From positions 1 through 64,000 of the forward strand of contig JANYAD010000043.1 in the NCBI GenBank assembly GCA_025355165.1: a stretch of DNA of 64,000 bases, given 5' to 3'. Below are positions 1-64,000 of this stretch, piece after piece. Each line of letters opens with the position of its first letter. Positions within the stretch are counted from its first letter, which is position 1. This DNA comes from Gammaproteobacteria bacterium. Lineage in GTDB: Bacteria > Pseudomonadota > Gammaproteobacteria > Steroidobacterales > Steroidobacteraceae. A model generated the notes under the pieces. That model saw only the letters and a program-made list of their open reading frames with translations, was not told where the DNA came from and searched no databases. A program made the translations under genes and the position numbers.

Positions 1-823
1 GCAGCTCGGCGCCGCCGCCGCGGTGGTACTGTTGATCTTGGGTCTGGTCAGTTTCGGAGTCATTCCGGTCAGCCCCGTGAGCCTGGCGCGAGCCGTCACC
101 TATGTCATCGTCAGCATGGCGGTGTTGTATTTTTTATATTACTTCTTCATCGCGGACCTTACCCGCGAGGAGCGACGGCGGGGCTTGGTGCTGGCGGTGT
201 TGTTCGTCGGTTGCGCCCTGTTCTTCTCCGGCTTCGAGCAGGCCGGTTCTTCGCTGAATCTTTTTGCCGAGCGCTACACGGACCGCTTGGTTGGCTGGGC
301 GCATTTCCTTATTCCCACCGGCTGGTTTCAGTCGCTGAACTCATTCTTCATTTTTATCTTTGCGCCGTTCTTCGCCTGGCTGTGGGTGGTTCTGGCCAAG
401 CGCCATTTGAACCCCTCGGCGCCGGCGAAATTTGCCTTCGGCGTCATTTTGATGGGCTCGGGTTTTCTGGTCATGGCCGCGGCGGCCAAGATTGTCGCCT
501 CCGGCACCAAGGTGCTGCCTTACTGGCTGATCATGACGTATCTGCTGCACACCTTTGGCGAGCTGTGCTTGAGTCCCGTGGGCTTGAGCTACTACACCAA
601 GCTCGCTCCCAAGCGATTTGTTGGGCAAATGATGGGCATGTGGTTCTTGGCAACGTCGCTGGGCAATCTGGTGGCGAGTCTTATCGCTGGAGACTTCGAC
701 GCCAGCAATGTCGCGGCCATGCCCGACCAGTACATGCGCATCGTTTATTTCTCGGTGGGATTGGGTGCCATACTGCTGGTCATCAGCCGGCCGGTCAAAA
801 AACTCATGGGCGACGTCGAATGA
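1..823 (+). CDS. POT/PTR2-family peptide:H+ symporter, C-terminal part (cut by window start)
   Basis: The reading frame is open to the first base, so the true start lies upstream and only about 273 C-terminal residues are present. They form a series of hydrophobic membrane segments typical of the major facilitator fold. The stretch FGELCLSPVGLSYYTKLAP resembles the conserved POT-family segment in the C-terminal half, and FEQAGSSLNLFAERYTDR also fits bacterial di/tripeptide transporters of the DtpA type. These proteins import di- and tripeptides across the inner membrane using the proton gradient. The stop codon overlaps the start of the following OPT-family gene (ATGA), so the two are probably translationally coupled. 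Substrate range cannot be read from the sequence. Confidence 0.9.
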   Translation, partial: QLGAAAAVVLLILGLVSFGVIPVSPVSLARAVTYVIVSMAVLYFLYYFFIADLTREERRRGLVLAVLFVGCALFFSGFEQAGSSLNLFAERYTDRLVGWAHFLIPTGWFQSLNSFFIFIFAPFFAWLWVVLAKRHLNPSAPAKFAFGVILMGSGFLVMAAAAKIVASGTKVLPYWLIMTYLLHTFGELCLSPVGLSYYTKLAPKRFVGQMMGMWFLATSLGNLVASLIAGDFDASNVAAMPDQYMRIVYFSVGLGAILLVISRPVKKLMGDVE

Positions 824-2751
824 TCATCGATAAGGTCTCTGCGCCGCAGCTTACGTTCAAGGCCATTATTCTTTCCATCATTCTCACCGTAATCCTGGCC
901 TCCGCGAATGCCTACGTCGGGCTGTTCGCGGGCCTGACGGTCGCCACCGCGATTCCCGCGGCAGTCATTTCCATGGCTGTCTTGCCGCTGTTCGGCAAAA
1001 CCAACATTCTCGAGAACAACATCGTCGCCACCGGGGCGTCGGCGGGCACCTCGATTTCGGCAGGTGCGATTTTCACCTTGCCCGCGCTCATTCTTCTGCA
1101 CCACTGGATGAGCTTCGATTACTGGTGGACGTTTGCCATCGTCGGCCTGGGCGGACTGCTGGGCGTGCTGTTTTCGGTGCCGCTGCGACGCACGCTGATC
1201 ATCGAGCAGAAGCTGAAATTCCCCGAGGGTGTCGCGGCCGCCGAGGTGCTGAAAGTCGGCGCAAATCCCGGCATCGGGGCGAAAGTTTTGGGTCTGGCCA
1301 GCGTCGTCGGCGGCTTGTTCAAGCTCATCACCTCCGGCTTCGGCGCCCTGCCGGAAAGCTTCGTGGTCAAGAGTTTCGTCGGCGAGCGCGGCATCGCCTT
1401 TTTCAGCTACGGATTCTCCCCCGCGCTGCTTGGGGTCGGCTACATCGTGGGTCTCAACGTCGCGGTGCTGATCGCCGCCGGCGGATTGTTTTCCTGGTGG
1501 CTCGCAATCCCGATCTACAACGCGTATTTCTTCAATCACGACCCGGTCTTGCTGCAAAAGTTGGCGGGTCTCAATGCCGAAGACGCGGCCTTCGCCATTT
1601 GGCGCGCACAAGTGCGCTACATCGGCGTCGGCTGCATGTTGACCGGGGCGATCTGGGCCCTGTGGTCATTGCGCAAATCGCTATTCTCCGCGGTTCGCAG
1701 CGGCATGAAAGTGAGCGGCAAAGGAGGCGCCGTCGTTGCGCACACGGAACGCGATCTGCCCATGGGTGCCGTGCTCATCGGCATCGCGCTGTTCGTGATC
1801 CCCCTGTTTCTATTGTATTACTTGGTAGTGGGCAGCATGGGCGTGGCCCTGGCGATGGCGGTCATCATGATCGTGGCGGGCTTTTTGTTCTCTTCGGTCA
1901 GCGGCTATATGGCAGGGTTAGTGGGTTCGTCCAACAACCCGGTCTCCGGAATTACTATTTGCACCATTCTGTTCGCCTCATTGGTGCTGATGTGGATGGT
2001 GGGCGGCAAATCTGCGGTGGGCGCGGTGGCCGTGGTGTTCATCGGCGCGGTGGTCTGTAATGCCGCGGCCGTCGCGGGCGACAATCTGCAAGACCTCAAA
2101 GCGGGCCAGCTGGTGGGCGCCACGCCGTGGCGGCAACAAGTCATGTTGATGGTCGGTGTGATCGCCAGCGCCGCCGTGATGGCGCCGGTGATGAATGTGC
2201 TGTTGTTTGCGTACGGAATCGGCGAGCCGGCGCATGCGGGCGTCAAGGCCCTGCCGGCGCCGCAAGCGAACTTGGTCAGATCGGTGGCAGAGGGTATGTT
2301 CGGCGGCACGCTGCCGATTTCTATGATCGTCATCGGTGCCGTGGTCGGCGCTCTGATCATTGTCCTGGATCTGTATCTGAAGCGCATCGCCTCGCGCTGG
2401 GGCGCTCCGGTGTTGGCCGTCGCCGTCGGTATCTATCTGCCCTTGGACGTATCCACACCTATTTTGGCAGGCGGTTTGGTCGCCGAGCTGGTGTCGCGCT
2501 GGCACCGCAAGCGCAGTGGGCCGGGCGACCATGAGAAACTGGCGCAGAACGGCATGCTGTTTGCCGCGGGTCTGATCACCGGCGAAGCACTGGTCGGGAT
2601 CTTCATCGCCATGTGTATTTGGGTCAGCAAAAATCCCGACGTGCTGGCGTTGGGAATGCACATGCCTGCGGCGCAATGGATTGCTGCGGCCATTCTGTTC
2701 GGCGTTTGCTATTGGATTTTCCGCGCCGGAACACCGCGCCGTCCAGCGTAG
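820..2751 (+). CDS. OPT-family oligopeptide transporter
   Basis: A 643-residue polytopic membrane protein beginning MIIDKVSAPQLTFKAI. The frame is open further upstream, but that extension lies over the preceding transporter gene in another frame. The ATG at 820 overlaps the upstream stop as ATGA and is the natural start. The N-terminal region (AYVGLFAGLTVATAIPAA, then NNIVATGASAGTSISAGAIF) and the inner segment GLVGSSNNPVSGITI are characteristic of prokaryotic OPT transporters, which carry oligopeptides or metal-peptide conjugates. A second, unrelated peptide-transporter family coded directly after a POT transporter suggests shared expression for peptide uptake. The exact substrate is not predictable. 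Confidence 0.92.
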   Translation: MIIDKVSAPQLTFKAIILSIILTVILASANAYVGLFAGLTVATAIPAAVISMAVLPLFGKTNILENNIVATGASAGTSISAGAIFTLPALILLHHWMSFDYWWTFAIVGLGGLLGVLFSVPLRRTLIIEQKLKFPEGVAAAEVLKVGANPGIGAKVLGLASVVGGLFKLITSGFGALPESFVVKSFVGERGIAFFSYGFSPALLGVGYIVGLNVAVLIAAGGLFSWWLAIPIYNAYFFNHDPVLLQKLAGLNAEDAAFAIWRAQVRYIGVGCMLTGAIWALWSLRKSLFSAVRSGMKVSGKGGAVVAHTERDLPMGAVLIGIALFVIPLFLLYYLVVGSMGVALAMAVIMIVAGFLFSSVSGYMAGLVGSSNNPVSGITICTILFASLVLMWMVGGKSAVGAVAVVFIGAVVCNAAAVAGDNLQDLKAGQLVGATPWRQQVMLMVGVIASAAVMAPVMNVLLFAYGIGEPAHAGVKALPAPQANLVRSVAEGMFGGTLPISMIVIGAVVGALIIVLDLYLKRIASRWGAPVLAVAVGIYLPLDVSTPILAGGLVAELVSRWHRKRSGPGDHEKLAQNGMLFAAGLITGEALVGIFIAMCIWVSKNPDVLALGMHMPAAQWIAAAILFGVCYWIFRAGTPRRPA

Positions 2752-2752
2752 T

Positions 2753-3682
2753 TTGCGCGATTCACGTCACTCCACGAAGCTAATCCTATGCCTCGGCACC
2801 GTTTATCTGGTGTGGGGCTCGTCTTTCGTATTCACGAAAATAGCCGTGGCAAACCTGCCGCCGGCGCTGTTCGCCGGAATCCGCTTCGTCACGGCCGGCT
2901 TGCTGCTCGCGCTGGTGGCGGAATTCTACAGTGGCAGCCGGCTGCCCACGCGCTGGATCGAATGGCGTCACGTGGCCATCGCCGGGTTCTTCATGGTGTT
3001 TGTCAGCAATGGCTTGAACACCTGGGCGATGCAATATATTCCGAGCAACGAGTCGGCGTTGCTCAACGGCACCTCCGCATTTTGGATCTCCGGATTGGGC
3101 GTTTTTGGCCGGCGCGGGCATCCGCTGTCGCGATCGGCCATCTTAGGTTTGGTGATCGGATTCATCGGTGCGCTGCTGATGCTGATCCCCAAAGGCCCGG
3201 TGTTCTCCAAGGGGTCACTCGCCCAGCTCGGCGTGCTGACCGCGTGCGCGTCTTGGTCGCTAGGCACCCTGTACTACCGCAGCATCAACACCCAATTGAA
3301 CTACATGATGTTCATGGCGCTGCAAATGCTCATTGGCGGTTTTATGTTGCTGATTCTGGCGCTGTCACGCGGCGACTCCATGCACTGGCCGCCCAATACG
3401 CCGGGTCTGATTTCGCTGTTGTATCTCACGTTTGTCAGTTCCGGTCTTGCCTACACTGCCTATGGTTGGCTGACCCTGAACACGACGCCGACGCTGATCG
3501 GCACCTATAGTTACGTGAACCCCGCAATCGCGGCGCTCTTAGGGTGGTTGGTTCTGCACGAACATCTCACTGGATTGCAGCTCATCGGCATGGCTGTGAT
3601 TATGGTCGGCGTATGTATTTTGACCCTGCCCGGCGGAAGTCTCACGGATCCGAAAACCCTGGCCGAGCCCAAGGCTCAATAA
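2753..3682 (+). CDS. EamA/DMT-family transporter (RhaT/YdcZ-like drug/metabolite exporter)
   Basis: About 309 residues in a duplicated EamA fold with roughly ten membrane helices. The first repeat starts LILCLGTVYLVWGSSFVFTK, and the second ends with the typical SYVNPAIAALLGWLVLHE motif. The start is uncertain. A TTG at 2753, two bases after the OPT stop, gives a protein of normal family length. An earlier TTG at 2681 would overlap the OPT gene by 71 bases and add a non-homologous tail. No strong ribosome-binding site is visible, so coupling to the OPT gene is plausible. Family members export amino acids, metabolites or drugs; the substrate here is unknown. Confidence 0.85.
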   Translation: MRDSRHSTKLILCLGTVYLVWGSSFVFTKIAVANLPPALFAGIRFVTAGLLLALVAEFYSGSRLPTRWIEWRHVAIAGFFMVFVSNGLNTWAMQYIPSNESALLNGTSAFWISGLGVFGRRGHPLSRSAILGLVIGFIGALLMLIPKGPVFSKGSLAQLGVLTACASWSLGTLYYRSINTQLNYMMFMALQMLIGGFMLLILALSRGDSMHWPPNTPGLISLLYLTFVSSGLAYTAYGWLTLNTTPTLIGTYSYVNPAIAALLGWLVLHEHLTGLQLIGMAVIMVGVCILTLPGGSLTDPKTLAEPKAQ

Positions 3683-3688
3683 AAGCGA

Positions 3689-4063
3689 TTAGCGGCGCCG
3701 TCGTAGCACTTCTACTCGGCCTTTTCCGCCGACAAACCAGGAGCCGATAAAGCTCACCAGACTCACCAGAATCGCGGTCCAAAATGCGGCGCCGAAACCG
3801 GTGACATGCATGCCGGGCAGCATCCACGCCACCAAGGAAACCATGCAAGCATTGATGACCAGAAGGAACAAACCCAGGGTGAGTATGGTCATGGGCAGCG
3901 TCAGCAAGATAGCGATCGGCCTGACGATGGAATTGACGACGCCCATCAGGATGCCGGCCATGACCAGGGTCGCAGGCGTGTCGATCGAGACTCCGTCGAC
4001 CCAATCCGTGGCGAGCCAAAGTCCCAGCGCCACCAGCGCTGCGCGAATGAGAAACCCAAGCAT
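3689..4063 (-). CDS. Phage_holin_4_2-type (YvlD-like) small membrane protein
   Basis: A 124-residue protein with four hydrophobic segments and an arginine-rich C-terminus (EVLRRRR). The pattern IRAALVALGLWLATDWVDG, then GILMGVVNSIVRPIAILLTL, then LGLFLLVINACMV matches the Phage_holin_4_2/YvlD family of chromosomal four-helix membrane proteins. Despite the name, most members are ordinary housekeeping genes with unknown roles, and no other phage gene is nearby. It converges on the EamA transporter gene with only six bases between the stop codons. Confidence 0.85.
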   Translation of the reverse strand: MLGFLIRAALVALGLWLATDWVDGVSIDTPATLVMAGILMGVVNSIVRPIAILLTLPMTILTLGLFLLVINACMVSLVAWMLPGMHVTGFGAAFWTAILVSLVSFIGSWFVGGKGRVEVLRRRR

Positions 4064-4123
4064 CGCCCCCTCCCCATCTGCCGCCGGCTAGAGGCAAGCA
4101 TAGCAAACAGCCCCGGGCCCACC

Positions 4124-4642
4124 TCAATAATCAAGCCCGGGCAGCGGCGGATCTTTGGCGATGACCTTGACCGGCTTTTTCGGAACGGGCGGACTTTCCA
4201 GCGCTGTCTTGATACGGCCTAAGTACCGTTCCCAGCTCATGCGGATGCCCGCATAGATCCGATCCCATTCAGCACTCTCGGAGATGCCGGATCCCAGCAG
4301 CCGCAGCGAGGTCTTGCCCTCGCCGCGACGGGCGTCCAGAATAAAATCATCGACCGCGGCGCTGTCGCTTGGCGGAGAGTTTTTGCCGCGGAGGTAAATA
4401 AGCCTCAAGCGGCGGTTGACCTCGAAGATATCGATGTGGGCTTCGCGGGCGCTCGCAGTGCGCTTTCCGATGCGGTACAGGCCGCCTTGTCTGGCATCGA
4501 CCTCGGCTTCCTGCCCCGACCAAATGCGAATCAAACCGGGCTCGGTCAATGCGCGCCACACTCGGGCGATGGGCACATCGATCTCGACCAAGTGGGCATA
4601 ACCACGCGTACCGTTTCGAGTGGATTTTCGGGGTAAAGCCAT
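4124..4642 (-). CDS. SRPBCC / AHSA1-like domain protein
   Basis: A 172-residue soluble protein. After a basic N-terminus, residues about 17-60 (HLVEIDVPIARVWRALTEPG, then IWSGQEAEVDARQGGLYRIG) match the START-like SRPBCC fold of the AHSA1 group. The typical C-terminal helix SAEWDRIYAGIRMSWERYLG is also present. These proteins have a hydrophobic cavity and usually unknown ligands. The C-terminal tail is proline- and lysine-rich (about 25 residues) and probably disordered. Its start is divergent from the MAPEG gene at 4739, so the two may share a promoter region. Confidence 0.8.
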   Translation of the reverse strand: MALPRKSTRNGTRGYAHLVEIDVPIARVWRALTEPGLIRIWSGQEAEVDARQGGLYRIGKRTASAREAHIDIFEVNRRLRLIYLRGKNSPPSDSAAVDDFILDARRGEGKTSLRLLGSGISESAEWDRIYAGIRMSWERYLGRIKTALESPPVPKKPVKVIAKDPPLPGLDY

Positions 4643-4738
4643 TGCGGACTACAAGCCTCTGTCGTGACGATATGTGCAGCCTGACGCAAACCTAGCGGCG
4701 ATGCAGTGCTAGAATTCAACAACACGGGAGGAACGTCC

Positions 4739-5128
4739 ATGGCTTATGTCGATATCGTGACTGCTCTCGCAGTTCTGCAGTTCATCGTGTTCGGATTTAA
4801 GGTGGGCGCGGCCCGCACCCGATACGGAGTCAAAGCACCGGCCATTACCGGCAACGAGATTTTCGAGCGCATTTTCCGGGTCCAGCAAAATACTCTGGAG
4901 CAATTGATTGCTTTTTTGCCCGGGATTTACCTTTTCTCCCATTACTTCAGCCCGAGGGTTGCCGCGGCTTTAGGTGCAATCTATTTGGTCGGACGTGAGA
5001 TCTACGCCTATACATACGTTAAGGACCCCGGCAAGCGGGATGTGGGCTTCGGTATGACCTTCTTGCCCCTGGTGATCCTCGTGGTGGGCGGGTTGATCGG
5101 CGCGGTCCGCGCACTTTTTTTCGCGTAA
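4739..5128 (+). CDS. MAPEG-family membrane protein
   Basis: A 129-residue four-helix membrane protein. The ATG at 4739 follows a good GGGAGG ribosome-binding site at about 4726-4731. The segment NEIFERIFRVQQNTLEQL is the MAPEG signature (E-RA-R-Q-N-E type), followed by hydrophobic helices and the conserved REIYAYTYVKDPGKRDVGF loop. MAPEG proteins include microsomal glutathione transferases and eicosanoid-related enzymes; bacterial members are poorly characterised and may detoxify lipophilic electrophiles. The TPP riboswitch of the next gene begins about 17 bases downstream. Confidence 0.88.
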   Translation: MAYVDIVTALAVLQFIVFGFKVGAARTRYGVKAPAITGNEIFERIFRVQQNTLEQLIAFLPGIYLFSHYFSPRVAAALGAIYLVGREIYAYTYVKDPGKRDVGFGMTFLPLVILVVGGLIGAVRALFFA

Positions 5129-5144
5129 CATAATCTCTTAGTAC

Positions 5145-5243
5145 AACGCTGGGGTGGCCTTGAAGGCCTGAGATGCTGGCAGCTTTTTAGAGCCCATCAG
5201 CAAACCCATTGAACCTGATCCGGTTAATACCGGCGGAGGGAGC
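5145..5243 (+). promoter_or_regulatory. TPP (THI-box) riboswitch, translational type
   Basis: The region carries the conserved THI-box landmarks in order: GGGGTGG at 5151-5157, a hairpin GGCCT-tga-AGGCC at 5156-5168, CTGAGA at 5168-5173, ACCCATTGAACCTGATC at 5204-5220, a CCGG-ttaata-CCGG hairpin at 5220-5233, and GGCGGAGGGA ending at 5241. GCT at 5148-5150 can pair with AGC at 5241-5243 to close P1. The ribosome-binding site GGAGGG (5235-5240) of the TonB receptor lies inside the aptamer's 3' strand, three bases before the ATG. Binding of thiamin diphosphate should therefore hide it and block translation. No separate terminator is visible. Confidence 0.93.
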
Positions 5244-7376
5244 ATGGGTAAACTATCGACCATCCTGTTTGCCGCATCGATTCTTTCATGTGCGGCGAGC
5301 GCCTCGAGTACCAGCGACAATGGGCCCTTGGACGAAATCATCGTCACGGCTACCCTGCGCAAAGGCTTGCTGGAAGAAACGCCCGGCAGCGTCTCGGTGC
5401 TCACCGGCACGACGCTGCACGATGCCGGTCAACAACATTTCGAGGATGTACTGCCGCTGGTTCCTAACTTGAATTGGGCTGCCGATACCTCTCGGCCGCG
5501 ATATTTTCAAATACGCGGCATCGGCGAGCTGCAGCAATATCAGGGTGCGCCCAATCCTTCCGTGGGATTTCTCATCGACGATATCGACTTCAGCGGGCTG
5601 GGCTCGGCGGCAACGCTGTTCGATGTGGATCGCATTGAAGTGCTCCACGGTCCCCAGGGCACACTGTACGGCGCGAACGCCCTCGCCGGGCTCATCTACG
5701 TCAAGAGTGCGGACCCGGTGGACACCTTTGGCGGCCGCGCGGAATTGGATGTCGGCGACTACAACGAGCGCTCCTACGGCGCGGTGATCACCGGTCCGGT
5801 AAGCGCGCTCGACTCCGCATTCCGGCTCGCCGTGCAGCGGTACACCGGCGATGGCTTCTATCACAATGCCTATCTTGGCCGCAGCGACACCGACAAACGC
5901 GATGAGCTGACCGTGCGCGCAAAATGGCGGTATCAACCGAGCGATGCATGGCACACCGATGTGACCCTGCTGCGCGCGCAAATGAACAACGGTTACGATG
6001 CCTTTGCCGTCGATAACAGCCGCACTACGCAATCGGATCATCCCGGGGTTGATCGTCAATATTCCACCGGGCTCTCTGCCCGCTCGACGTATACCGGGCT
6101 CGGCGCGGCGACGCTCACCACCATCGCAACGTATGCGGACACCCATGTCGACTATGGCTTCGACGGCGACTGGGGTAACCCTACTCTGTGGGCGCCTTAC
6201 ACCTTTGACTTTACCGACTATCAGTTGCGCCATCGCTCGACGCGAAGCCTGGAATTCCGCCTAGGCGACACCCCGGCGAAGGGGCCGGATCACGGCATTT
6301 CCTGGCTGTTCGGTGTCTACGCCTTCGAGCTGCGCGAATCGCTGGCGGATACCAATGCCGGCACCTACATCGATCCTTTCGACGCCACGCAGAGTTCCGA
6401 CACCCTGACGGTCATAACCAGCCGCTACCGCTCGCGCAGCGGTGCCCTGTATGGACAGCTCGATGGCGACTTCGGCACGAGGACACGGTGGTCGCTGGGC
6501 TTGCGCAGTGAACGGCATACCAGCCATTACAACGACATCACCACGAACTTGAGCGCGGCGAGCATGGCGAACAACTTCGCTCCTGCCGATAATCTTTGGG
6601 GAGGCGAGGCCTCACTTGATCTCGCCGTCGCCGAAGGCCAGCACGTGTACGTTTTGGCCTCGCGCGGCTATAAGGCGAGCGGCTTCAATCTGAGTGCCGG
6701 CTTGGCGCCAAACCAGGTGCAGTTTGGCCCGGAATGGGATCTGAACCTCGAGATGGGCCACAAGTTGCAACTGGACCAAGGCCGGCTGCGGATCGACACC
6801 GCTTTGTTCTACATGGGGCGCCACAACGAACAACTGCTGACCGGCGAGCAGTTGGATCCCAGCAACCCCAACACCTTCATTTACTTTACCGGCAATGCGA
6901 AATCGGGGTTCAACTACGGTTTGGAAGGATCGGCGAGTTGGGCCGCCACGCGCCGCCTTGAATTCGGCGGCTCGCTCGGTCTCCTTCAGACCCGCTACCG
7001 CGGCTTCGTGCAGAACGGCTTAACCCTCCCCGACCGCGCACTGCCCCATGCACCTCCCTGGCAAGCCGCGCTCAATGCGACGTTTCGAGACCCGCGCGGA
7101 CCCTACGCGCGTCTCGATGTCACGGGCCAAGGACCCTTCTTTTATGACTTGCCGCCGAATAGCACCCGATCGAGTCCATACGCATTGGTCAACGGTAAGC
7201 TAGGCTGGGACTCCCCGCACTGGGAGCTGTACTTGTGGGCCCGAAATCTGCTCGATAAGAATTTCACGGTGCGCGGTTTCTATTTCGGCGATGAGCCGCC
7301 CGACTTTTTTAACAAGCTGTACGTGCAACTGGGCGAACCGCGCAGTTGGGGCTTGCATCTCACGGCCAAGTACTAG
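5244..7376 (+). CDS. TonB-dependent outer-membrane receptor under TPP riboswitch control (candidate thiamin/precursor receptor)
   Basis: A 710-residue protein with a signal peptide ending near residue 20 (ASILSCAASAS) and a possible TonB box DEIIVTA near residues 29-35. A plug domain follows (TPGSVSVLTGTTLHDAG, RYFQIRGIGE, VDRIEVLHGPQGTLYGANAL). The long beta-barrel ends in an aromatic-rich strand (WGLHLTAKY). TonB receptors import scarce nutrients through the outer membrane. The directly attached TPP riboswitch implies repression when thiamin diphosphate is plentiful, so thiamin or a precursor is the likely cargo; this is inference from regulation, not from binding residues. The plug resembles the general FecA/siderophore class. 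No inner-membrane thiamin transporter lies nearby. Confidence 0.9.
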   Translation: MGKLSTILFAASILSCAASASSTSDNGPLDEIIVTATLRKGLLEETPGSVSVLTGTTLHDAGQQHFEDVLPLVPNLNWAADTSRPRYFQIRGIGELQQYQGAPNPSVGFLIDDIDFSGLGSAATLFDVDRIEVLHGPQGTLYGANALAGLIYVKSADPVDTFGGRAELDVGDYNERSYGAVITGPVSALDSAFRLAVQRYTGDGFYHNAYLGRSDTDKRDELTVRAKWRYQPSDAWHTDVTLLRAQMNNGYDAFAVDNSRTTQSDHPGVDRQYSTGLSARSTYTGLGAATLTTIATYADTHVDYGFDGDWGNPTLWAPYTFDFTDYQLRHRSTRSLEFRLGDTPAKGPDHGISWLFGVYAFELRESLADTNAGTYIDPFDATQSSDTLTVITSRYRSRSGALYGQLDGDFGTRTRWSLGLRSERHTSHYNDITTNLSAASMANNFAPADNLWGGEASLDLAVAEGQHVYVLASRGYKASGFNLSAGLAPNQVQFGPEWDLNLEMGHKLQLDQGRLRIDTALFYMGRHNEQLLTGEQLDPSNPNTFIYFTGNAKSGFNYGLEGSASWAATRRLEFGGSLGLLQTRYRGFVQNGLTLPDRALPHAPPWQAALNATFRDPRGPYARLDVTGQGPFFYDLPPNSTRSSPYALVNGKLGWDSPHWELYLWARNLLDKNFTVRGFYFGDEPPDFFNKLYVQLGEPRSWGLHLTAKY

Positions 7377-7391
7377 GACAACAAGTCGTCG

Positions 7392-9371
7392 CTAAAGCGT
7401 CTTGGGCGCAGCCGCCACCGGCGCCAAAACCCCCGGCAGCGCGGCGCCCGGCGCGCTCAGACCCGGCGTCCTGATGCCCGGCGCCTCATCGGCCAACAGA
7501 TAAGAATCAATCACCTTGCGTGCGATGGGTGCCGCGTTAGACGCACCGAACCCGGCATTTTCTACCAGCACCGAAATCGCGATCTTCGGATCCTCGGCCG
7601 GCGCGAAGGCGATAAACCACGCGTGCTCACGTTTGCGCTCGTCGGCATCTTTGTGCTTGGTGCTTTCGGTTTGCTTGACGGTCACGACCTGCGCCGTGCC
7701 GGTTTTGCCGGCCCATTTGTACTTGGCATTGGCACCGGCGACGTGCGCAGTGCCGCTCGGACCGACCGTTCCTTGCATGCCGTCAAATACCACATTCCAC
7801 TGCTCGTCGGTTGCCAGATTCACTTGCTTCATGAGCGTCGGAGTTCGCGCAACAACAGTGCTCGAGCCGGGCGCACGCATGGCCGCCACCAGCCTCGGCG
7901 CGGCGATGATCTGGCCGCGTTCGGAAATTTCAGCGGCAAAATGCGCCTGCTGCAACGGCGTGACCGTGATCGGACCTTGGCCGATGCCCATGCTGATCGT
8001 TTCGCCGGGGAACCATACCTGATCAGCCTTGCGCTTGAAGACGCGCCGTTTCCATTCCGGCGAAGCGTACAAGCCGGCCTTTTCGCCGGGAATATCGATG
8101 CCGGTCAATTCGCCATAACCAAAGGCGCTCATGAACTCATGCATGCGATCGATGCCCATTTTGTCCGCGAGCCGGTAAAAATACACGTCGCACGATCGAG
8201 AAATGGCCGTGCGCATGTTTACCTCGTGATGGACTTCATCGTCGCGATATTTATTGCTGCTGCCGGGCAGGGTGAAGAAACCCGGACAATTCGTGGTTTG
8301 TTCCGCGGTCATGATTCCGTATTTGAGAGCGGCCAACGCGTATAGGGGCTTCACCGTCGACCCGGGCGGATAGGCACCGCGCAAGGCCCGATTGAGCAGC
8401 GGCACATCGATGCTGGTCGATAACGCCGCGTACTGCGCCACGGAGAGTCCGCGCACAAAATCGTTAGGGTCAAATCCGGGCGTGCTCGCGAGCGCAATGA
8501 TATCGCCCGTTTTAGGATCTATCGCAACCACTGACCCACGCTTGCCCTGCAAGGCTTCTTCAGCAACTTTTTGCACACGGACATCCATTCCTAAGATCAA
8601 GTCCTCGCCCGCCACCGGGGGTCGCGTGGTGAGCTTGGAAGCATAACCGCCTTGTTTCTCGACCGGGCGGCCGGCGGCATTGACTTCTATTTCTCGAAAC
8701 CCCGGCTTGCCGTGCAGCTGTTGCTCGTAAGCACCCTCCACCCCAAGCTTGCCGATGAGGCTGGTGCCGGCGTATTCCGCGCTGTCGATCTGTCTTAAGT
8801 CCTGTTCATTGATTGCGCTGACGTAGCCGATGGCATGAACGCCCATCTCGTGCAGCGGATAGTGGCGCGCCAGTCGCGCCCGGATATCGACGCCGGAGAA
8901 TTGGTAGCGATGCACAGCGAAGCGGGCCATCTCCTCCTCGTTGAGCAGCAGCTTGATGGGCACGCTTTCGTACACTTTGTGCAGCAGCACCGTGCGCCGG
9001 ATATTGCCGATCTCCTCGGTGCGCAACAGACCGATACTAACCAACTGCGCCAACGTGGCATCCAAAGCCTTGATGTCGCCCACCTGCTCGCGAACCAATT
9101 CAACGTTGAAGGCGGGCAGGTTATCCGCGAGCACCACGCCGTGACGGTCCAGGATCAGGCCCCGGCTCGGAGGGATGGGCTCGGTACGAATGCTATTGCC
9201 CTGCGACAGATTCGCGTAGTAGTCGTACTTGAGCACCTGCAGATAGAACAAGCGGCCTGCGACGGTGCATAGCAGCACCGCCGCTATGATGCCTGCCACG
9301 ATGCTGCGAATCGTGAACAGTCTGTTTTCCGCGAAATAGTTTTTAATTCTCGACTGGCGATTTCTCACCAT
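7392..9371 (-). CDS. mrdA: Penicillin-binding protein 2 (elongasome transpeptidase)
   Basis: About 659 residues with one N-terminal membrane anchor (SIVAGIIAAVLLCTVAGRLF), a pedestal/dimerisation domain and a C-terminal transpeptidase domain. The active-site serine sits in PPGSTVKP (SxxK), SRS-CD provides the second motif, and KTG occurs in WAGKTGTAQV. PBP2 cross-links peptidoglycan during lateral growth with RodA and MreBCD. The chosen ATG at 9371 starts MVRNRQSRIKNYF; a TTG at 9407 adds 12 residues and cannot be excluded. The usual neighbours mreBCD (upstream) and rodA (downstream) are absent. Instead a DUF4139 gene lies upstream and a TonB receptor gene converges from the other side. Confidence 0.95.
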   Translation of the reverse strand: MVRNRQSRIKNYFAENRLFTIRSIVAGIIAAVLLCTVAGRLFYLQVLKYDYYANLSQGNSIRTEPIPPSRGLILDRHGVVLADNLPAFNVELVREQVGDIKALDATLAQLVSIGLLRTEEIGNIRRTVLLHKVYESVPIKLLLNEEEMARFAVHRYQFSGVDIRARLARHYPLHEMGVHAIGYVSAINEQDLRQIDSAEYAGTSLIGKLGVEGAYEQQLHGKPGFREIEVNAAGRPVEKQGGYASKLTTRPPVAGEDLILGMDVRVQKVAEEALQGKRGSVVAIDPKTGDIIALASTPGFDPNDFVRGLSVAQYAALSTSIDVPLLNRALRGAYPPGSTVKPLYALAALKYGIMTAEQTTNCPGFFTLPGSSNKYRDDEVHHEVNMRTAISRSCDVYFYRLADKMGIDRMHEFMSAFGYGELTGIDIPGEKAGLYASPEWKRRVFKRKADQVWFPGETISMGIGQGPITVTPLQQAHFAAEISERGQIIAAPRLVAAMRAPGSSTVVARTPTLMKQVNLATDEQWNVVFDGMQGTVGPSGTAHVAGANAKYKWAGKTGTAQVVTVKQTESTKHKDADERKREHAWFIAFAPAEDPKIAISVLVENAGFGASNAAPIARKVIDSYLLADEAPGIRTPGLSAPGAALPGVLAPVAAAPKTL

Positions 9372-9435
9372 CGCGGCTGCGCCCTGAAGATTCCTGACAT
9401 GCCGCAATTGTAAGCCACCGCGACGCTGCTAAACG

Positions 9436-11073
9436 CTAAGGAGTGCGCAGAATTCCATCTTCAACGCGCTGCGTTTGAAAGCGCACCGTGACCGTTTGAT
9501 TGGCAGGAACCTGCAGGCGGAATACCGGTTTGCCGTTCTTGCTGCCCAACGGATGATCGGCGCGCAACACACGTCCGCCCTCGGGCAGCGCAAGCTTCAG
9601 TTCGAATTGAATGGCGGCTGCGCAGGCGTTGCTGATTTCGACACGTCTAACATCGTGCACTTTAACCGAGCGCAGACTCCACCCCGCAACCAGCGGCACG
9701 AGGTCGGCTTGCTCGCTGTCGACCCGGGTTTGTTCCCCGGTCACCGTGACCTGAACGTCGGCAGTCAATCCAGCCTCAATTTCCACCTCTTCGCCCACCG
9801 CGATATCGCGCATGTCGGATTGGTGCTCGAGCAGGCTTTCCCCTTGATGGGATCCAAATAATGCGATCGAACCCGAGGGCAGGGGGAGCCCGAGGTGATT
9901 GGCGGTCGTGTTTTTCGTTCGAAGTAATCGGCGTGCTGGCACCGAAGCAGCCGAAACTTCGCCCACCTCCGCTGCATAGACCGTGTTAACCGGGATCGAG
10001 GCGCGATCGATCAACCGCACCTGTTTTGATTGACGGCTGGCAACGGTGGTGCGATCCGGTACGCGGTACAGCTTTAAATCACCGAGCTGCTCCTGCTCTA
10101 CTTTCCTTGCGCCAGCCGCGGCCATTTCCCGCGACGCGGCCATCGGCACGGGCGCATTGATCATCGATATTTTAAACATTCTGGAGCGAGCCTCATCCAT
10201 CAAAAGCATCATCGGCGGCTCGCTGGTGGTACCGCGCGGCCAGCACATGGCGAACACCGGGCCGCCAAATTCGATGGGCTCCACCTGACCGCTCTCGCGG
10301 TTGACCCTGCCTGCCACCACTTGGGTGTGCGCCAAGGGGAATCCGACGCCGTTGGAATTGGCGAGCGTGACCCAGGCCCCCAAATCCATGCTGTTGCCGT
10401 CGGGCGCCAGCGTCGCCGTGTAATCGGCCGCCCAATCGAAGCCGCGAGCCAAGTACGAGAGGATAATTTGCGCGGTCACTGCGACGGGGCTGCGCACCTC
10501 GACAGATAATGTCGGCTTGGCCGACAAACCCGAGACCGGCTCGAAGCTGAAGGTCTCCGGCAAGCCCGAGCAGCGCAATGCCTCAATGCCTTGCGCGGAT
10601 TGGAATACCACGCCCGCGCCCGCGTCGGACAGGATGGTGCCGGACAGCCGCTCGGTCTTGCCGGTTTTGCGGATGGTTCGCAGCAACTGCACCGGCCTGC
10701 CCACCGTGGCGGCGAGCAGCGCTCCTGGGCTCAATAATTTAGCATCGCGATTCTTTTCGATCACCCCGCCCGGGAATCCCGTGATGATGGCGCTGGCCGA
10801 TTCGATCCCATCGGCCACCCCCTCGAAGCGCACGCGACTCAAGCCCGCGGGCAGTCGGACGGTGCGCGTTTCGCTCACCAAGGCAAAGCCTTGCAGCGCA
10901 TCGAGACGAATGGAACCGGTGTCCCGATAAGGCGCGCGATACACCGTTACGATTAAATCCGAGGGCGGTTCCGCCGAAATCTCGGCCGAGGCGGCTTGCG
11001 CGCGGACCGAAGCGTAGGACAGGACGGAAGCAGCCGCGGTTCCTAGGCCTAAAATTAACGCCCTCGCACACAT
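9436..11073 (-). CDS. DUF4139 family protein, divergent second copy
   Basis: A 545-residue predicted exported protein. The ATG at 11073 gives a clear signal peptide (MCARALILGLGTAAASVLS, cleavage near AQA); a start at 11124 would overlap the upstream gene and bury the signal. The N-terminal domain (FALVSETRTVRLPAGLSRV) and later core (LSYLARGFDWAADYTATL, AWVTLANSNGVGFPLAHTQV) match the DUF4140/DUF4139 architecture. It has the same segment order as its neighbour at 11081-12466 but is longer and quite diverged. Seven bases separate the two, so they are probably one operon and an old tandem duplication. DUF4139 has no established biochemical role; the domain is predicted to be beta-rich. Confidence 0.85.
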   Translation of the reverse strand: MCARALILGLGTAAASVLSYASVRAQAASAEISAEPPSDLIVTVYRAPYRDTGSIRLDALQGFALVSETRTVRLPAGLSRVRFEGVADGIESASAIITGFPGGVIEKNRDAKLLSPGALLAATVGRPVQLLRTIRKTGKTERLSGTILSDAGAGVVFQSAQGIEALRCSGLPETFSFEPVSGLSAKPTLSVEVRSPVAVTAQIILSYLARGFDWAADYTATLAPDGNSMDLGAWVTLANSNGVGFPLAHTQVVAGRVNRESGQVEPIEFGGPVFAMCWPRGTTSEPPMMLLMDEARSRMFKISMINAPVPMAASREMAAAGARKVEQEQLGDLKLYRVPDRTTVASRQSKQVRLIDRASIPVNTVYAAEVGEVSAASVPARRLLRTKNTTANHLGLPLPSGSIALFGSHQGESLLEHQSDMRDIAVGEEVEIEAGLTADVQVTVTGEQTRVDSEQADLVPLVAGWSLRSVKVHDVRRVEISNACAAAIQFELKLALPEGGRVLRADHPLGSKNGKPVFRLQVPANQTVTVRFQTQRVEDGILRTP

Positions 11074-11080
11074 GGCGGGG

Positions 11081-12466
11081 TTAGTACCGGGTTTCGAAGC
11101 TGGCGGTGAGGCTCGCCTTGCCATTGGCAGGCACCGTCACCGCCCATTCTGCGGCCTCGGCACTCAGCCTTGCGCCGTTTTGACTCGCGGCCTTGATGCT
11201 CGCATCGCCCCACAGTCCTTCTTGGCGCAGTTTGACCACAACGGGGCGCAGCAGCGCATTGGTCAACTCGTAGCGCATGTCCGTCAGCCAGTCGAAAGTT
11301 GCCAGGCGAGTGCGTTTGTCGACGATGGCGTGGACTTTGACATCGAAGGCGTCCCCGGTTGCCAGCGACAGCGTGGAGCCCAGGGGCGTGTGATCGATAC
11401 GGCTCTCGCCGATGAACTGCGCATCGCCGCGCTTGTCGCGCATGTAGAAACGCAAGATCCCGGCCGGCAATTGATCCCCCAATCCGGCATGAGCGCTAGT
11501 GGAAAAGCTATAGATGCTCTTTGCGCTCAGCGGCGTTTCCGCAGTCCCGAGCCAGCGATTGCGAAACTCGTAGCCGTGTTCGGCAGCTACGCCGTGCACG
11601 TCGAGGAAACTGACCTGCTTGGTCTGCTGGTTCGCGATGGTGGTCCGTTCGGCTAGGGGATACAGATAATAGTCACCCAGCCGCTCGCGGCTACCGCTTT
11701 CCGTTCCCGGATTTTGCAGCGTGGAGCGGCGCATGGGCGATCGATAATTGTTCGCGCCCCCTTCAGACTCTACCTGGCTCGGCGAACCGGCAACCAGCAG
11801 TGTTTGCGCATTCTCATAGGTGGTGCCGCTGGAGTTCGTCAGTGTCACCCATCCCTGTACGTCGATCTTGCTGTCGCCTTCGTTGTACAACGCCACGTAA
11901 TCCGCTTTCCAACCCAGGCCGGGCGTAAGGTAGCTCAAGGTCGCCGCGCGAGTTCCCGCATGCGCGCCGACGACGGTGACAGACAGCGTCGGCCGCGCGC
12001 GAAGGTTCTCCGGCACTTTGTTAAAAATTACCCGCACCGGCAATCCGTCATCGCGCAACACCTCGATGCGCTGACCGATTTTCAACACGACGCCGTTGTT
12101 GGTCGCGAGCACCTGCGCCTGCTCCCGTGTCTCGGCGCCCGTGGCCGGATTGACTCGGACAATGGTGATTTCTTGGCCTATGGCCTTTTCCATCAACTTG
12201 GCGGGAGTCAGGAGGTCAAAATCGAAGTTCTGTTCGACAATGCTGATGTCGCCTGCCGTCAAGGAGGCGGTTTCAGGCCGAATTTGCGCCGACACATCCG
12301 TGAATTCGATGCGCTGGCGGCCAGCCTTGATATCGATGTCCCGGCGCTCCTGCACCAGCGCCAGATCACCTGTGTAGATCGTCACGGAAAGGGCTTTATC
12401 CGCGGCCGCGCCCGATCCTACCGGCAGCAAGGCCGCCCATGCCATGCACCAAAGACCCATACGCAT
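11081..12466 (-). CDS. DUF4139 family exported protein
   Basis: A 461-residue protein with an N-terminal signal peptide (MRMGLWCMAWAALLPVGSG, cleavage near AAA). Residues about 27-60 (VTIYTGDLALVQERRDIDIK) fit the opening domain seen in DUF4139 proteins. The core TLSYLTPGLGWKADYVALYN, then GWVTLTNSSGTTYENAQTL is typical DUF4139, and the protein ends in the usual beta strand TASFETRY. The function of the family is unknown. It is the first gene of a tandem pair inside a minus-strand run of envelope genes (pbpG upstream, mrdA downstream), which suggests a periplasmic or surface role. That is inference from context. Confidence 0.87.
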   Translation of the reverse strand: MRMGLWCMAWAALLPVGSGAAADKALSVTIYTGDLALVQERRDIDIKAGRQRIEFTDVSAQIRPETASLTAGDISIVEQNFDFDLLTPAKLMEKAIGQEITIVRVNPATGAETREQAQVLATNNGVVLKIGQRIEVLRDDGLPVRVIFNKVPENLRARPTLSVTVVGAHAGTRAATLSYLTPGLGWKADYVALYNEGDSKIDVQGWVTLTNSSGTTYENAQTLLVAGSPSQVESEGGANNYRSPMRRSTLQNPGTESGSRERLGDYYLYPLAERTTIANQQTKQVSFLDVHGVAAEHGYEFRNRWLGTAETPLSAKSIYSFSTSAHAGLGDQLPAGILRFYMRDKRGDAQFIGESRIDHTPLGSTLSLATGDAFDVKVHAIVDKRTRLATFDWLTDMRYELTNALLRPVVVKLRQEGLWGDASIKAASQNGARLSAEAAEWAVTVPANGKASLTASFETRY

Positions 12467-12588
12467 TCTTGACTCCCCGGCCGCGCAGCCGTTACTTAAA
12501 GCCTTTAACCATCACTGGCCTTGAATCGTCGGAAGTTGAATTTTGGGGTTGAGGCGCGGTTCAGATCCGAAGTGCGCCGACCCGGACT

Positions 12589-13464
12589 TTAGCGGATCGT
12601 TGCTTGCAGGCGATGGTTGGAGCCACTCTCCATCCAAGTCTTCACGCGTTGGGCGTCCGCTACACGGGTGTACTTGCCAAATGAGTCCAGCAGCACGATC
12701 ACTACGGAACGGCCCTCGATCACCGCCGCCATCACCAAGCACTTACCGGCTTCATTGATGTAGCCGGTTTTCTGCACGATGATGTTCCAGGCGGGATTCT
12801 TCACGAGATTATCGGTGTTGCGGAACTGCACCATGTGCTTCTGGACGCGCACGATGTAATTCCGATCCGTGGAATATTCGCGAATGACCCGATTTTTCGA
12901 TGCCGCGATGACGAGCCTGGACAAATCCTCGGGACTGGCGACGTTTTGGCTGGACAGGCCGGTCGGATCGACGAAGTAAGAGGAGTTCATCCCCAAAGCC
13001 TTGGCCTTCGCATTCATCGCAGCCACCATGGCTCGCATGCCTCCCGGGTAATTGTTCCCCAAGGCATGGGCGGCGCGATTCTCCGAGGACATCAAAGCAA
13101 GATGCATGAGGTCGCCGCGGGTCAAGATCGTTCCCACGGTGAGCCGGGAAAATGAGGCTTTCGGATAATCGCGGTCGGCTTCGGTAAGTCGAATCGGCTC
13201 ATCCAAAGGCTGTTTGGCATCTAAGACCACCAGCGCCGTCATGAGTTTGGTGATGGAGGCAATCGGCGCGGCGACGTCCGCATTGCGCGCATACAGCACC
13301 GTCGAATCGCTTTGGTCGACGACGAGTACGGAACCGGATTTCAATTTCGGCTGGCTTACGCCTTTGGCGTTCGCCTGCAGGGCCAGAAATCCGAGCAAAA
13401 GCCCAGCGAATGCGCGCATGGGAAGTCCTATGGGCAGGGACGATGCTCGAATAATTGACCGCAT
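12589..13464 (-). CDS. pbpG: D-alanyl-D-alanine endopeptidase (PBP7 type)
   Basis: About 291 residues with an N-terminal signal peptide (FAGLLLGFLALQANA) and a penicillin-binding S11 peptidase domain. The three catalytic motifs are visible: SITK (SxxK), SEN (SxN) and KTGYINEAG (KTG). PBP7 cleaves D-Ala-mDAP cross-links in the periplasm. The ATG at 13464 is preferred because it follows GGAGAAAGGG at a suitable distance. An ATG at 13419 gives a shorter signal peptide, and 13515 is also open. It lies upstream of the DUF4139 pair in the same direction, with a 122-base gap in which I see no gene. Confidence 0.93.
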   Translation of the reverse strand: MRSIIRASSLPIGLPMRAFAGLLLGFLALQANAKGVSQPKLKSGSVLVVDQSDSTVLYARNADVAAPIASITKLMTALVVLDAKQPLDEPIRLTEADRDYPKASFSRLTVGTILTRGDLMHLALMSSENRAAHALGNNYPGGMRAMVAAMNAKAKALGMNSSYFVDPTGLSSQNVASPEDLSRLVIAASKNRVIREYSTDRNYIVRVQKHMVQFRNTDNLVKNPAWNIIVQKTGYINEAGKCLVMAAVIEGRSVVIVLLDSFGKYTRVADAQRVKTWMESGSNHRLQATIR

Positions 13465-13593
13465 TAACCCTTTCTCCAAGTGGGGAAGAACGGTAGCTGA
13501 CCATATGTAAACCACGCCTTGGCGTGATGCAGCGCTAACTTTGCCAGTTATTTAGCGAAAGTCCAGCACATTCAAGCGTTTGCCGGAAAATAT

Positions 13594-14592
13594 TCATGCA
13601 TTTGCTTGCGCGCCTGGCATGCGCCGCAATTCCTTGTCGCGGTACATGTGGTCATCGACGAGGCTCTGCAGGTCCCGCATCTGCTTCGCGTCCTTGGGAT
13701 AACTCACCGCGCCTATGCTCACGTTGCAGCGAATCATTCGCGAGCGCAGGTCGAGGGTGGTCTTGTACACATTGTGCCGTATGCGCTTGATCACGACTTC
13801 AGCAACTTCCTGCGAGGCGCCCGGCAACAGCACCGCAAACTCATCGCCGCCGAAGCGCGCGGCATGATCCGTTGTACGAATGCTCCTTTGCAGGCACTGC
13901 GCCACCAAGACAAGCGCGCTGTTGCCGGCCTCGTGTCCGAAAACTTCGTTGATCTCCTTGAGCTTGTCGATGTCGATCATCAGCAGCGCGTACATGCCGC
14001 GCGCCCGTTCGCACGCGGTGTGCTCGCGCTGCCACACTTCATTGAACATGCGCACGTTGTACAGACCCGTCAAGGAGTCCGTTTGCGCCAAATTCTCGAT
14101 GCGTTCGCGCGCTTCGGTAATATCCGCCGTCAGGGTGGTCGTGAGGTAGGCCACCAACAAAAAAGGCGCAAGCTGACCAACGACCTGGCTGGCATAAACC
14201 AGCGAGATCACATCCACGCCCGGCGTCGTGGTGGCGAGCAACAAATGGCAAGCGGCAATAACGCCTACTTGCAGCAGCGTGACGGCCCTGCCGAGGGTCA
14301 GGGCGCTGAGGATAATGGGCAATAAATACAAGTTGAACAACGGGCTGCCGCCCTTGCCCGTGAACCACAGCACGCAGGTGATGAAGATGACCATCGACCA
14401 CGATTCGATCAATAGCTTGGTACGGCTGCGGCCCGGCAGAAAATGTCGGCGCCGGAAGCCGACGATGGCGAGCGCGAACGCGGCGAGCAGGCCCATGACC
14501 GGCCACATCTGAGCGGCCAACGCCCCCGACCAAATCAGCACCAAGGCCGCGAGAGCCAAACACAGTATCTCGATGGACCGCGTGCTGCGCAT
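13594..14592 (-). CDS. Membrane-anchored diguanylate cyclase (GGDEF)
   Basis: A 332-residue protein. Residues about 1-155 form five or six hydrophobic segments with no recognisable sensor domain. The C-terminal half is a GGDEF domain starting TDSLTGLYNVRMF. The active-site motif RFGGDEFAVL is intact, and RTTD five residues before it is the RxxD inhibitory site, so product feedback by cyclic di-GMP is expected. There is no EAL domain. Its start codon overlaps by one base the stop of the upstream S41 protease (TGATG), indicating translational coupling. The protein likely synthesises c-di-GMP in response to a membrane or envelope signal. Confidence 0.92.
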   Translation of the reverse strand: MRSTRSIEILCLALAALVLIWSGALAAQMWPVMGLLAAFALAIVGFRRRHFLPGRSRTKLLIESWSMVIFITCVLWFTGKGGSPLFNLYLLPIILSALTLGRAVTLLQVGVIAACHLLLATTTPGVDVISLVYASQVVGQLAPFLLVAYLTTTLTADITEARERIENLAQTDSLTGLYNVRMFNEVWQREHTACERARGMYALLMIDIDKLKEINEVFGHEAGNSALVLVAQCLQRSIRTTDHAARFGGDEFAVLLPGASQEVAEVVIKRIRHNVYKTTLDLRSRMIRCNVSIGAVSYPKDAKQMRDLQSLVDDHMYRDKELRRMPGAQANA

Positions 14593-15839
14593 CAGCGAAG
14601 CCCGGCGGCGGTGGTCACTGCACCCGCACGCGCGCCGGGCGATGCCTTCAATTCCTCGACGGCACGCTTCACATCGCGGTCACGCTGCAGCAGCGGCGCG
14701 TCCGCGGGCGCCGCCGCCCGCGCCATGTCGTCGCGCGGAAGCTCGATATCGGGCGCGATACCACGGTGATTGATGGACGCTCCCGAGGGCGTGTAGTAGA
14801 GCGAAGTGGTGAGCTTGACCGCACGGTCGTCGGACAAGGGGATGATGGTTTGCACCGAGCCCTTGCCAAAGGTGGTGCTGCCCAGCAGTTTGCCGCGATG
14901 CTGATCCTTGAGGGCACCGGCGACGATTTCCGCGGCGGAGGCCGAGCCCCCGTTCACCAGCACGACCATGGGAGCCCCATTTAGCGCGTCCCCGGGCGTC
15001 GCATGCATCTCAAATTTTGAATCCGGTGTTCTGCCCTTGGCCGTGACGATGACGCCGCTGTCCAAGAACGTATCGGCCACGGATACGGCCGCCTCGAGCA
15101 CGCCGCCGGGATTGTCGCGCAGGTCGAGCACCAATCCTGTAAGCGGCGCGCCGTTGCGTTTGCGCAGCGTCTTCAATGCCCCGATCAAGTCCTCGCCCGT
15201 GGTCTCGCTGAATTGCGATATGCGCACGTAGCCATAACCGGCCTCGAGCATTTCCGCGCTCACGCTGTGCAAGTCGACGCGCGAACGCTTCAGGGTAAAC
15301 AGCATCGGCTCGGGCCTGCCCTCCCGCATGATGCCGATTTTCACCGAGGTCCCCTCCTCACCGCGCATTCGCCCGATGCTGTCCGCCAAGGTACTGGTGT
15401 TCACCGCAATGCCATCGATAGCGACGATGATATCGCCCGAACGAATTCCCGCCAGTGCAGCCGGCGAACCGTCGAAAGGCGCGATGACGACGACTTGTTC
15501 ATCCTGAATCGACAACTCGATGCCGACCCCCGAATAGCGCCCGGAGGTGCTGATCTTGACCTCATCGTATTCGTCGCTGTCCAGGTAGGCCGAATAGGGA
15601 TCGAGCGAGGCTACCATGCCGCGGATCGCGGCCTGCAGCAGCTGATGATCATCGACCGGGTTCACATAATCATGCTTCACTCGCTCGAGGACGGCGGCCA
15701 GCATCCGGGCGTCCTGCCAGGGTAAATCGGCCCCCAGGGCAACTGCCTTGTCGGCCAAAACACCGTGCGCCAGTCCGAGCGAAAGACCGATGGCGATACC
15801 AATACACAGCAGCAATGCGCCGGAGGATTTCTTGATCAT
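14592..15839 (-). CDS. S41 family C-terminal processing peptidase (CtpA type)
   Basis: About 415 residues. A signal anchor (GALLLCIGIAIGLSLGLAHG) is followed by an N-terminal helical part, a PDZ domain (GVGIELSIQDEQVVVIAPF, then GIRSGDIIVAIDGI) and the S41 catalytic domain. The catalytic serine lies in NGGSASAAEIVAG and the lysine in TTFGKGSVQTI, so the Ser-Lys dyad is intact. These periplasmic proteases trim C-termini of envelope proteins and can regulate peptidoglycan hydrolases. The ATG at 15839 was chosen because it begins the signal anchor. The frame is open to 15938, which would overlap envC by 22 bases and place extra residues before the anchor. Confidence 0.92.
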   Translation of the reverse strand: MIKKSSGALLLCIGIAIGLSLGLAHGVLADKAVALGADLPWQDARMLAAVLERVKHDYVNPVDDHQLLQAAIRGMVASLDPYSAYLDSDEYDEVKISTSGRYSGVGIELSIQDEQVVVIAPFDGSPAALAGIRSGDIIVAIDGIAVNTSTLADSIGRMRGEEGTSVKIGIMREGRPEPMLFTLKRSRVDLHSVSAEMLEAGYGYVRISQFSETTGEDLIGALKTLRKRNGAPLTGLVLDLRDNPGGVLEAAVSVADTFLDSGVIVTAKGRTPDSKFEMHATPGDALNGAPMVVLVNGGSASAAEIVAGALKDQHRGKLLGSTTFGKGSVQTIIPLSDDRAVKLTTSLYYTPSGASINHRGIAPDIELPRDDMARAAAPADAPLLQRDRDVKRAVEELKASPGARAGAVTTAAGLR

Positions 15840-15916
15840 TGGACGTGAGCATACGTGCGCGGCGGATTTGCCGCCAGCCGCGGAGAGAGTCGCTGAAGGT
15901 TCCGCAGCGCTTCGCC

Positions 15917-17116
15917 TCAAGGGTTCGCTTTCAACCAAAGCTTCGGGTCGACAGTCTTACGCCCTTCGCGTATTTCGAAATACAGCTGCGGACCGGCGCC
16001 CTCGGTGTCGCGCAGCGCGGCAATGAGGTCGCCGGGCGCAACCCGATCTCCCACGGATTTATAAAGCACTTCGGCATGGCCATAGAGGGTCATGTACCCC
16101 CCGCCATGGCCGATGATCATCAATAATCCAAGACCCTGAAGCCAGTCCGCGTAGACCACCCGTCCGAAGAACGGCGCGCGCACTTTTGCGCCGCGCGCCG
16201 CATCGATCGTCACGCCATTCCAACGCACGCCGCCTGCGGAATTGTCTCGCGGTGTTTGATAGCGCGAGCTCAAACGCCCCGCTACGGGCCACGGCAGCCT
16301 GCCGCGCATGTGATCGAAGCTCTGCGACGGATCGGTTGGAAAATCCTGCAACAAGCGCGAAAGTTCCGCTATCAACGTCTCCACCGCCTGCTCTTGACGC
16401 TTCAGGCCTGCGAGTTCCTCATTGCCGCTCGCGAGTTTTTGCGTGAGTGCGGCGGCCGCGACGGTGTGCTCGGCACGCGCATGCTGCAACCCGGCGATTT
16501 CCCTGTCGGCACTGTCCTCGAGGATCTGCAATTCTGTGGTTTGCTGCTGTATTTGCGCGACAACCTGCTGCAGCCGCTGTTCATCATCTTCAATGACCCT
16601 GATCTTGCGGCTGCGCTGCTCGGCCAAGTAGCCGTAGTAAGTGAGCGTGCGGCTCAAGGTGGCAGGATCGTTTTGATTCAAGAGCAGCTTCAGCTGCTCC
16701 TCGCGGCCGATCATGTACGCGGCCCGTGCTTGGTTCGCGAGCGAGGTGCGCTCGGATTGCAGCGCATTCTGGTTGCGGGTCTGCTCGGCGCGCAGCTCGG
16801 AGCGGTGTCGTTCGGCAGTGAGCTGCGCGGCGCGCAGCTCTTCGACTCGATGTCGCTTCGCGGCGATGATAAGTTCGGTTTCGCGTACGCGCGCGCTCAA
16901 GGTGTCGCGTTGCGCGAGCTGTGAGCCCATACGATTCGCGAGCTCGGCGATCCGCGCCCGTACCGCTGCCAGTTTGGCCTTGGCCTGCGCCGAATCGGCC
17001 GCCTCGACGGCGGCGCCCGAGCCGCTGACGCATAGCGTGGCGACCAGAAGCGCCGTAACACACAGGCGTTGCAAGTATTTATCCCGCCGCGTAAGTCCCA
17101 TCACGCAAGCATACAA
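15917..17116 (-). CDS. envC: Murein hydrolase activator EnvC (degenerate M23/LytM)
   Basis: A 399-residue exported protein with a signal peptide (CVTALLVATLCVSGSGA) and a long coiled-coil region (about residues 40-260, rich in Q, E, R and A). The C-terminal LytM domain starts PWPVAGRLSSRYQTPRD. The zinc-binding HxxxD pattern expected after the first strand is replaced (VRWNGVTIDA), although GHGGGYMTLYGHAEVLY remains. It is therefore probably a non-catalytic EnvC-type activator of AmiA/AmiB amidases during division. AAGG a few bases upstream supports the ATG at 17116; an ATG at 17101 is also possible. It is divergent from yibN, as in E. coli. Confidence 0.9.
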   Translation of the reverse strand: MYACVMGLTRRDKYLQRLCVTALLVATLCVSGSGAAVEAADSAQAKAKLAAVRARIAELANRMGSQLAQRDTLSARVRETELIIAAKRHRVEELRAAQLTAERHRSELRAEQTRNQNALQSERTSLANQARAAYMIGREEQLKLLLNQNDPATLSRTLTYYGYLAEQRSRKIRVIEDDEQRLQQVVAQIQQQTTELQILEDSADREIAGLQHARAEHTVAAAALTQKLASGNEELAGLKRQEQAVETLIAELSRLLQDFPTDPSQSFDHMRGRLPWPVAGRLSSRYQTPRDNSAGGVRWNGVTIDAARGAKVRAPFFGRVVYADWLQGLGLLMIIGHGGGYMTLYGHAEVLYKSVGDRVAPGDLIAALRDTEGAGPQLYFEIREGRKTVDPKLWLKANP

Positions 17117-17171
17117 GCCTTGCGCCCGCTGCTATACTTGCGCGCCCAAAAACCCCATATTGTGCGGCCGA

Positions 17172-17618
17172 ATGCAGCGACTGTTAGAGTACATTGGCAA
17201 TCATCCCTATTTGGTGGCCGCGGCCGTTCTGGCGGCAATCGTCGTGCTGGTGTATGAATTTCGAGAGCGCGTACAAGCCTTTGCGGCCGTCAGCGCCATG
17301 CAGGCAGTGAGGCTGATCAATCAAGGCGCGCTGGTCATCGATCTGCGCAGCAAGGCCTTATACGATGCGGGGCACATCCTCGATGCCCGCAACGTGCCGG
17401 CGGCGGAACTTGCTTCGCAGGCTGAGGCGCTGAAGAAGTGGCGCGACAAGAACATCATCATATATTGCGACAGCGGCACCAGCGGCGCCAGCGCCGCGCG
17501 CTCGCTCGCCAAACTTGGCTTCAACAAAGTCTTCAACCTCCAAGGCGGACTGAGCGCCTGGCTGAAAGACAACATGCCGCTTACGAAAACTCCCGCGGGC
17601 AAGGGCAGTTCGAAGTGA
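17172..17618 (+). CDS. yibN: Rhodanese-domain inner-membrane protein (YibN-like)
   Basis: A 148-residue protein with an N-terminal membrane segment (YLVAAAVLAAIVVLVYEF) and one rhodanese domain. The domain shows ALVIDLRSKALYDAGHILDA and an active-site cysteine in IYCDSGTSGASAA, followed by GFNKVFNLQGGLSAWL. Rhodanese domains transfer or carry sulfane sulfur. The order yibN-grxC-secB-gpsA with divergent envC is the same as in E. coli. The stop overlaps the grxC start (GTGA). The ATG at 17172 is chosen because codons further upstream in this frame run through the envC gene and promoter region. Confidence 0.92.
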   Translation: MQRLLEYIGNHPYLVAAAVLAAIVVLVYEFRERVQAFAAVSAMQAVRLINQGALVIDLRSKALYDAGHILDARNVPAAELASQAEALKKWRDKNIIIYCDSGTSGASAARSLAKLGFNKVFNLQGGLSAWLKDNMPLTKTPAGKGSSK

Positions 17619-17878
17619 CTCAGGCCGTCACCGTGTATGTGGCGGACTGGTGTCCGTATTGTCAGCGGGCCAAAGGATTGTTACAGCAAAAGAACGTGGC
17701 TTTCAACGAGATCAACGTTGAGGACGACGAGAAATTCCGCGAGGAAATGTTTGCGCGCAGCCAGCGCCGTACAGTTCCGCAGATTTTTATCGGTGACAAG
17801 CATGTCGGTGGGTGCGACGACCTTTTTGCACTGGATCGCAGCGGCGAGCTGGATCCGTTAATTCAGGGGGCAGGATGA
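17615..17878 (+). CDS. grxC: Glutaredoxin 3
   Basis: An 87-residue thioredoxin-fold protein with the dithiol active site CPYC in ADWCPYCQRAKGLL, the cis-proline motif RRTVPQIFIGDKHVGGCDD and a short C-terminal helix. It reduces disulfides and glutathionylated proteins using glutathione in the cytoplasm. The start is GTG at 17615, overlapping the yibN stop and preceded by AAGGGCAG. The stop codon overlaps the secB ATG (ATGA). The tight overlaps indicate a single transcript. Confidence 0.95.
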   Translation: MTQAVTVYVADWCPYCQRAKGLLQQKNVAFNEINVEDDEKFREEMFARSQRRTVPQIFIGDKHVGGCDDLFALDRSGELDPLIQGAG

Positions 17879-18357
17879 ACGAGGTTAGAACGGCTGAGCC
17901 CGAGGCGAATATGGGGCCGCAAGTGACGTTGCAGACGGTTTACTTAAAGGACTGCTCCTATGAGTCGCCGAATGGGCCGCGCTTGCCCACAAACCAAGCG
18001 TGGGAGCCGAAGTTTCAGCTGAACATGAACACCTCGACGGAGGAGCTTGCGCCGGACGCCCGCGAGGTCTTGCTCACCATCACCGTAGAGGCCAAACAGG
18101 GCGACACGACGTTGTATCTGGTCGAAGTCAAGCAGGCCGGCCTATTTACCATCAGCGCCGCGTCCAATGAGGACTTGAAACGTCTGGTCGGCAGCTTCTG
18201 CCCGAGCGTGTTATTTCCGTACGCGCGAGAGGTGATTTCCGATTTGATCGTCAAGGGCGGATTTCCCAACTTCCTCTTGCCCTTGGTCAATTTCGATGCG
18301 TTGCTCGCGCAGGCTCAGCAAAGTCCGCAAGATCAGCAACCGACACTGGTGAACTAG
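17875..18357 (+). CDS. secB: Protein-export chaperone SecB
   Basis: A 160-residue protein matching SecB along its whole length. Visible landmarks are VYLKDCSYESPN near the N-terminus, PKFQLNMNTSTEEL, the conserved CPSVLFPYAREVISDLIVKG block and FPNFLLPLVNFDALLAQA near the end. SecB tetramers bind unfolded preproteins and hand them to SecA. The ATG overlaps the grxC stop. SecB is widespread in Gammaproteobacteria, and its placement between grxC and gpsA is a strong class marker. Confidence 0.97.
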   Translation: MNEVRTAEPEANMGPQVTLQTVYLKDCSYESPNGPRLPTNQAWEPKFQLNMNTSTEELAPDAREVLLTITVEAKQGDTTLYLVEVKQAGLFTISAASNEDLKRLVGSFCPSVLFPYAREVISDLIVKGGFPNFLLPLVNFDALLAQAQQSPQDQQPTLVN

Positions 18358-18362
18358 GGCTT

Positions 18363-19373
18363 ATGCCGGCCCCGCACGCGGAACCGATGACCGTCATCGG
18401 CGCCGGCTCGTGGGGCACGGCACTCGCCATTCTCTTGGCGCGCGAAGGACGTCCCACGCGATTGTGGGGCCGCAATGAGTCACAGCAGCATTCCATGCGC
18501 ATTGCGCGCCGCAATCTACGCTATCTGCCGGAAGCTTCATTTCCGCCGTCGCTTGAGATTGCTTCCGATCTTAATCAAGCCTTGCAGGGCGCTGGCGACG
18601 CGTTGATCGCAGTACCCTCGCATGCGTTTCGCGCGACCTTGGAAATTATAAAGGCTCACCTCGGTCCGCAAACGCGCGTTGCGTGGGCAACCAAGGGGTT
18701 CGAGATTGCCACCGGCTTGCTGCCGCATCAGGTAGTGGCTCAAGTATTGGGTGAAACGCCCGGTGCGGTGTTGTCCGGCCCCACCTTCGCCAAAGAAGTC
18801 GGTGCCGGTTTGCCCACTGCCATGACCATCGCCTCCACCGATGAGAACTTCGCCAAGGAACTTGCGCTGGGTTTCTCAGGACCGAACTTTCGCGCCTATA
18901 CGCAGAGCGACATCATGGGAGTCGAGGTCGGCGGCGCGGTTAAGAACGTCATCGCCATCGGCTCCGGCATGGCCGATGGGATGGGCTATGGGGCCAACAC
19001 GCGCGTTGCGTTGATTACCCGCGGTCTCGCCGAGATGATGCGCCTCGGCGTCAAGCTCGGAGCGCTGCGCGAAACCTTTATGGGGCTCGCGGGCCTTGGA
19101 GATCTGGTGCTCACCTGCACGGATGACCAATCGCGCAATCGTCGTTTCGGCATGGCGCTCGGCCGCGGCGAGTCGCCGGCCCAAGCGCAGAGCGCGATTC
19201 ATCAGGTGATCGAAGGCGTGCCCGCATCGCGCGCGGTATACGATGTGGCCCAGCGCCTGCAAGTCGAAATGCCCATATGCCGCGAAATTTACCGGGTCAT
19301 GTACGAGAGCAAGCCGGTGGCTGCAGCGGCGCAGGCGCTGATGGGCCGTGAAGTGCGTTCGGAAACCGAATAG
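18363..19373 (+). CDS. gpsA: NAD(P)H-dependent glycerol-3-phosphate dehydrogenase
   Basis: A 336-residue protein. The Rossmann dinucleotide motif VIGAGSWGTALA lies at the N-terminus, GPTFAKEVGAGLPTAMTIAS in the middle, and the catalytic-lysine region VEVGGAVKNVIAIGSGMADG follows. It reduces dihydroxyacetone phosphate to sn-glycerol 3-phosphate for phospholipid synthesis. The ATG at 18363 is five bases after the secB stop; the opening residues MPAPHAEPM are a short extension before the core. Confidence 0.96.
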   Translation: MPAPHAEPMTVIGAGSWGTALAILLAREGRPTRLWGRNESQQHSMRIARRNLRYLPEASFPPSLEIASDLNQALQGAGDALIAVPSHAFRATLEIIKAHLGPQTRVAWATKGFEIATGLLPHQVVAQVLGETPGAVLSGPTFAKEVGAGLPTAMTIASTDENFAKELALGFSGPNFRAYTQSDIMGVEVGGAVKNVIAIGSGMADGMGYGANTRVALITRGLAEMMRLGVKLGALRETFMGLAGLGDLVLTCTDDQSRNRRFGMALGRGESPAQAQSAIHQVIEGVPASRAVYDVAQRLQVEMPICREIYRVMYESKPVAAAAQALMGREVRSETE

Positions 19374-19390
19374 TGACGGGAGAGGGACTT

Positions 19391-20221
19391 ATGAGACGTA
19401 TGAAGTTCAAGGTGGGCGTGGCCCTCCTGATGAGTTTGATGGGCGCAACCAGTCATGCGCAAGCACCGGCGACGCTGACGTTGACGCGGCTCGATTGCGG
19501 CAAGACCACCACCTTGGCGGACATCAGCCGCTTCTCGGATGTTGCCGCCTTCCCGGGACTCAGCATTCAGCTTACCTTCAGTTGCTACCTGATCAAGCAT
19601 GGCAACGAATACTTGATCTGGGATACCGGCAATCCCATGGCCACGGGCGCTACTCCTGCTCCCACGGCGCCGCAAAGCAGCTTGATCGACCAGCTTTCGC
19701 AACTGCATTTGAAGCCCGAGCAAATCAACTTTGTGGGTATAAGCCACTATCACGGCGATCACGTCGGTCAAGTGGCATCGTTTCCGCAAGCGACCTTGCT
19801 CATCGGCAAAGGCGACTGGGATGCCGTGAGCGATGCCAAGCCGAACCCGGCGATCAATTCAGCCAACTTCTCGGCGTGGATCAGCGGCGGGGGCAAGGTC
19901 GAGCCCTTGCCAGGAGACAAAGACGTATTCGGCGACGGCAGCGTGATCATGTTGAACATGCCCGGGCACACGCCCGGACATCACAGCCTGCTGGTGAAGC
20001 TCAAGGAGAAAGGCGCTGTGCTGATTAGCGGCGACTTGGCGCATTTTCGCGAAAATTACGCCACCAACGGGGTGCCCACCTTCAATACCAACCGTGCCGA
20101 CACGCTGGCATCGTTGGATCGGTTCAAACAGCTCGCCACCAATCTGCACGCCACCGTGATCATCCAACACGATGCGCGGGACATTGACAAATTGCCGGCT
20201 TTTCCTGCGTCCGCGAAGTAA
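19391..20221 (+). CDS. Exported metallo-beta-lactamase-fold hydrolase (AHL-lactonase-like)
   Basis: A 276-residue protein with a signal peptide (FKVGVALLMSLMGATSHAQA). The metal-binding motif is intact as SHYHGDHVGQ, followed by PGHTPGHHS and SGDLAH for the remaining ligands, and a late IQHDARD. The layout resembles the N-acyl-homoserine-lactonase branch of the MBL family, but the signal peptide means it acts outside the cytoplasm. Lactonase activity is only one possibility. The ATG at 19391 follows GGGAGAGGG. An upstream GTG at 19373 overlaps the gpsA stop. Confidence 0.88.
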   Translation: MRRMKFKVGVALLMSLMGATSHAQAPATLTLTRLDCGKTTTLADISRFSDVAAFPGLSIQLTFSCYLIKHGNEYLIWDTGNPMATGATPAPTAPQSSLIDQLSQLHLKPEQINFVGISHYHGDHVGQVASFPQATLLIGKGDWDAVSDAKPNPAINSANFSAWISGGGKVEPLPGDKDVFGDGSVIMLNMPGHTPGHHSLLVKLKEKGAVLISGDLAHFRENYATNGVPTFNTNRADTLASLDRFKQLATNLHATVIIQHDARDIDKLPAFPASAK

Positions 20222-20227
20222 CTCTAA

Positions 20228-22015
20228 ATGTCGACCGGTAAACTCATGTCCAAAACCTTGACCTTGGCACTCTTAGCCTGTTGCTCGTTCAGCGCCTCCG
20301 CCAAAGCGCCGGAGTCGGCGGCATCACGAGTTGCAGCGCAGAACGCGCTATTCGAAGAGCAGTACGAATCGGACCTCAAGAACCACCCCGAGCGCGCCAC
20401 GGCAGTGGGTGACTATCGGTACAACGATCAGCTCGATGACTATTCGCCGGCGGGATTTCAGCGCCAGCACGACACCGACGAAAGCTTTCTCTCGCGCCTG
20501 AAAGCGATTCCGACCGCGGCCTTTTCGGAGCAAGACGCTTTGTCGCACCAGGTGATGCAGCGCGCCTTGCAGCAGCGAATCGAGAACTTCAAGTTCAAAG
20601 AATACGAAATGCCGCTGAACCAAATGGACGGTCCGCAGACACGCTTGGCCGATATGCCGAACGCCGTGCCGCTCGATTCGGTCAAGCACTACGAGGATTA
20701 CATCGCACGCCTGCACCAAATTCCGCGCGTGTTCGCGCAGACCGAGGAGTTACTTCGCGACGGGATCAAGGACAACCTGATGCCCGTGCGCTTCCTTCTC
20801 GAGAAAGTGCCGGCGCAGTGCGAGGGTGTCATCAACTCCAATCCGTTTCTCTTGCCGACAAAGAAGTTTCCGGCGGACATGGCCATCGAGGATCAGCAGC
20901 GCTTGACGCGTGCGATCACCGCGGCCGTCAACGACAAAGTCATACCCGCCTACAAGAGCTTCTCCGCATTCGTGGCGGTAGACTACGCACCCCATGGTCG
21001 AGCCGCCTTGAGTGTAACTTCTCTGCCCGGCGGCAAGGAACGCTATCTCAACGACATTCGCAGCCGCACCACGATCAGTACTTTGACGCCGGACCAGATA
21101 CACGAGATCGGTCTGCACGAAATCGAGCGCATCCAGGGTGAAATGCTCACCATCGCCCGCAAAGAGGGCTTCTCCGATGTGGCCTCGTTCCGCGACTCCT
21201 TGAAGACCAACGCCAAGTACATTCCGACTTCCGCCGAGCAGATCCTGGATGATTTCCGTAGATACATCGCGCAGATGCAGCCCAAGCTGCCGCAGTTGTT
21301 CGGCTATATACCCGGATCGCCCGTCACGGTCGAAGCGATTCCGCCTTTTCAAGCCGGATCCGCCACGCACTATCAAACCGGTACTCCTGACGGCAAACGT
21401 CCCGGACGCGTGAGTGTCGCCACCTCTCATTTTGAACAACGCTGGCTCATCGATGATGAGGCGGTGGCCTACCACGAAGGCATCCCCGGACATCACATGC
21501 AGCTGTCGGTGGCGCAGCAAATGACCGGCTTGCCGAAATTTCGCCAGCATGCGGGCAACTCGGGCTATATCGAAGGATGGGCGCTGTATTCAGAGCAGCT
21601 CGGCAAAGAGGTTGGCTTCTACCAGGACCCGGTAAGCGACTATGGCAGGTTGAGCAGCGAATTATTTAGAGCGGTGCGGCTGGTGGTTGACACGGGTCTT
21701 CATGCGCAAGGCTGGAGCCGCGATCAGGTGGTGGAATTCTTCCGCAAATATCAGCCGGTCGATGAGCCCACCATTCAATCGGAGACCGACCGCTACATTG
21801 CCTGGCCCGCCCAAGCGCTTTCCTACAAGCTGGGGCAACTCAAGTTTCGCGAGCTGCGCGAGCGCGCGCAGAAGCAGCTAGGCGCCAAGTTCGACATTCG
21901 AAGTTTTCACGATGAAATGCTGAATGGCGGCGTGCTGCCGCTCGATCTGCTCGAGTCGCGCACCAACAGTTGGATCCAGGCGCAGCTGGCGGCTGTCAAG
22001 ACGGCCGCCCTATGA
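20228..22015 (+). CDS. DUF885 family exported (putative metallopeptidase) protein
   Basis: A 595-residue protein with a signal peptide (LTLALLACCSFSASAKA). Most of its length matches the DUF885 family: YESDLKNHPERATAVGDYRY near the start, the motif AVAYHEGIPGHHMQLSVAQQ in the C-terminal half, and GYIEGWALYSEQLGKE shortly after. The HEGxPGHH and downstream glutamate fit a zinc-peptidase active site, but family activity is mostly unproven. It lies seven bases after the MBL-fold gene, so both exported hydrolases are probably co-transcribed. The start could also be ATG 20246. Confidence 0.9.
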   Translation: MSTGKLMSKTLTLALLACCSFSASAKAPESAASRVAAQNALFEEQYESDLKNHPERATAVGDYRYNDQLDDYSPAGFQRQHDTDESFLSRLKAIPTAAFSEQDALSHQVMQRALQQRIENFKFKEYEMPLNQMDGPQTRLADMPNAVPLDSVKHYEDYIARLHQIPRVFAQTEELLRDGIKDNLMPVRFLLEKVPAQCEGVINSNPFLLPTKKFPADMAIEDQQRLTRAITAAVNDKVIPAYKSFSAFVAVDYAPHGRAALSVTSLPGGKERYLNDIRSRTTISTLTPDQIHEIGLHEIERIQGEMLTIARKEGFSDVASFRDSLKTNAKYIPTSAEQILDDFRRYIAQMQPKLPQLFGYIPGSPVTVEAIPPFQAGSATHYQTGTPDGKRPGRVSVATSHFEQRWLIDDEAVAYHEGIPGHHMQLSVAQQMTGLPKFRQHAGNSGYIEGWALYSEQLGKEVGFYQDPVSDYGRLSSELFRAVRLVVDTGLHAQGWSRDQVVEFFRKYQPVDEPTIQSETDRYIAWPAQALSYKLGQLKFRELRERAQKQLGAKFDIRSFHDEMLNGGVLPLDLLESRTNSWIQAQLAAVKTAAL

Positions 22016-22040
22016 GGAAGTAACGCGCCCTTGTAAGCGG

Positions 22041-22406
22041 CTAACCCGAGGACAGGACAAACTGGTTGCCGTCCGGATCCTTGAAGGTCGCAAACTCGCC
22101 CCAGGGCTGCTTTGCGGGCGGCGAGGTGAACTCCACGCCGCGGGCGCTGAGTTGGCGATAGGTTGCGCCGACGTCATCGCAGGCAAGTGAGCCATTGAAG
22201 AACGTACCGATTCGCGGCTCGTGTCCTTCCGGGGTAAAAAGGACCACGCGCGTTGCGGCATTGGCGATGCGCAACTCGATCCAGCGCTGCTTGCCGTCGA
22301 AATCCTGATCCGTCGAGACTTCGAATCCGAGTTTCTCGGTATAAAACTTCAATGCGCGATCTTGGTCGCGCGTTGGTATACCGACGAATTTGACTTGCGT
22401 GATCAT
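22041..22406 (-). CDS. VOC (glyoxalase-fold) family protein
   Basis: A 121-residue single VOC module pair beginning MITQVKFVGIPTRDQDRA. The typical betaalphabetabetabeta elements appear twice: FYTEKLGFEVSTDQDF, then later YRQLSARGVEFTSPP and FKDPDGNQFVLSSG. The last is the usual VOC C-terminal glutamine/asparagine motif. The ATG at 22406 follows AGGAG with correct spacing. VOC proteins include glyoxalases, dioxygenases and resistance proteins; the substrate is unknown. It is divergent from the small HTH gene at 22478. Confidence 0.87.
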   Translation of the reverse strand: MITQVKFVGIPTRDQDRALKFYTEKLGFEVSTDQDFDGKQRWIELRIANAATRVVLFTPEGHEPRIGTFFNGSLACDDVGATYRQLSARGVEFTSPPAKQPWGEFATFKDPDGNQFVLSSG

Positions 22407-22477
22407 GGCGGCTCCTAGTTGTGCGCTGGCGATGGCGAAACGCCGATTATCCAACATCAGCGTAGCTCCCCATAGCA

Positions 22478-22795
22478 ATGAGCGCTATAGTGATTATCGT
22501 GCAACAGTTCAAACTCGAGAATTATGTCGTCGATGTACTAATGCCGGACCTGGTAGGTCACGACCGGCGCCCTGCGGCGTTTATCGTGTATCTGTATCTG
22601 TTGCGCCGGTCCGCAACGGCCAAGCGTGACTGCTTGGCGGTAAGCCTGCAGACCATTGCGACCAAAACGGGATTGTCTAAATCCACCGTGCAAACGGCGC
22701 TACGGCATCTGCGGCGTCGCCGGTTACTGGACCCGGCGATCGTGGCGACAACGGCTGACCCAGTCAGGCGCGTTTTGCGGCCTTGGAACCGCTGA
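22478..22795 (+). CDS. Small winged-helix/HTH protein
   Basis: A 105-residue basic protein. Residues about 48-80 (VSLQTIATKTGLSKSTVQTA, then LRHLRRRRLLD) form a clear helix-turn-helix of the GntR/MarR-like HTH_36 type. There is no ligand-binding domain. The protein ends in an arginine-rich tail. It probably binds DNA as a regulator. The start is uncertain: GTG codons at 22493 and 22499 would shorten it, and no good ribosome-binding site precedes 22478. It may regulate the divergent VOC gene, but only position supports that. Confidence 0.65.
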   Translation: MSAIVIIVQQFKLENYVVDVLMPDLVGHDRRPAAFIVYLYLLRRSATAKRDCLAVSLQTIATKTGLSKSTVQTALRHLRRRRLLDPAIVATTADPVRRVLRPWNR

Positions 22796-22838
22796 GGGGC
22801 CAAAGAGCGCGTCATCGGACAAACCAAGCGACACTTAC

Positions 22839-23306
22839 CTAATCACCGCGGCCGGCGAAGCCGAGCTGGCGCCAGGCCTCGAAAACCACGAGCGCGACGG
22901 CGTTGGATAAATTGATGCTGCGATTTTGCGCGCGCATGGGAATGCACAAGGTGTTATCTACACCCACCGCCTGCAATACCGATGGCGGCAGGCCGCGCGT
23001 TTCGGGCCCGAACAGGAATGCATCGTCGGCGCGGTAGTCAATTTCACTGTAACAGCGTCGCCCACCGGTCTCCAATGCGAACAGGCGTGAGCCCCGCAGG
23101 TTATCTAAGCACTCCTCGAGGCCGGGATGAACTCGGATTTGCGCAAGGTCGTGATAATCCAGTCCCGAGCGCTGCAGGCCCTTGTCATCGAGGCGAAAGC
23201 CCAGGGGTTTCACCAAGTGCAGCGTCGCGCCCGTGTTCGCGCACAAGCGAATGGTGTTGCCGGTGTTGGGAGGAATCTCGGGCTCGAACAGCACGACGTG
23301 GAACAC
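22839..23306 (-). CDS. trmL: tRNA (cytidine(34)-2'-O)-methyltransferase
   Basis: A 155-residue SPOUT-fold enzyme. The pattern FEPEIPPNTGNTIRLCANTG at the N-terminus, LFGPETRGLPPSVL, and the knot segment IPMRAQNRSINLSNAVALV are typical TrmL. It 2'-O-methylates the wobble nucleotide of tRNA-Leu species using S-adenosylmethionine. Length matches the family (about 155-160). It is convergent with the HTH gene and lies just downstream of the MscS channel gene on the same strand. Confidence 0.95.
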   Translation of the reverse strand: MFHVVLFEPEIPPNTGNTIRLCANTGATLHLVKPLGFRLDDKGLQRSGLDYHDLAQIRVHPGLEECLDNLRGSRLFALETGGRRCYSEIDYRADDAFLFGPETRGLPPSVLQAVGVDNTLCIPMRAQNRSINLSNAVALVVFEAWRQLGFAGRGD

Positions 23307-23318
23307 CGCGTTTATTCC

Positions 23319-24401
23319 TCAATTCCCGGGACGATGCCGCTCGAGGAAGACACGTTGGGTAGGGTAGGCAAATTCCACGCCCAGGCGGCGCAGCACATCG
23401 ACGATCCGGACATTCACGGCGTGCTGCAGATCGAGCACGGGATTGACGCTAGGCTGCAGCACGAAGTAGGACAATTCGAACTGAAACGAGCTCTCGCCCA
23501 GCGTCTTAAGATGGCAGCGTTCGAACCGCGCGTGCGCCTGCTCGCGGACGATGTCCTGCATCAGCGTTGGTATTTCCTTGAGCTTATCGCTCGGGGTTTC
23601 GTAGGCGAGCCGGATGGTGGCCAGCACGCGCAGTTCCGCCAAGCGGCTGAAATTGCGCACGCGGCTCTTCAAGATGTCGGCATTCGACAAAATGATTTGC
23701 TCGCCGTTTTCGCTGCGCAACCGGGTGGTCTTGATGCCGATGTGCTCCACCTTACCGATGAAGGTATCGATGGTCAGGTTGTCGCCGATGACGAAGGGCT
23801 TGTCGAGGGCGATGGACAGAGATGCGAACAAATCGCCCAGTACGTTTTGCAGGGCCAATGCCACAGCCACGCCGCCCACCCCCAAGCCGGCCAGCAATGC
23901 CGTGATGTTCACGCCCATATTGCTGAGTGCGACCAGGATCACCAACGACCAGATGAGCATTCGCGCGACAAAGTTGATGATATCGAGGGATCCGGCAAAA
24001 ACGCGGTCGGCACCGCGCTCGCGTTCCTTCATTTCCAGGTAGAAGCGCACCGCGCGGCCGGCCCACAGGCCGACTTGAATCAAAATGAGGATCATCACCA
24101 CGACTGAGACGCCGTGTTGAATCCGTTCCGGCAGCGAGATGCTGGCCCGCGCCGCATCCAGGGCGATGGCGAAGAACAGGATCTGCTTGGTGTTGCCGAT
24201 CAGGTAGGCAAACAGTCGGATCAGCGTGGAATTTTTGGCGCCGAAATATTTCTTGTAGCGCGACGCAATCAGGTCTCGCAGGATCCAAAGACCTGACCAT
24301 ACCACCGCGCCGATGACACCGGCGATCAGCCACTCAGTGGCAGGAATGCCGAGCATCAGCGCCTGCAACGCACCGAGTTTCTCGTGGAGAAATTTAATCA
24401 T
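23319..24401 (-). CDS. MscS-family mechanosensitive ion channel
   Basis: A 360-residue inner-membrane protein. Four or five membrane segments end in the pore helix ALLAGLGVGGVAVALALQNV, rich in glycine and alanine as in MscS TM3. The beta domain follows (FVIGDNLTIDTFIGKVEHIG) with IILSNADILKSRVRNFSRL and a C-terminal alpha/beta domain. These channels open under membrane tension during osmotic downshock. The gene sits between ntrC and trmL on the same strand. It is longer than E. coli MscS (286 residues), with two additional N-terminal helices. Confidence 0.92.
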   Translation of the reverse strand: MIKFLHEKLGALQALMLGIPATEWLIAGVIGAVVWSGLWILRDLIASRYKKYFGAKNSTLIRLFAYLIGNTKQILFFAIALDAARASISLPERIQHGVSVVVMILILIQVGLWAGRAVRFYLEMKERERGADRVFAGSLDIINFVARMLIWSLVILVALSNMGVNITALLAGLGVGGVAVALALQNVLGDLFASLSIALDKPFVIGDNLTIDTFIGKVEHIGIKTTRLRSENGEQIILSNADILKSRVRNFSRLAELRVLATIRLAYETPSDKLKEIPTLMQDIVREQAHARFERCHLKTLGESSFQFELSYFVLQPSVNPVLDLQHAVNVRIVDVLRRLGVEFAYPTQRVFLERHRPGN

Positions 24402-24449
24402 GCGCCGATTATAAGCTGTGGCGCCTCGATCGGGTCCTAGGGCAGGCTC

Positions 24450-25856
24450 CTAGCTGACATCTTCCATGCCGAGTTCCTTCATTTTGCGCGTCAAGGTATT
24501 GCGGCCCCATCCCAACAATTTGGCCGCATCCTGCTTCAGTCCCTCGGCCTTGCGCAGCGCGACGCGAATAAGAATTCGCTCCACCTCGGGCACCGCGGTG
24601 TCCAGCAGGCGCAGCGTGCCGGCATCCAGCTCCTGCTCCGCCCAGTGCGAGAGCTTCGCCATCCAATCGTGGTTGGTGCTCTGGCCGAGCGGGACGCCGC
24701 CCAGATCCGGTGGTATGTCCTCGGCTCGTACCTCGCGACCCGGCGCGGTGACCGTCAGGCGGCGGCATGCGTTCACCAGTTGACGCACATTGCCGGGCCA
24801 ATCGAAAGTCACCAGCGCGCTCTCGGCCGATGAAGTCATGAGCTTCGGCTCGACGCCCAGCTCATGTCCGGCGATAGCCAAGTAGTGGCGCAACAATTCG
24901 GGAATGTCTTCGCGGCGCTCGCGCAGCGGCGGAATCTCAATGCGGATGACATTCAGCCGGTGCAAGAGATCCTCGCGGAAATGCCCGGATTTCACGCGCG
25001 TCTCGAGATCTTGGTGAGTTGCGGCAATGACCCTGACATCAACCTTCACCGGGGTCTGTCCGCCGACCCGATAGAACTCTCCTTCCGCCAGCACCCGCAG
25101 CAGACGTGTTTGAAGCGCCGGCGACATGTCGCCAATTTCGTCGAGAAATAAGGTGCCACCGTCCGCCTGCTCGAAGCGGCCGCGGCGTAAGGCGTCAGCC
25201 CCCGTAAAGGCGCCTTTTTCATGGCCGAACAGTTCCGATTCCAACAGATCCGCGGTGAAGGCTGCGGTGTTGAGCGCGACAAAAGCTTTGTTGGCACGCG
25301 GACTGTGACGGTGCAAGGCACGTGCCACGAGTTCCTTGCCCGTGCCCGACTCCCCGGTGATCAATACCGTCATGCTGGAGCGGGACAATCTGCCGATCGC
25401 TCGGAATACTTGCTGCATGGCCGCGGCTTGGCCCAACAATTCGGGAATGCTGCGGCGGTTGGCTTCCGGATCGATGCACAATGTGGCTTGCTGCGCGGCG
25501 CGCCGCACCAGATCCACCGCCTTGTCGATATCGAAAGGCTTGGGCAGATATTCGAAAGCGCCGCCCTGATAGGCCGCGACGGCGGCATCCAAATCAGAAT
25601 GCGCCGTCATCACAATCACCGGCAAACCCGGGCGGGAAACTTGAATTTCCTTGAGCAGCTCCAAACCGCTGCGGCCCGGCATGCGGATGTCCGTCATGAG
25701 CACGTCGGGCGCATCGGCGCGCAACGCCGTCAGGACATTGTCAGCTTGGTCGAAGCACTTCGCCTGCATGCCGCTGCCTTTCAGGGCTTTCTCCAAGACC
25801 CATCGTATGGAGGCATCGTCATCGACGAGCCACACCTGCAGCGGCTTTAGGCTCAT
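24450..25856 (-). CDS. ntrC: Nitrogen regulation response regulator NtrC (NR-I)
   Basis: A 468-residue sigma-54 activator. The receiver domain has the acidic pocket DDD near residue 12, phospho-acceptor Asp56 in MTDIRMPG, and Lys106 in LPKPFD. The AAA+ domain has Walker A GESGTGKE (residues 168-175), the sigma-54-contacting GAFTGA loop (215-220) and [10 protein letters not shown] Fis-type HTH closes the protein ([20 protein letters not shown]). Phosphorylated by NtrB under nitrogen limitation, it activates glnA and related promoters. The start overlaps the ntrB stop (ATGA). Confidence 0.97.
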
Positions 25857-26944
25857 GCGGAATCCATCGGCAAGGAAATCACGAATATGGTTCTCCCCGG
25901 GGCGCTGTCGAATTCGATCAAGCCGCCATGACGGCTGACCAAGTCCTGCGCTATGCCTAAGCCAAGCCCGGTGCCGTCGGCACGACCGGACACCAACGGA
26001 TAAAAAATAGTGTCGCGAATTTCACTGAGGACGCCGGGGCCGTTATCTTCGAATTGAATGGAAGCAACGAGCCGGTGGCGGTGCGCCCCGACGCTGACAT
26101 TGCTCGCCGCGCGGGTCCTCAATATCAGGCGCGGCGATGCGGTCGCGGCTGTGGCCAGCGCTTGGATCGCGTTCCTGCCCAGATTAAGCATCGCTTGAAT
26201 AATGTGGTTCGGATCCACCGTGAGCGCCGGCAGACTCGGGTCATAGTCCCGATCGATGATGACGCCCGGCGGTGCTTCACTGCGCAACAAGTGATACACC
26301 CGTTCCAGCAGTTCGTGCACATTGACCACCTGCTTGGCCGGCGGGCGGCCCGGCCCAAGCATGGAGTCCAACAAGTGGGTGAGCCGATCGGCCTCGCTGA
26401 TGATCACGCGCGTGTACTCGCGCAGCGCCGGATCCAACAGTTCACGCTCCAGCAGCTGCGCCGCCCCGCGCAAGCCGCCGAGCGGATTCTTGATCTCGTG
26501 CGCGAGCTGACGAACCATCAAGCGGCTGCCGCCCAACTGCGCCAGCAGCGCATTCTCGCGCGTCAGGCGCCGATGCTGGGTAATGTCTTCGATTTCCAGC
26601 AGCAGGCGCGGCTGATGTGTGCCGATCACCATCTGCGTGACGGCGCAATCGAGGATGCGGTCGACGCCGCCGGACGCCGGCCAGGCAAGTTCGCGCTGCA
26701 CGACGCCTTCCCCGCCCGTGAGTACGCGCTCGAACATAGGCAACAAGCTTTCGGCGCCGCGCGTCAAATCCGCGATGGATCTTCCCAAGGCTTGATTGGG
26801 CCCGAGGCCCAGCAGGGACTGCGCGGCGGCATTGAGATACGTGACATGCAAGTGTTCGTTCAGCAAGAAAACGCTGGTCACCATGGCATCGAGGAGATCG
26901 GTGCCTTCGATGCGCACGGTTTGCAGTTTGAACTCAGCGGACAC
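25853..26944 (-). CDS. ntrB: Nitrogen regulation sensor kinase NtrB (NR-II)
   Basis: A 363-residue soluble histidine kinase with an N-terminal PAS domain (about residues 15-125), the phospho-acceptor His149 in LAHEIKNPLGGLRGAAQLL, an N-box LGRNAIQAL and a G-box FEDNGPGV, then GTGLGLGIAQDLVSRHGG. NtrB phosphorylates or dephosphorylates NtrC under control of PII. It overlaps ntrC by four bases and lies 28 bases after the DUF4124 gene. No membrane segment is present, as expected for NtrB. Confidence 0.96.
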   Translation of the reverse strand: MSAEFKLQTVRIEGTDLLDAMVTSVFLLNEHLHVTYLNAAAQSLLGLGPNQALGRSIADLTRGAESLLPMFERVLTGGEGVVQRELAWPASGGVDRILDCAVTQMVIGTHQPRLLLEIEDITQHRRLTRENALLAQLGGSRLMVRQLAHEIKNPLGGLRGAAQLLERELLDPALREYTRVIISEADRLTHLLDSMLGPGRPPAKQVVNVHELLERVYHLLRSEAPPGVIIDRDYDPSLPALTVDPNHIIQAMLNLGRNAIQALATAATASPRLILRTRAASNVSVGAHRHRLVASIQFEDNGPGVLSEIRDTIFYPLVSGRADGTGLGLGIAQDLVSRHGGLIEFDSAPGRTIFVISLPMDSA

Positions 26945-26971
26945 CTAAGCACCCGCGAGTTGGGAAAAGAG

Positions 26972-27508
26972 CTATTTGTGCAGCGGCGAGAGCGCGGAAG
27001 GCTGGCGTACGTAGAAAGTAACGGTATTGCTGGTCTGGGACTCGCCGGTTTGCTGATCGGTGTCGGTCGCGGCCAATGCATACGTGCCGCGATCCAGATG
27101 CGGCAAGGAAAATGAAATCGCATCCGGCGGGAATTCCAACTGCTGGCCATTCAGATGCCAGGTGATGGCGTGATTCATCCGCAGCGCAGGCGCAAGGCTC
27201 AAATGCACTGCGATGACATCGTCGCCGAAGAAAGTTTGATTGTTGACGGGCGCGGTAATGGAAAAATCCGTGTAGTTGGGTGCGGCCGCCGCCGGTTTCG
27301 GCCGTGCCAGTTGGCCGCCCATGGCCGCTGGGCCGCGTGGCGAGGAGGAGACATTCGGCGCCGAGGTGTAGATTTTTTCCGCTCCGGGCGAGGCTTGGTC
27401 GGAGTAATGGACCACCCCGTCGGCATCCACCCATTTGTAGACCACGGCCGCCTGCGTAGTCAAAGCAGTTACCAGGCTTACCGCCAACCATAACTTGCGT
27501 GGGTGCAT
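26972..27508 (-). CDS. DUF4124 domain exported protein
   Basis: A 178-residue predicted periplasmic protein. The signal peptide is MHPRKLWLAVSLVTALTTQA, and the DUF4124 domain follows at once (VVYKWVDADGVVHYSDQASP). A proline/alanine-rich linker comes next. The C-terminal part resembles an Ig-like beta domain (FSITAPVNNQTFFGDDVIAV). The ATG at 27508 follows TTGGAG. The gene interrupts the usual glnA-ntrB adjacency. DUF4124 genes near glnA/ntrB are familiar from other Gammaproteobacteria, but the role is unknown. It is not an obvious part of nitrogen signalling because it is exported. Confidence 0.87.
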   Translation of the reverse strand: MHPRKLWLAVSLVTALTTQAAVVYKWVDADGVVHYSDQASPGAEKIYTSAPNVSSSPRGPAAMGGQLARPKPAAAAPNYTDFSITAPVNNQTFFGDDVIAVHLSLAPALRMNHAITWHLNGQQLEFPPDAISFSLPHLDRGTYALAATDTDQQTGESQTSNTVTFYVRQPSALSPLHK

Positions 27509-27601
27509 GACTCCAAAGCATAGACCTATCGCCCCCGGACCACAAAACCAAGGTGACAGCGGCGTGACCGCCGTCACCTTACGGCCCCAAGCACCCTTGG
27601 A

Positions 27602-29011
27602 CTACAAGCTGTAATACATCTCGATTTCGATCGGATGCGTCGTCATCCGCAGCCGCGTCACTTCCTTCATCTTCAATTCGATGTAGGCGTCGATAAGGTC
27701 ATCGGTAAAAACCCCACCCGCCTTCAAGAATCCACGGTCCTTGTCCAAATAATCGAGCGCCATGTCGAGCGAGTGGCATACCGTCGGAATTTTCTTGTCT
27801 TCCTCGGGTTCCAAGTCATACAGATCCTTGTCCGCCGCATCGCCCGGGTGAATTTTGTTTTGAATGCCATCGAGCCCGGCCAACAACATCGAGGCGAACA
27901 TGAAGTAGGGATTGCCGGTCGCGTCGGGAAATCGGACTTCGATGCGGCGACCCTTGGGATTGGAGATCCAAGGTATCCGTATGGAGGCCGAGCGGTTTCG
28001 CGCCGAATAGGCCAGCTTCACCGGCGCCTCGAATCCGGGCACCAAGCGCTTGTAACTGTTGGTGCTGGCGTTGGTGAAAGCGTTGAGCGCGCGCGCATGC
28101 TTGATGATGCCGCCGATGTAATACAGCGCGATGTCTGAAAGGCCGCCGTACTTGTCGCCGGCAAACAAGGCCTTACCGTCCTTTTGCAGCGATTGATGCA
28201 CGTGCATGCCGCTGCCATTGTCGCCGACGATAGGTTTCGGCATGAAAGTCAGCGTTTTTCCGTAGCCATGGGCCACGTTTTGCAGCGCGTACTTGAGGAT
28301 CTGCACTTCGTCGGCTTTTTTAGTCAGCGTGTTTGCGGCCACGTTGATTTCGCCCTGACCCGCGGTGGCCACTTCATGATGGTGAACTTCGAACTTCAGC
28401 CCCATTTCCTCGCAAGCCATGGACATGGCCGTGCGGATGTCTTGCTGCGAATCCACCGGCGGCACCGGAAAATAGCCACCCTTGACGCCCGGACGATGCG
28501 CGCGATTACCGTCCTCGTAGGTCTTGCCGGAATTCCACGCGCCTTCGTAGGCATCGACCTCGTAGGAGCAACCGTTCATGCTCGCACTCACGGTGACGTT
28601 GTCGAAAATAAAGAATTCATTCTCAGGGCCGAACAGCGCCGAGTCGGCAATGCCCGAGGCCTTTAAGTGGGCTTCGGCGCGCTTGGCCAGCGAGCGCGGA
28701 TCGCGGCCGTAACCCTGCTTGGTCATGGGTTCGATCACATCGCAGCGCAGATTGAGCGTGGTCTCTTCGTAGAAAGGATCAATTATTGCCGTCGATGGGT
28801 CCGGCATCAAAATCATGTCTGATTCATTGATGCCCTTCCATCCGGCGATGGAAGACCCGTCGAACATCTTGCCATCTTTGAAAAACCCGTCGTCAACCAG
28901 CCGGGTGGGGATGGTGACATGCTGTTCCTTTCCAATCGTGTCGGTAAAACGGAGATCGACGAACTTAGCTTCTTTTTCTTTGATCAGCGTCAGAACATCA
29001 GCAGGAGTCAT
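27602..29011 (-). CDS. glnA: Glutamine synthetase, type I
   Basis: A 469-residue protein, the same length as E. coli GlnA. Landmarks are [38 protein letters not shown], the ATP-binding region [19 protein letters not shown], and the adenylylation-site region [11 protein letters not shown]. It makes glutamine from glutamate, ammonia and ATP. Regulation by adenylylation on that tyrosine is expected. The ATG at 29011 follows GAGG with proper spacing; ATG 29017 or further upstream codons are less likely. A sigma-54-type promoter lies 55 bases upstream. Confidence 0.97.
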
Positions 29012-29065
29012 TTTCATCCTCGCAACGGTGAGTAAGGATCCGGCCAGCCCGGGCTGAAAGAACGA

Positions 29066-29081
29066 TGCAGCTAATGTGCCA
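29066..29081 (-). promoter_or_regulatory. Sigma-54 (-24/-12) promoter of glnA
   Basis: On the minus strand the sequence reads TGGCACATTAGCTGCA. The GG of the -24 element and the GC of the -12 element are separated by exactly ten bases, as sigma-54 requires. The only notable deviation from TGGCAC-N5-TTGCA is C for the first T of the -12 element. It lies 55 bases before the glnA ATG and reads toward glnA. Together with the linked ntrB-ntrC genes this supports NtrC-dependent control. Confidence 0.75.
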
Positions 29082-29173
29082 TTAGCGTGCATATATGGAT
29101 CAAGCACTTGCAGTTGTGCCAGCGCCCTTGTGTATCATCTTAGAACAAGTTACCCACATTTACGCCCTATTTT

Positions 29174-29239
29174 GGTGCGCATGGCGATCGGTGCTGCGGG
29201 TGCCGCACCAATGAGCGAATGGTGCGCGGCGATCGCACC
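29174..29239. repeat. Cluster of GGTGC/GCACC half-sites, possible NtrC enhancer
   Basis: Six copies of GGTGC or its complement GCACC occur within 66 bases, starting at 29174, 29190, 29199, 29205, 29221 and 29235. Two of them sit in a near-duplicated unit: GGTGCGC-AT-GGCGATCG at 29174 and GGTGCGC-GGCGATCG at 29221. GGTGC is the half-site of the NtrC operator, and the cluster is 95-156 bases upstream of the sigma-54 element, a normal enhancer distance. However, no pair has the canonical GCACC-N5-GGTGC spacing, so the protein that binds is uncertain. The cluster also lies upstream of glyQ. Confidence 0.55.
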
Positions 29240-29291
29240 ACACGCTTAATGCCTGCTCGTTATACTCCGTGACTTTCTCGCAGAGCTACCG

Positions 29292-30215
29292 ATGCCTCAT
29301 CCTTCCTCGCCGCCGCGCACCTTTCAGGAATTGATTTTTGCGCTGCAGAAGTACTGGTCGAGTGAGGGATGCATCGTATTGCAGCCCTACGACATGGAAA
29401 TGGGTGCCGGGACATTTCATCCAGCCACATTCTTGCGCGCCGTAGGGCCTGAACCCTGGAGTGCGGCGTACCTACAGCCCTGCAGACGGCCGACTGACGG
29501 GCGCTATGGCAACAATCCCTTCCGGTTGCAGCACTACTACCAGTTTCAGGTCTGCATCAAGCCCTCGCCGGACCGCTTTCAAGAGCTGTATCTCGATTCG
29601 TTACGCTTCCTAGGATTCGACCCGTTGACTCATGACATCCGGTTTGTCGAGGACAACTGGGAATCGCCGACGCTGGGAGCGTGGGGCCTGGGTTGGGAGG
29701 TCTGGCTCAACGGCATGGAAGTCTCGCAATTCACGTACTTTCAGCAGGTGGGCGGGCTCGACTGCCGCCCCGTGATGGGCGAGATCACTTACGGCCTCGA
29801 ACGCCTCGCGATGTATATCCAAGGAAAAGAAAGCATATTTGACATCGTCTGGACCGAGGGTGCCTTTGGCACCGTGACCTACGCAGATGTGTTCCATCAA
29901 AACGAAGTGGAACAGTCCACGTATAACTTTGAGAAGGCGGATACGGAAGTGCTGGCGAAACAATTCGACGCCAACGAGATCGCCTGCGGGCAGTTGCTGA
30001 AGGATCGATTGGTGCTTCCTGCCTATGAGCAAATGGTGAAGGCCTCGCACGCATTCAACCTGCTGGACGCGCGGCACGCGGTATCGGTGACCGAGCGGCA
30101 GCGCTACATCCTTCGCGTCAGAACCTTGGCTCGCGCCGTGGCCGAGGGCTACCGCGAGAGCCGTGAAGCACTGGGGTATCCCCTGCTGAAACGCGCCGAC
30201 CCCCAGGCAGCGTAA
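29292..30215 (+). CDS. glyQ: Glycyl-tRNA synthetase, alpha subunit
   Basis: A 307-residue class II synthetase subunit. It begins with a short lead and the conserved [20 protein letters not shown]. Further signatures are [40 protein letters not shown] and [20 protein letters not shown]. It works as an alpha2beta2 enzyme with GlyS, charging tRNA-Gly. A TATACT -10-like box is visible at 29261-29266 without a clear -35. The GGTGC cluster of the divergent glnA gene lies just upstream. Confidence 0.97.
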
Positions 30216-30219
30216 GCAA

Positions 30220-32286
30220 GTGAAGGATTTGTTGTTCGAGTTGCGAACCGAGGAACTCCCGCCGCGCACCTTGTTGGGACTGTCTACCGCGCTCACCGAG
30301 GGCATCACCAAAGGCGTCGACGGCGCTGGAATCGCACACGGCAAGGTTCACAGCTTCGCGACGCCTCGGCGGCTGGCGGTATGGATAGAGCAGCTGGCAG
30401 AGAGTCAACCTGACCGGCCGGTCGAACGACGCGGTCCACCGCTAGCAAATTCCTTCGACGCGCAGGGAGCACCGACGCAGGCAGCGACCGCCTTTGCCAA
30501 AAGCTGCGGCGTCGCGCTCGAGCAATTGACGAAGCTCACCACCGAGAAAGGCGCCTGGCTGCAATTTCGCGGCATCGAGCGCGGCGCGGCCACGACTACC
30601 CTTCTGGGCAATATTCTGAGCCAAGCGATTGCCGCTCTGCCGATCGCCAAGCGCATGCGGTGGGGTGCGCACGCGGCAGAATTCGTAAGACCGGTGCACT
30701 CGGTGGTGCTGCTCTACGGCGAGGAAGTGGTGCCGGTCGAAATCCTAGGCCTGACCGCCGGCCGCATTACCGCGGGTCACCGCTTCCATTGCCCCAGGCC
30801 GATCACGCTCAAATCCGCCAAGGGTTATGAGAGCCGGCTGCGCAGAGCCTATGTTATTGCAGATTTCACCAAGCGCCGCGAACGGATTCGCGCCGAGGTG
30901 GCCGCTGCGGCGATGGCGGAAGGAGAAGACTGTGTCGCCCTCATCGACGCGGCGCTGCTCGATGAAGTGACCGCATTGGTCGAATGGCCCGTGCCGCTCT
31001 CGGGTCGCTTCGAACAGCGGTTCTTGGGGCTGCCCCGCGAAGTGGTCATTGCAACGGTGCAGGATCACCAACGGTATTTCGCGATTCAAACTGCCCAAGG
31101 CGTTCTGTCCGGCGGCTTCATCACTGTCAGCAATATCGAGAGCCGCGATCCTGCCAAGGTTCGCGAGGGCAATGAGCGCGTCGTGCGGCCGCGCCTCAGC
31201 GACGCCGCGTTCTTTTGGGAACAAGACCGCAAGCTTCCCTTGCGCGCGCATGCAGCGAAACTCTCAGGCGTGATCTTTCAAGCGAAGCTTGGCAGCTACG
31301 CCGATAAAACGGCTCGCGTTACGGCACTCTCCGAACTCATTGGCAAGCGTATCGGCGCGGACAACCTCCACGTCAAACAAGCGGCTGAACTGTCGAAAGC
31401 CGACTTGATGACGGCCATGGTAGGCGAGTTTCCGGAATTGCAGGGCACCATGGGCCGTTATTACGCCGAGGCAGAAGACCTGCCGCGCGCAGTGGCACAG
31501 GCGATCGAGGAACATTATCGGCCGCGCTACGCCGGCGATGCCTTGCCCGATACCCCGGTTGCGCAAGCGGTCGCCTTGGCAGATAAGATCGATTCGTTGG
31601 TTGGAATCTTCGCCATCGAGCAACGGCCGACGGGCGCCAAGGATCCATTCGCGTTGCGCCGCGCCGCCTTGGGGGTATTGCGCATCATGCTCGAGTGCGG
31701 TCTGGATCTCGATCTGCTCGAACTGCTGAGCGCCTCGGCGACCGCGCAACCGGTCAAGCGCGCCACCGTGGTCGAGGAAGTCTACGAATTCATCGCGGAT
31801 CGGCTCCGCGGCCTAATGCTCGAGCAGCCGGGAACGAGCCCGGAAATGCTCGACGCAGTGCTCGCCAATCGCCCGTCTTCGCCGCTCGACGCAGTCACGC
31901 GTCTGGGCGCTCTGAGAGAATTTTTACGCATGCCGGATGCTGCGGTGCTCGCGGCGATCAACAAGCGCATCGCGAACATCTTAAAAAAGACGCAGCTGCG
32001 CGCCGATTTGAGCGTCGACTCGCAAGCTCTGACTGAGGATGCCGAGATTGCTTTGCACCGCGCACTCGAGGAGCTTCGAGGGCCGGTGCTCTCTGCGACC
32101 AATCAACGCCGTTACGCCGACAGCCTGCGCGCGCTGCTGGGCCTGCAAGGACCAGTGAACGATTTTTTCGACCGGGTCATGGTAATGGACGAAAATATTG
32201 CCCTGCGCAATAACCGCCTCGCTTTGCTGCGCGACGCGCAGCTCTTGTTGGGCGGTGTGGCGGATCTGTCGCGCTTGCCCGGCTGA
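30220..32286 (+). CDS. glyS: Glycyl-tRNA synthetase, beta subunit
   Basis: A 688-residue protein beginning MKDLLFELRTEELPPRTL at a GTG codon four bases after the glyQ stop. Typical segments include ERRGPPLANSFDAQGAPTQA, VQDHQRYFAIQ, GGFITVSNIESRDPAKVREG, and DAAFFWEQDRKLPL. The C-terminal anticodon-binding part follows (about residues 560-680). It provides tRNA recognition for the alpha2beta2 enzyme. GlyQ and GlyS are clearly co-transcribed. Confidence 0.97.
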   Translation: MKDLLFELRTEELPPRTLLGLSTALTEGITKGVDGAGIAHGKVHSFATPRRLAVWIEQLAESQPDRPVERRGPPLANSFDAQGAPTQAATAFAKSCGVALEQLTKLTTEKGAWLQFRGIERGAATTTLLGNILSQAIAALPIAKRMRWGAHAAEFVRPVHSVVLLYGEEVVPVEILGLTAGRITAGHRFHCPRPITLKSAKGYESRLRRAYVIADFTKRRERIRAEVAAAAMAEGEDCVALIDAALLDEVTALVEWPVPLSGRFEQRFLGLPREVVIATVQDHQRYFAIQTAQGVLSGGFITVSNIESRDPAKVREGNERVVRPRLSDAAFFWEQDRKLPLRAHAAKLSGVIFQAKLGSYADKTARVTALSELIGKRIGADNLHVKQAAELSKADLMTAMVGEFPELQGTMGRYYAEAEDLPRAVAQAIEEHYRPRYAGDALPDTPVAQAVALADKIDSLVGIFAIEQRPTGAKDPFALRRAALGVLRIMLECGLDLDLLELLSASATAQPVKRATVVEEVYEFIADRLRGLMLEQPGTSPEMLDAVLANRPSSPLDAVTRLGALREFLRMPDAAVLAAINKRIANILKKTQLRADLSVDSQALTEDAEIALHRALEELRGPVLSATNQRRYADSLRALLGLQGPVNDFFDRVMVMDENIALRNNRLALLRDAQLLLGGVADLSRLPG

Positions 32287-32297
32287 TCGTTAAGCAC

Positions 32298-33035
32298 ATG
32301 CAGCTGGTCAAGTCGTTTTTCTTCACCGCTTACATGATGGTGTCGGCGCTGCTGTTCGGCGGGGTCATGACGTTGCTGTTCTGGGCACCCTACCGCACGC
32401 AATTTGCGATTGCCCGGACGTGGGCACGTATTGTGTTTTGGGTGCTGGAAAAGGTGTGCGGCCTGTCCTTTACGGTGCAAGGCCGCGAGCGAATACCTGC
32501 CGGCAATCACATCATCATGATCAATCACACCTCGGCCTGGGAAACCATTGCGCAATTTTTGATTTTTCCGCCGCAGGTTTGGGTGCTCAAGCGGGAACTG
32601 CTGTGGATACCCCTGATTGGCTGGGGGTTGAAGCTGCTGCGGCCCATCTCCATCAACCGCGGCGCCGGGCATCGATCGGTCAATCAAGTCATCGAGCAGG
32701 GCAAAGCACGCCTCGCGGACGGGCTTTGGGTGATCATTTTTCCGGAAGGCACCCGCGTCGTCGCGGGAGAGACGCGCAAGTACGGCGTGAGCGGCGCGCT
32801 CTTGGCTACCGCTACGAATAAGCTGGTGGTGCCCGTATCGCACAATGCGGCGGATTTCTGGGTGAGGCGCGGCGTCCTAAAAAAGGCCGGCACGATCCGC
32901 TTGATCATCGGCGCGCCCATTGAGGCGGCAGGCAAGAGTCCGCGCCAACTCAACGCCGAGGTGCGGCAAACTATCGAGGCGGGTCTCGAGCGCATTGCGA
33001 AAGAACCCGCGGCGGGATCGTCCAGTTTCGGTTGA
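32298..33035 (+). CDS. 1-acyl-sn-glycerol-3-phosphate acyltransferase (PlsC-like)
   Basis: A 245-residue enzyme with one N-terminal membrane segment. The acyltransferase block I reads NHTSAWETI, so the usual HX4D is HX4E, a known variant in proteobacterial members. Block II/III are LRPISINRGAG and IFPEGTRVVAGE. It transfers an acyl chain to lysophosphatidic acid or a related lysolipid. The gene is 11 bases after glyS and likely in the same transcript. The substrate preference of HX4E members is not certain. Confidence 0.9.
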   Translation: MQLVKSFFFTAYMMVSALLFGGVMTLLFWAPYRTQFAIARTWARIVFWVLEKVCGLSFTVQGRERIPAGNHIIMINHTSAWETIAQFLIFPPQVWVLKRELLWIPLIGWGLKLLRPISINRGAGHRSVNQVIEQGKARLADGLWVIIFPEGTRVVAGETRKYGVSGALLATATNKLVVPVSHNAADFWVRRGVLKKAGTIRLIIGAPIEAAGKSPRQLNAEVRQTIEAGLERIAKEPAAGSSSFG

Positions 33036-33057
33036 AGCGTTGCGGTAATCTTTCGGC

Positions 33058-33717
33058 ATGTTCATCGGACATTTCGCCGTCGGCTTCGCCGCCAAGCGCG
33101 TCGCGCCCCGCACCAACTTGGCGGTGCTGATTGCGGCGGCCCTGTTTCTGGATATTCTGTGGCCGATTTTCGTATTGTTGGGTTGGGAGAAGGTGCGGAT
33201 CGATCCCGGCAACACGCGTTTTGTGCCACTCGCCTTTATCCATTACCCCTGGTCGCACAGCTTAGCGATGTCGATGCTGTGGGCGAGTGGGTTCGCCCTA
33301 GTTTATTACGCGTCGACGCGCTACCGGCCCGGAGCCCTGATGGTTTGGGGCGGCGTAGTGAGCCATTGGATCCTCGATTGGATCAGCCATGGGCCGGATA
33401 TGCCGCTTTATCCAGGCGGCCCCCGCGTCGGTCTGGCGCTTTGGAATTCCATCCCCGGCACCATCGCCGTAGAGACACTCCTGCTTGCCGGCGGTGTGGG
33501 CCTTTATGTTGCGGTGACCCGCGGCCGTGACCGTGTCGGTCACTACGCGTTCTGGGCGTACGTGTTTTTCCTAGTCAGTGCCTACATTGTCGATGGCTTT
33601 AGCGCGCCTCCTTCCAGCGTGGATCAGCTCGTCGTGGTGGGGGTCATCGCATCCGCGGTACTGATTCTATGGGCGTGGTGGTTCGATCGCCATCGCGAAC
33701 CCCGTCCGGTTCGATAA
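33058..33717 (+). CDS. YdjM-like membrane protein (putative metal-dependent hydrolase)
   Basis: A 219-residue membrane protein with five or six hydrophobic segments. Histidines and aspartates are placed at helix ends (MFIGHFAVGFAAKR, FIHYPWSHSL, SHWILDWISHGPDMPLYP). This resembles the YdjM/LexA-regulated membrane-bound hydrolase family, where such residues may bind metal. The match is partial and no activity is proven. It begins 22 bases after the acyltransferase gene. Confidence 0.65.
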   Translation: MFIGHFAVGFAAKRVAPRTNLAVLIAAALFLDILWPIFVLLGWEKVRIDPGNTRFVPLAFIHYPWSHSLAMSMLWASGFALVYYASTRYRPGALMVWGGVVSHWILDWISHGPDMPLYPGGPRVGLALWNSIPGTIAVETLLLAGGVGLYVAVTRGRDRVGHYAFWAYVFFLVSAYIVDGFSAPPSSVDQLVVVGVIASAVLILWAWWFDRHREPRPVR

Positions 33718-33729
33718 TTGAGGGTTTTC

Positions 33730-34773
33730 ATGCGAAACGTTCTGCTCGGCTGCATGGGTATCGCGGCAATGGGGGCCGCAAGCGGCGGCTTTGCGCACGC
33801 CGCTGCACACGCTCCCAAAACACACAGGCTAGAAGCCACGCCGGCCACCGTTGCCTACGGCTATTACTGGTCGGACGCACCGCCGGTGCTGCGCATCGAC
33901 TCGGGCGACATCATCGATGTCGACACGCTGCTGACCAACACGCCGACAGGCCTTGCGCAAGCCGGGGTCCCAGAGCAGAGCATTCAGGGATCGCTCAAGG
34001 CCATTGAGTCCGAGGTGACGGGCGATCGCAAAGGTCCGGGCGGCCATATTCTCACCGGCCCGGTCTACGTTGAGGGGGCCGCGCGCGGCGACGTGCTGGA
34101 GGTCAGGATACTGTCCATCGATCTGCCGCTGGCTTACGGTTATAACGGCTGCAAGGGCTACCTACCGGAGAATTGCGAAAACGGCGCACCCTTGACGATC
34201 ATTGCGCTGGACCGCCAGAAGATGACGGCGCAATTTCTTCCCGGGATCGTGATACCGCTTAAGCCCTTTTATGGCAGCGTGGGTGTTGCGCCGGCGCCCG
34301 AACTGGGTCGTGTCAGCAGCAATCCGCCAGGACGGCATGCCGGCAATTTGGACAACCGCGAACTGGTTGCAGGCAGCACGCTCTATATCCCTGTGTTTGC
34401 CGCCGGTGCGCTATTTGAAATCGGCGACGGGCATGCGGCGCAGGGCGATGGCGAGGTGGATCAAACCGCCATTGAAACTTCATTGCGCGGACGCCTACAG
34501 CTGATCGTGCGCAAGGACATGAAGCTTAAATGGCCGCGGGCTGAAACCGCCGGCGATTACATCAGCATGGCCACGGATCCGGATCTTGCGGTCGCGACCA
34601 AGGCGGCCATACAGGAGATGGTGGATTTCCTGGTCGCGGAAAAGAAGCTGACTCCCCACCAGGCTTATCAACTGGTGAGCATCGCAGGGAATGTGGCCGT
34701 GACACAGCTCGTGGACAAGCCCAACCTCGGTGTCCACGTCAAATTGCCGAAAAGCATCTTTGTCGGCAAATAG
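33730..34773 (+). CDS. Exported acetamidase/formamidase family protein
   Basis: A 347-residue protein with a signal peptide (GCMGIAAMGAASGGFAHAAA). The FmdA/AmdA fold is indicated by PVYVEGAARGDVLEVRILSI, the metal-binding PPGRHAGNLDNREL and GDGHAAQGDGEVDQTAIE. Cytoplasmic relatives hydrolyse formamide or acetamide; an exported member could act on other amides. The ATG at 33730 is preceded by GAGGG; a TTG at 33718 is in frame but unlikely. No amide transport genes are adjacent. Confidence 0.88.
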   Translation: MRNVLLGCMGIAAMGAASGGFAHAAAHAPKTHRLEATPATVAYGYYWSDAPPVLRIDSGDIIDVDTLLTNTPTGLAQAGVPEQSIQGSLKAIESEVTGDRKGPGGHILTGPVYVEGAARGDVLEVRILSIDLPLAYGYNGCKGYLPENCENGAPLTIIALDRQKMTAQFLPGIVIPLKPFYGSVGVAPAPELGRVSSNPPGRHAGNLDNRELVAGSTLYIPVFAAGALFEIGDGHAAQGDGEVDQTAIETSLRGRLQLIVRKDMKLKWPRAETAGDYISMATDPDLAVATKAAIQEMVDFLVAEKKLTPHQAYQLVSIAGNVAVTQLVDKPNLGVHVKLPKSIFVGK

Positions 34774-34783
34774 CCGCGGCGCT

Positions 34784-35569
34784 TTATCCGAACACCGCCA
34801 CCATTTGGCGGCTGAGCGCGGCGGGCGCCCCGGTCGGGTCGAACAAGACACTGGACTCGCAAGCATAGCCCTGTCCGGCTGAATCGACCTCGGCATCGAT
34901 CCGCCACCACGCTTCGGGTGCGAAAGAGTAATCGTGTTTCAGGAACTGCACCGTCCAGGTCAAGGAGCTCGAAGGCGCGGGCGTGCTCATCATTTGTAAA
35001 ACCACGGACGGTATGCAGTCCACGAGCGCCACCACGTGGGATTCAGTGAGCGCGACGCCGTCCTTGTGTCGCACGAATGTGGTGCTTAAGGACAGGCGCG
35101 AGCCTGCGAACGGATGGCTGCCTGCGGCCCATCGTTGGCCAAAATGCTGCGCGAATGCCGGCTGCAAACCGGAAAAGGGCGGTTCCAAAAAATCCTCGCT
35201 GCGCACAGCGCTGGCCGCCGGCGGCGCAATGGCAATGGCCGCGCGGCGCGGCAAACCATAAACGCCGGTAAAAGTGGCAGCGATTTGCTCCTCACTCCAC
35301 AACCGCGCACTGGCTATCGTGACGGCCTTTCCGGTGCGCAAAATTTCTGCCTGAATGCGCACGCTCCCAGCGAGCGCGGGACCCACAAAAATGGTTTCCA
35401 GACTTCGCAACTGCCGTTCGGCGGGCACCAGGCGGCGCATCGCCTCGTTGCCGAGCGCCGCGACCATGCCGCCAAAAGTTGCCCGCCCCTGGGACCAGTC
35501 CTCGCCGATGACGGCGGTCCAGTCTTTCTCGTTCGCGATGAGGGAGCTCAGTGTGTCGGAAAAGCGCAT
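34784..35569 (-). CDS. Acyl-CoA thioesterase family protein (TesB-like double hotdog)
   Basis: A 261-residue protein with two hotdog-like halves. The N-terminal half has GRATFGGMVAALGNEAMRRL and RSLETIFVGPALAGSVRIQA. The C-terminal half has LTWTVQFLKHDYSFAPEAWW and a final SSVLFDPTGAPAALSRQMVA. This fits TesB-type acyl-CoA thioesterases. It converges with the acetamidase gene, with ten bases between stops. The substrate chain length is not predictable. Confidence 0.85.
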   Translation of the reverse strand: MRFSDTLSSLIANEKDWTAVIGEDWSQGRATFGGMVAALGNEAMRRLVPAERQLRSLETIFVGPALAGSVRIQAEILRTGKAVTIASARLWSEEQIAATFTGVYGLPRRAAIAIAPPAASAVRSEDFLEPPFSGLQPAFAQHFGQRWAAGSHPFAGSRLSLSTTFVRHKDGVALTESHVVALVDCIPSVVLQMMSTPAPSSSLTWTVQFLKHDYSFAPEAWWRIDAEVDSAGQGYACESSVLFDPTGAPAALSRQMVAVFG

Positions 35570-35607
35570 GCGCCCGATGTTAACGGATTGATTGCCCGAT
35601 CCGACGA

Positions 35608-35808
35608 TTAATCGGGCAGCGGAGCGGGACCTATGTAATTTGCGGACGGCCGTATGATCCGGTTGTCTTTGCGTTGTTCCACGATGTGCGCCGAGCGATC
35701 AAGAATGCGCGCGATCGCGAATGTCGCGGTAAGGAAATCTTTGGGCAGTCCCAGCGCCAGATAAACCACGCCCTCAAGTCCTTTTTTGACATCGAACACT
35801 GCGTTCAT
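35608..35808 (-). CDS. Small uncharacterised protein (66 aa)
   Basis: The ORF starts at ATG 35808 after a strong GGAGG ribosome-binding site at 35814-35818 and codes for 66 residues (MNAVFDVKKGLEGVVYLAL...). It contains one short hydrophobic stretch, a basic middle (ILDRSAHIVEQRKDNR) and a proline-rich end (IGPAPLPD). I do not recognise it. The good Shine-Dalgarno and placement in an otherwise empty gap support a real gene. The frame is open for 14 codons further upstream, but nothing supports that longer form. Confidence 0.5.
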   Translation of the reverse strand: MNAVFDVKKGLEGVVYLALGLPKDFLTATFAIARILDRSAHIVEQRKDNRIIRPSANYIGPAPLPD

Positions 35809-35922
35809 AGATGCCTCCGGAGAAGAACTTAACGCCGCGAGTGCCTGCAATGCAAGCTCGCGCAGCTGATGGAATTATCATGGCAGCGGATAACTTAAGT
35901 CTCGGTCGGCTATCCTTCAGCC

Positions 35923-36835
35923 ATGCCGATTGAACGTAATGAGTTGCGCTGCTTCCATGCGGTCATCGAAGCCGGGGGCTGCAGTCGCGCCGCGGAGCGC
36001 CTCGATTTGTCGCAATCCGCGGTGAGCCAAACGATCGCGAATCTGGAGCATCGGCTGGGCACGACGTTGTTGCGCCGAGGCGACGTTGAACGAGGAACGC
36101 GAGACCCTCGCGGACATCAGCCAAATCAAATCCGGCGCGCTGTCGACCCTGTCCCTCGCCCTCTCTCCGGCCGCCAACTCGCGGCTCGGCGTTGCGTTGC
36201 TCAAGGAATTCTGCGAGCGCAATCCGCTGACGCGCCTCAAGGTGGTGGTCGCTCCGAGCCGCGAAATCGTGCACGGCGTCGCAGAGGGCCTATGGGAATT
36301 GGGCTTCGGGCCGTTTCACCACACCATGCCTGCGCATTTCGCCTTGCACCCCTGCTCCTCCGAAACCAGACGGCTGATGATTGCACGCGATCACGCAGCC
36401 TGCGCGGCGCTGGTCCGGGAACCGATGAGCAGCCTGCGCGGCTTGCCGCTGCTCACCTCGTTTCTCGACGATTCCGCCCAGCGGCCTACGGGCGAACGGC
36501 TGCGCGATGCATTTGGTTCGGTGTGGGAAGTCAGTCATATGGAATTGCGACTCGCGCTCGTTGCTGATGGCAAGGGCGTCACGTATGTATCGGATCTTGT
36601 GACGGCAGTGCCGCCGCGATTGGTGCCCATCGAGGGCCTGCCGTACTCCAGTATCGAGCGCCAGGTGGGAGCTTATGCCTTGAAGCATCAACCGATGTCG
36701 CAGGCCGGGACGCGTTTTCTGGCGTTGTGCCATGAAAATGGCCGAAGGACAGACAACCGGCCTCGTGAGCGAGCGTCGGCGGGCTTCGCTCAAGCGTGCG
36801 AGAATCATCACCCATTGCCTCCAAGGACGTTATGA
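35923..36835 (+). pseudogene. LysR-family regulator, disrupted by internal deletion/frameshift
   Basis: Residues 1-52 in the first frame are a normal LysR helix-turn-helix (FHAVIEAGGCSRAAERLDLS, then LEHRLGTTLLRRG). At about 36078-36086 the homology jumps to a different frame, continuing NEERETLADISQIKSGAL and then the substrate-binding domain to 36835. About 26 residues that normally link the HTH to the regulatory domain are missing, and the frame changes. This points to a deletion of about 80 bases or a sequencing error. CGACGTTG occurs at 36062-36069 and 36081-36088, flanking the joint. The final stop overlaps the SDR start. Confidence 0.75.
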
Positions 36836-37635
36836 ATACCCAGGACCTTTTTTCGCTCAAAGGACGTGTTGCGCTCATCACGGGCGGTTCGCGCGGCATC
36901 GGCAAAATGATTGCAGAAGGCTTCATCGCGCAAGGCGCCAAAGTGTACATCTCCGCCCGCAAAGCCTTGGCGTGCAATCAAACCGCAAAGGAATTATCCA
37001 GCGACGGCGGCACCTGCATCTCCATTCCGATGAATGTGGCGAGCGTTGCCGGGGCCAAAGAACTCGCCGCCGCCGTCATGGCTCGCGAATCCAGAGTAGA
37101 CATTCTCGTGAACAACGCGGGCGCCGCATGGGGCGCGGGGTTCGATGAATTTCCCGAGGAAGGCTGGGATAAAGTGCTCGATCTCAATGCCAAGACGCCA
37201 TTCTTTTTGACCCAGGCCTTAGCGCCCGCCTTGCGCGAGGCGGCCAGTGCAGCGCGGCCCGCCAAAGTGATCAACATCGCCTCGATCGACGGCATTTATC
37301 TTACGCATCGCGAAACTTATTCATACGTGACCAGCAAAGCCGGGTTGATACAGCTGACCCGACTCATGGCTGCGCGCCTGGTCAAGGATCACATCCATGT
37401 GAGTGCGATAGCGCCGGGCGCGTTTAAGTCGGATATGAACAAGGAGGCACGTGATCACGCCGAGGAAGTCGCCCGGCACATACCGGCGCGGCGAGTGGGC
37501 AGCGATGAAGACATGGCGGGCGCTGCCATATTTTTGGCTTCGCGGGCGGGGGACTACGTGATCGGTTCCACGCTGACCGTGGACGGCGGCGTTGCTTTCG
37601 CCTCGCCGGCCATGCGCGATCTGCAGTTGGAATAA
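36832..37635 (+). CDS. SDR-family oxidoreductase (FabG/RhlG-like)
   Basis: A 267-residue short-chain dehydrogenase. The cofactor motif is ITGGSRGIGKMIAEGF, NNAGAAWG forms the central motif, and the catalytic residues are in YSYVTSKAGLIQL (Tyr and Lys) with a preceding serine in NIASIDG. The end TLTVDGGVAFA is typical. It uses NAD(P)H on a 3-oxoacyl or other carbonyl substrate; the closest overall pattern is RhlG-like. ATG 36832 follows AAGGA. Its start overlaps the stop of the broken LysR gene, so the pair may once have been a regulator and its co-transcribed target. Confidence 0.9.
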   Translation: MNTQDLFSLKGRVALITGGSRGIGKMIAEGFIAQGAKVYISARKALACNQTAKELSSDGGTCISIPMNVASVAGAKELAAAVMARESRVDILVNNAGAAWGAGFDEFPEEGWDKVLDLNAKTPFFLTQALAPALREAASAARPAKVINIASIDGIYLTHRETYSYVTSKAGLIQLTRLMAARLVKDHIHVSAIAPGAFKSDMNKEARDHAEEVARHIPARRVGSDEDMAGAAIFLASRAGDYVIGSTLTVDGGVAFASPAMRDLQLE

Positions 37636-37654
37636 ATCCTCTTGCGCAATCTTG

Positions 37655-38815
37655 CTAGCCCGGCGGCCTCATCCCGCGCTCGATATGTTTCGCCAATTCG
37701 TCTAAGTCGACCTCTTCTTCGATCGCTATTTCCAGCGAGTCATCCTTTGGTACGGGCACACTCTCGCGGCGTTGCATCGCCGCGGGCACAACGCGCTCTT
37801 CCGGCAGCGGTGCCGATAGCGTGGGTGATACCCAATCCTTCTTCTGCGCGATCCAGCGTTGGTAGCGGTCGAAATTCCACATGCCGGCCTCGCCGCCCGT
37901 TTGCAGGACATTGGCTATCTGGCTGAACTGGCCGCCGCGAATCGTTCCCTTGGAGGCGGCGCTCGGCAACAGAATTTCGCATACCGGCACTCGCATGCGG
38001 AATTCGCTCAAGAAATCCAGCCGTTGACAAACCAGGCCCACGAAGCAATCTGCCAGTTGCGCGCGAATACTGCCCTGGATTTCGGCCGCAAACGACATGC
38101 ACAGGCGCGTTAAGGCCTCGGCGCAAGTGGCCGAGTGCATGGTCGCAATCACCAAGTGACCGGTCTCGGCCGCGTTGAGGGTGAGCCGCATCACTTCGGG
38201 GGTTCTCATTTCCCCAACGATCAGAACGTCCGGATTTTCGCGCAGAGCATCGATCAGGGCCTGCTCGTAGCTCGGGGAGTGCGTTGGGACCTCCCTTTGC
38301 CGTATGAAGGATCGTCGGTTGGTATAGAGATATTCGATGGGGCTTTCGATCGCAATGATGTTGCGCGCGCTCGCGGCATTGATTTCCTCCACGAGTGCTG
38401 CGAGCGTCGTGGATTTGCCGCTCCCGGTCGGCCCGGACAATACGATTAGACCCGTCGTTGCCTCGGTGAGTTTCTTCAGGTCGGGATGCAAGTTGCAGGC
38501 GCGAAGATTATTTTGAAACGGACTTAAAAGACGTACCGCGATGGCGACGCCGCGCACGGTCTGAAAAATATTGATGCGGCATCTAACGCCCGCTAAGGTT
38601 CGCGAAAGATCGGCGGAGCCTCGCGTCAGAAAATGACCCCAGCTGTCGTTGCCCAGCAATTGGCGCGCGGCCTCCAGCAAGTGCGGTCCGGCCACCGGCG
38701 GACCGATCGCCGACAGGTGTCCTCTGACACGGGCGAACGGCGCCGCGTCCGCTTCCATATGCAGATCGCTCGCGCCAAGTTCGCGGCCCTTTTTAATCCA
38801 CTCTTGAATAGACAT
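37655..38815 (-). CDS. PilT/PilU-type retraction ATPase, stand-alone
   Basis: About 386 residues. The N-terminal part begins MSIQEWIKKGRELGASDLHM, the PilT-like start. Walker A is GPTGSGKST, Walker B and catalytic region NPDVLIVGEMRTPEVMRL, the His box is IATMHS, and a PilT/PilU-like tail follows (GQFSQIANVLQTGGEAGM). The last 50 residues are acidic. Such ATPases power pilus retraction. The gene is alone here: no other pil genes are nearby. The acidic C-terminal extension and the divergent tail favour PilU rather than PilT. The frame is open to 38872, so the start is uncertain. Confidence 0.88.
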   Translation of the reverse strand: MSIQEWIKKGRELGASDLHMEADAAPFARVRGHLSAIGPPVAGPHLLEAARQLLGNDSWGHFLTRGSADLSRTLAGVRCRINIFQTVRGVAIAVRLLSPFQNNLRACNLHPDLKKLTEATTGLIVLSGPTGSGKSTTLAALVEEINAASARNIIAIESPIEYLYTNRRSFIRQREVPTHSPSYEQALIDALRENPDVLIVGEMRTPEVMRLTLNAAETGHLVIATMHSATCAEALTRLCMSFAAEIQGSIRAQLADCFVGLVCQRLDFLSEFRMRVPVCEILLPSAASKGTIRGGQFSQIANVLQTGGEAGMWNFDRYQRWIAQKKDWVSPTLSAPLPEERVVPAAMQRRESVPVPKDDSLEIAIEEEVDLDELAKHIERGMRPPG

Positions 38816-38946
38816 GGGCTTTAAGACACCGAAGTAGGCCCGCCGGTTCATGCGCCCAGCCAATTCGCCCAACCGCGGCCTTGCGTAGCAGATAATCTAA
38901 GCGCTTGTGAGTCGCGAGGCAGCGACGCCGGACATTGTGAGGGTAT

Positions 38947-39894
38947 ATGTCGAAGCTTTTGCTGGTATTCGCGCTGTCGTCCTGTGCGGTTTGCGCTCAG
39001 GTGCCACAGCGCACGGGGTCGGTCCACACCGCCGAGGTGGATCTGGGCTATGAGGTCCTCGGCACGAGCGGCGGGGGAACTCCCTTGATTGCGGTCAATG
39101 GCGGCCCGGGCTTATCTCACGCCTACATGATGCAAAACGACCTATGGCAGCGCGTTGCAATGGCTCGACTGGTGGTGCTGTACGACCAACGCGGCACCGG
39201 CCAGTCCAAGCATATGCAAGCCGATGCCCCGCAAAACATGGAGGCGCAAATTGCTGACTTAGAGGCCGTCCGCAATGCCCTTTCGCTCGACCGAGTCGCG
39301 CTCTTGGGCGACTCCTACGGCGGCATGGTCGCGATGGCCTACGCCTCGGCGCACCCCGAGCATGTCGAGCGGCTGATCCTGTCCGACTCCAGCGCCCCGT
39401 CCTGGAACAGTCTGGTGCATTTGCTGCCGCAGGTGTTCCCCGACCGCGAAGAGCAAGGCAAGCGGGACGGCAAGGCTTTGTCGGCCGATAAGGAAGCCGC
39501 CGCTCAGGCGGGCTTGGTCAACCACATGCGCATGATGTTCTATTCACCCGATCTGCGCGAAGCGTACCTCTCCCATATGGGCGATCTCGGTTTCGTGCCT
39601 GCCGTCGGAGCAGCGGTACAACTCGCGACCAAGGATCTCGATCTCACCCCGAAGCTCGCAGGATTTCGCTTTCCCACGCTGGTCATTAACGGCCGCTACG
39701 ACATGAACGTCGCCCCACTCACCGCATGGCGGATAGCGCACGCCATACCTGGCTCACAAATCGTCTTTTTCGAGAAAAGTGGTCATCTTCCTGCTTACGA
39801 AGAGCCCGACAAGTATTTGCAAATTCTCAGCACCTTTCTTGCGCCAGAGGGGGCAAAGCCGCCGCACAAGGTAGCGAAGCGGGGGGAGAAATGA
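38947..39894 (+). CDS. Exported alpha/beta hydrolase, proline iminopeptidase-like
   Basis: A 315-residue protein with a signal peptide (MSKLLLVFALSSCAVCAQ). The iminopeptidase features are GGPGLSHAYM (oxyanion region), LYDQRGTGQS, the nucleophile motif LGDSYGGMVAM, an acid in INGRYDMNVAP and the histidine in EKSGHLPAYEEPD. It probably releases N-terminal proline or other residues from peptides in the periplasm. Few cytoplasmic homologues carry a signal peptide. The basic C-terminus (KPPHKVAKRGEK) is probably disordered. Confidence 0.88.
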   Translation: MSKLLLVFALSSCAVCAQVPQRTGSVHTAEVDLGYEVLGTSGGGTPLIAVNGGPGLSHAYMMQNDLWQRVAMARLVVLYDQRGTGQSKHMQADAPQNMEAQIADLEAVRNALSLDRVALLGDSYGGMVAMAYASAHPEHVERLILSDSSAPSWNSLVHLLPQVFPDREEQGKRDGKALSADKEAAAQAGLVNHMRMMFYSPDLREAYLSHMGDLGFVPAVGAAVQLATKDLDLTPKLAGFRFPTLVINGRYDMNVAPLTAWRIAHAIPGSQIVFFEKSGHLPAYEEPDKYLQILSTFLAPEGAKPPHKVAKRGEK

Positions 39895-40025
39895 AGCCTC
39901 TATGATGGACTTGGATTTCTGTGATGATGATTTTGCCCCTTAGCCCTTTTAAGCGCAGATGCCACCGGTACTTGCCAGAGCCGCTCCCGAGGGCAACCAT
40001 CGCAACTACGATCTTGTGCCTGCTA

Positions 40026-40254
40026 TCACGCATACTGAACGATTGAGAGCAGGTTCCCGTCCAGATCTCTGAACAACCTTTGCACCATCAGGTGCCCTCA
40101 GTATTCCAACTGAATCTTGAGGCAGGCCCGCAACGCGCTCCAGGCTGACACCCCGTTTGGTCAGCGTGGCCAGCGTTGCTGCGATGTCCACAACGGAGAA
40201 TCCCACCCCGGTGTTTCGAAATCGGCGTGCTGAATACACCAGATGCGCACGCAT
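40026..40254 (-). pseudogene. Decayed VOC (glyoxalase-fold) gene fragment
   Basis: The minus strand codes for GFSVVDIAATLATLTKRGVS and GILRAPDGAKV, the second half of a VOC protein. It then shifts frame: the C-terminal VOC motif appears one frame over as LFRDLDGNLLSIVQYA followed by a stop at 40026-40028. The N-terminal VOC half is absent. An AGGAGG box sits just before the ATG at 40254. This is best read as a truncated and frameshifted relic between an alpha/beta hydrolase gene and gyrB. I see no other gene between 39895 and 40292. Confidence 0.7.
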
Positions 40255-40292
40255 TTCCTCCTTTTAGAACGCCACGTTGCGGCTCGCGATTA

Positions 40293-43209
<2,917 letters not shown>

Positions 43210-44292
43210 TTAAGTTCCACGTGAAACATCGGCGGGCTCGATGGACCCCGCCGCCACCGTATAGCACCGCCCTGGCTGCCCGAATGCAGCGAACTCGCCG
43301 TGCAACGTCGTGACGATCAATTGAACCGCGTCAGAGGACACCTCGTGAATCAGTCCCGCCAAGCGATCGTCGTCCAGCTCAGCAGCGGGGTCATCCAAAA
43401 GCAGGCTAGGCTGAACGGCGGAGTCGTCGGGGAAAAGCCTTATTTGAGCGATGAGCAAAGCGGCCGCCAGCAGCTTTTGCTGTCCGCGCGAGACGCGGTC
43501 CTTTACCGCCGCTCCATCCAAGCGTATCGCCAACTCAGCCCGATGAGGTCCGATTTGCGTCGCGCCCGCTTCCACATCATGATTCCAACTCTGGTTCAAA
43601 GCCTCAGGCAGGGTGAGCTCTTTGGACCACCCTGCTCGATAGCTCAGAGCCAATTCCATCCCGAGCAACTTCTCGCCGATCAGCTTGGCCGACGGGCTGA
43701 GAGCAGACACATAACGGGCTCGCGCATCCGAGAGCAGCTCGCCCGACCGCACGAGATCGGTGTCCCATACCGATACAACCGAGCGCGGTTGGCGCTTCTT
43801 GAGGGCTGCATTACGCTGCCTGAGAGCCTGCTGATAGCGGCGCCAATGACCCACGAAGGATTGCTCCACGTGGAACGTACCCCAATCCAAGAATCGCCGG
43901 CGCCGGGCCGGCCCCTCTTCGATTAGGTGATGCACTTCGGGATCGATAATTTGCACCGGTAGCTGCAGCGCCAGTTCAGCGAGCGACGGGGGCGTATCGC
44001 CGTCGATGCGCGCGCGGATTCCCGCCCTAGAACCTTCCACGCCTACGTTGACTCGACGATGAGCCGTGTCCACCTCGCCGAACACCACGAAACGCTCCTT
44101 GCCATGGCGAATGAGGTGCTCTAGACGGCGTGTGCGGAAAGAGCGGCCGCGGCCTAGCACATAAATCGCTTCCAGGAGGCTGGTTTTGCCAGACGCATTG
44201 GGGCCGCTTATCAGCGTGAAGCGTCGATCGAGGTCGATCTGGGCCGATTGCAAGCAGCGGAAATCCGTTACTTGCAATCGGCTCAAACTCAT
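43210..44292 (-). CDS. recF: DNA replication/repair protein RecF
   Basis: A 360-residue SMC-like ATPase. Walker A is GPNASGKTSLLEAIYVLGRG, the signature motif is VSRGQQKLLAAALLIAQ, and Walker B is LLLDDPAAELDDDRLAGLI. RecF helps load RecA at gaps. It starts three bases after the dnaN stop in the standard dnaN-recF-gyrB order. Two parS-like sites fall inside this gene: one at the 3' end and one near the middle. Confidence 0.97.
   Translation of the reverse strand: MSLSRLQVTDFRCLQSAQIDLDRRFTLISGPNASGKTSLLEAIYVLGRGRSFRTRRLEHLIRHGKERFVVFGEVDTAHRRVNVGVEGSRAGIRARIDGDTPPSLAELALQLPVQIIDPEVHHLIEEGPARRRRFLDWGTFHVEQSFVGHWRRYQQALRQRNAALKKRQPRSVVSVWDTDLVRSGELLSDARARYVSALSPSAKLIGEKLLGMELALSYRAGWSKELTLPEALNQSWNHDVEAGATQIGPHRAELAIRLDGAAVKDRVSRGQQKLLAAALLIAQIRLFPDDSAVQPSLLLDDPAAELDDDRLAGLIHEVSSDAVQLIVTTLHGEFAAFGQPGRCYTVAAGSIEPADVSRGT
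43213..43228. promoter_or_regulatory. parS (ParB-binding) site 1
   Basis: The 16-mer AGTTCCACGTGAAACA differs at one position from the consensus TGTTCCACGTGAAACA. It overlaps the last codons of recF (reading DVSRGT on the minus strand). parS sites cluster near the origin and recruit ParB for chromosome segregation. The parA-parB genes would be expected just beyond rsmG, outside this window. Confidence 0.85.
43862..43877. promoter_or_regulatory. parS-like site 2 within recF
   Basis: The 16-mer TGCTCCACGTGGAACG matches the consensus TGTTYCACGTGRAACA at 14 of 16 positions and keeps the palindromic core CTCCACGTGGAAC. It lies about 650 bases from site 1, also within recF. Two close parS sites near the origin fit spreading nucleation by ParB. 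The weaker match means lower certainty. Confidence 0.65.
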
Positions 44293-44294
44293 GG

Positions 44295-45392
44295 CTATAG
44301 CCTCATTGGCATCACGACATAACGCGCGTTGGCATTGCCCGGAGATCGAATCAGGCAGCTGCTATTGCTGTCGGTCAGTCCCAGTTCAACGTCCTGACCA
44401 TCGATGGCGGCGAGTGCGTCGAGGAGATAATTCACGTTGAAGCCGACTTCCAAATCGTTGCCTTCATAGCCGACTTCAATTTCCTCCTCTGCCTCCTCCT
44501 GCTCGGGGTTATGCGCTTGGACCGTCAGCATATTTTTCTTAACGGTAACGCGAATACCTCGGTACTTCTCATTGGACAAAATGGCGGTGCGTTGCAACGC
44601 CTGCCGCAACACATCCCGATCTGCCCTGATGGCAGAAGCAGGCGCCGCCGGTATCACCCTTGAATATTCAGGGAATCGACCGTCAATCAGCTTCGAAGTG
44701 AAGCGAATATCGCCTATCTGGGCTCTAACGTGATTGGTGCCGATCGCCACGTCAGCGATTCCCTCCGCCGTCAAAACTCGTTGCAATTCCAGAACGCCTT
44801 TGCGCGGCACAATGACCTGCTGCGAGTTTTTTGCCCTCACTTCCAAGGCCGTCTCGCACAGCGCCAACCGATGACCATCGGTGGCCACTGCGCGTAACAG
44901 TTGCCCATCGATTTCCAACAGCATTCCATTTAGGTAGTACCGGACATCTTGCTGCGCCATGGAAAAATGGGTTTTCTCCAGCAATCGCAGCAATTCTTTA
45001 CGCGGCAGTTGCACCGTCTGCTGGGCATTGATGTCATCGATCACCGGAAAATCTGCGGCGGGAAGCGTCGACAGGCTGAAGCGGCTGCGACCGGCCTTGA
45101 TGACGATTTTCTCGCCTTCCATGCTCAAGGACACCGTGACCTTGTCGGGCAGGGCCCGCAAGATGTCCAAAAATTTGCGCCCCGGCACCGTGATATCACC
45201 GGCGTCTTGCACCGCTACTTCGGTAGCCGCGACCAGCTCGACTTCCAAGTCCGTTGCGGTGATGGACAACTGGCCTTCGCGAACACCCAGCAGCACGTTA
45301 GCCAAGACCGGCATGGTTTGGCGTCGTTCCACCACGCCGATGACTGCCTGCAAGGGGGTCAATAATTTCTCACGCTCTACCGTCAATTTCAT
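44295..45392 (-). CDS. dnaN: DNA polymerase III beta sliding clamp
   Basis: A 365-residue protein with the three-domain clamp layout. Typical segments are KLTVEREKLLTPLQAVIGVV at the N-terminus, LSITATDLEVELVA, TDGHRLALCE and the C-terminal LIRSPGNANARYVVMPMRL. The last residues MPMRL are the hydrophobic-pocket tail conserved in beta clamps. It tethers polymerase to DNA. The gene is separated from dnaA by about 220 bases that contain DnaA-box-like sites. Confidence 0.98.
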   Translation of the reverse strand: MKLTVEREKLLTPLQAVIGVVERRQTMPVLANVLLGVREGQLSITATDLEVELVAATEVAVQDAGDITVPGRKFLDILRALPDKVTVSLSMEGEKIVIKAGRSRFSLSTLPAADFPVIDDINAQQTVQLPRKELLRLLEKTHFSMAQQDVRYYLNGMLLEIDGQLLRAVATDGHRLALCETALEVRAKNSQQVIVPRKGVLELQRVLTAEGIADVAIGTNHVRAQIGDIRFTSKLIDGRFPEYSRVIPAAPASAIRADRDVLRQALQRTAILSNEKYRGIRVTVKKNMLTVQAHNPEQEEAEEEIEVGYEGNDLEVGFNVNYLLDALAAIDGQDVELGLTDSNSSCLIRSPGNANARYVVMPMRL

Positions 45393-45611
45393 GGGCTCAC
45401 CGTCTTTGCATTCTTAGATTTAGATTCTTAAAGAGATTATTACTATGATTATTGAGCAACAAGATTCCAGTGGATAAGGCAAAAATACTCATATTTATCA
45501 ATAGATTACGACTTCACGAGCACACCTCAACACTTGTCCACAGCCTCATCGCAACCTGTCTTGCGCCTGTGGATATCTTTATCCACAGGTCCATCCACAG
45601 CTTGTCCTACC
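45393..45611. other. Candidate oriC: DnaA-box cluster with AT-rich stretch between dnaA and dnaN
   Basis: One perfect DnaA box TTATCCACA is at 45579-45587. One- or two-mismatch copies are at 45469-45477 (minus), 45534-45542, 45568-45576 (minus) and 45591-45599. An AT-rich stretch with repeated ATTATT and GATT elements fills about 45410-45465, a plausible unwinding element. The rpmH-dnaA gap (46956-47130) shows no DnaA box, so the dnaA-dnaN gap is the better origin candidate here. Confidence 0.78.
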
Positions 45612-46955
45612 CTATCCGGCCAGGGTTCTCAACAGGTTCATATAGTCCTCCCCGATGCGCCGTTCCGTCTCGCGCAGCTCCTTCACCCGTCTACACGCAT
45701 GCAGCACCGTGGTGTGGTCTCGGCCGCCGAACGCATCGCCAATCTCCGGCAGACTGTGGTTGGTCAATTCCTTCGCCAATGCCATTGCCACCTGGCGTGG
45801 CCGCGCGATCGAGCGGCTACGCCGCTTCGAGAGCAAATCAGCAATGCGAATTTTGTAATACTCGGCCACGGTCTTTTGAATATTTTCGACCGTGACCAAT
45901 TTTTCCTGCAACGCTAACAGGTCGCGCAACGCCTCCTTGGCGAACTCGAGGGTAATCGGGCGGCCGGTAAAATTGGATGTCGCGACGACGCGCCGCAGCG
46001 CGCCCTCCAATTCCCGCACGTTCGAACGGATGCGCTTGGCGATGAAAAAGGCCACTTCCTCCGGCAGATCGACTCGCGTCATCGCGGCTTTGCTCATCAG
46101 AATCGCGACACAGGTTTCCAGTTCCGGCGGCTCGATGGCTACAGTAAGCCCCCAGCCGAATCGCGACTTCAACCGTTCCTCGAGCCCGTCGACCTCCTTC
46201 GGATATCGATCGCAGGTCAATATCACCTGCTGTTGACTCTCGAGCAACGCGTTGAACGTATGGAAGAATTCTTCCTGCGAGCGGTCCTTTCCCGCAAAAA
46301 ACTGGATATCGTCGATCATGAGGCAGTCGAGGGTGCGATAGGCGGTTTTAAAATCATTGATGGTGTTGTGCTGCAAGGCCTTCACCATGTCGCCGACGAA
46401 CCTTTCGCTGTGCACATAGGCCAGTCGCGCTTCCGAATTTCGCTCCTTGAGCTTGTTGGCCACCGCGTGCATTAAATGCGTTTTACCCAGGCCGACGCCG
46501 CCGTATATGAACAGCGGGTTGTAGGCCCTACCCGGGTTGCCGGCGACCTGGATGGCCGCTGCTTTGGCGAGCTGGTTGCTCTTGCCTTCGACGAAACCAT
46601 CGAAAGTAAATTCAGCGTTGATCCGGCTGCCGAGCACCGTGGGTGCGAGCTTGCGAACCCTTGCCGCGGCCTCCTCCCTGGCGCCGGGCGGCGCGGCGAT
46701 CATCACGCCGGCTCTGGTGCCCACATCGAGCGCCAATTCCGGGGCCATATCATCGGCAAACGCCAGAATGAGTTCCTTGATCCGCGGCAATAGATTTTGA
46801 CCGAGCCATTCGACCACATAGCGATTCGGCGCCAGCAATTTCAGCTCGCCCTCGCGCTCTACCGCTTGCAGGGGCCGCACCCAGGTGTTGAACTGCTGTT
46901 CCGGGAGCTCTCCCTCGAGGACTCGAAGACAGCGGTTCCACAGCGACTCCGGCAA
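45612..46955 (-). CDS. dnaA: Chromosomal replication initiator DnaA
   Basis: A 447-residue protein. Domain I starts [20 protein letters not shown], the AAA+ domain has [17 protein letters not shown] and [14 protein letters not shown], and domain IV ends with the DnaA signature [15 protein letters not shown]. It opens oriC and recruits DnaB. The likely start is TTG at 46955, eight bases after AAGGAGAG and matching the N-terminus of other DnaA proteins; the frame is open to 46991 but the extra residues have no counterpart. Confidence 0.97.
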
Positions 46956-47038
46956 GAGCGCTCTCCTTGGGGTTTGAGGGTAATGGGGCAAATGAACGAA
47001 AGGGCACGGAGTCTAGCTCCAACTCGAAGGGGCGTCTA

Positions 47039-47067
47039 TTGACACATCCATGCCCGCTCAGTACCCT
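47039..47067 (+). promoter_or_regulatory. Sigma-70-type promoter of rpmH
   Basis: A perfect -35 TTGACA lies at 47039-47044, followed after a 17-base spacer by a weak TACCCT -10 at 47062-47067, about 64 bases before the rpmH ATG. Position and -35 match the well-known strong rpmH promoter of other Gammaproteobacteria, but the -10 is poor (three of six). Confidence 0.5.
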
Positions 47068-47130
47068 TGCCGCCTTTCTTAAATCAGCCAGACCGTTGAT
47101 TTAACCCGTAGTTTTCGTCCGAGTCGTGCT

Positions 47131-47265
47131 ATGAAACGTACCTTTAACCCCAGCAATCTTCATCGTGCCCGTACCCACGGTTTCCGCGCACGCATGGCCA
47201 CCAAGAGTGGACGTCGATTGCTGGCGCGCCGGCGCGCCAAAGGCCGTAAGCGCCTCTGTCCCTAA
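47131..47265 (+). CDS. rpmH: Ribosomal protein bL34
   Basis: A 44-residue very basic protein beginning [20 protein letters not shown] and ending GRKRLCP. It matches bL34 in length and sequence, a component of the large ribosomal subunit. The usual C-terminal serine/alanine is replaced by CP, a small variation. The gene is divergent from dnaA and precedes rnpA, the universal order. It is too short for a 60-codon ORF search but is unambiguous. Confidence 0.97.
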
Positions 47266-47291
47266 CGCGACAGGTTTTCTAGATCCGTAAA

Positions 47292-47633
47292 CTGAAGTTC
47301 GAGCCGCGCAAGCGTTTGCATCAGCCGGCCGAATTTCGCGATGTAAAGCGGCGCGGCAAAAAATTTGCGGATGCATTTTTTAGCTTATCCGTTCTGGCCA
47401 ATCATGAAACTTATCCGCGGCTGGGCTTGAGCATCGCGACACGCACCTTCGGCACCGCGGTGGCACGCAACCGCATTAAACGTCTCGCGCGCGAGTCGTT
47501 TCGTTTGAACCAATATGCATTGCCGCCGGTCGATGTCACCGTCTCCGCACGTGAAGCGGCGCGATCGGCAAAGCCCGCGGACCTTCGCGCGAGCCTCGAT
47601 GCGCATTGGAAATCGATACTTAAGCAATGTTGA
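47292..47633 (+). CDS. rnpA: Ribonuclease P protein component
   Basis: About 113 residues. The core [20 protein letters not shown], then [13 protein letters not shown] is the RNase P protein signature, and the C-terminal part ([12 protein letters not shown]) is typical. It assists the RNase P RNA in 5' maturation of tRNA. The start is uncertain. No ATG is available; CTG at 47292 retains the N-terminal phenylalanine region ([14 protein letters not shown]), while TTG 47316 would remove it. The gene ends inside the yidD start region. Confidence 0.92.
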
Positions 47634-47866
47634 AACCTCGTCAATTTTTTCTCTGGAGCATCCGCGGCTACCAGCTGGCGTTGAGCCCCATGTTGGGGGC
47701 GCACTGCCGCTTTTATCCCAGTTGCTCCTGCTTCGCGCACACGGCCATCGAACGCTTCGGCATCGCGCGCGGCATTTGGCTGGGCTGCCGGCGCCTGCTC
47801 CGTTGTCATCCGTTCACCGAGGGCGGCTACGATCCCGTGCCGGACAAGAGACTGACAAATGCCTAA
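47627..47866 (+). CDS. yidD: Membrane protein insertion efficiency factor YidD
   Basis: A 79-residue protein with [20 protein letters not shown], then [14 protein letters not shown], and the end [13 protein letters not shown]. This is the YidD pattern with conserved cysteines. It helps membrane protein insertion together with YidC. The ATG at 47627 overlaps the rnpA stop, and its own stop overlaps the yidC start, so rnpA-yidD-yidC are translationally linked. Confidence 0.96.
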
Positions 47867-49577
47867 TATCCGCCTGATGCTCTGGGGCGTGTTCGCCGCC
47901 CTGTTGTTTTTGAACTACCAGACGTGGATGCATGACTATGCGCCAGCGGTGAGTGCGGTCTCGCAATCAGCCGCTGGATCCGCGGCGGCTCCGACGAGCC
48001 GCTTAGGCGAGTCCGTTCCGCAGGCGACCCCATCCGCCCCGGGCGCCGCGCAATCCGCCAACGGTTCACTCTCGTCCGCCGCGTCGCCGCCCGCACCTGG
48101 CGTGGCTGCCTCCCCGTCACCCGACAGCACTGCGCGTATGCCGCTGCACGTGACCACCGATGTGTTGGATTTGGATATCAATTTGAAGGGCGGCGAGTTG
48201 GATCGCGCCGACCTGCTGCAGTATCCGCTTCGTAAGGACACGCCGAATATCCCTGTCAGGCTGTTGAGCTATGAACCGCCGGCCACACGTCATCTCGTGC
48301 AAAGCGGACTCACCGGCGCCGCGGGTGAGTCCGCGCCGACCCACTTAGCAGAGTGGACCGCGCAGCAGAACACCTATGCTCTGGCCGCGGGTGCCGACGA
48401 GTTGCGAGTACCGCTGCGCTGGAGCGACGGGCAGGGTCTCACCGTCACCAAGACCTTCGTCTTCAAGCGCGGCCAGTACGCGATCTCACTGGAGTACGAT
48501 GCGAAAAACGACAGCGCCTCGCCACGAACCTTGGCCGCGTACTCGCAGATCTTGCGTCATTGGGAACACGCCTCGCGTTCCTACTTCGATGTCGAAACCT
48601 ATTCCTTCAAAGGTCCGGCGGTGTACGACGCCCACAAGTTAAGAGACTTGAATGTGGAGAGCGACTCGGACGCCAAGTTCTCCGCCACCATCACGGGAGG
48701 CTGGGCCGCCTCGCTGCAGCACCAGTTCGTCGTCGCCGTCGTGCCTGCCGCGGGGCAGCTGTACCGCTATCAGTTGCAGGTGCTCAACAGCGAATACCTG
48801 CTGCAGGGGACCGGGCCCCAAACAGTAGTGCCCGCGGGTGCCAGCGCCCAGTTCCACGAGGAATTATTCGTCGGTCCCAAATTGCAATCGCAACTGGCCG
48901 GGCTCGACAGGAATCTCGAGCGCACGGTCGATTTCGGCGTTTTGACCGTGATTGCCCAGCCGTTGTTTACGGGGCTTAACTGGGTGCACAAAAGCGTCGG
49001 CAATTGGGGCTGGTCGATCATCATCGTCACCGCGCTCATCAAACTGCTGTTCTATCCTTTAAGCCAGGCGAGCGGCCGCTCTATGGCGAAAATGCGCGCG
49101 GTGGGCCCGCGCATGAAGCAGATCCAGGAAACCTTCAAGGAAGATCGGGAAAAATTGGGTCGCGCCATGATGGATCTGTACAAAAAAGAAAAGATCAATC
49201 CGCTGGCCGGGTGCCTGCCGATGATTATCCAAATCCCCGTTTTTATCTCGTTCTACCGAGTGCTGCTGGAAAGCGTGGAAATGCGCCAAGCGCCCTTTCT
49301 GCTGTGGATCAACGATCTGTCCTCGCGCGACCCCTATTTCATCCTGCCGCTGTTGATGGGCGGCGCGATGTTTGCGCAATTCAAATTAAATCCCGCGCCC
49401 CCCGATCCCATGCAGGCCAAGATCATGCAATTCATGCCTCTGATCATGACCGGGATGATGGCCTGGTTTCCTTCGGGTCTGGTGTTGTACTGGTTGACCA
49501 ACACGGTGCTATCGATCGCCCAGCAATGGCGAGTGAACCAAGTGGTCGAAGCAGAGGCTGCCAAGCAGCGAAGCTAG
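47859..49577 (+). CDS. yidC: Membrane protein insertase YidC
   Basis: A 572-residue protein. One N-terminal membrane segment ([19 protein letters not shown]) is followed by an alanine/serine/proline-rich linker and a large periplasmic beta domain (about residues 90-350). The C-terminal insertase core has [20 protein letters not shown], the Gram-negative [20 protein letters not shown], and a final [17 protein letters not shown]. It inserts membrane proteins with or without SecYEG. The linker is longer and lower in complexity than in E. coli. Confidence 0.97.
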
Positions 49578-49592
49578 TAGGGCACGCTCCTA

Positions 49593-50948
49593 GTGGTTTT
49601 ACTCGATACCATCGCCGCCATCGCCAGCGCACCCGGGCGCGGGGCGGTCGGGGTGATACGAGCTTCCGGACCCAAGGTGCCGCACATCGCCGTCGCCATT
49701 CTCGCCTGCTTGCCGCCACCCCGGATGGCTCAGGTGGCCGATTTTCTAGGCGGCGACGGGGAGTCCATAGACCGGGGCCTGGCGTTGTACTTTCCCGCTC
49801 CCGCCTCCTATACCGGCGAGGACGTGCTGGAACTTCAAGCCCATGGCGGCCCGCTCATCTTAGACCTACTGCTAAAGCGTCTGCTGGAGCTGGGCTGCCG
49901 CATGGCAAAGGCCGGCGAGTTCAGCGAACGCGCTTTCCTCAATGGCAAAATCGATATCGCTCAAGCGGAGGCCATCGCTGATCTGATCGATGCCGGCAGC
50001 GCCGCCGCAGCGCGCGCCGCGGTGCGTTCCATGCAGGGAGAATTCTCCAGGCACATCGGCACGCTGCAAGCGCAAATCACCGAGTTGCGCACGCTGGTGG
50101 AAGCGGCCATAGATTTCCCCGACGAAGAAATCGATTTTCTCCCCGGCACGGCGTTGGGCGAGCGCGTGGCGAAACTTTTCATGGGCTTTGATGCCATTAC
50201 GGATGCGGCGCGCCAGGGCGCGCTATTGCGCGAGGGATTGAACGTGGTCATCGCCGGCAAGCCGAATGCCGGAAAATCCAGCCTGCTGAACCGGCTGGTC
50301 GGCGAGGAGATCGCCATCGTAGCCGATCAACCCGGAACCACGCGAGATGTTCTGCGCCAGCAGGTACATGTGGATGGCTTGCCGCTGAACCTGATCGATA
50401 CCGCGGGATTGCGAGCCGCGGACGATGCCGTGGAAGCTGAAGGTGTGCGGCGGGCGCGCAGCGAACTTCGCCAAGCCGACCGGGTGCTCTATGTCTTGGA
50501 TGCCGCGGTAGACGCCCGCGGACCCTCGAATTGGCGCGCCGAGCTCGGTGACATGCCGCCCGGCGTGCCCATCACGCTGGTGTTCAACAAGATCGATTTG
50601 ATTGCCGCCCCGGCGAGTCTCGATGAATCATGCGAACCGGCGCAGGTTTTCTTGAGTGCGAAAACAGGCGAGGGCTTGGGCCTATTGCGTTCTCATCTGA
50701 AGCGCGGCGCGGGCTATCGCAGCGGCGAGTCCGGCGCGTTGTCGGCGCGGCGCCGGCACCTCGATGCGCTGAACCGGGCGCGAGCGTGCATTGCGAGGGC
50801 CGCCGAGAATTGGAGGAGCACCCGCGCTGTCGAGTTTTTTGCCGAGGATCTACGCACCGCGCAGCTGGCATTGGGCGAGATCACCGGCGAGATGACCAGC
50901 GATGATCTGCTCGGAGAAATCTTCCGCAGTTTTTGTATCGGCAAATAA
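49593..50948 (+). CDS. mnmE: tRNA modification GTPase MnmE
   Basis: A 451-residue protein. The formyl-THF-binding N-terminal domain (DTIAAIASAPGRGAVGVIRA) is followed by helical regions and an inserted G domain. The G1 motif is GKPNAGKSSLLNRL, G3 is DTAGLR and G4 is FNKIDL; the C-terminus ends FCIGK with the catalytic cysteine. With MnmG it modifies wobble uridine 34. The start is GTG at 49593. Unlike the usual arrangement, mnmG is not next to it here but about 6.7 kb away. Confidence 0.96.
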   Translation: MVLLDTIAAIASAPGRGAVGVIRASGPKVPHIAVAILACLPPPRMAQVADFLGGDGESIDRGLALYFPAPASYTGEDVLELQAHGGPLILDLLLKRLLELGCRMAKAGEFSERAFLNGKIDIAQAEAIADLIDAGSAAAARAAVRSMQGEFSRHIGTLQAQITELRTLVEAAIDFPDEEIDFLPGTALGERVAKLFMGFDAITDAARQGALLREGLNVVIAGKPNAGKSSLLNRLVGEEIAIVADQPGTTRDVLRQQVHVDGLPLNLIDTAGLRAADDAVEAEGVRRARSELRQADRVLYVLDAAVDARGPSNWRAELGDMPPGVPITLVFNKIDLIAAPASLDESCEPAQVFLSAKTGEGLGLLRSHLKRGAGYRSGESGALSARRRHLDALNRARACIARAAENWRSTRAVEFFAEDLRTAQLALGEITGEMTSDDLLGEIFRSFCIGK

Positions 50949-50967
50949 TGTCGCCGAACGGCGACTG

Positions 50968-51183
50968 TCAAACGTGCTGCTTGGTGTCCAGATCCGCCAT
51001 GCTTTCGACGTCAATGGCCCGCGCCACACGCACCAGCACGCCGAGCGCGGCGAATGCACCCAGGGTCAGAATGGCCGTCATGAGGGGGAAGCGCCAAAAT
51101 AACCACAGCATTGTTGCTGCAGACACAGTCAATATTGCTAAAAAAGCAACGATTCCCATCCGTGCGGATGATGAGCCAGCCAT
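50968..51183 (-). CDS. Small two-helix membrane protein
   Basis: A 71-residue protein with two hydrophobic segments (MGIVAFLAILTVSAATMLWL and LMTAILTLGAFAALGVLVRV) separated by a short basic loop. The C-terminus is polar (DVESMADLDTKQHV). The ATG at 51183 follows GGGAG. I do not recognise the family. It converges with mnmE. Another frame (51011-51217) on the same strand lacks the helices and is a shadow. No gene is apparent between 51184 and 51336. Confidence 0.6.
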   Translation of the reverse strand: MAGSSSARMGIVAFLAILTVSAATMLWLFWRFPLMTAILTLGAFAALGVLVRVARAIDVESMADLDTKQHV

Positions 51184-51336
51184 GCCTATACTCCCGGACG
51201 CCGTAACGCAGTGGCAACAGTATACATAGGGTCTACTGGAACGCTATACAGCAAACCCTCCTTTTTTTCATGCCGGAGGTCACACTATCGAACATTGACG
51301 CGCTCTACCGTTGTTGAACGCTCACACAATAGCGTC

Positions 51337-52515
51337 TCATCCGAGCATGCTCTCGCGGCGCCAGTGCCGCGCGGTGAGAACGAATAGCACCAGCGCGAGC
51401 CCCAACGAGGCGGCGGCCGATACCAGAATATCCGCTAGCACTATCGGTTCGTCCTTGAGCACGCTGGTCATCAGCAAGTGCTGGCTCAACGAGGGTATGA
51501 ACATCAGCGAGCTCTTGGTTTTCAGTGAATAGATGCTGGCAAAGGCGATCGGCAGCGTCGGCACCAGCAGTACCGTGGTCAGATAGGTCTGCGCCTCGCG
51601 GTAAGTTCGCGTGAACGAAGCCACCAGGGTCATGAGCGTGGCGCCTAACGGCACGAACGGCAAACAGATCGCAAAGAAAATCAGCGCAGTTTCAAAACCC
51701 AAATTCGCGCTCATGCCGACGCGTTCGAGCGGCACGAAGCGAAACACGCACACGAATGCGGTCAAGCTCAAAGCCAGCGAGATGCACATGTAGGCGCAGG
51801 TCGCGAGAATTTTGCCGCCCACCAGCGCGCTGCGCGACACGGGCAAGCTCAACAGCGCCTCCAGCGATCCGCGCTCACGCTCGCCCGCGGTCGAATCGAT
51901 GGCCAAATACAGGCCGCCCATCAGCAGAGCGAACAGCACGAAGTAAGTCATGAAGCCGAGCACCACCACGGCGCGGCCCGTCGGTGTGGCGACGTCGACT
52001 TCATTGACGGTGAGCGGCAAGGACAGCAGCGGACTTACCCCGCGCATCTCGAGTCGCAACTGCGCGATGCTGCTGGCATACGCTCCGAGAATTCCTCGCG
52101 CCCGGTCCGCGAGCTTGCGCGTCTGCGAATCGGCGCTGTCGGCGAAAAGCAAAACCGGGGCTGGCTTTGCCGCCGAGAACAGTTGCGGATACTCCTCAGG
52201 CACCAGCAACACCACCTGCGCGGTACCGCCGCGAACCGCGGCGCGCGCCTCATTTTCCGATAATTCTTTTTCGGCGAGCTTGACGCCGCGTGCTTTGAGA
52301 TATTGCGTAAGCCCTGAGGCGTGGCCGCTTCCCGAGATCGTCACCTTGAGCGGCACATCCGACTCGACCACGCTTTGCTCGAGCATGCGCGAGACCATGA
52401 CGCCGAACAGGATGGGCCCGAACAAAGGGCCGAACAGCAATGCCGACAAGAGCGTGCGCCGATCGCGCAGGTTCTCGAGAAATTCTTTGCAAAAAACAAC
52501 CAGCAGAGTACGCAT
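51337..52515 (-). CDS. ABC-2 type transporter permease (NatB-like)
   Basis: A 392-residue membrane protein. One N-terminal helix is followed by a large extracytoplasmic domain (about residues 45-180), then five or six helices (YFVLFALLMGGLYLAIDS, VGGKILATCAYMCISLALSL). Bound to the ATPase gene upstream, this is an exporter of the ABC-2/NatB type. The final helix segment SAAASLGLALVLFVLTARHW is followed by a short basic tail. The substrate is unknown; sodium or a small lipid/peptide export are options. The gene directly follows the ATPase stop. Confidence 0.88.
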   Translation of the reverse strand: MRTLLVVFCKEFLENLRDRRTLLSALLFGPLFGPILFGVMVSRMLEQSVVESDVPLKVTISGSGHASGLTQYLKARGVKLAEKELSENEARAAVRGGTAQVVLLVPEEYPQLFSAAKPAPVLLFADSADSQTRKLADRARGILGAYASSIAQLRLEMRGVSPLLSLPLTVNEVDVATPTGRAVVVLGFMTYFVLFALLMGGLYLAIDSTAGERERGSLEALLSLPVSRSALVGGKILATCAYMCISLALSLTAFVCVFRFVPLERVGMSANLGFETALIFFAICLPFVPLGATLMTLVASFTRTYREAQTYLTTVLLVPTLPIAFASIYSLKTKSSLMFIPSLSQHLLMTSVLKDEPIVLADILVSAAASLGLALVLFVLTARHWRRESMLG

Positions 52516-53247
52516 TCAGGCGACGCCTTCCGTGTCCCCGAGCACCTGCAGAAACGCTTCTTCCAATGTCGCGGCGCCGCTGCGTTCGCGAATCGCCTGC
52601 ACCGTGGCATCGGCCAAAACCCGGCCGCGGCCGATGATGACGACCCGATCGCACAGCGCCGCCACCTCCTGCATGACATGCGAGGAGAACAGCACGCAGC
52701 GTCCCTGGCCCTTCAATGCCAACAGCATCTCGCGCAAATTACGGATGGCCATGACGTCCAGCCCATTGGTGGGCTCATCGAGCACGATGTTTCCCGGGTC
52801 GTGCACCAGGGCGCGGGCCAGGGCCACCTTGATGCGCTGGCCTTGCGAGAAGCCCTTGGCGCGTCGTTCGATGAACTCATCCATCGCCAACGCACGCGAC
52901 AGCTCTGCGGTACGGGCAGTGAGCCGCTGTGCGGTCATTCCATGCAGCGAGCCGAAATAGCGGATGTTCTCGCGCGCCGTAAGATTGTTATACAGCCCGG
53001 CCGCATGCGGCAGCACGCCCAAGTGAGCGCGGGCTTGGGAGGTCTCGCCGCGGATGTCGATACCATCGATGCAAGCCCTGCCCTTATCCGGGGCGAGCAC
53101 GCCGTACAGCATACGCAGGCAGGTGGACTTTCCTGCGCCGTTGGCGCCCAACAGGCCGGTGATCTCGCCGTCGCGCGCAACGAACGACACATCCCTGGCC
53201 GCCTCGATGCTGCCGAAGCGCTTACTCAAAGACATCGCCTGGATCAT
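52516..53247 (-). CDS. ABC transporter ATP-binding protein (NatA-like)
   Basis: A 243-residue ATPase. Walker A is GANGAGKSTCLRMLYG, the Q-loop region LGVLPHAAGLYNNLTARENI, the signature is FSQGQRIKVALARALV (with FSQGQ in place of LSGGQ), Walker B is NIVLDEPTNGLDV, and the H-loop is FSSHVMQEV. The FSQGQ form is common in NatA-type exporters. It pairs with the permease downstream with no gap. Its start overlaps the TAP-like hydrolase stop. Confidence 0.93.
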   Translation of the reverse strand: MIQAMSLSKRFGSIEAARDVSFVARDGEITGLLGANGAGKSTCLRMLYGVLAPDKGRACIDGIDIRGETSQARAHLGVLPHAAGLYNNLTARENIRYFGSLHGMTAQRLTARTAELSRALAMDEFIERRAKGFSQGQRIKVALARALVHDPGNIVLDEPTNGLDVMAIRNLREMLLALKGQGRCVLFSSHVMQEVAALCDRVVIIGRGRVLADATVQAIRERSGAATLEEAFLQVLGDTEGVA

Positions 53248-54713
53248 GGTGCGGGCCCGGTCATGCTCAAGAAAAACGGCTCCGGCGTGTGACGCTCCAG
53301 GCAGCTCGCATCCAGTTGCTCCGGCACGGGGTTGTCGAGAAAGTCGGCCATCAATCGGGGTACGCAGCCGCTGCCCAGCTGACCGTGGCCTTCACCTTGC
53401 AATATCAGATGCCGGTGATGAGCTAGGCCCATCGCGGCGCGCTCGGCATCGGCCGGCGGCGTCACAGGGTCCGCTTCACCGGACAGCAACAAGGTGGGGA
53501 CATCGCTGTGTAGGGGCGCGTGCAAGTCGGCATCTACCGGGCCTCGCGGCCATAGCTTGCAGATCTCGTGCAAAGAATCGATCAGATCCGTGCCTTGGTA
53601 GGTCTTGGCGAGTGCGGCGCGGTCGATTTTGGCGGCCGCAAAAAACGCCTCGTCCTCGCTGCAAATCACGCTGTACTGCATGCCGCTCGCCAGCTGGTCG
53701 CCGACCTGCCGCGCATTCATGATGGATTGGGAGGCGAGCGGCCGCAGCTTGCTGTTCGAGGCTTGATGTATCAGGGCCGGCAGCAACGAGGCTTGCATGG
53801 CGCTGTAGGAAAGAAAGCGCAACGCAGCGCCCAGAATTCTGTGATTGAACTCCAGATCGATCGGCAGGCCGCTGTTAGGATCATCGATGGTGACCATGAC
53901 CCTTTGCGCACCAAATCGCGTGAGCAAGGAATCCAAGTCCTTTTGCAACTCCGGATACGTCGCGGCGCAGTCCGGCGCCTGACGGCAGCGCGCCATGATT
54001 AAACGCAGTGCATTCTCGCCGTCCTCGGGGGTCTCAAGGCCGATCAACTGTTCCGGATAAGTGACGCCGTCCAAGATAGCGGCGTGCACGCGTACCGGAT
54101 AGCGGCGCATGTACAACTGCCCAACCCGCGTGCCGTAGGAAACGCCGTATAAATCGATCCGCTCGTACCCTAAAGCTGCGCGCGCTTGATCAAGGTCGCG
54201 CACTGCGATGCTGGTGGTATAGAAACGCACCTGCGGTCCGAGCTTCGCGATGCAATCGGCGGTTGCCTTGCGCAGCGCAGGCAGCGGATCCACCGGCTCC
54301 TGCCAGTCTTCCGGATAGTCGCAGGTTTGCGGGCTGGAACCGCCGGTGCCGCGCTGATCGAGCAGAACGATGGAATGGTTGCGGTTGACACGCGCGAAGG
54401 CGCCGCTGAAGGCCACGTACACTTGCCGTGCGCTCTGCCCAGGGCCGCCGGCCAGCACAAATAAGGGTGGCTCGCTGCTGCGTCGGTTCAGGGCCGGCAC
54501 CACGGCCAAGTTCAAATCGATGGACCCGGTGCGCGGGTCGTCGCGATCCAGGGGTACACGCAATGTGCCGCAGCGAGCGGGAATGGAGGTCAGGCGCAGC
54601 GGATGTTCCAGCCGGCATTCCTTCAAAGGCAACGCGGGGGCCACCTGTGCTGCCACCGGCGCGGCCCACCACACGTACAAGCTAACCCACATCAGCGCCC
54701 AACTCTGCCGCAT
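53244..54713 (-). CDS. Exported alpha/beta hydrolase, tripeptidyl aminopeptidase-like (TAP)
   Basis: A 489-residue protein with a signal peptide (WALMWVSLYVWWAAPVAAQ). The alpha/beta-hydrolase fold shows FVLAGGPGQSARQ, the LDQRGTGGSSPQTCDYP region, the nucleophile in LYGVSYGTRVGQ, an acid in LSGEADPVTPPAD and the histidine in LQGEGHGQLGSGC. The C-terminal TAP domain is typical. It likely removes tri- or dipeptides from peptide N-termini in the periplasm. ATG 54713 follows GGGAGG; the frame is open to 54818 but that part lacks support. Its start is divergent from fumarase. Confidence 0.88.
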   Translation of the reverse strand: MRQSWALMWVSLYVWWAAPVAAQVAPALPLKECRLEHPLRLTSIPARCGTLRVPLDRDDPRTGSIDLNLAVVPALNRRSSEPPLFVLAGGPGQSARQVYVAFSGAFARVNRNHSIVLLDQRGTGGSSPQTCDYPEDWQEPVDPLPALRKATADCIAKLGPQVRFYTTSIAVRDLDQARAALGYERIDLYGVSYGTRVGQLYMRRYPVRVHAAILDGVTYPEQLIGLETPEDGENALRLIMARCRQAPDCAATYPELQKDLDSLLTRFGAQRVMVTIDDPNSGLPIDLEFNHRILGAALRFLSYSAMQASLLPALIHQASNSKLRPLASQSIMNARQVGDQLASGMQYSVICSEDEAFFAAAKIDRAALAKTYQGTDLIDSLHEICKLWPRGPVDADLHAPLHSDVPTLLLSGEADPVTPPADAERAAMGLAHHRHLILQGEGHGQLGSGCVPRLMADFLDNPVPEQLDASCLERHTPEPFFLSMTGPAP

Positions 54714-54807
54714 GCCTGCCTCCCTGCGTGCGATTGTAGGGGATTCGCTATCCACGATTGGCCACATCTTGGTAGATTTGCGGCCCAGTTGGACTTTCAG
54801 GTACGCC

Positions 54808-56331
54808 ATGACCGTCATCCGCGAAGCCGATGTGATTACGAGCGTCGCCGACGCTCTGCAATATATTTCCTACTACCACACGCCGGATTTCATCCGCGCA
54901 ATGGGGCGTGCGTACGAAATGGAACAAAGTCCCTCGGCCCGCGATGCCATCGCGCAGATTCTTACCAATTCGCGCATGTGCGCCGAGGGCCATCGGCCGA
55001 TCTGCCAAGACACCGGAATCGTGGTGGTATTCGTCAAGGTGGGCATGGGGGTGTCCTGGGATGCCACCTCGGATCTCGAATGCATGATCAATGCGGGCGT
55101 GCGCCGCGCCTATCTCGACCCGCAAAACAAGCTGCGCGCTTCCATCGTTGCGGATCCCGCATTCAATCGCGGCAACACCCGCGATAACACACCGGCCGTC
55201 ATCCACACCGAAATCGTCGCCGGTGATCGGGTTGAAATTACGCTGGCTGCGAAAGGCGGCGGATCGGAAAACAAGTCCATGTTCGCGATGTTGAATCCGT
55301 CGGATTCCGTCGCCGATTGGGTGCTCGATCGAGTGCCTGAGATGGGGGCAGGGTGGTGTCCGCCCGGAATGCTCGGCATTGGCATCGGGGGCAGCGCGGA
55401 GAAGGCCATGCTGCTGGCGAAGAAATCGCTCATGGAACCGATCGACATCGGCGAGCTGCTGGCGCGCGGGCCGAACACACCCTTGGAGAAATTGCGGCTG
55501 GAAATCTACCGGCGTGTGAACGAACTCGGTATCGGAGCCCAGGGCTTAGGCGGGCTCACCACCGTGCTCGATGTCAAGATTCTGGATTATCCCACTCATG
55601 CGGCATCACTGCCGGTCGCGGTGATTCCGAATTGCGCGGCGACACGGCACATTCACTTCACCTTGGACGGTACAGGTCCTGCCGTGCTGATACCGCCGGA
55701 TTTAAATTCATGGCCGAAGGTACAGTGGCGCGCGGATGCCGCGGCGCGCCGCGTCTCGCTCGATGATTTGACCAAACAGCAAATCGCCGCCTGGAAACCC
55801 GGCGAGCGGTTGCTTTTGTCGGGGAAGCTTCTGACCGGTCGCGATGCCGCGCACAAGCGCATCTGCGCTTTGATCGAGGCCGGCAAGCCACTGCCCGAGG
55901 GCTTGGATTTCAACGGCCGCGTCATCTATTACGTCGGCCCTGTCGACCCGGTGGGCAGCGAAGTGGTAGGACCGGCAGGGCCGACCACGGCCAATCGCAT
56001 GGATCGATTCACCGACACCATGCTGGGCAGGGCTGGACTATTGGCGATGATCGGAAAGGCCGAGCGCGGACCTGAAACGATCGCGTCGATCGCAAAGCAC
56101 CGTTCCGCCTACCTGATTGCCGTGGGCGGAGCGGCGTTCCTGGTGTCAAATGCCATTCGCGCCAGCCGCGTCGTGGCGTTTGCGGAACTGGGCATGGAAG
56201 CGGTATACGAATTCGAGGTCAAGGACATGCCGGTTACGGTGGCCGTGAGCGCGGAGGGCGAATCGGTGCACGACCTAGGGCCCGCCAAATGGGCGGGCAA
56301 ATTCTCCCGCATCCCCATCATTGTCGAATAG
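54808..56331 (+). CDS. Fumarate hydratase class I (4Fe-4S)
   Basis: A 507-residue iron-sulfur fumarase. Three cysteines fit the cluster ligands: in RPICQDTGIVVVF, in MGAGWCPPGMLG and in VIPNCAATRHIHF. Other landmarks are NRGNTRDNTPAVIHTE and GPTTANRMDRFTDTMLG. It hydrates fumarate to malate in the TCA cycle and is oxygen-sensitive. Length matches the single-chain class I enzymes (E. coli FumA is 548). The ATG at 54808 begins MTVIREADVI; the frame stays open upstream through the divergent peptidase gene, where it is a shadow. Confidence 0.95.
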   Translation: MTVIREADVITSVADALQYISYYHTPDFIRAMGRAYEMEQSPSARDAIAQILTNSRMCAEGHRPICQDTGIVVVFVKVGMGVSWDATSDLECMINAGVRRAYLDPQNKLRASIVADPAFNRGNTRDNTPAVIHTEIVAGDRVEITLAAKGGGSENKSMFAMLNPSDSVADWVLDRVPEMGAGWCPPGMLGIGIGGSAEKAMLLAKKSLMEPIDIGELLARGPNTPLEKLRLEIYRRVNELGIGAQGLGGLTTVLDVKILDYPTHAASLPVAVIPNCAATRHIHFTLDGTGPAVLIPPDLNSWPKVQWRADAAARRVSLDDLTKQQIAAWKPGERLLLSGKLLTGRDAAHKRICALIEAGKPLPEGLDFNGRVIYYVGPVDPVGSEVVGPAGPTTANRMDRFTDTMLGRAGLLAMIGKAERGPETIASIAKHRSAYLIAVGGAAFLVSNAIRASRVVAFAELGMEAVYEFEVKDMPVTVAVSAEGESVHDLGPAKWAGKFSRIPIIVE

Positions 56332-56769
56332 CCGTTTTTGCATCAACAGCGCCGCGCCGAAACGGGTATCGAAGCTGCCCACGATGGTGAAACCACAGGC
56401 AAGATAGAACTGCTTCGCGTGCGTGTTGCCAACGACATGCAAGGAACGCGAGCCTGCCGTTCGCGCAGCCTCTGAGCAGTGCTCGAGCAGGGCGCGTCCC
56501 ACGCCGCGCCGTTGATGGACGGGATCGACGAACAGCGCGTCGAGGTCGGTGTCGCCATCATCGCGGGGCAAAATGGCGGTAAAGCCGACGATCTTGCCAT
56601 CCTGCTCCAGCACGAACACGCCGCCGGCTCGGATCTGCTCCACCGGCATGTCGATGCTGTCGGGATGGCGCAGCAGCGCTTCGCGGTCCCCTTTGTTGCC
56701 GAGCGATGCGCGCAGCTGTAGCGCCTCCAAAGTTTTGCGTTCGGCAGCGAGTGCGCGGCGAATAGTCAC
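56275..56769 (-). CDS. GNAT-family N-acetyltransferase
   Basis: About 164 residues. The GNAT acetyl-CoA-binding motif A is visible in LFVDPVHQRRGVGRALLEHC, with FVLEQDGKIVGFTAILPRDD before it and FYLACGFTIVGSF (motif B) after it. The acceptor substrate is unknown. The gene overlaps the fumarase 3' end by 57 bases in the opposite direction. The start is uncertain: GTG 56769 (VTIRRALAAE) matches family length, while ATG 56826 adds 19 residues overlapping the next gene. Confidence 0.87.
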   Translation of the reverse strand: MTIRRALAAERKTLEALQLRASLGNKGDREALLRHPDSIDMPVEQIRAGGVFVLEQDGKIVGFTAILPRDDGDTDLDALFVDPVHQRRGVGRALLEHCSEAARTAGSRSLHVVGNTHAKQFYLACGFTIVGSFDTRFGAALLMQKRLFDNDGDAGEFARPFGGP

Positions 56770-56807
56770 CGGTGGACTATACCCGTTCGCCGCGGGCGTA
56801 AATCCCC

Positions 56808-57497
56808 TCAGAATTTTATTGAGCACCCGTAAGGCCTGGTTATCGCGCGAGGCGCTGCATGTCCTTGGACAACGGCCATCATCGCATCTTTGAGATACGG
56901 CTCTGCGCGTCCGATGTCCGATTCATCCGACGTCGCGACGCTGTCCATGCCGCCCATGTACTGAAGAACCCCGTTGGGATCGATGACGAACATGTGCGGC
57001 GTCGTCTTCGCCGCGTACACACGGGCGAGCGCACCCGCGGGGTCCAATAGCACCGCGCTCGGAACGGCCTTGCGCGACTGCGTCAGGGCGTCGGCGCCGG
57101 CACCGTTGAGGTAGCCCTGCTTGCCGGGCGCAGAGGAAATCACGGTGAGCCAGACGATGCCGTTCTCGCGCGCAAGCCTCTGCACACTTTGCATGTTGCC
57201 GCTGTTGTAGTGCTTGCGCGTGTAAGGGCAATCGGCATTGGTCCATTCCAACACCACGGTCTTGCCCCGGTAATCACCCAACCGAACCCGGTTGCTCTCG
57301 CTATCCAAGGCCATGAAGTCGGGAGCCGGTAAGCCGATCTGTACAGTGGTGCCTGCGGCGGAGTCGTATATGCCGATCAGACCCAACACGAGCGCAACGA
57401 TGACGGCTGCGGCCATGATGCCCGTGCGCTCCTGCTCCGAAGCGCCGGGCGATCGGGGTGCACTTTTCGGTGAGGCGGTTGAGGCATTGCGGCTCAT
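56808..57497 (-). CDS. Membrane-anchored redoxin (AhpC/TSA-like) domain protein
   Basis: A 229-residue protein. A membrane anchor (GIMAAAVIVALVLGLIGIYD) is followed by a thioredoxin-fold redoxin domain: IGLPAPDFMALDSESNRVRL, VVLEWTNADCPYTRKHYNSG and TPHMFVIDPNGVLQYMGGMD. The active-site stretch is DCPYT, so only one cysteine stands where thioredoxins have CxxC. The protein ends in RPYGCSIKF, a second conserved cysteine of this subfamily. It may act in periplasmic thiol chemistry; the exact role is unknown. The gene is divergent from mnmG. Confidence 0.85.
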   Translation of the reverse strand: MSRNASTASPKSAPRSPGASEQERTGIMAAAVIVALVLGLIGIYDSAAGTTVQIGLPAPDFMALDSESNRVRLGDYRGKTVVLEWTNADCPYTRKHYNSGNMQSVQRLARENGIVWLTVISSAPGKQGYLNGAGADALTQSRKAVPSAVLLDPAGALARVYAAKTTPHMFVIDPNGVLQYMGGMDSVATSDESDIGRAEPYLKDAMMAVVQGHAAPRAITRPYGCSIKF

Positions 57498-57624
57498 ACG
57501 GCTCCGGGATTTTCTAGCCTGTTAGGACTTAGTGCCGAAGATGGGTGCAATGGTTCCCTGGTGATTTTTTGAGCATAGGATTAGAGTACGCGCCCCTGTC
57601 AAAAAACCAAGCAGATTCAGCCTG

Positions 57625-59511
57625 ATGCGTTTTTCCCAGCAATACGAGGTCATCGTGATCGGCGGCGGCCATGCCGGCACCGAAGCCGCCCTTGCGGCCG
57701 CACGCATCGGGGCCCGTACGCTGCTGCTGACGCACAGTATCGAAACATTGGGGCAGATGAGCTGCAATCCCGCCATTGGCGGTATCGGCAAAGGTCACCT
57801 GGTCAAAGAAATCGACGCGCTTGGCGGTGCCATGGCGCGTGCGACCGACCAAGCGGGCATACAGTTCCGAACTTTGAACGCCAGCAAGGGACCCGCCGTG
57901 CGTGCGACCCGCGCGCAGGCGGACCGGCAATTGTACCGCCGCGCTATTCGCCGCATGCTCGAATCGCAGGATCATTTGACGCTCTTTCAGCAAGAGGCGG
58001 CTGATTTGGTGCTCGAGGGCGACCGGGTGGTGGGCGTCATCACCCAGAGCGGCATCGAATTTCGGTCCCGGGCCGTGGTGCTGACGGTGGGCACTTTTTT
58101 GGGCGGAAAAATTCACGTCGGGCTCCAGAGCCATCCCGGCGGCCGGGCGGGCGATGCGCCCTCCACGCGCCTCGCGGCGCGCCTCAGGGAATTGAAGTTG
58201 CGGGTGGGGCGCTTGAAAACGGGCACCCCCCCACGGATCGACGGGCGCAGCATCGATTTTTCCTTGCTGCGCGAGCAGCACAGCGATGAGCCGCGGCCGG
58301 TGTTTTCCTATCTCGGAACGCGCGCCATGCATCCGCGCCAGATGCCCTGCCATATCACCGCCACCAATCAGCGCACCCACGACATCATTCGTGCCGCGAC
58401 CGCACGCTCGCCCTTGTTCACCGGTTTGATCGAGGGGGTGGGCCCACGCTACTGCCCCTCGGTTGAGGACAAGGTGGTGCGCTTCGCCGACAAGCAATCG
58501 CATCAAATCTTCGTCGAACCGGAAGGCTTGGACACGCACGAGATCTATCCGAACGGCATCTCCACCAGCTTGCCTTTCGATGTGCAGCAAGAATTCGTGC
58601 GCAGCATCGCCGGATTCGAGCAAGCGCACATTACGCGGCCGGGCTATGCCATCGAGTACGATTTTTTCGATCCGCGCGATTTGAAAACCAGCCTGGAAAG
58701 CAAGTTCCTGCTGGGTCTTTATTTCGCAGGCCAGATCAACGGAACCACCGGCTATGAGGAAGCGGCCGCTCAGGGTCTGATTGCCGGAACCAACGCCGCG
58801 CGGCAGGGGCGCGAGGCCTGGTGTCCGAAGCGCAGCGAAGCGTATATCGGCGTGCTGGTGGATGATTTGATCACGCGGGGTGTATCGGAGCCTTACCGCA
58901 TGTTCACCAGCCGCGCCGAGTACCGCCTGTCCTTGCGCGAAGACAATGCGGATTTGCGTCTCACCGAACACGGACGCGCGTTGGGATTGGTGGATGATGA
59001 GCGGTGGGAGTTCTTTCAGCGCAAGCGCGCCCTGGTCGAGTCGGAGATCGACCGGCTGCGGCGTGCCGTGGTTCAGCCTGCCGAGGTCGATGCGGAATTG
59101 CTCGACAAGCTCAAGGCCCCGCTGCTGCGCGAGGCCCATGCCTTCGATTTGCTGCGCCGGCCCGAGCTCTCGTACGACGACCTAGGATGCGCGGCGCCCG
59201 GTCCGGCAGCCGACTGGCACGACGAGCGGGTGAGCGAGCAAGTAAAATTACAGGTTGAGGTGCAGGCGAAATACGCGGGTTATTTGAAACGCCAGAGCGA
59301 TGAGATCGAGCGGCATTTGAAGCACGAGGAGCTACGGCTGCCCACTGACATCGATTACTCGCAGGTCTCGGGCCTGTCCAACGAAGCGCGCCAGCGCCTT
59401 TGCGATGTGCGGCCGGAAACTTTGGGCCAAGCCGCGCGCATTCCAGGCCTCACACCCGCCGCGGTGTCGCTGCTGCTGGTGCACTTGAAGAAACCCGATC
59501 GCGCAGCTTGA
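57625..59511 (+). CDS. mnmG: tRNA uridine-5-carboxymethylaminomethyl modification enzyme MnmG
   Basis: A 628-residue FAD enzyme. The N-terminal FAD motif is [15 protein letters not shown], followed by [20 protein letters not shown], the conserved GLKTGTPPR-like [12 protein letters not shown], and [19 protein letters not shown]. The C-terminal helical part ends in [15 protein letters not shown]. With MnmE it installs cmnm5 at U34 of tRNA. A long open frame on the opposite strand (57529-59139) is its antisense shadow. rsmG, the usual next gene, is 3.9 kb downstream. Confidence 0.97.
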
Positions 59512-59617
59512 AGCCGGGGGCCTGTTTTTTAGTGCGCGGCCTGCCTAAAGTGGCATTTTGCCCGGCCACTCTTTAACATCAGCGCACTTCATTGATCTCA
59601 AAGGTTCGGAGAACTAG

Positions 59618-60247
59618 ATGCTTTTTCGATTGAACCCTTTAGCCTGCCTAGGCGTGGCACTGACTTTAGGCCTGTCCATGGGCGCGCATGCCGCGGGTGA
59701 CAGGGAGCTGGGAGAGAAAAAATTTTACACTTGCTACGGCTGCCATGGGGTAGTCGATTACAAGAATGCCTACCCCGACTACAGCGTGCCGAAACTGCGT
59801 CACCAAAATGCGGCGTATTTGATAACGGCATTGAAGGAATATCGAGAGAGCTCCAGACCGCACGCCACCATGCACGCGCAGGCGGCCTCCTTGTCGGATG
59901 AGGATATCGAAGACATCGCCGCCTACCTACAGGGCGCCGACTCGGTAAAACCCAGCGCAAGTACCGCGGCCAAGGCGCCGAAGCAGGTAGCTGCGTGCGG
60001 CGCATGCCACGGCGAGAATGGTCTTGGTGTCGAGGCGCCCCTGAATCCCAAGCCACCGGTGCTGGCGGGACAACATGAGGACTATCTTGAACAGGCTTTG
60101 ACCGCGTACCGCAATGGCCGCCGCAAGAATGTCGTCATGAACGGCATGGCGCAGCTGTTGACCACCGAGGAGGACGTAAAAATTGCCGCCGCCTACTTCG
60201 CCAATCTCCCATCGCCGCTGACCACCGCGACCACCGACAGCAAATAA
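59618..60247 (+). CDS. Di-haem cytochrome c (c4-like)
   Basis: A 209-residue periplasmic protein with a signal peptide (LACLGVALTLGLSMGAHAA) and two cytochrome c domains. The haem-binding motifs are CYGCH (near residue 39) and CGACH (near residue 127), with methionines in each half (THAxM-like RPHATMHAQ and VVMNGMAQ). The layout fits a c4-type electron carrier, donating electrons to a terminal oxidase. It lies between mnmG and an S9 peptidase gene on the opposite strand. Confidence 0.92.
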   Translation: MLFRLNPLACLGVALTLGLSMGAHAAGDRELGEKKFYTCYGCHGVVDYKNAYPDYSVPKLRHQNAAYLITALKEYRESSRPHATMHAQAASLSDEDIEDIAAYLQGADSVKPSASTAAKAPKQVAACGACHGENGLGVEAPLNPKPPVLAGQHEDYLEQALTAYRNGRRKNVVMNGMAQLLTTEEDVKIAAAYFANLPSPLTTATTDSK

Positions 60248-60262
60248 CTTTACCGCGGGTCT

Positions 60263-62209
60263 CTACTGGCGCAGCGCCATCAGGAACTGCGCGAAGGTCT
60301 CGTAATAGGCATCGCGGTTCGACTTCTTGCGATACCCGTGGCCCTCGTCCGCCGCCAGCAAGTACCACACCTCGCGGCCCTTAGCGCGCAATCGGTAGAC
60401 GATTTGCTCGGCTTCCGACACCGGGACTCGCGGATCATTTTTGCCATGCACGACCAGCAGCGGTCGGGTAATCCGATCGGCGTTGGTTAGTGGCGAGACG
60501 CGCCTCAAGAAAATGCGCATGTCCGGATCGCGCTCATCCCCATATTCGGCGCGCCGCTGGTTCTGTCGATAAGGGGCGGTGTTAGTGAGAAAACTCACAA
60601 AGTCGGCAATGCCGGACACGTCCACGCCGCCGCTCAGTCGATCGCCGTAATTGACCATTGTCGCCAGACTCAAATAGCCGCCGTACGAGCCGCCCGCAAC
60701 CACCACATGCTTGGCGTCGAAACTGCCCTGCATTTCAATCCACACCAGCATGGCGCCTACGTCCTTCACGGCATCCTCGCGCAGCATGCCGTTGTCGAGT
60801 GCCATGTAGGTTTTGCCGTAGCCGGATGAGCCACGTACGTTGGGTGCGATCACCGCGAAGCCCAGCTCGTTGACCACAAACTGGATCCAAGGATCGAAGC
60901 CCGGACGGAACTGAGATTCGGGGCCGCCGTGCAAGGTAATGAGCACGGGGTGGGGACCGGGCTTAGTCGGTTCGTAGGTATACAACGGGATTTGGCGCGC
61001 CTTACCCTCGACTCGATCGAATGTCGGAAACGCTTTGAGTGTCGGCAGCACGAATTTGGACAGATCGATCGGTCCTGCCTCGCTGCGGGTCCAGGGTTGC
61101 AGCCGATTTTCGGCGATGTCCAATACATAAGCGTCCCGTGGCTGATTGGGCGCCGCAAATGCGAAAGCCAAGCGCTTGTCCTCGGCATCAAAGCTCAAGG
61201 AGCCGATGATTCCCGCGGCAGGAAGACGCGGCGGCGCGAGCTCTTGATGCGTGCGCAAATCAAGGAGATTGAGCTTGGTGGCGCCTGCTTCGTTGCTGAC
61301 GAAGGCCAGGTAGTGCCCGTCGCGTGAAATGGCCAATTCCTCAACATCCCACGGAATGTGGCCGGAAATCACCGTCCTGTCGTTGTTGTAAAGGCCCACA
61401 TAGCGCAGCCGTTCGGATTCCCCGTCTCGATCCGAGATCAGATACACGCCTTGACCGTCGCGTGAAAATTTTCCCGAAACGATGCCTGCTTTCGTAGGCG
61501 AGGGGTCCACCTCTCGCTTTAGCCCGGAATTCAGATCAACGACGTACAAGTAGCTCTCGGCGACGGAGATCTCTTTCAACACGAGCAGCTTGGAATCATC
61601 GGGCGACCAATCGAGCACCAACCATGCGGCCCCGCTCGAATCGGCGGTCAACGCGAGCCGCGGCAAGGCCCCGGATTCCGGATCGACGAGAGCGATGTCG
61701 TAGCTACGGCCGTCTCGAGCGGTGCTGAAGAAGGCGACTTCTCGGCCGCTGTTCGACCAAATCGGCGCGCCGTTCAAGGATTTGCCGTCCGTCAGCAGTT
61801 TCGCCGGCTCGCCAACGCGCTGATAGTAAAGCTGCGCCTTCTCGTTGCCGCCTTCGTCCGCAAGATACACGTAGGCGCTGCGAGCGGGATCCGGCGAAAA
61901 CGCCGCTTGAGTGACCGGCTCGTGCAGAAACGTCAATTGACGGCGGGCGCCGTTTGCCTGGTCAACCAGGTGCAGCTGATCGACTTCGCCGAAGCGCGTG
62001 GCGATCAGCAGTTGTCCCTTGGGCGACCAACCGAGCGGCGTTGCCTGTCGCGCGTTGAGATAGCCCTGTAATTTTTCCGTCAGAATCGCAGATGGCTGCG
62101 GGATGTTGTCGAAAGTCAAATTGCCTCGTTCGGTGCGCGGGGCAGCGAGCAGCGGGCAATCGGCCAATGTGCACAAGAGCAGCAACAACGCTAAATAAAT
62201 TCGGTTCAA
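60263..62209 (-). CDS. S9 family peptidase (prolyl oligopeptidase-type), exported
   Basis: A 648-residue protein. A signal peptide (IYLALLLLLCTLADCPLLA) is followed by a beta-propeller (about residues 40-390, with repeats such as FSPDPARSAYVYLADEGGNE and DWSPDDSKLLVLKEI) and a C-terminal alpha/beta-hydrolase domain. The nucleophile lies in VVAGGSYGGYLSLATM, the acid in VHGKNDPRVPVSEAEQI and the histidine in DEGHGYRKKSNRD. It probably cleaves short peptides in the periplasm, in line with several other exported peptidases in this window. Confidence 0.94.
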   Translation of the reverse strand: MNRIYLALLLLLCTLADCPLLAAPRTERGNLTFDNIPQPSAILTEKLQGYLNARQATPLGWSPKGQLLIATRFGEVDQLHLVDQANGARRQLTFLHEPVTQAAFSPDPARSAYVYLADEGGNEKAQLYYQRVGEPAKLLTDGKSLNGAPIWSNSGREVAFFSTARDGRSYDIALVDPESGALPRLALTADSSGAAWLVLDWSPDDSKLLVLKEISVAESYLYVVDLNSGLKREVDPSPTKAGIVSGKFSRDGQGVYLISDRDGESERLRYVGLYNNDRTVISGHIPWDVEELAISRDGHYLAFVSNEAGATKLNLLDLRTHQELAPPRLPAAGIIGSLSFDAEDKRLAFAFAAPNQPRDAYVLDIAENRLQPWTRSEAGPIDLSKFVLPTLKAFPTFDRVEGKARQIPLYTYEPTKPGPHPVLITLHGGPESQFRPGFDPWIQFVVNELGFAVIAPNVRGSSGYGKTYMALDNGMLREDAVKDVGAMLVWIEMQGSFDAKHVVVAGGSYGGYLSLATMVNYGDRLSGGVDVSGIADFVSFLTNTAPYRQNQRRAEYGDERDPDMRIFLRRVSPLTNADRITRPLLVVHGKNDPRVPVSEAEQIVYRLRAKGREVWYLLAADEGHGYRKKSNRDAYYETFAQFLMALRQ

Positions 62210-62284
62210 TTCGGTTCTCCAGATGTGGGAACGAGCCAGATGACAAGCGCAGCTCGCTGTGATGCGTTACCTGCTCAGAGGCCG

Positions 62285-62310
62285 GCGGCGCATGTAAAGA
62301 TCTGCGCCGC
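62285..62310. repeat. Perfect inverted repeat between divergent genes
   Basis: GCGGCGCA (62285-62292) and TGCGCCGC (62303-62310) form an eight-base perfect inverted repeat with a ten-base spacer, in the 280-base gap between the S9 peptidase start and the next plus-strand gene. There is no T-run, so it is not an intrinsic terminator. It could be an operator or a chance GC-rich palindrome. No other gene is convincing in this gap. Confidence 0.4.
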
Positions 62311-62489
62311 ATCCCGCACCAAGTTAATATTAGAACATGACAAGCGTCCCGCGAAGCCATCGGATTGGCGCCTGTCCGAACGGGGCTTTGCGCCGGGTGC
62401 CGGATCGCTGGGTCGAGGCGGTGGAAGCGCACCGATCGCTGTGAATAGCGGCTGGCAGCGCAGTGAAGTGTTCTCACACGGCGAGGATA

Positions 62490-62873
62490 ATGCGATCGAT
62501 GGCGGGCTTCGAGCATTTAATTGAATCGTACGACGTCGCGGATCTCCTCGACGACATTGCGAGCGCCGACCCGCCCGCTTATTTGCGTCGCTGTTTTGCT
62601 GAAGGCTGCTCCGCGCCTAAGCTGTCCTGGCCTCGTGTTCAGCAATTGGCTGTGTGCGGTATGGTGCTCGATGCCATCATCCACGATCGAGATTACGGAT
62701 TCTTTGAACATGAGCTCGTTTCGGATTGGCGCATGCACTACGCCAAGGCTTGCTCTGGGCTGAGGCAAACGGCACTGCAGGCTTTGAGGCGCGTGCTCGC
62801 GGGAGCCGAGGCCGGGGCTGGCGAGGCCGCGGCTGAGTTGGAAACTCTCGTCAAACGGCTGTCTGAGGTCTGA
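62490..62873 (+). CDS. Uncharacterised helical protein
   Basis: A 127-residue protein (MRSMAGFEHLIESYDVADLL...), predicted mostly alpha-helical. It contains a cysteine pair in LRRCFAEGCSAPKLSW, the stretch GMVLDAIIHDRDYGFFEHEL, and an alanine/glutamate-rich C-terminal helix (GAEAGAGEAAAELETLVKRL). I do not recognise it. ATG 62490 follows GAGG closely; 62499 and 62463 are other options. It precedes the lipoprotein and rsmG, with the next start immediately after its stop, so it probably belongs to the rsmG transcript. Confidence 0.6.
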   Translation: MRSMAGFEHLIESYDVADLLDDIASADPPAYLRRCFAEGCSAPKLSWPRVQQLAVCGMVLDAIIHDRDYGFFEHELVSDWRMHYAKACSGLRQTALQALRRVLAGAEAGAGEAAAELETLVKRLSEV

Positions 62874-63425
62874 ATGAATGGTAGGCAGGTGCGGTCCCGA
62901 CGGGTGGTGGCGGCGGGCGTTGCGCTGATGGCGGTGGCATGCGCAGCGCCTGCACCTAAACCGGCGCCGCCGACCGCACCTCTCCCGTTGGATGCTTCAT
63001 ACGATTGGCATGCGCTTCTCATCGCTCCTTTCGGCAGCTCCCTCAAAGAGTTTCCTTCGGCAATTCATGAGGTTTTTTTGTTTCGCGACCAGGCGCCCGG
63101 CCCACCCGTCCACGATGAACCGGAGTGCTACGCAGTCGAGAGGGAGGTGCCGCGATTCATGGCGCGTTCGCCAGCCGAGTACCTGGTGTGCTTCACGCAC
63201 GATCGATTGTCGCGCATCGAAGCAACCGTGCAGCTGGCGCAGACGGAATCCGCGCAAATATTCGACGATGCCTGCGGCTTATGGACCAAGAGCGCGGCGG
63301 CGGGAGACCGCACCTGCAATGGCGCAGATGGCACCATTACCTTCGCCGCGCATCTTGAGAGCGACGCCGATGCGGCGGGTGCGCAGCTGGTCATTCAACT
63401 CGACTCCGAGCCCTTGGATCGGTAA
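62874..63425 (+). CDS. Putative lipoprotein
   Basis: A 183-residue protein with an N-terminal basic stretch and a lipobox-like ALMAVAC, so lipidation of the cysteine near residue 23 is likely. A proline-rich linker (PAPKPAPPTAPLPLD) follows, then a domain with several cysteines (ECYAVEREVPRF, YLVCFTHDRLSRIEATV, DDACGLWTKS). I do not recognise the domain. It starts directly after the upstream stop (TGAATG) and ends five bases before rsmG. Confidence 0.62.
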   Translation: MNGRQVRSRRVVAAGVALMAVACAAPAPKPAPPTAPLPLDASYDWHALLIAPFGSSLKEFPSAIHEVFLFRDQAPGPPVHDEPECYAVEREVPRFMARSPAEYLVCFTHDRLSRIEATVQLAQTESAQIFDDACGLWTKSAAAGDRTCNGADGTITFAAHLESDADAAGAQLVIQLDSEPLDR

Positions 63426-63429
63426 ATCC

Positions 63430-64000
63430 GTGCAAGAAGCTGAACGCGACCTACTGGTCTCAGGCTGCCGAGAACTTCGCATCGCGCTCGATGCCGCGCA
63501 GTGCAGTGCACTGCTGCGACTGGTGGATGAGCTCGAACAGGGCAACGCGCAATTCAATTTAACGGCGATCCGCGACCGCCCCGGCATGCTGCGCAAACAT
63601 GTGCTCGACAGCTTGAGTGTGCAGCCCTACCTGCGCGGCGTGCGTTTTGCCGATGTCGGCACGGGCGCGGGTTTCCCCGGTTTGGCGCTGGCCATCGTCA
63701 ACCCGAAATGCCGGGTGGTGCTCATCGAGGCTACCGGCAAGAAGGCTCGCTTTGTGCAACAGACAGCCGAGCGCATCGGCTGCCGCAATGTGTCTATCGT
63801 CAATTCTCGAGCGGAAACCTATAGGCCGTTCGAACTTTTCGATACAGTGGTGGCTCGAGCCCTATCCTCACTGGCCGACTTTGTGGCATATGCCGGCCAT
63901 TTGTGCGCGCCGGAAGGTCGCTTGCTGGCGATGAAGGGAAAGAGGCCGGATGACGAGATTTCCGCACTGCCGAGATCGTTCCGCGTGCTAGCGGTTCATC
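63430..64000 (+). CDS. rsmG: 16S rRNA (guanine(527)-N7)-methyltransferase RsmG, N-terminal part (cut by window end)
   Basis: A frame opens with GTG at 63430 and runs off the window, giving about 190 residues. RsmG landmarks are NAQFNLTAIRDRPGMLRKHV, LDSLSVQPYL, the SAM-binding motif VGTGAGFPGLALAI, and ARALSSLADFV. It methylates G527 of 16S rRNA. Typically it is next to mnmG; here four genes lie between. parA and parB would be expected after it. Confidence 0.95.
   Translation, partial: MQEAERDLLVSGCRELRIALDAAQCSALLRLVDELEQGNAQFNLTAIRDRPGMLRKHVLDSLSVQPYLRGVRFADVGTGAGFPGLALAIVNPKCRVVLIEATGKKARFVQQTAERIGCRNVSIVNSRAETYRPFELFDTVVARALSSLADFVAYAGHLCAPEGRLLAMKGKRPDDEISALPRSFRVLAVH

Follow-up and report, generated by a model that had tools for sequence, protein, structure and literature searches.

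The stretch of 64,000 nucleotides analysed here (the window) contains a TPP aptamer (THI box, RF00059) at positions 5140-5258 (+), which runs into the gene of a TonB-dependent receptor at 5244-7376 (+). In the Rfam covariance-model scan of the window the aptamer is the sole match; with 74.9 bits (E 6.4e-13) it exceeds the gathering score of 54.3, and it covers the full-length model (1-105) and was recovered again in a genome-wide search. Both conserved core segments, CTGAGA and AACCTGATCCGGTTAATACCGGCGGAGG, were found. Score and core thus confirm the element as a TPP riboswitch aptamer, for which binding of TPP is predicted. The initial annotation had recognized the THI box and delimited the locus well, except that the aptamer model begins at 5140 and not at 5145. 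Just before the riboswitch, at the end of a MAPEG gene, lies a GC-rich hairpin followed by a T run (5088-5120, +), a possible terminator of a kind of which a comparable number is expected by chance in the scan. Elsewhere in the window (9436-12466, -) two adjoining paralogous genes share 30% identity over 394 residues; the one at 11081-12466 matches DUF4139 weakly, below the cut-off, while its neighbour has no Pfam match.

The receptor comprises 710 amino acids with a Plug domain (PF07715, E 8e-16) and a TonB barrel (PF00593, E 1e-21), both above the Pfam cut-offs. A TonB box-type motif, LDEIIVTA, is located about 28 residues from the start, and the N-terminus resembles a signal peptide as judged by eye. 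The closest solved relatives are the pesticin receptor (the top profile match), YncD and a PQQ transporter, so that thiamin as a substrate cannot be derived from the protein sequence alone. The assignment as a predicted thiamin/thiamin-phosphate importer of the omr1 type draws on the domains together with the orthologues and the aptamers upstream of them.

The Rfam alignment places the translation start signals of the receptor within the aptamer itself. The Shine-Dalgarno sequence GGAGG (5235-5239, +) is perfectly complementary to the 3' tail of 16S rRNA and is separated from the ATG by 4 nt (GGAGGG, AGC, ATG), in accordance with the earlier description of a Shine-Dalgarno sequence inside the aptamer three bases before the start codon. 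Its bases A5237-G5239 form the 3' strand of P4 and pair with C5214-U5216 (pairs 5214-5239, 5215-5238 and 5216-5237), and the 3' strand of P1, GCAUG (5242-5246, +), holds the start codon at 5244-5246. P1 of this aptamer is weak, with non-canonical pairs at two of the five Rfam pairs. The same arrangement is seen in homologous loci: the nearest homologue of the receptor (L143, 72% identical) has a GTG at exactly the place of the start codon, and another locus (L144) has an ATG at the same aptamer position. The overlap of the Shine-Dalgarno sequence with P4 and the location of the ATG in P1 confirm that the leader has the layout of a direct, platform-less riboswitch, with regulation predicted from this layout. 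Direct control of a TonB receptor by a TPP riboswitch, as first proposed, is supported by these overlaps and by the Plug and barrel domains.

When folded without constraints, the leader adopts a structure of -40 kcal/mol that is not the aptamer, for which about -30 is calculated. In this fold AUGGGU (5244-5249) pairs with ACCCAU (5204-5209), the 3' strand of P2, so that the start codon is paired in the apo calculation as well, and folding gives no clean support for an open apo state. The aptamer might then act as an ON switch, releasing the start codon from this pairing, or, alternatively, as a transcriptional switch. We regard both as improbable, since the AUGGGU/ACCCAU pairing is absent in the nearest homologue and is therefore likely a coincidence, no terminator-like site was found between aptamer and ATG, and the position of the Shine-Dalgarno sequence within P4 means that ligand binding should hide it. 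The promoter and terminator scans gave nothing above chance, and no sigma-70-like promoter was found near the aptamer. Very probably, the riboswitch stops production of an outer-membrane vitamin importer by masking the signal at which its translation starts.

We then turned to the thiamin genes of the genome, a draft of 4.16 Mb in 271 contigs that is estimated to be 100% complete, although a draft could miss genes. It contains exactly two TPP riboswitches. The second, which answers the question of further TPP riboswitches raised by the initial annotation, precedes an operon encoding a YkoF-family protein, a PnuC/PnuT-family transporter (NMN_transporter), an APH/choline-kinase-like kinase and a 2Fe-2S ferredoxin, on another contig than the receptor. 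At this locus (L032:3261-5466, -, on contig C142 of the genome) the ATG of the ykoF-like gene is found at L032:5351, a few bases past the aptamer core, and its riboswitch also looks platform-less. An assignment of the second riboswitch to a PhzF-like gene was rejected because the aptamer is encoded on the minus strand, ahead of the ykoF-like/pnuT operon. As this is the only other TPP riboswitch, PnuT is the likely inner-membrane partner of the receptor by genomic association. The earlier remark that no thiamin genes lie beside the receptor is correct locally; such genes are present elsewhere in the genome, and the inner-membrane partner then called unknown is very probably PnuT. In 83 of 102 related genomes pnuT lies directly 3' of the receptor.

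ThiC was not detected in the draft genome by a search that was positive in 13 of 14 control genomes, nor was a ThiE/TenI-family gene (11 of 14 controls positive with the same search), while ThiL is present (310 bits). A single weak match to ThiG was rejected, since it falls within a 400-aa ORF that resembles, as judged from its sequence, an FMN-dependent hydroxy-acid dehydrogenase. With ThiL present and neither ThiC nor ThiE found, thiamin synthesis appears to be lacking in this genome, whereas import of thiamin and its phosphorylation to TPP appear possible, and the host is predicted to be a thiamin auxotroph.

To place the locus in its wider context we analysed 147 genomes of the order to which the host belongs. 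A TPP riboswitch is present in 113 and ThiC in only 25 of them, so that most of the sampled genomes, being without detectable ThiC, probably depend on external thiamin. A receptor homologue lies downstream of 101 of the 120 riboswitches examined; other targets in the order are thiC (in one genus of the family), the ykoF-like/pnuT operon and an apparent thiM-thiE-thiD-tenA salvage operon. The latter was seen at one locus (L045, contig C12 of genome G105), in a relative of the host that has the receptor as well. Receptor orthologues occur in 102 of the 147 genomes and coincide with ThiC in a single one (Fisher p 3e-14), whereas PnuT-family proteins are found in all 102 receptor genomes and in 6 of the 45 others (p 1e-29); both tests treat genomes as independent and ignore shared ancestry. 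The pattern of receptor, PnuT and ThiC extends over many families of the order, within which the genome of the window, like those of close relatives, belongs to the minority with receptor and pnuT split. The one genome in which ThiC and the receptor coexist (G033, contig C225) has pnuT adjoining the receptor and no riboswitch called there. In another genome (G036) two contigs carry nearly identical riboswitch-receptor starts (L048 and L049), one of which continues into a truncated receptor and a transposase-like ORF, possibly a disrupted duplicate.

These distributions bear on the cargo of the receptor, for which the initial annotation had named thiamin or a precursor. Import of a related compound instead of intact thiamin, whether an HMP-type pyrimidine, a thiazole or a breakdown product, followed by salvage to TPP, would be in line with the control of precursor transporters such as thiV by TPP riboswitches (PMC2211319, PMC10881298), with the listing of YkoF-type proteins as B1/HMP-binding (PMC10881298) and with the ThiE/TenI-family gene kept in 6 of the 102 receptor genomes. 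No such gene was found in the other 96 or in the window's genome, however, so that the known route would not be available for the coupling of HMP with HET, and PnuT, when expressed heterologously, has been shown to transport thiamin (stated in PMC5613172). Without ThiC and ThiE, neither a pyrimidine nor a thiazole precursor would be sufficient on its own by the known route. We therefore consider a salvaged compound unlikely as the cargo and intact thiamin or its phosphates the likely one; the importer prediction holds, and its precursor part is narrowed by the undetected ThiE and ThiC.

Outside the order we examined the best-scoring 80 of 548 candidate homologues, taken from named genomes, using a covariance model made from the aptamers of the order. 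Their sources include Shewanella, Ferrimonas, SAR86, Thiomicrorhabdus, Methylophaga, Teredinibacter, Bacteriovorax and Opitutaceae. A TPP aptamer lies upstream of the receptor in 77 of these 80 best-scoring homologues, across several phyla, and at least two of the three homologues that lack it start at or near a contig end. Among 47 loci examined, 34 have pnuT within 3 kb downstream, usually in the order ykoF-like, pnuT, kinase. At three loci from Cocleimonas and a Gemmatimonadetes MAG a second TPP aptamer was observed a few kb ahead of the aptamer adjoining the receptor (L184:2120-2248, L185:2082-2191 and L209:181-278). The aptamer association across phyla, together with the tracking of PnuT presence and ThiC absence by the receptor, cannot be explained by chance linkage. 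This renders it highly improbable that the protein is a siderophore or other metallophore receptor behind a THI box by happenstance, even though its best NCBIfam model is a TonB-siderophore subfamily (below its cut-off) and its top solved profile match is the pesticin receptor. Taken together, the data give us high confidence that 5244-7376 encodes a candidate importer of the omr1 type, a TonB-dependent outer-membrane protein for thiamin and/or its phosphates, under predicted direct TPP-OFF control in a predicted auxotroph.

In the proposed mechanism, the receptor mRNA would begin with the TPP aptamer, which would act without an additional expression platform. At high TPP levels the aptamer would fold, P4 and P1 would hold GGAGG and the start codon, and translation would stop; when TPP is scarce the aptamer arms would open and the receptor would be made. 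The cargo would then pass the inner membrane via PnuT with the help of the YkoF-like binding protein, and the co-encoded kinase, whose specificity for this cargo we infer, would act with ThiL to phosphorylate it to TPP, closing the loop.

Comparison of the leaders of 81 full-length members of the order indicates that this direct layout is not universal. Measured from the end of P1, the start codon is found at -3 to +9 nt in 49 leaders and at least 31 nt away in the remaining 32; the near class may be somewhat inflated because the script choosing the starts favoured a near start if one existed. A CCGGATC-like element complementary to GATCCGG of the aptamer was found in 16 of the 32 remote-start but only 3 of the 49 near-start leaders (p 8e-6), as expected for a classical anti-aptamer/sequestor hairpin; the leader in the window has none. 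A preference for GGAGG in direct leaders is not significant (p 0.08). On a tree of 124 receptors 13 changes between direct and hairpin leaders are needed, at least 11 of them forced by well-supported branches, compared to 41.6 in shuffles. On balance, we slightly favour the view that one orthologous receptor gene has repeatedly swapped its riboswitch output, between an aptamer that serves as ribosome-binding site and start and a downstream CCGGATC anti-aptamer hairpin with a remote start. If true, the receptor family would represent a natural experiment on the loss and gain of expression platforms. It is also a clean setting in which platform-less and hairpin riboswitch outputs can be compared on one gene.

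The receptor is a further member of the already known omr1 (OMthi-like) class. This class includes S. oneidensis SO2715, on record as a TPP riboswitch-linked TonB receptor (PMC2659441), in a genome where SO2713 is pnuT (PMC5955497), omr1 of SAR86 and Flavobacteriales MAGs, with a nearby riboswitch reported for SAR86 (PMC10881298), and omr of metagenomes, with PnuT as predicted partner (PMC2659441, PMC5955497, PMC10881298, PMC2211319). As in the window, a TonB receptor directly follows a TPP riboswitch in these systems and PnuT is the predicted partner; comparison with such riboswitch-linked receptors, also suggested at the outset, identifies those of Shewanella, Ferrimonas and SAR86 as homologues with TPP aptamers upstream. 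In contrast to them, the receptor of the window and the pnuT of its genome lie apart under individual riboswitches, and the receptor leader has no separate platform; for the Shewanella receptors examined, the start is found about 68-89 nt beyond the AGGRA motif of the aptamer. In B. thetaiotaomicron, a biosynthesis mutant needs more thiamin once OMthi (BT2390) is deleted (PMC5613172). By description, OMthi likewise combines a TonB receptor, a TPP riboswitch and a separate PnuT locus (PMC5613172), but it belongs to another phylum and to an organism that also makes thiamin. From these records the class is known as a prediction, with genetic support in another phylum, and the present analysis connects an uncharacterised receptor from a widespread lineage of Gammaproteobacteria with the uptake of vitamin B1 and names its partners.

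TPP riboswitches with the ribosome-binding site in the aptamer core, in which the purine-rich conserved 3' end is the Shine-Dalgarno sequence and no further platform exists, have been described before (PMC2258182, Barrick and Breaker 2007). The end of the aptamer serves the same role in the leader of the window, and direct burial of the Shine-Dalgarno sequence by a TPP aptamer is thus not a new mechanism; less expected are its prevalence in this receptor gene and the repeated exchange. In the same survey direct regulation was commonest in Actinobacteria and Cyanobacteria (PMC2258182), whereas here most examples of one gammaproteobacterial receptor gene have the direct form, and the ATG of the window's receptor is itself part of P1.
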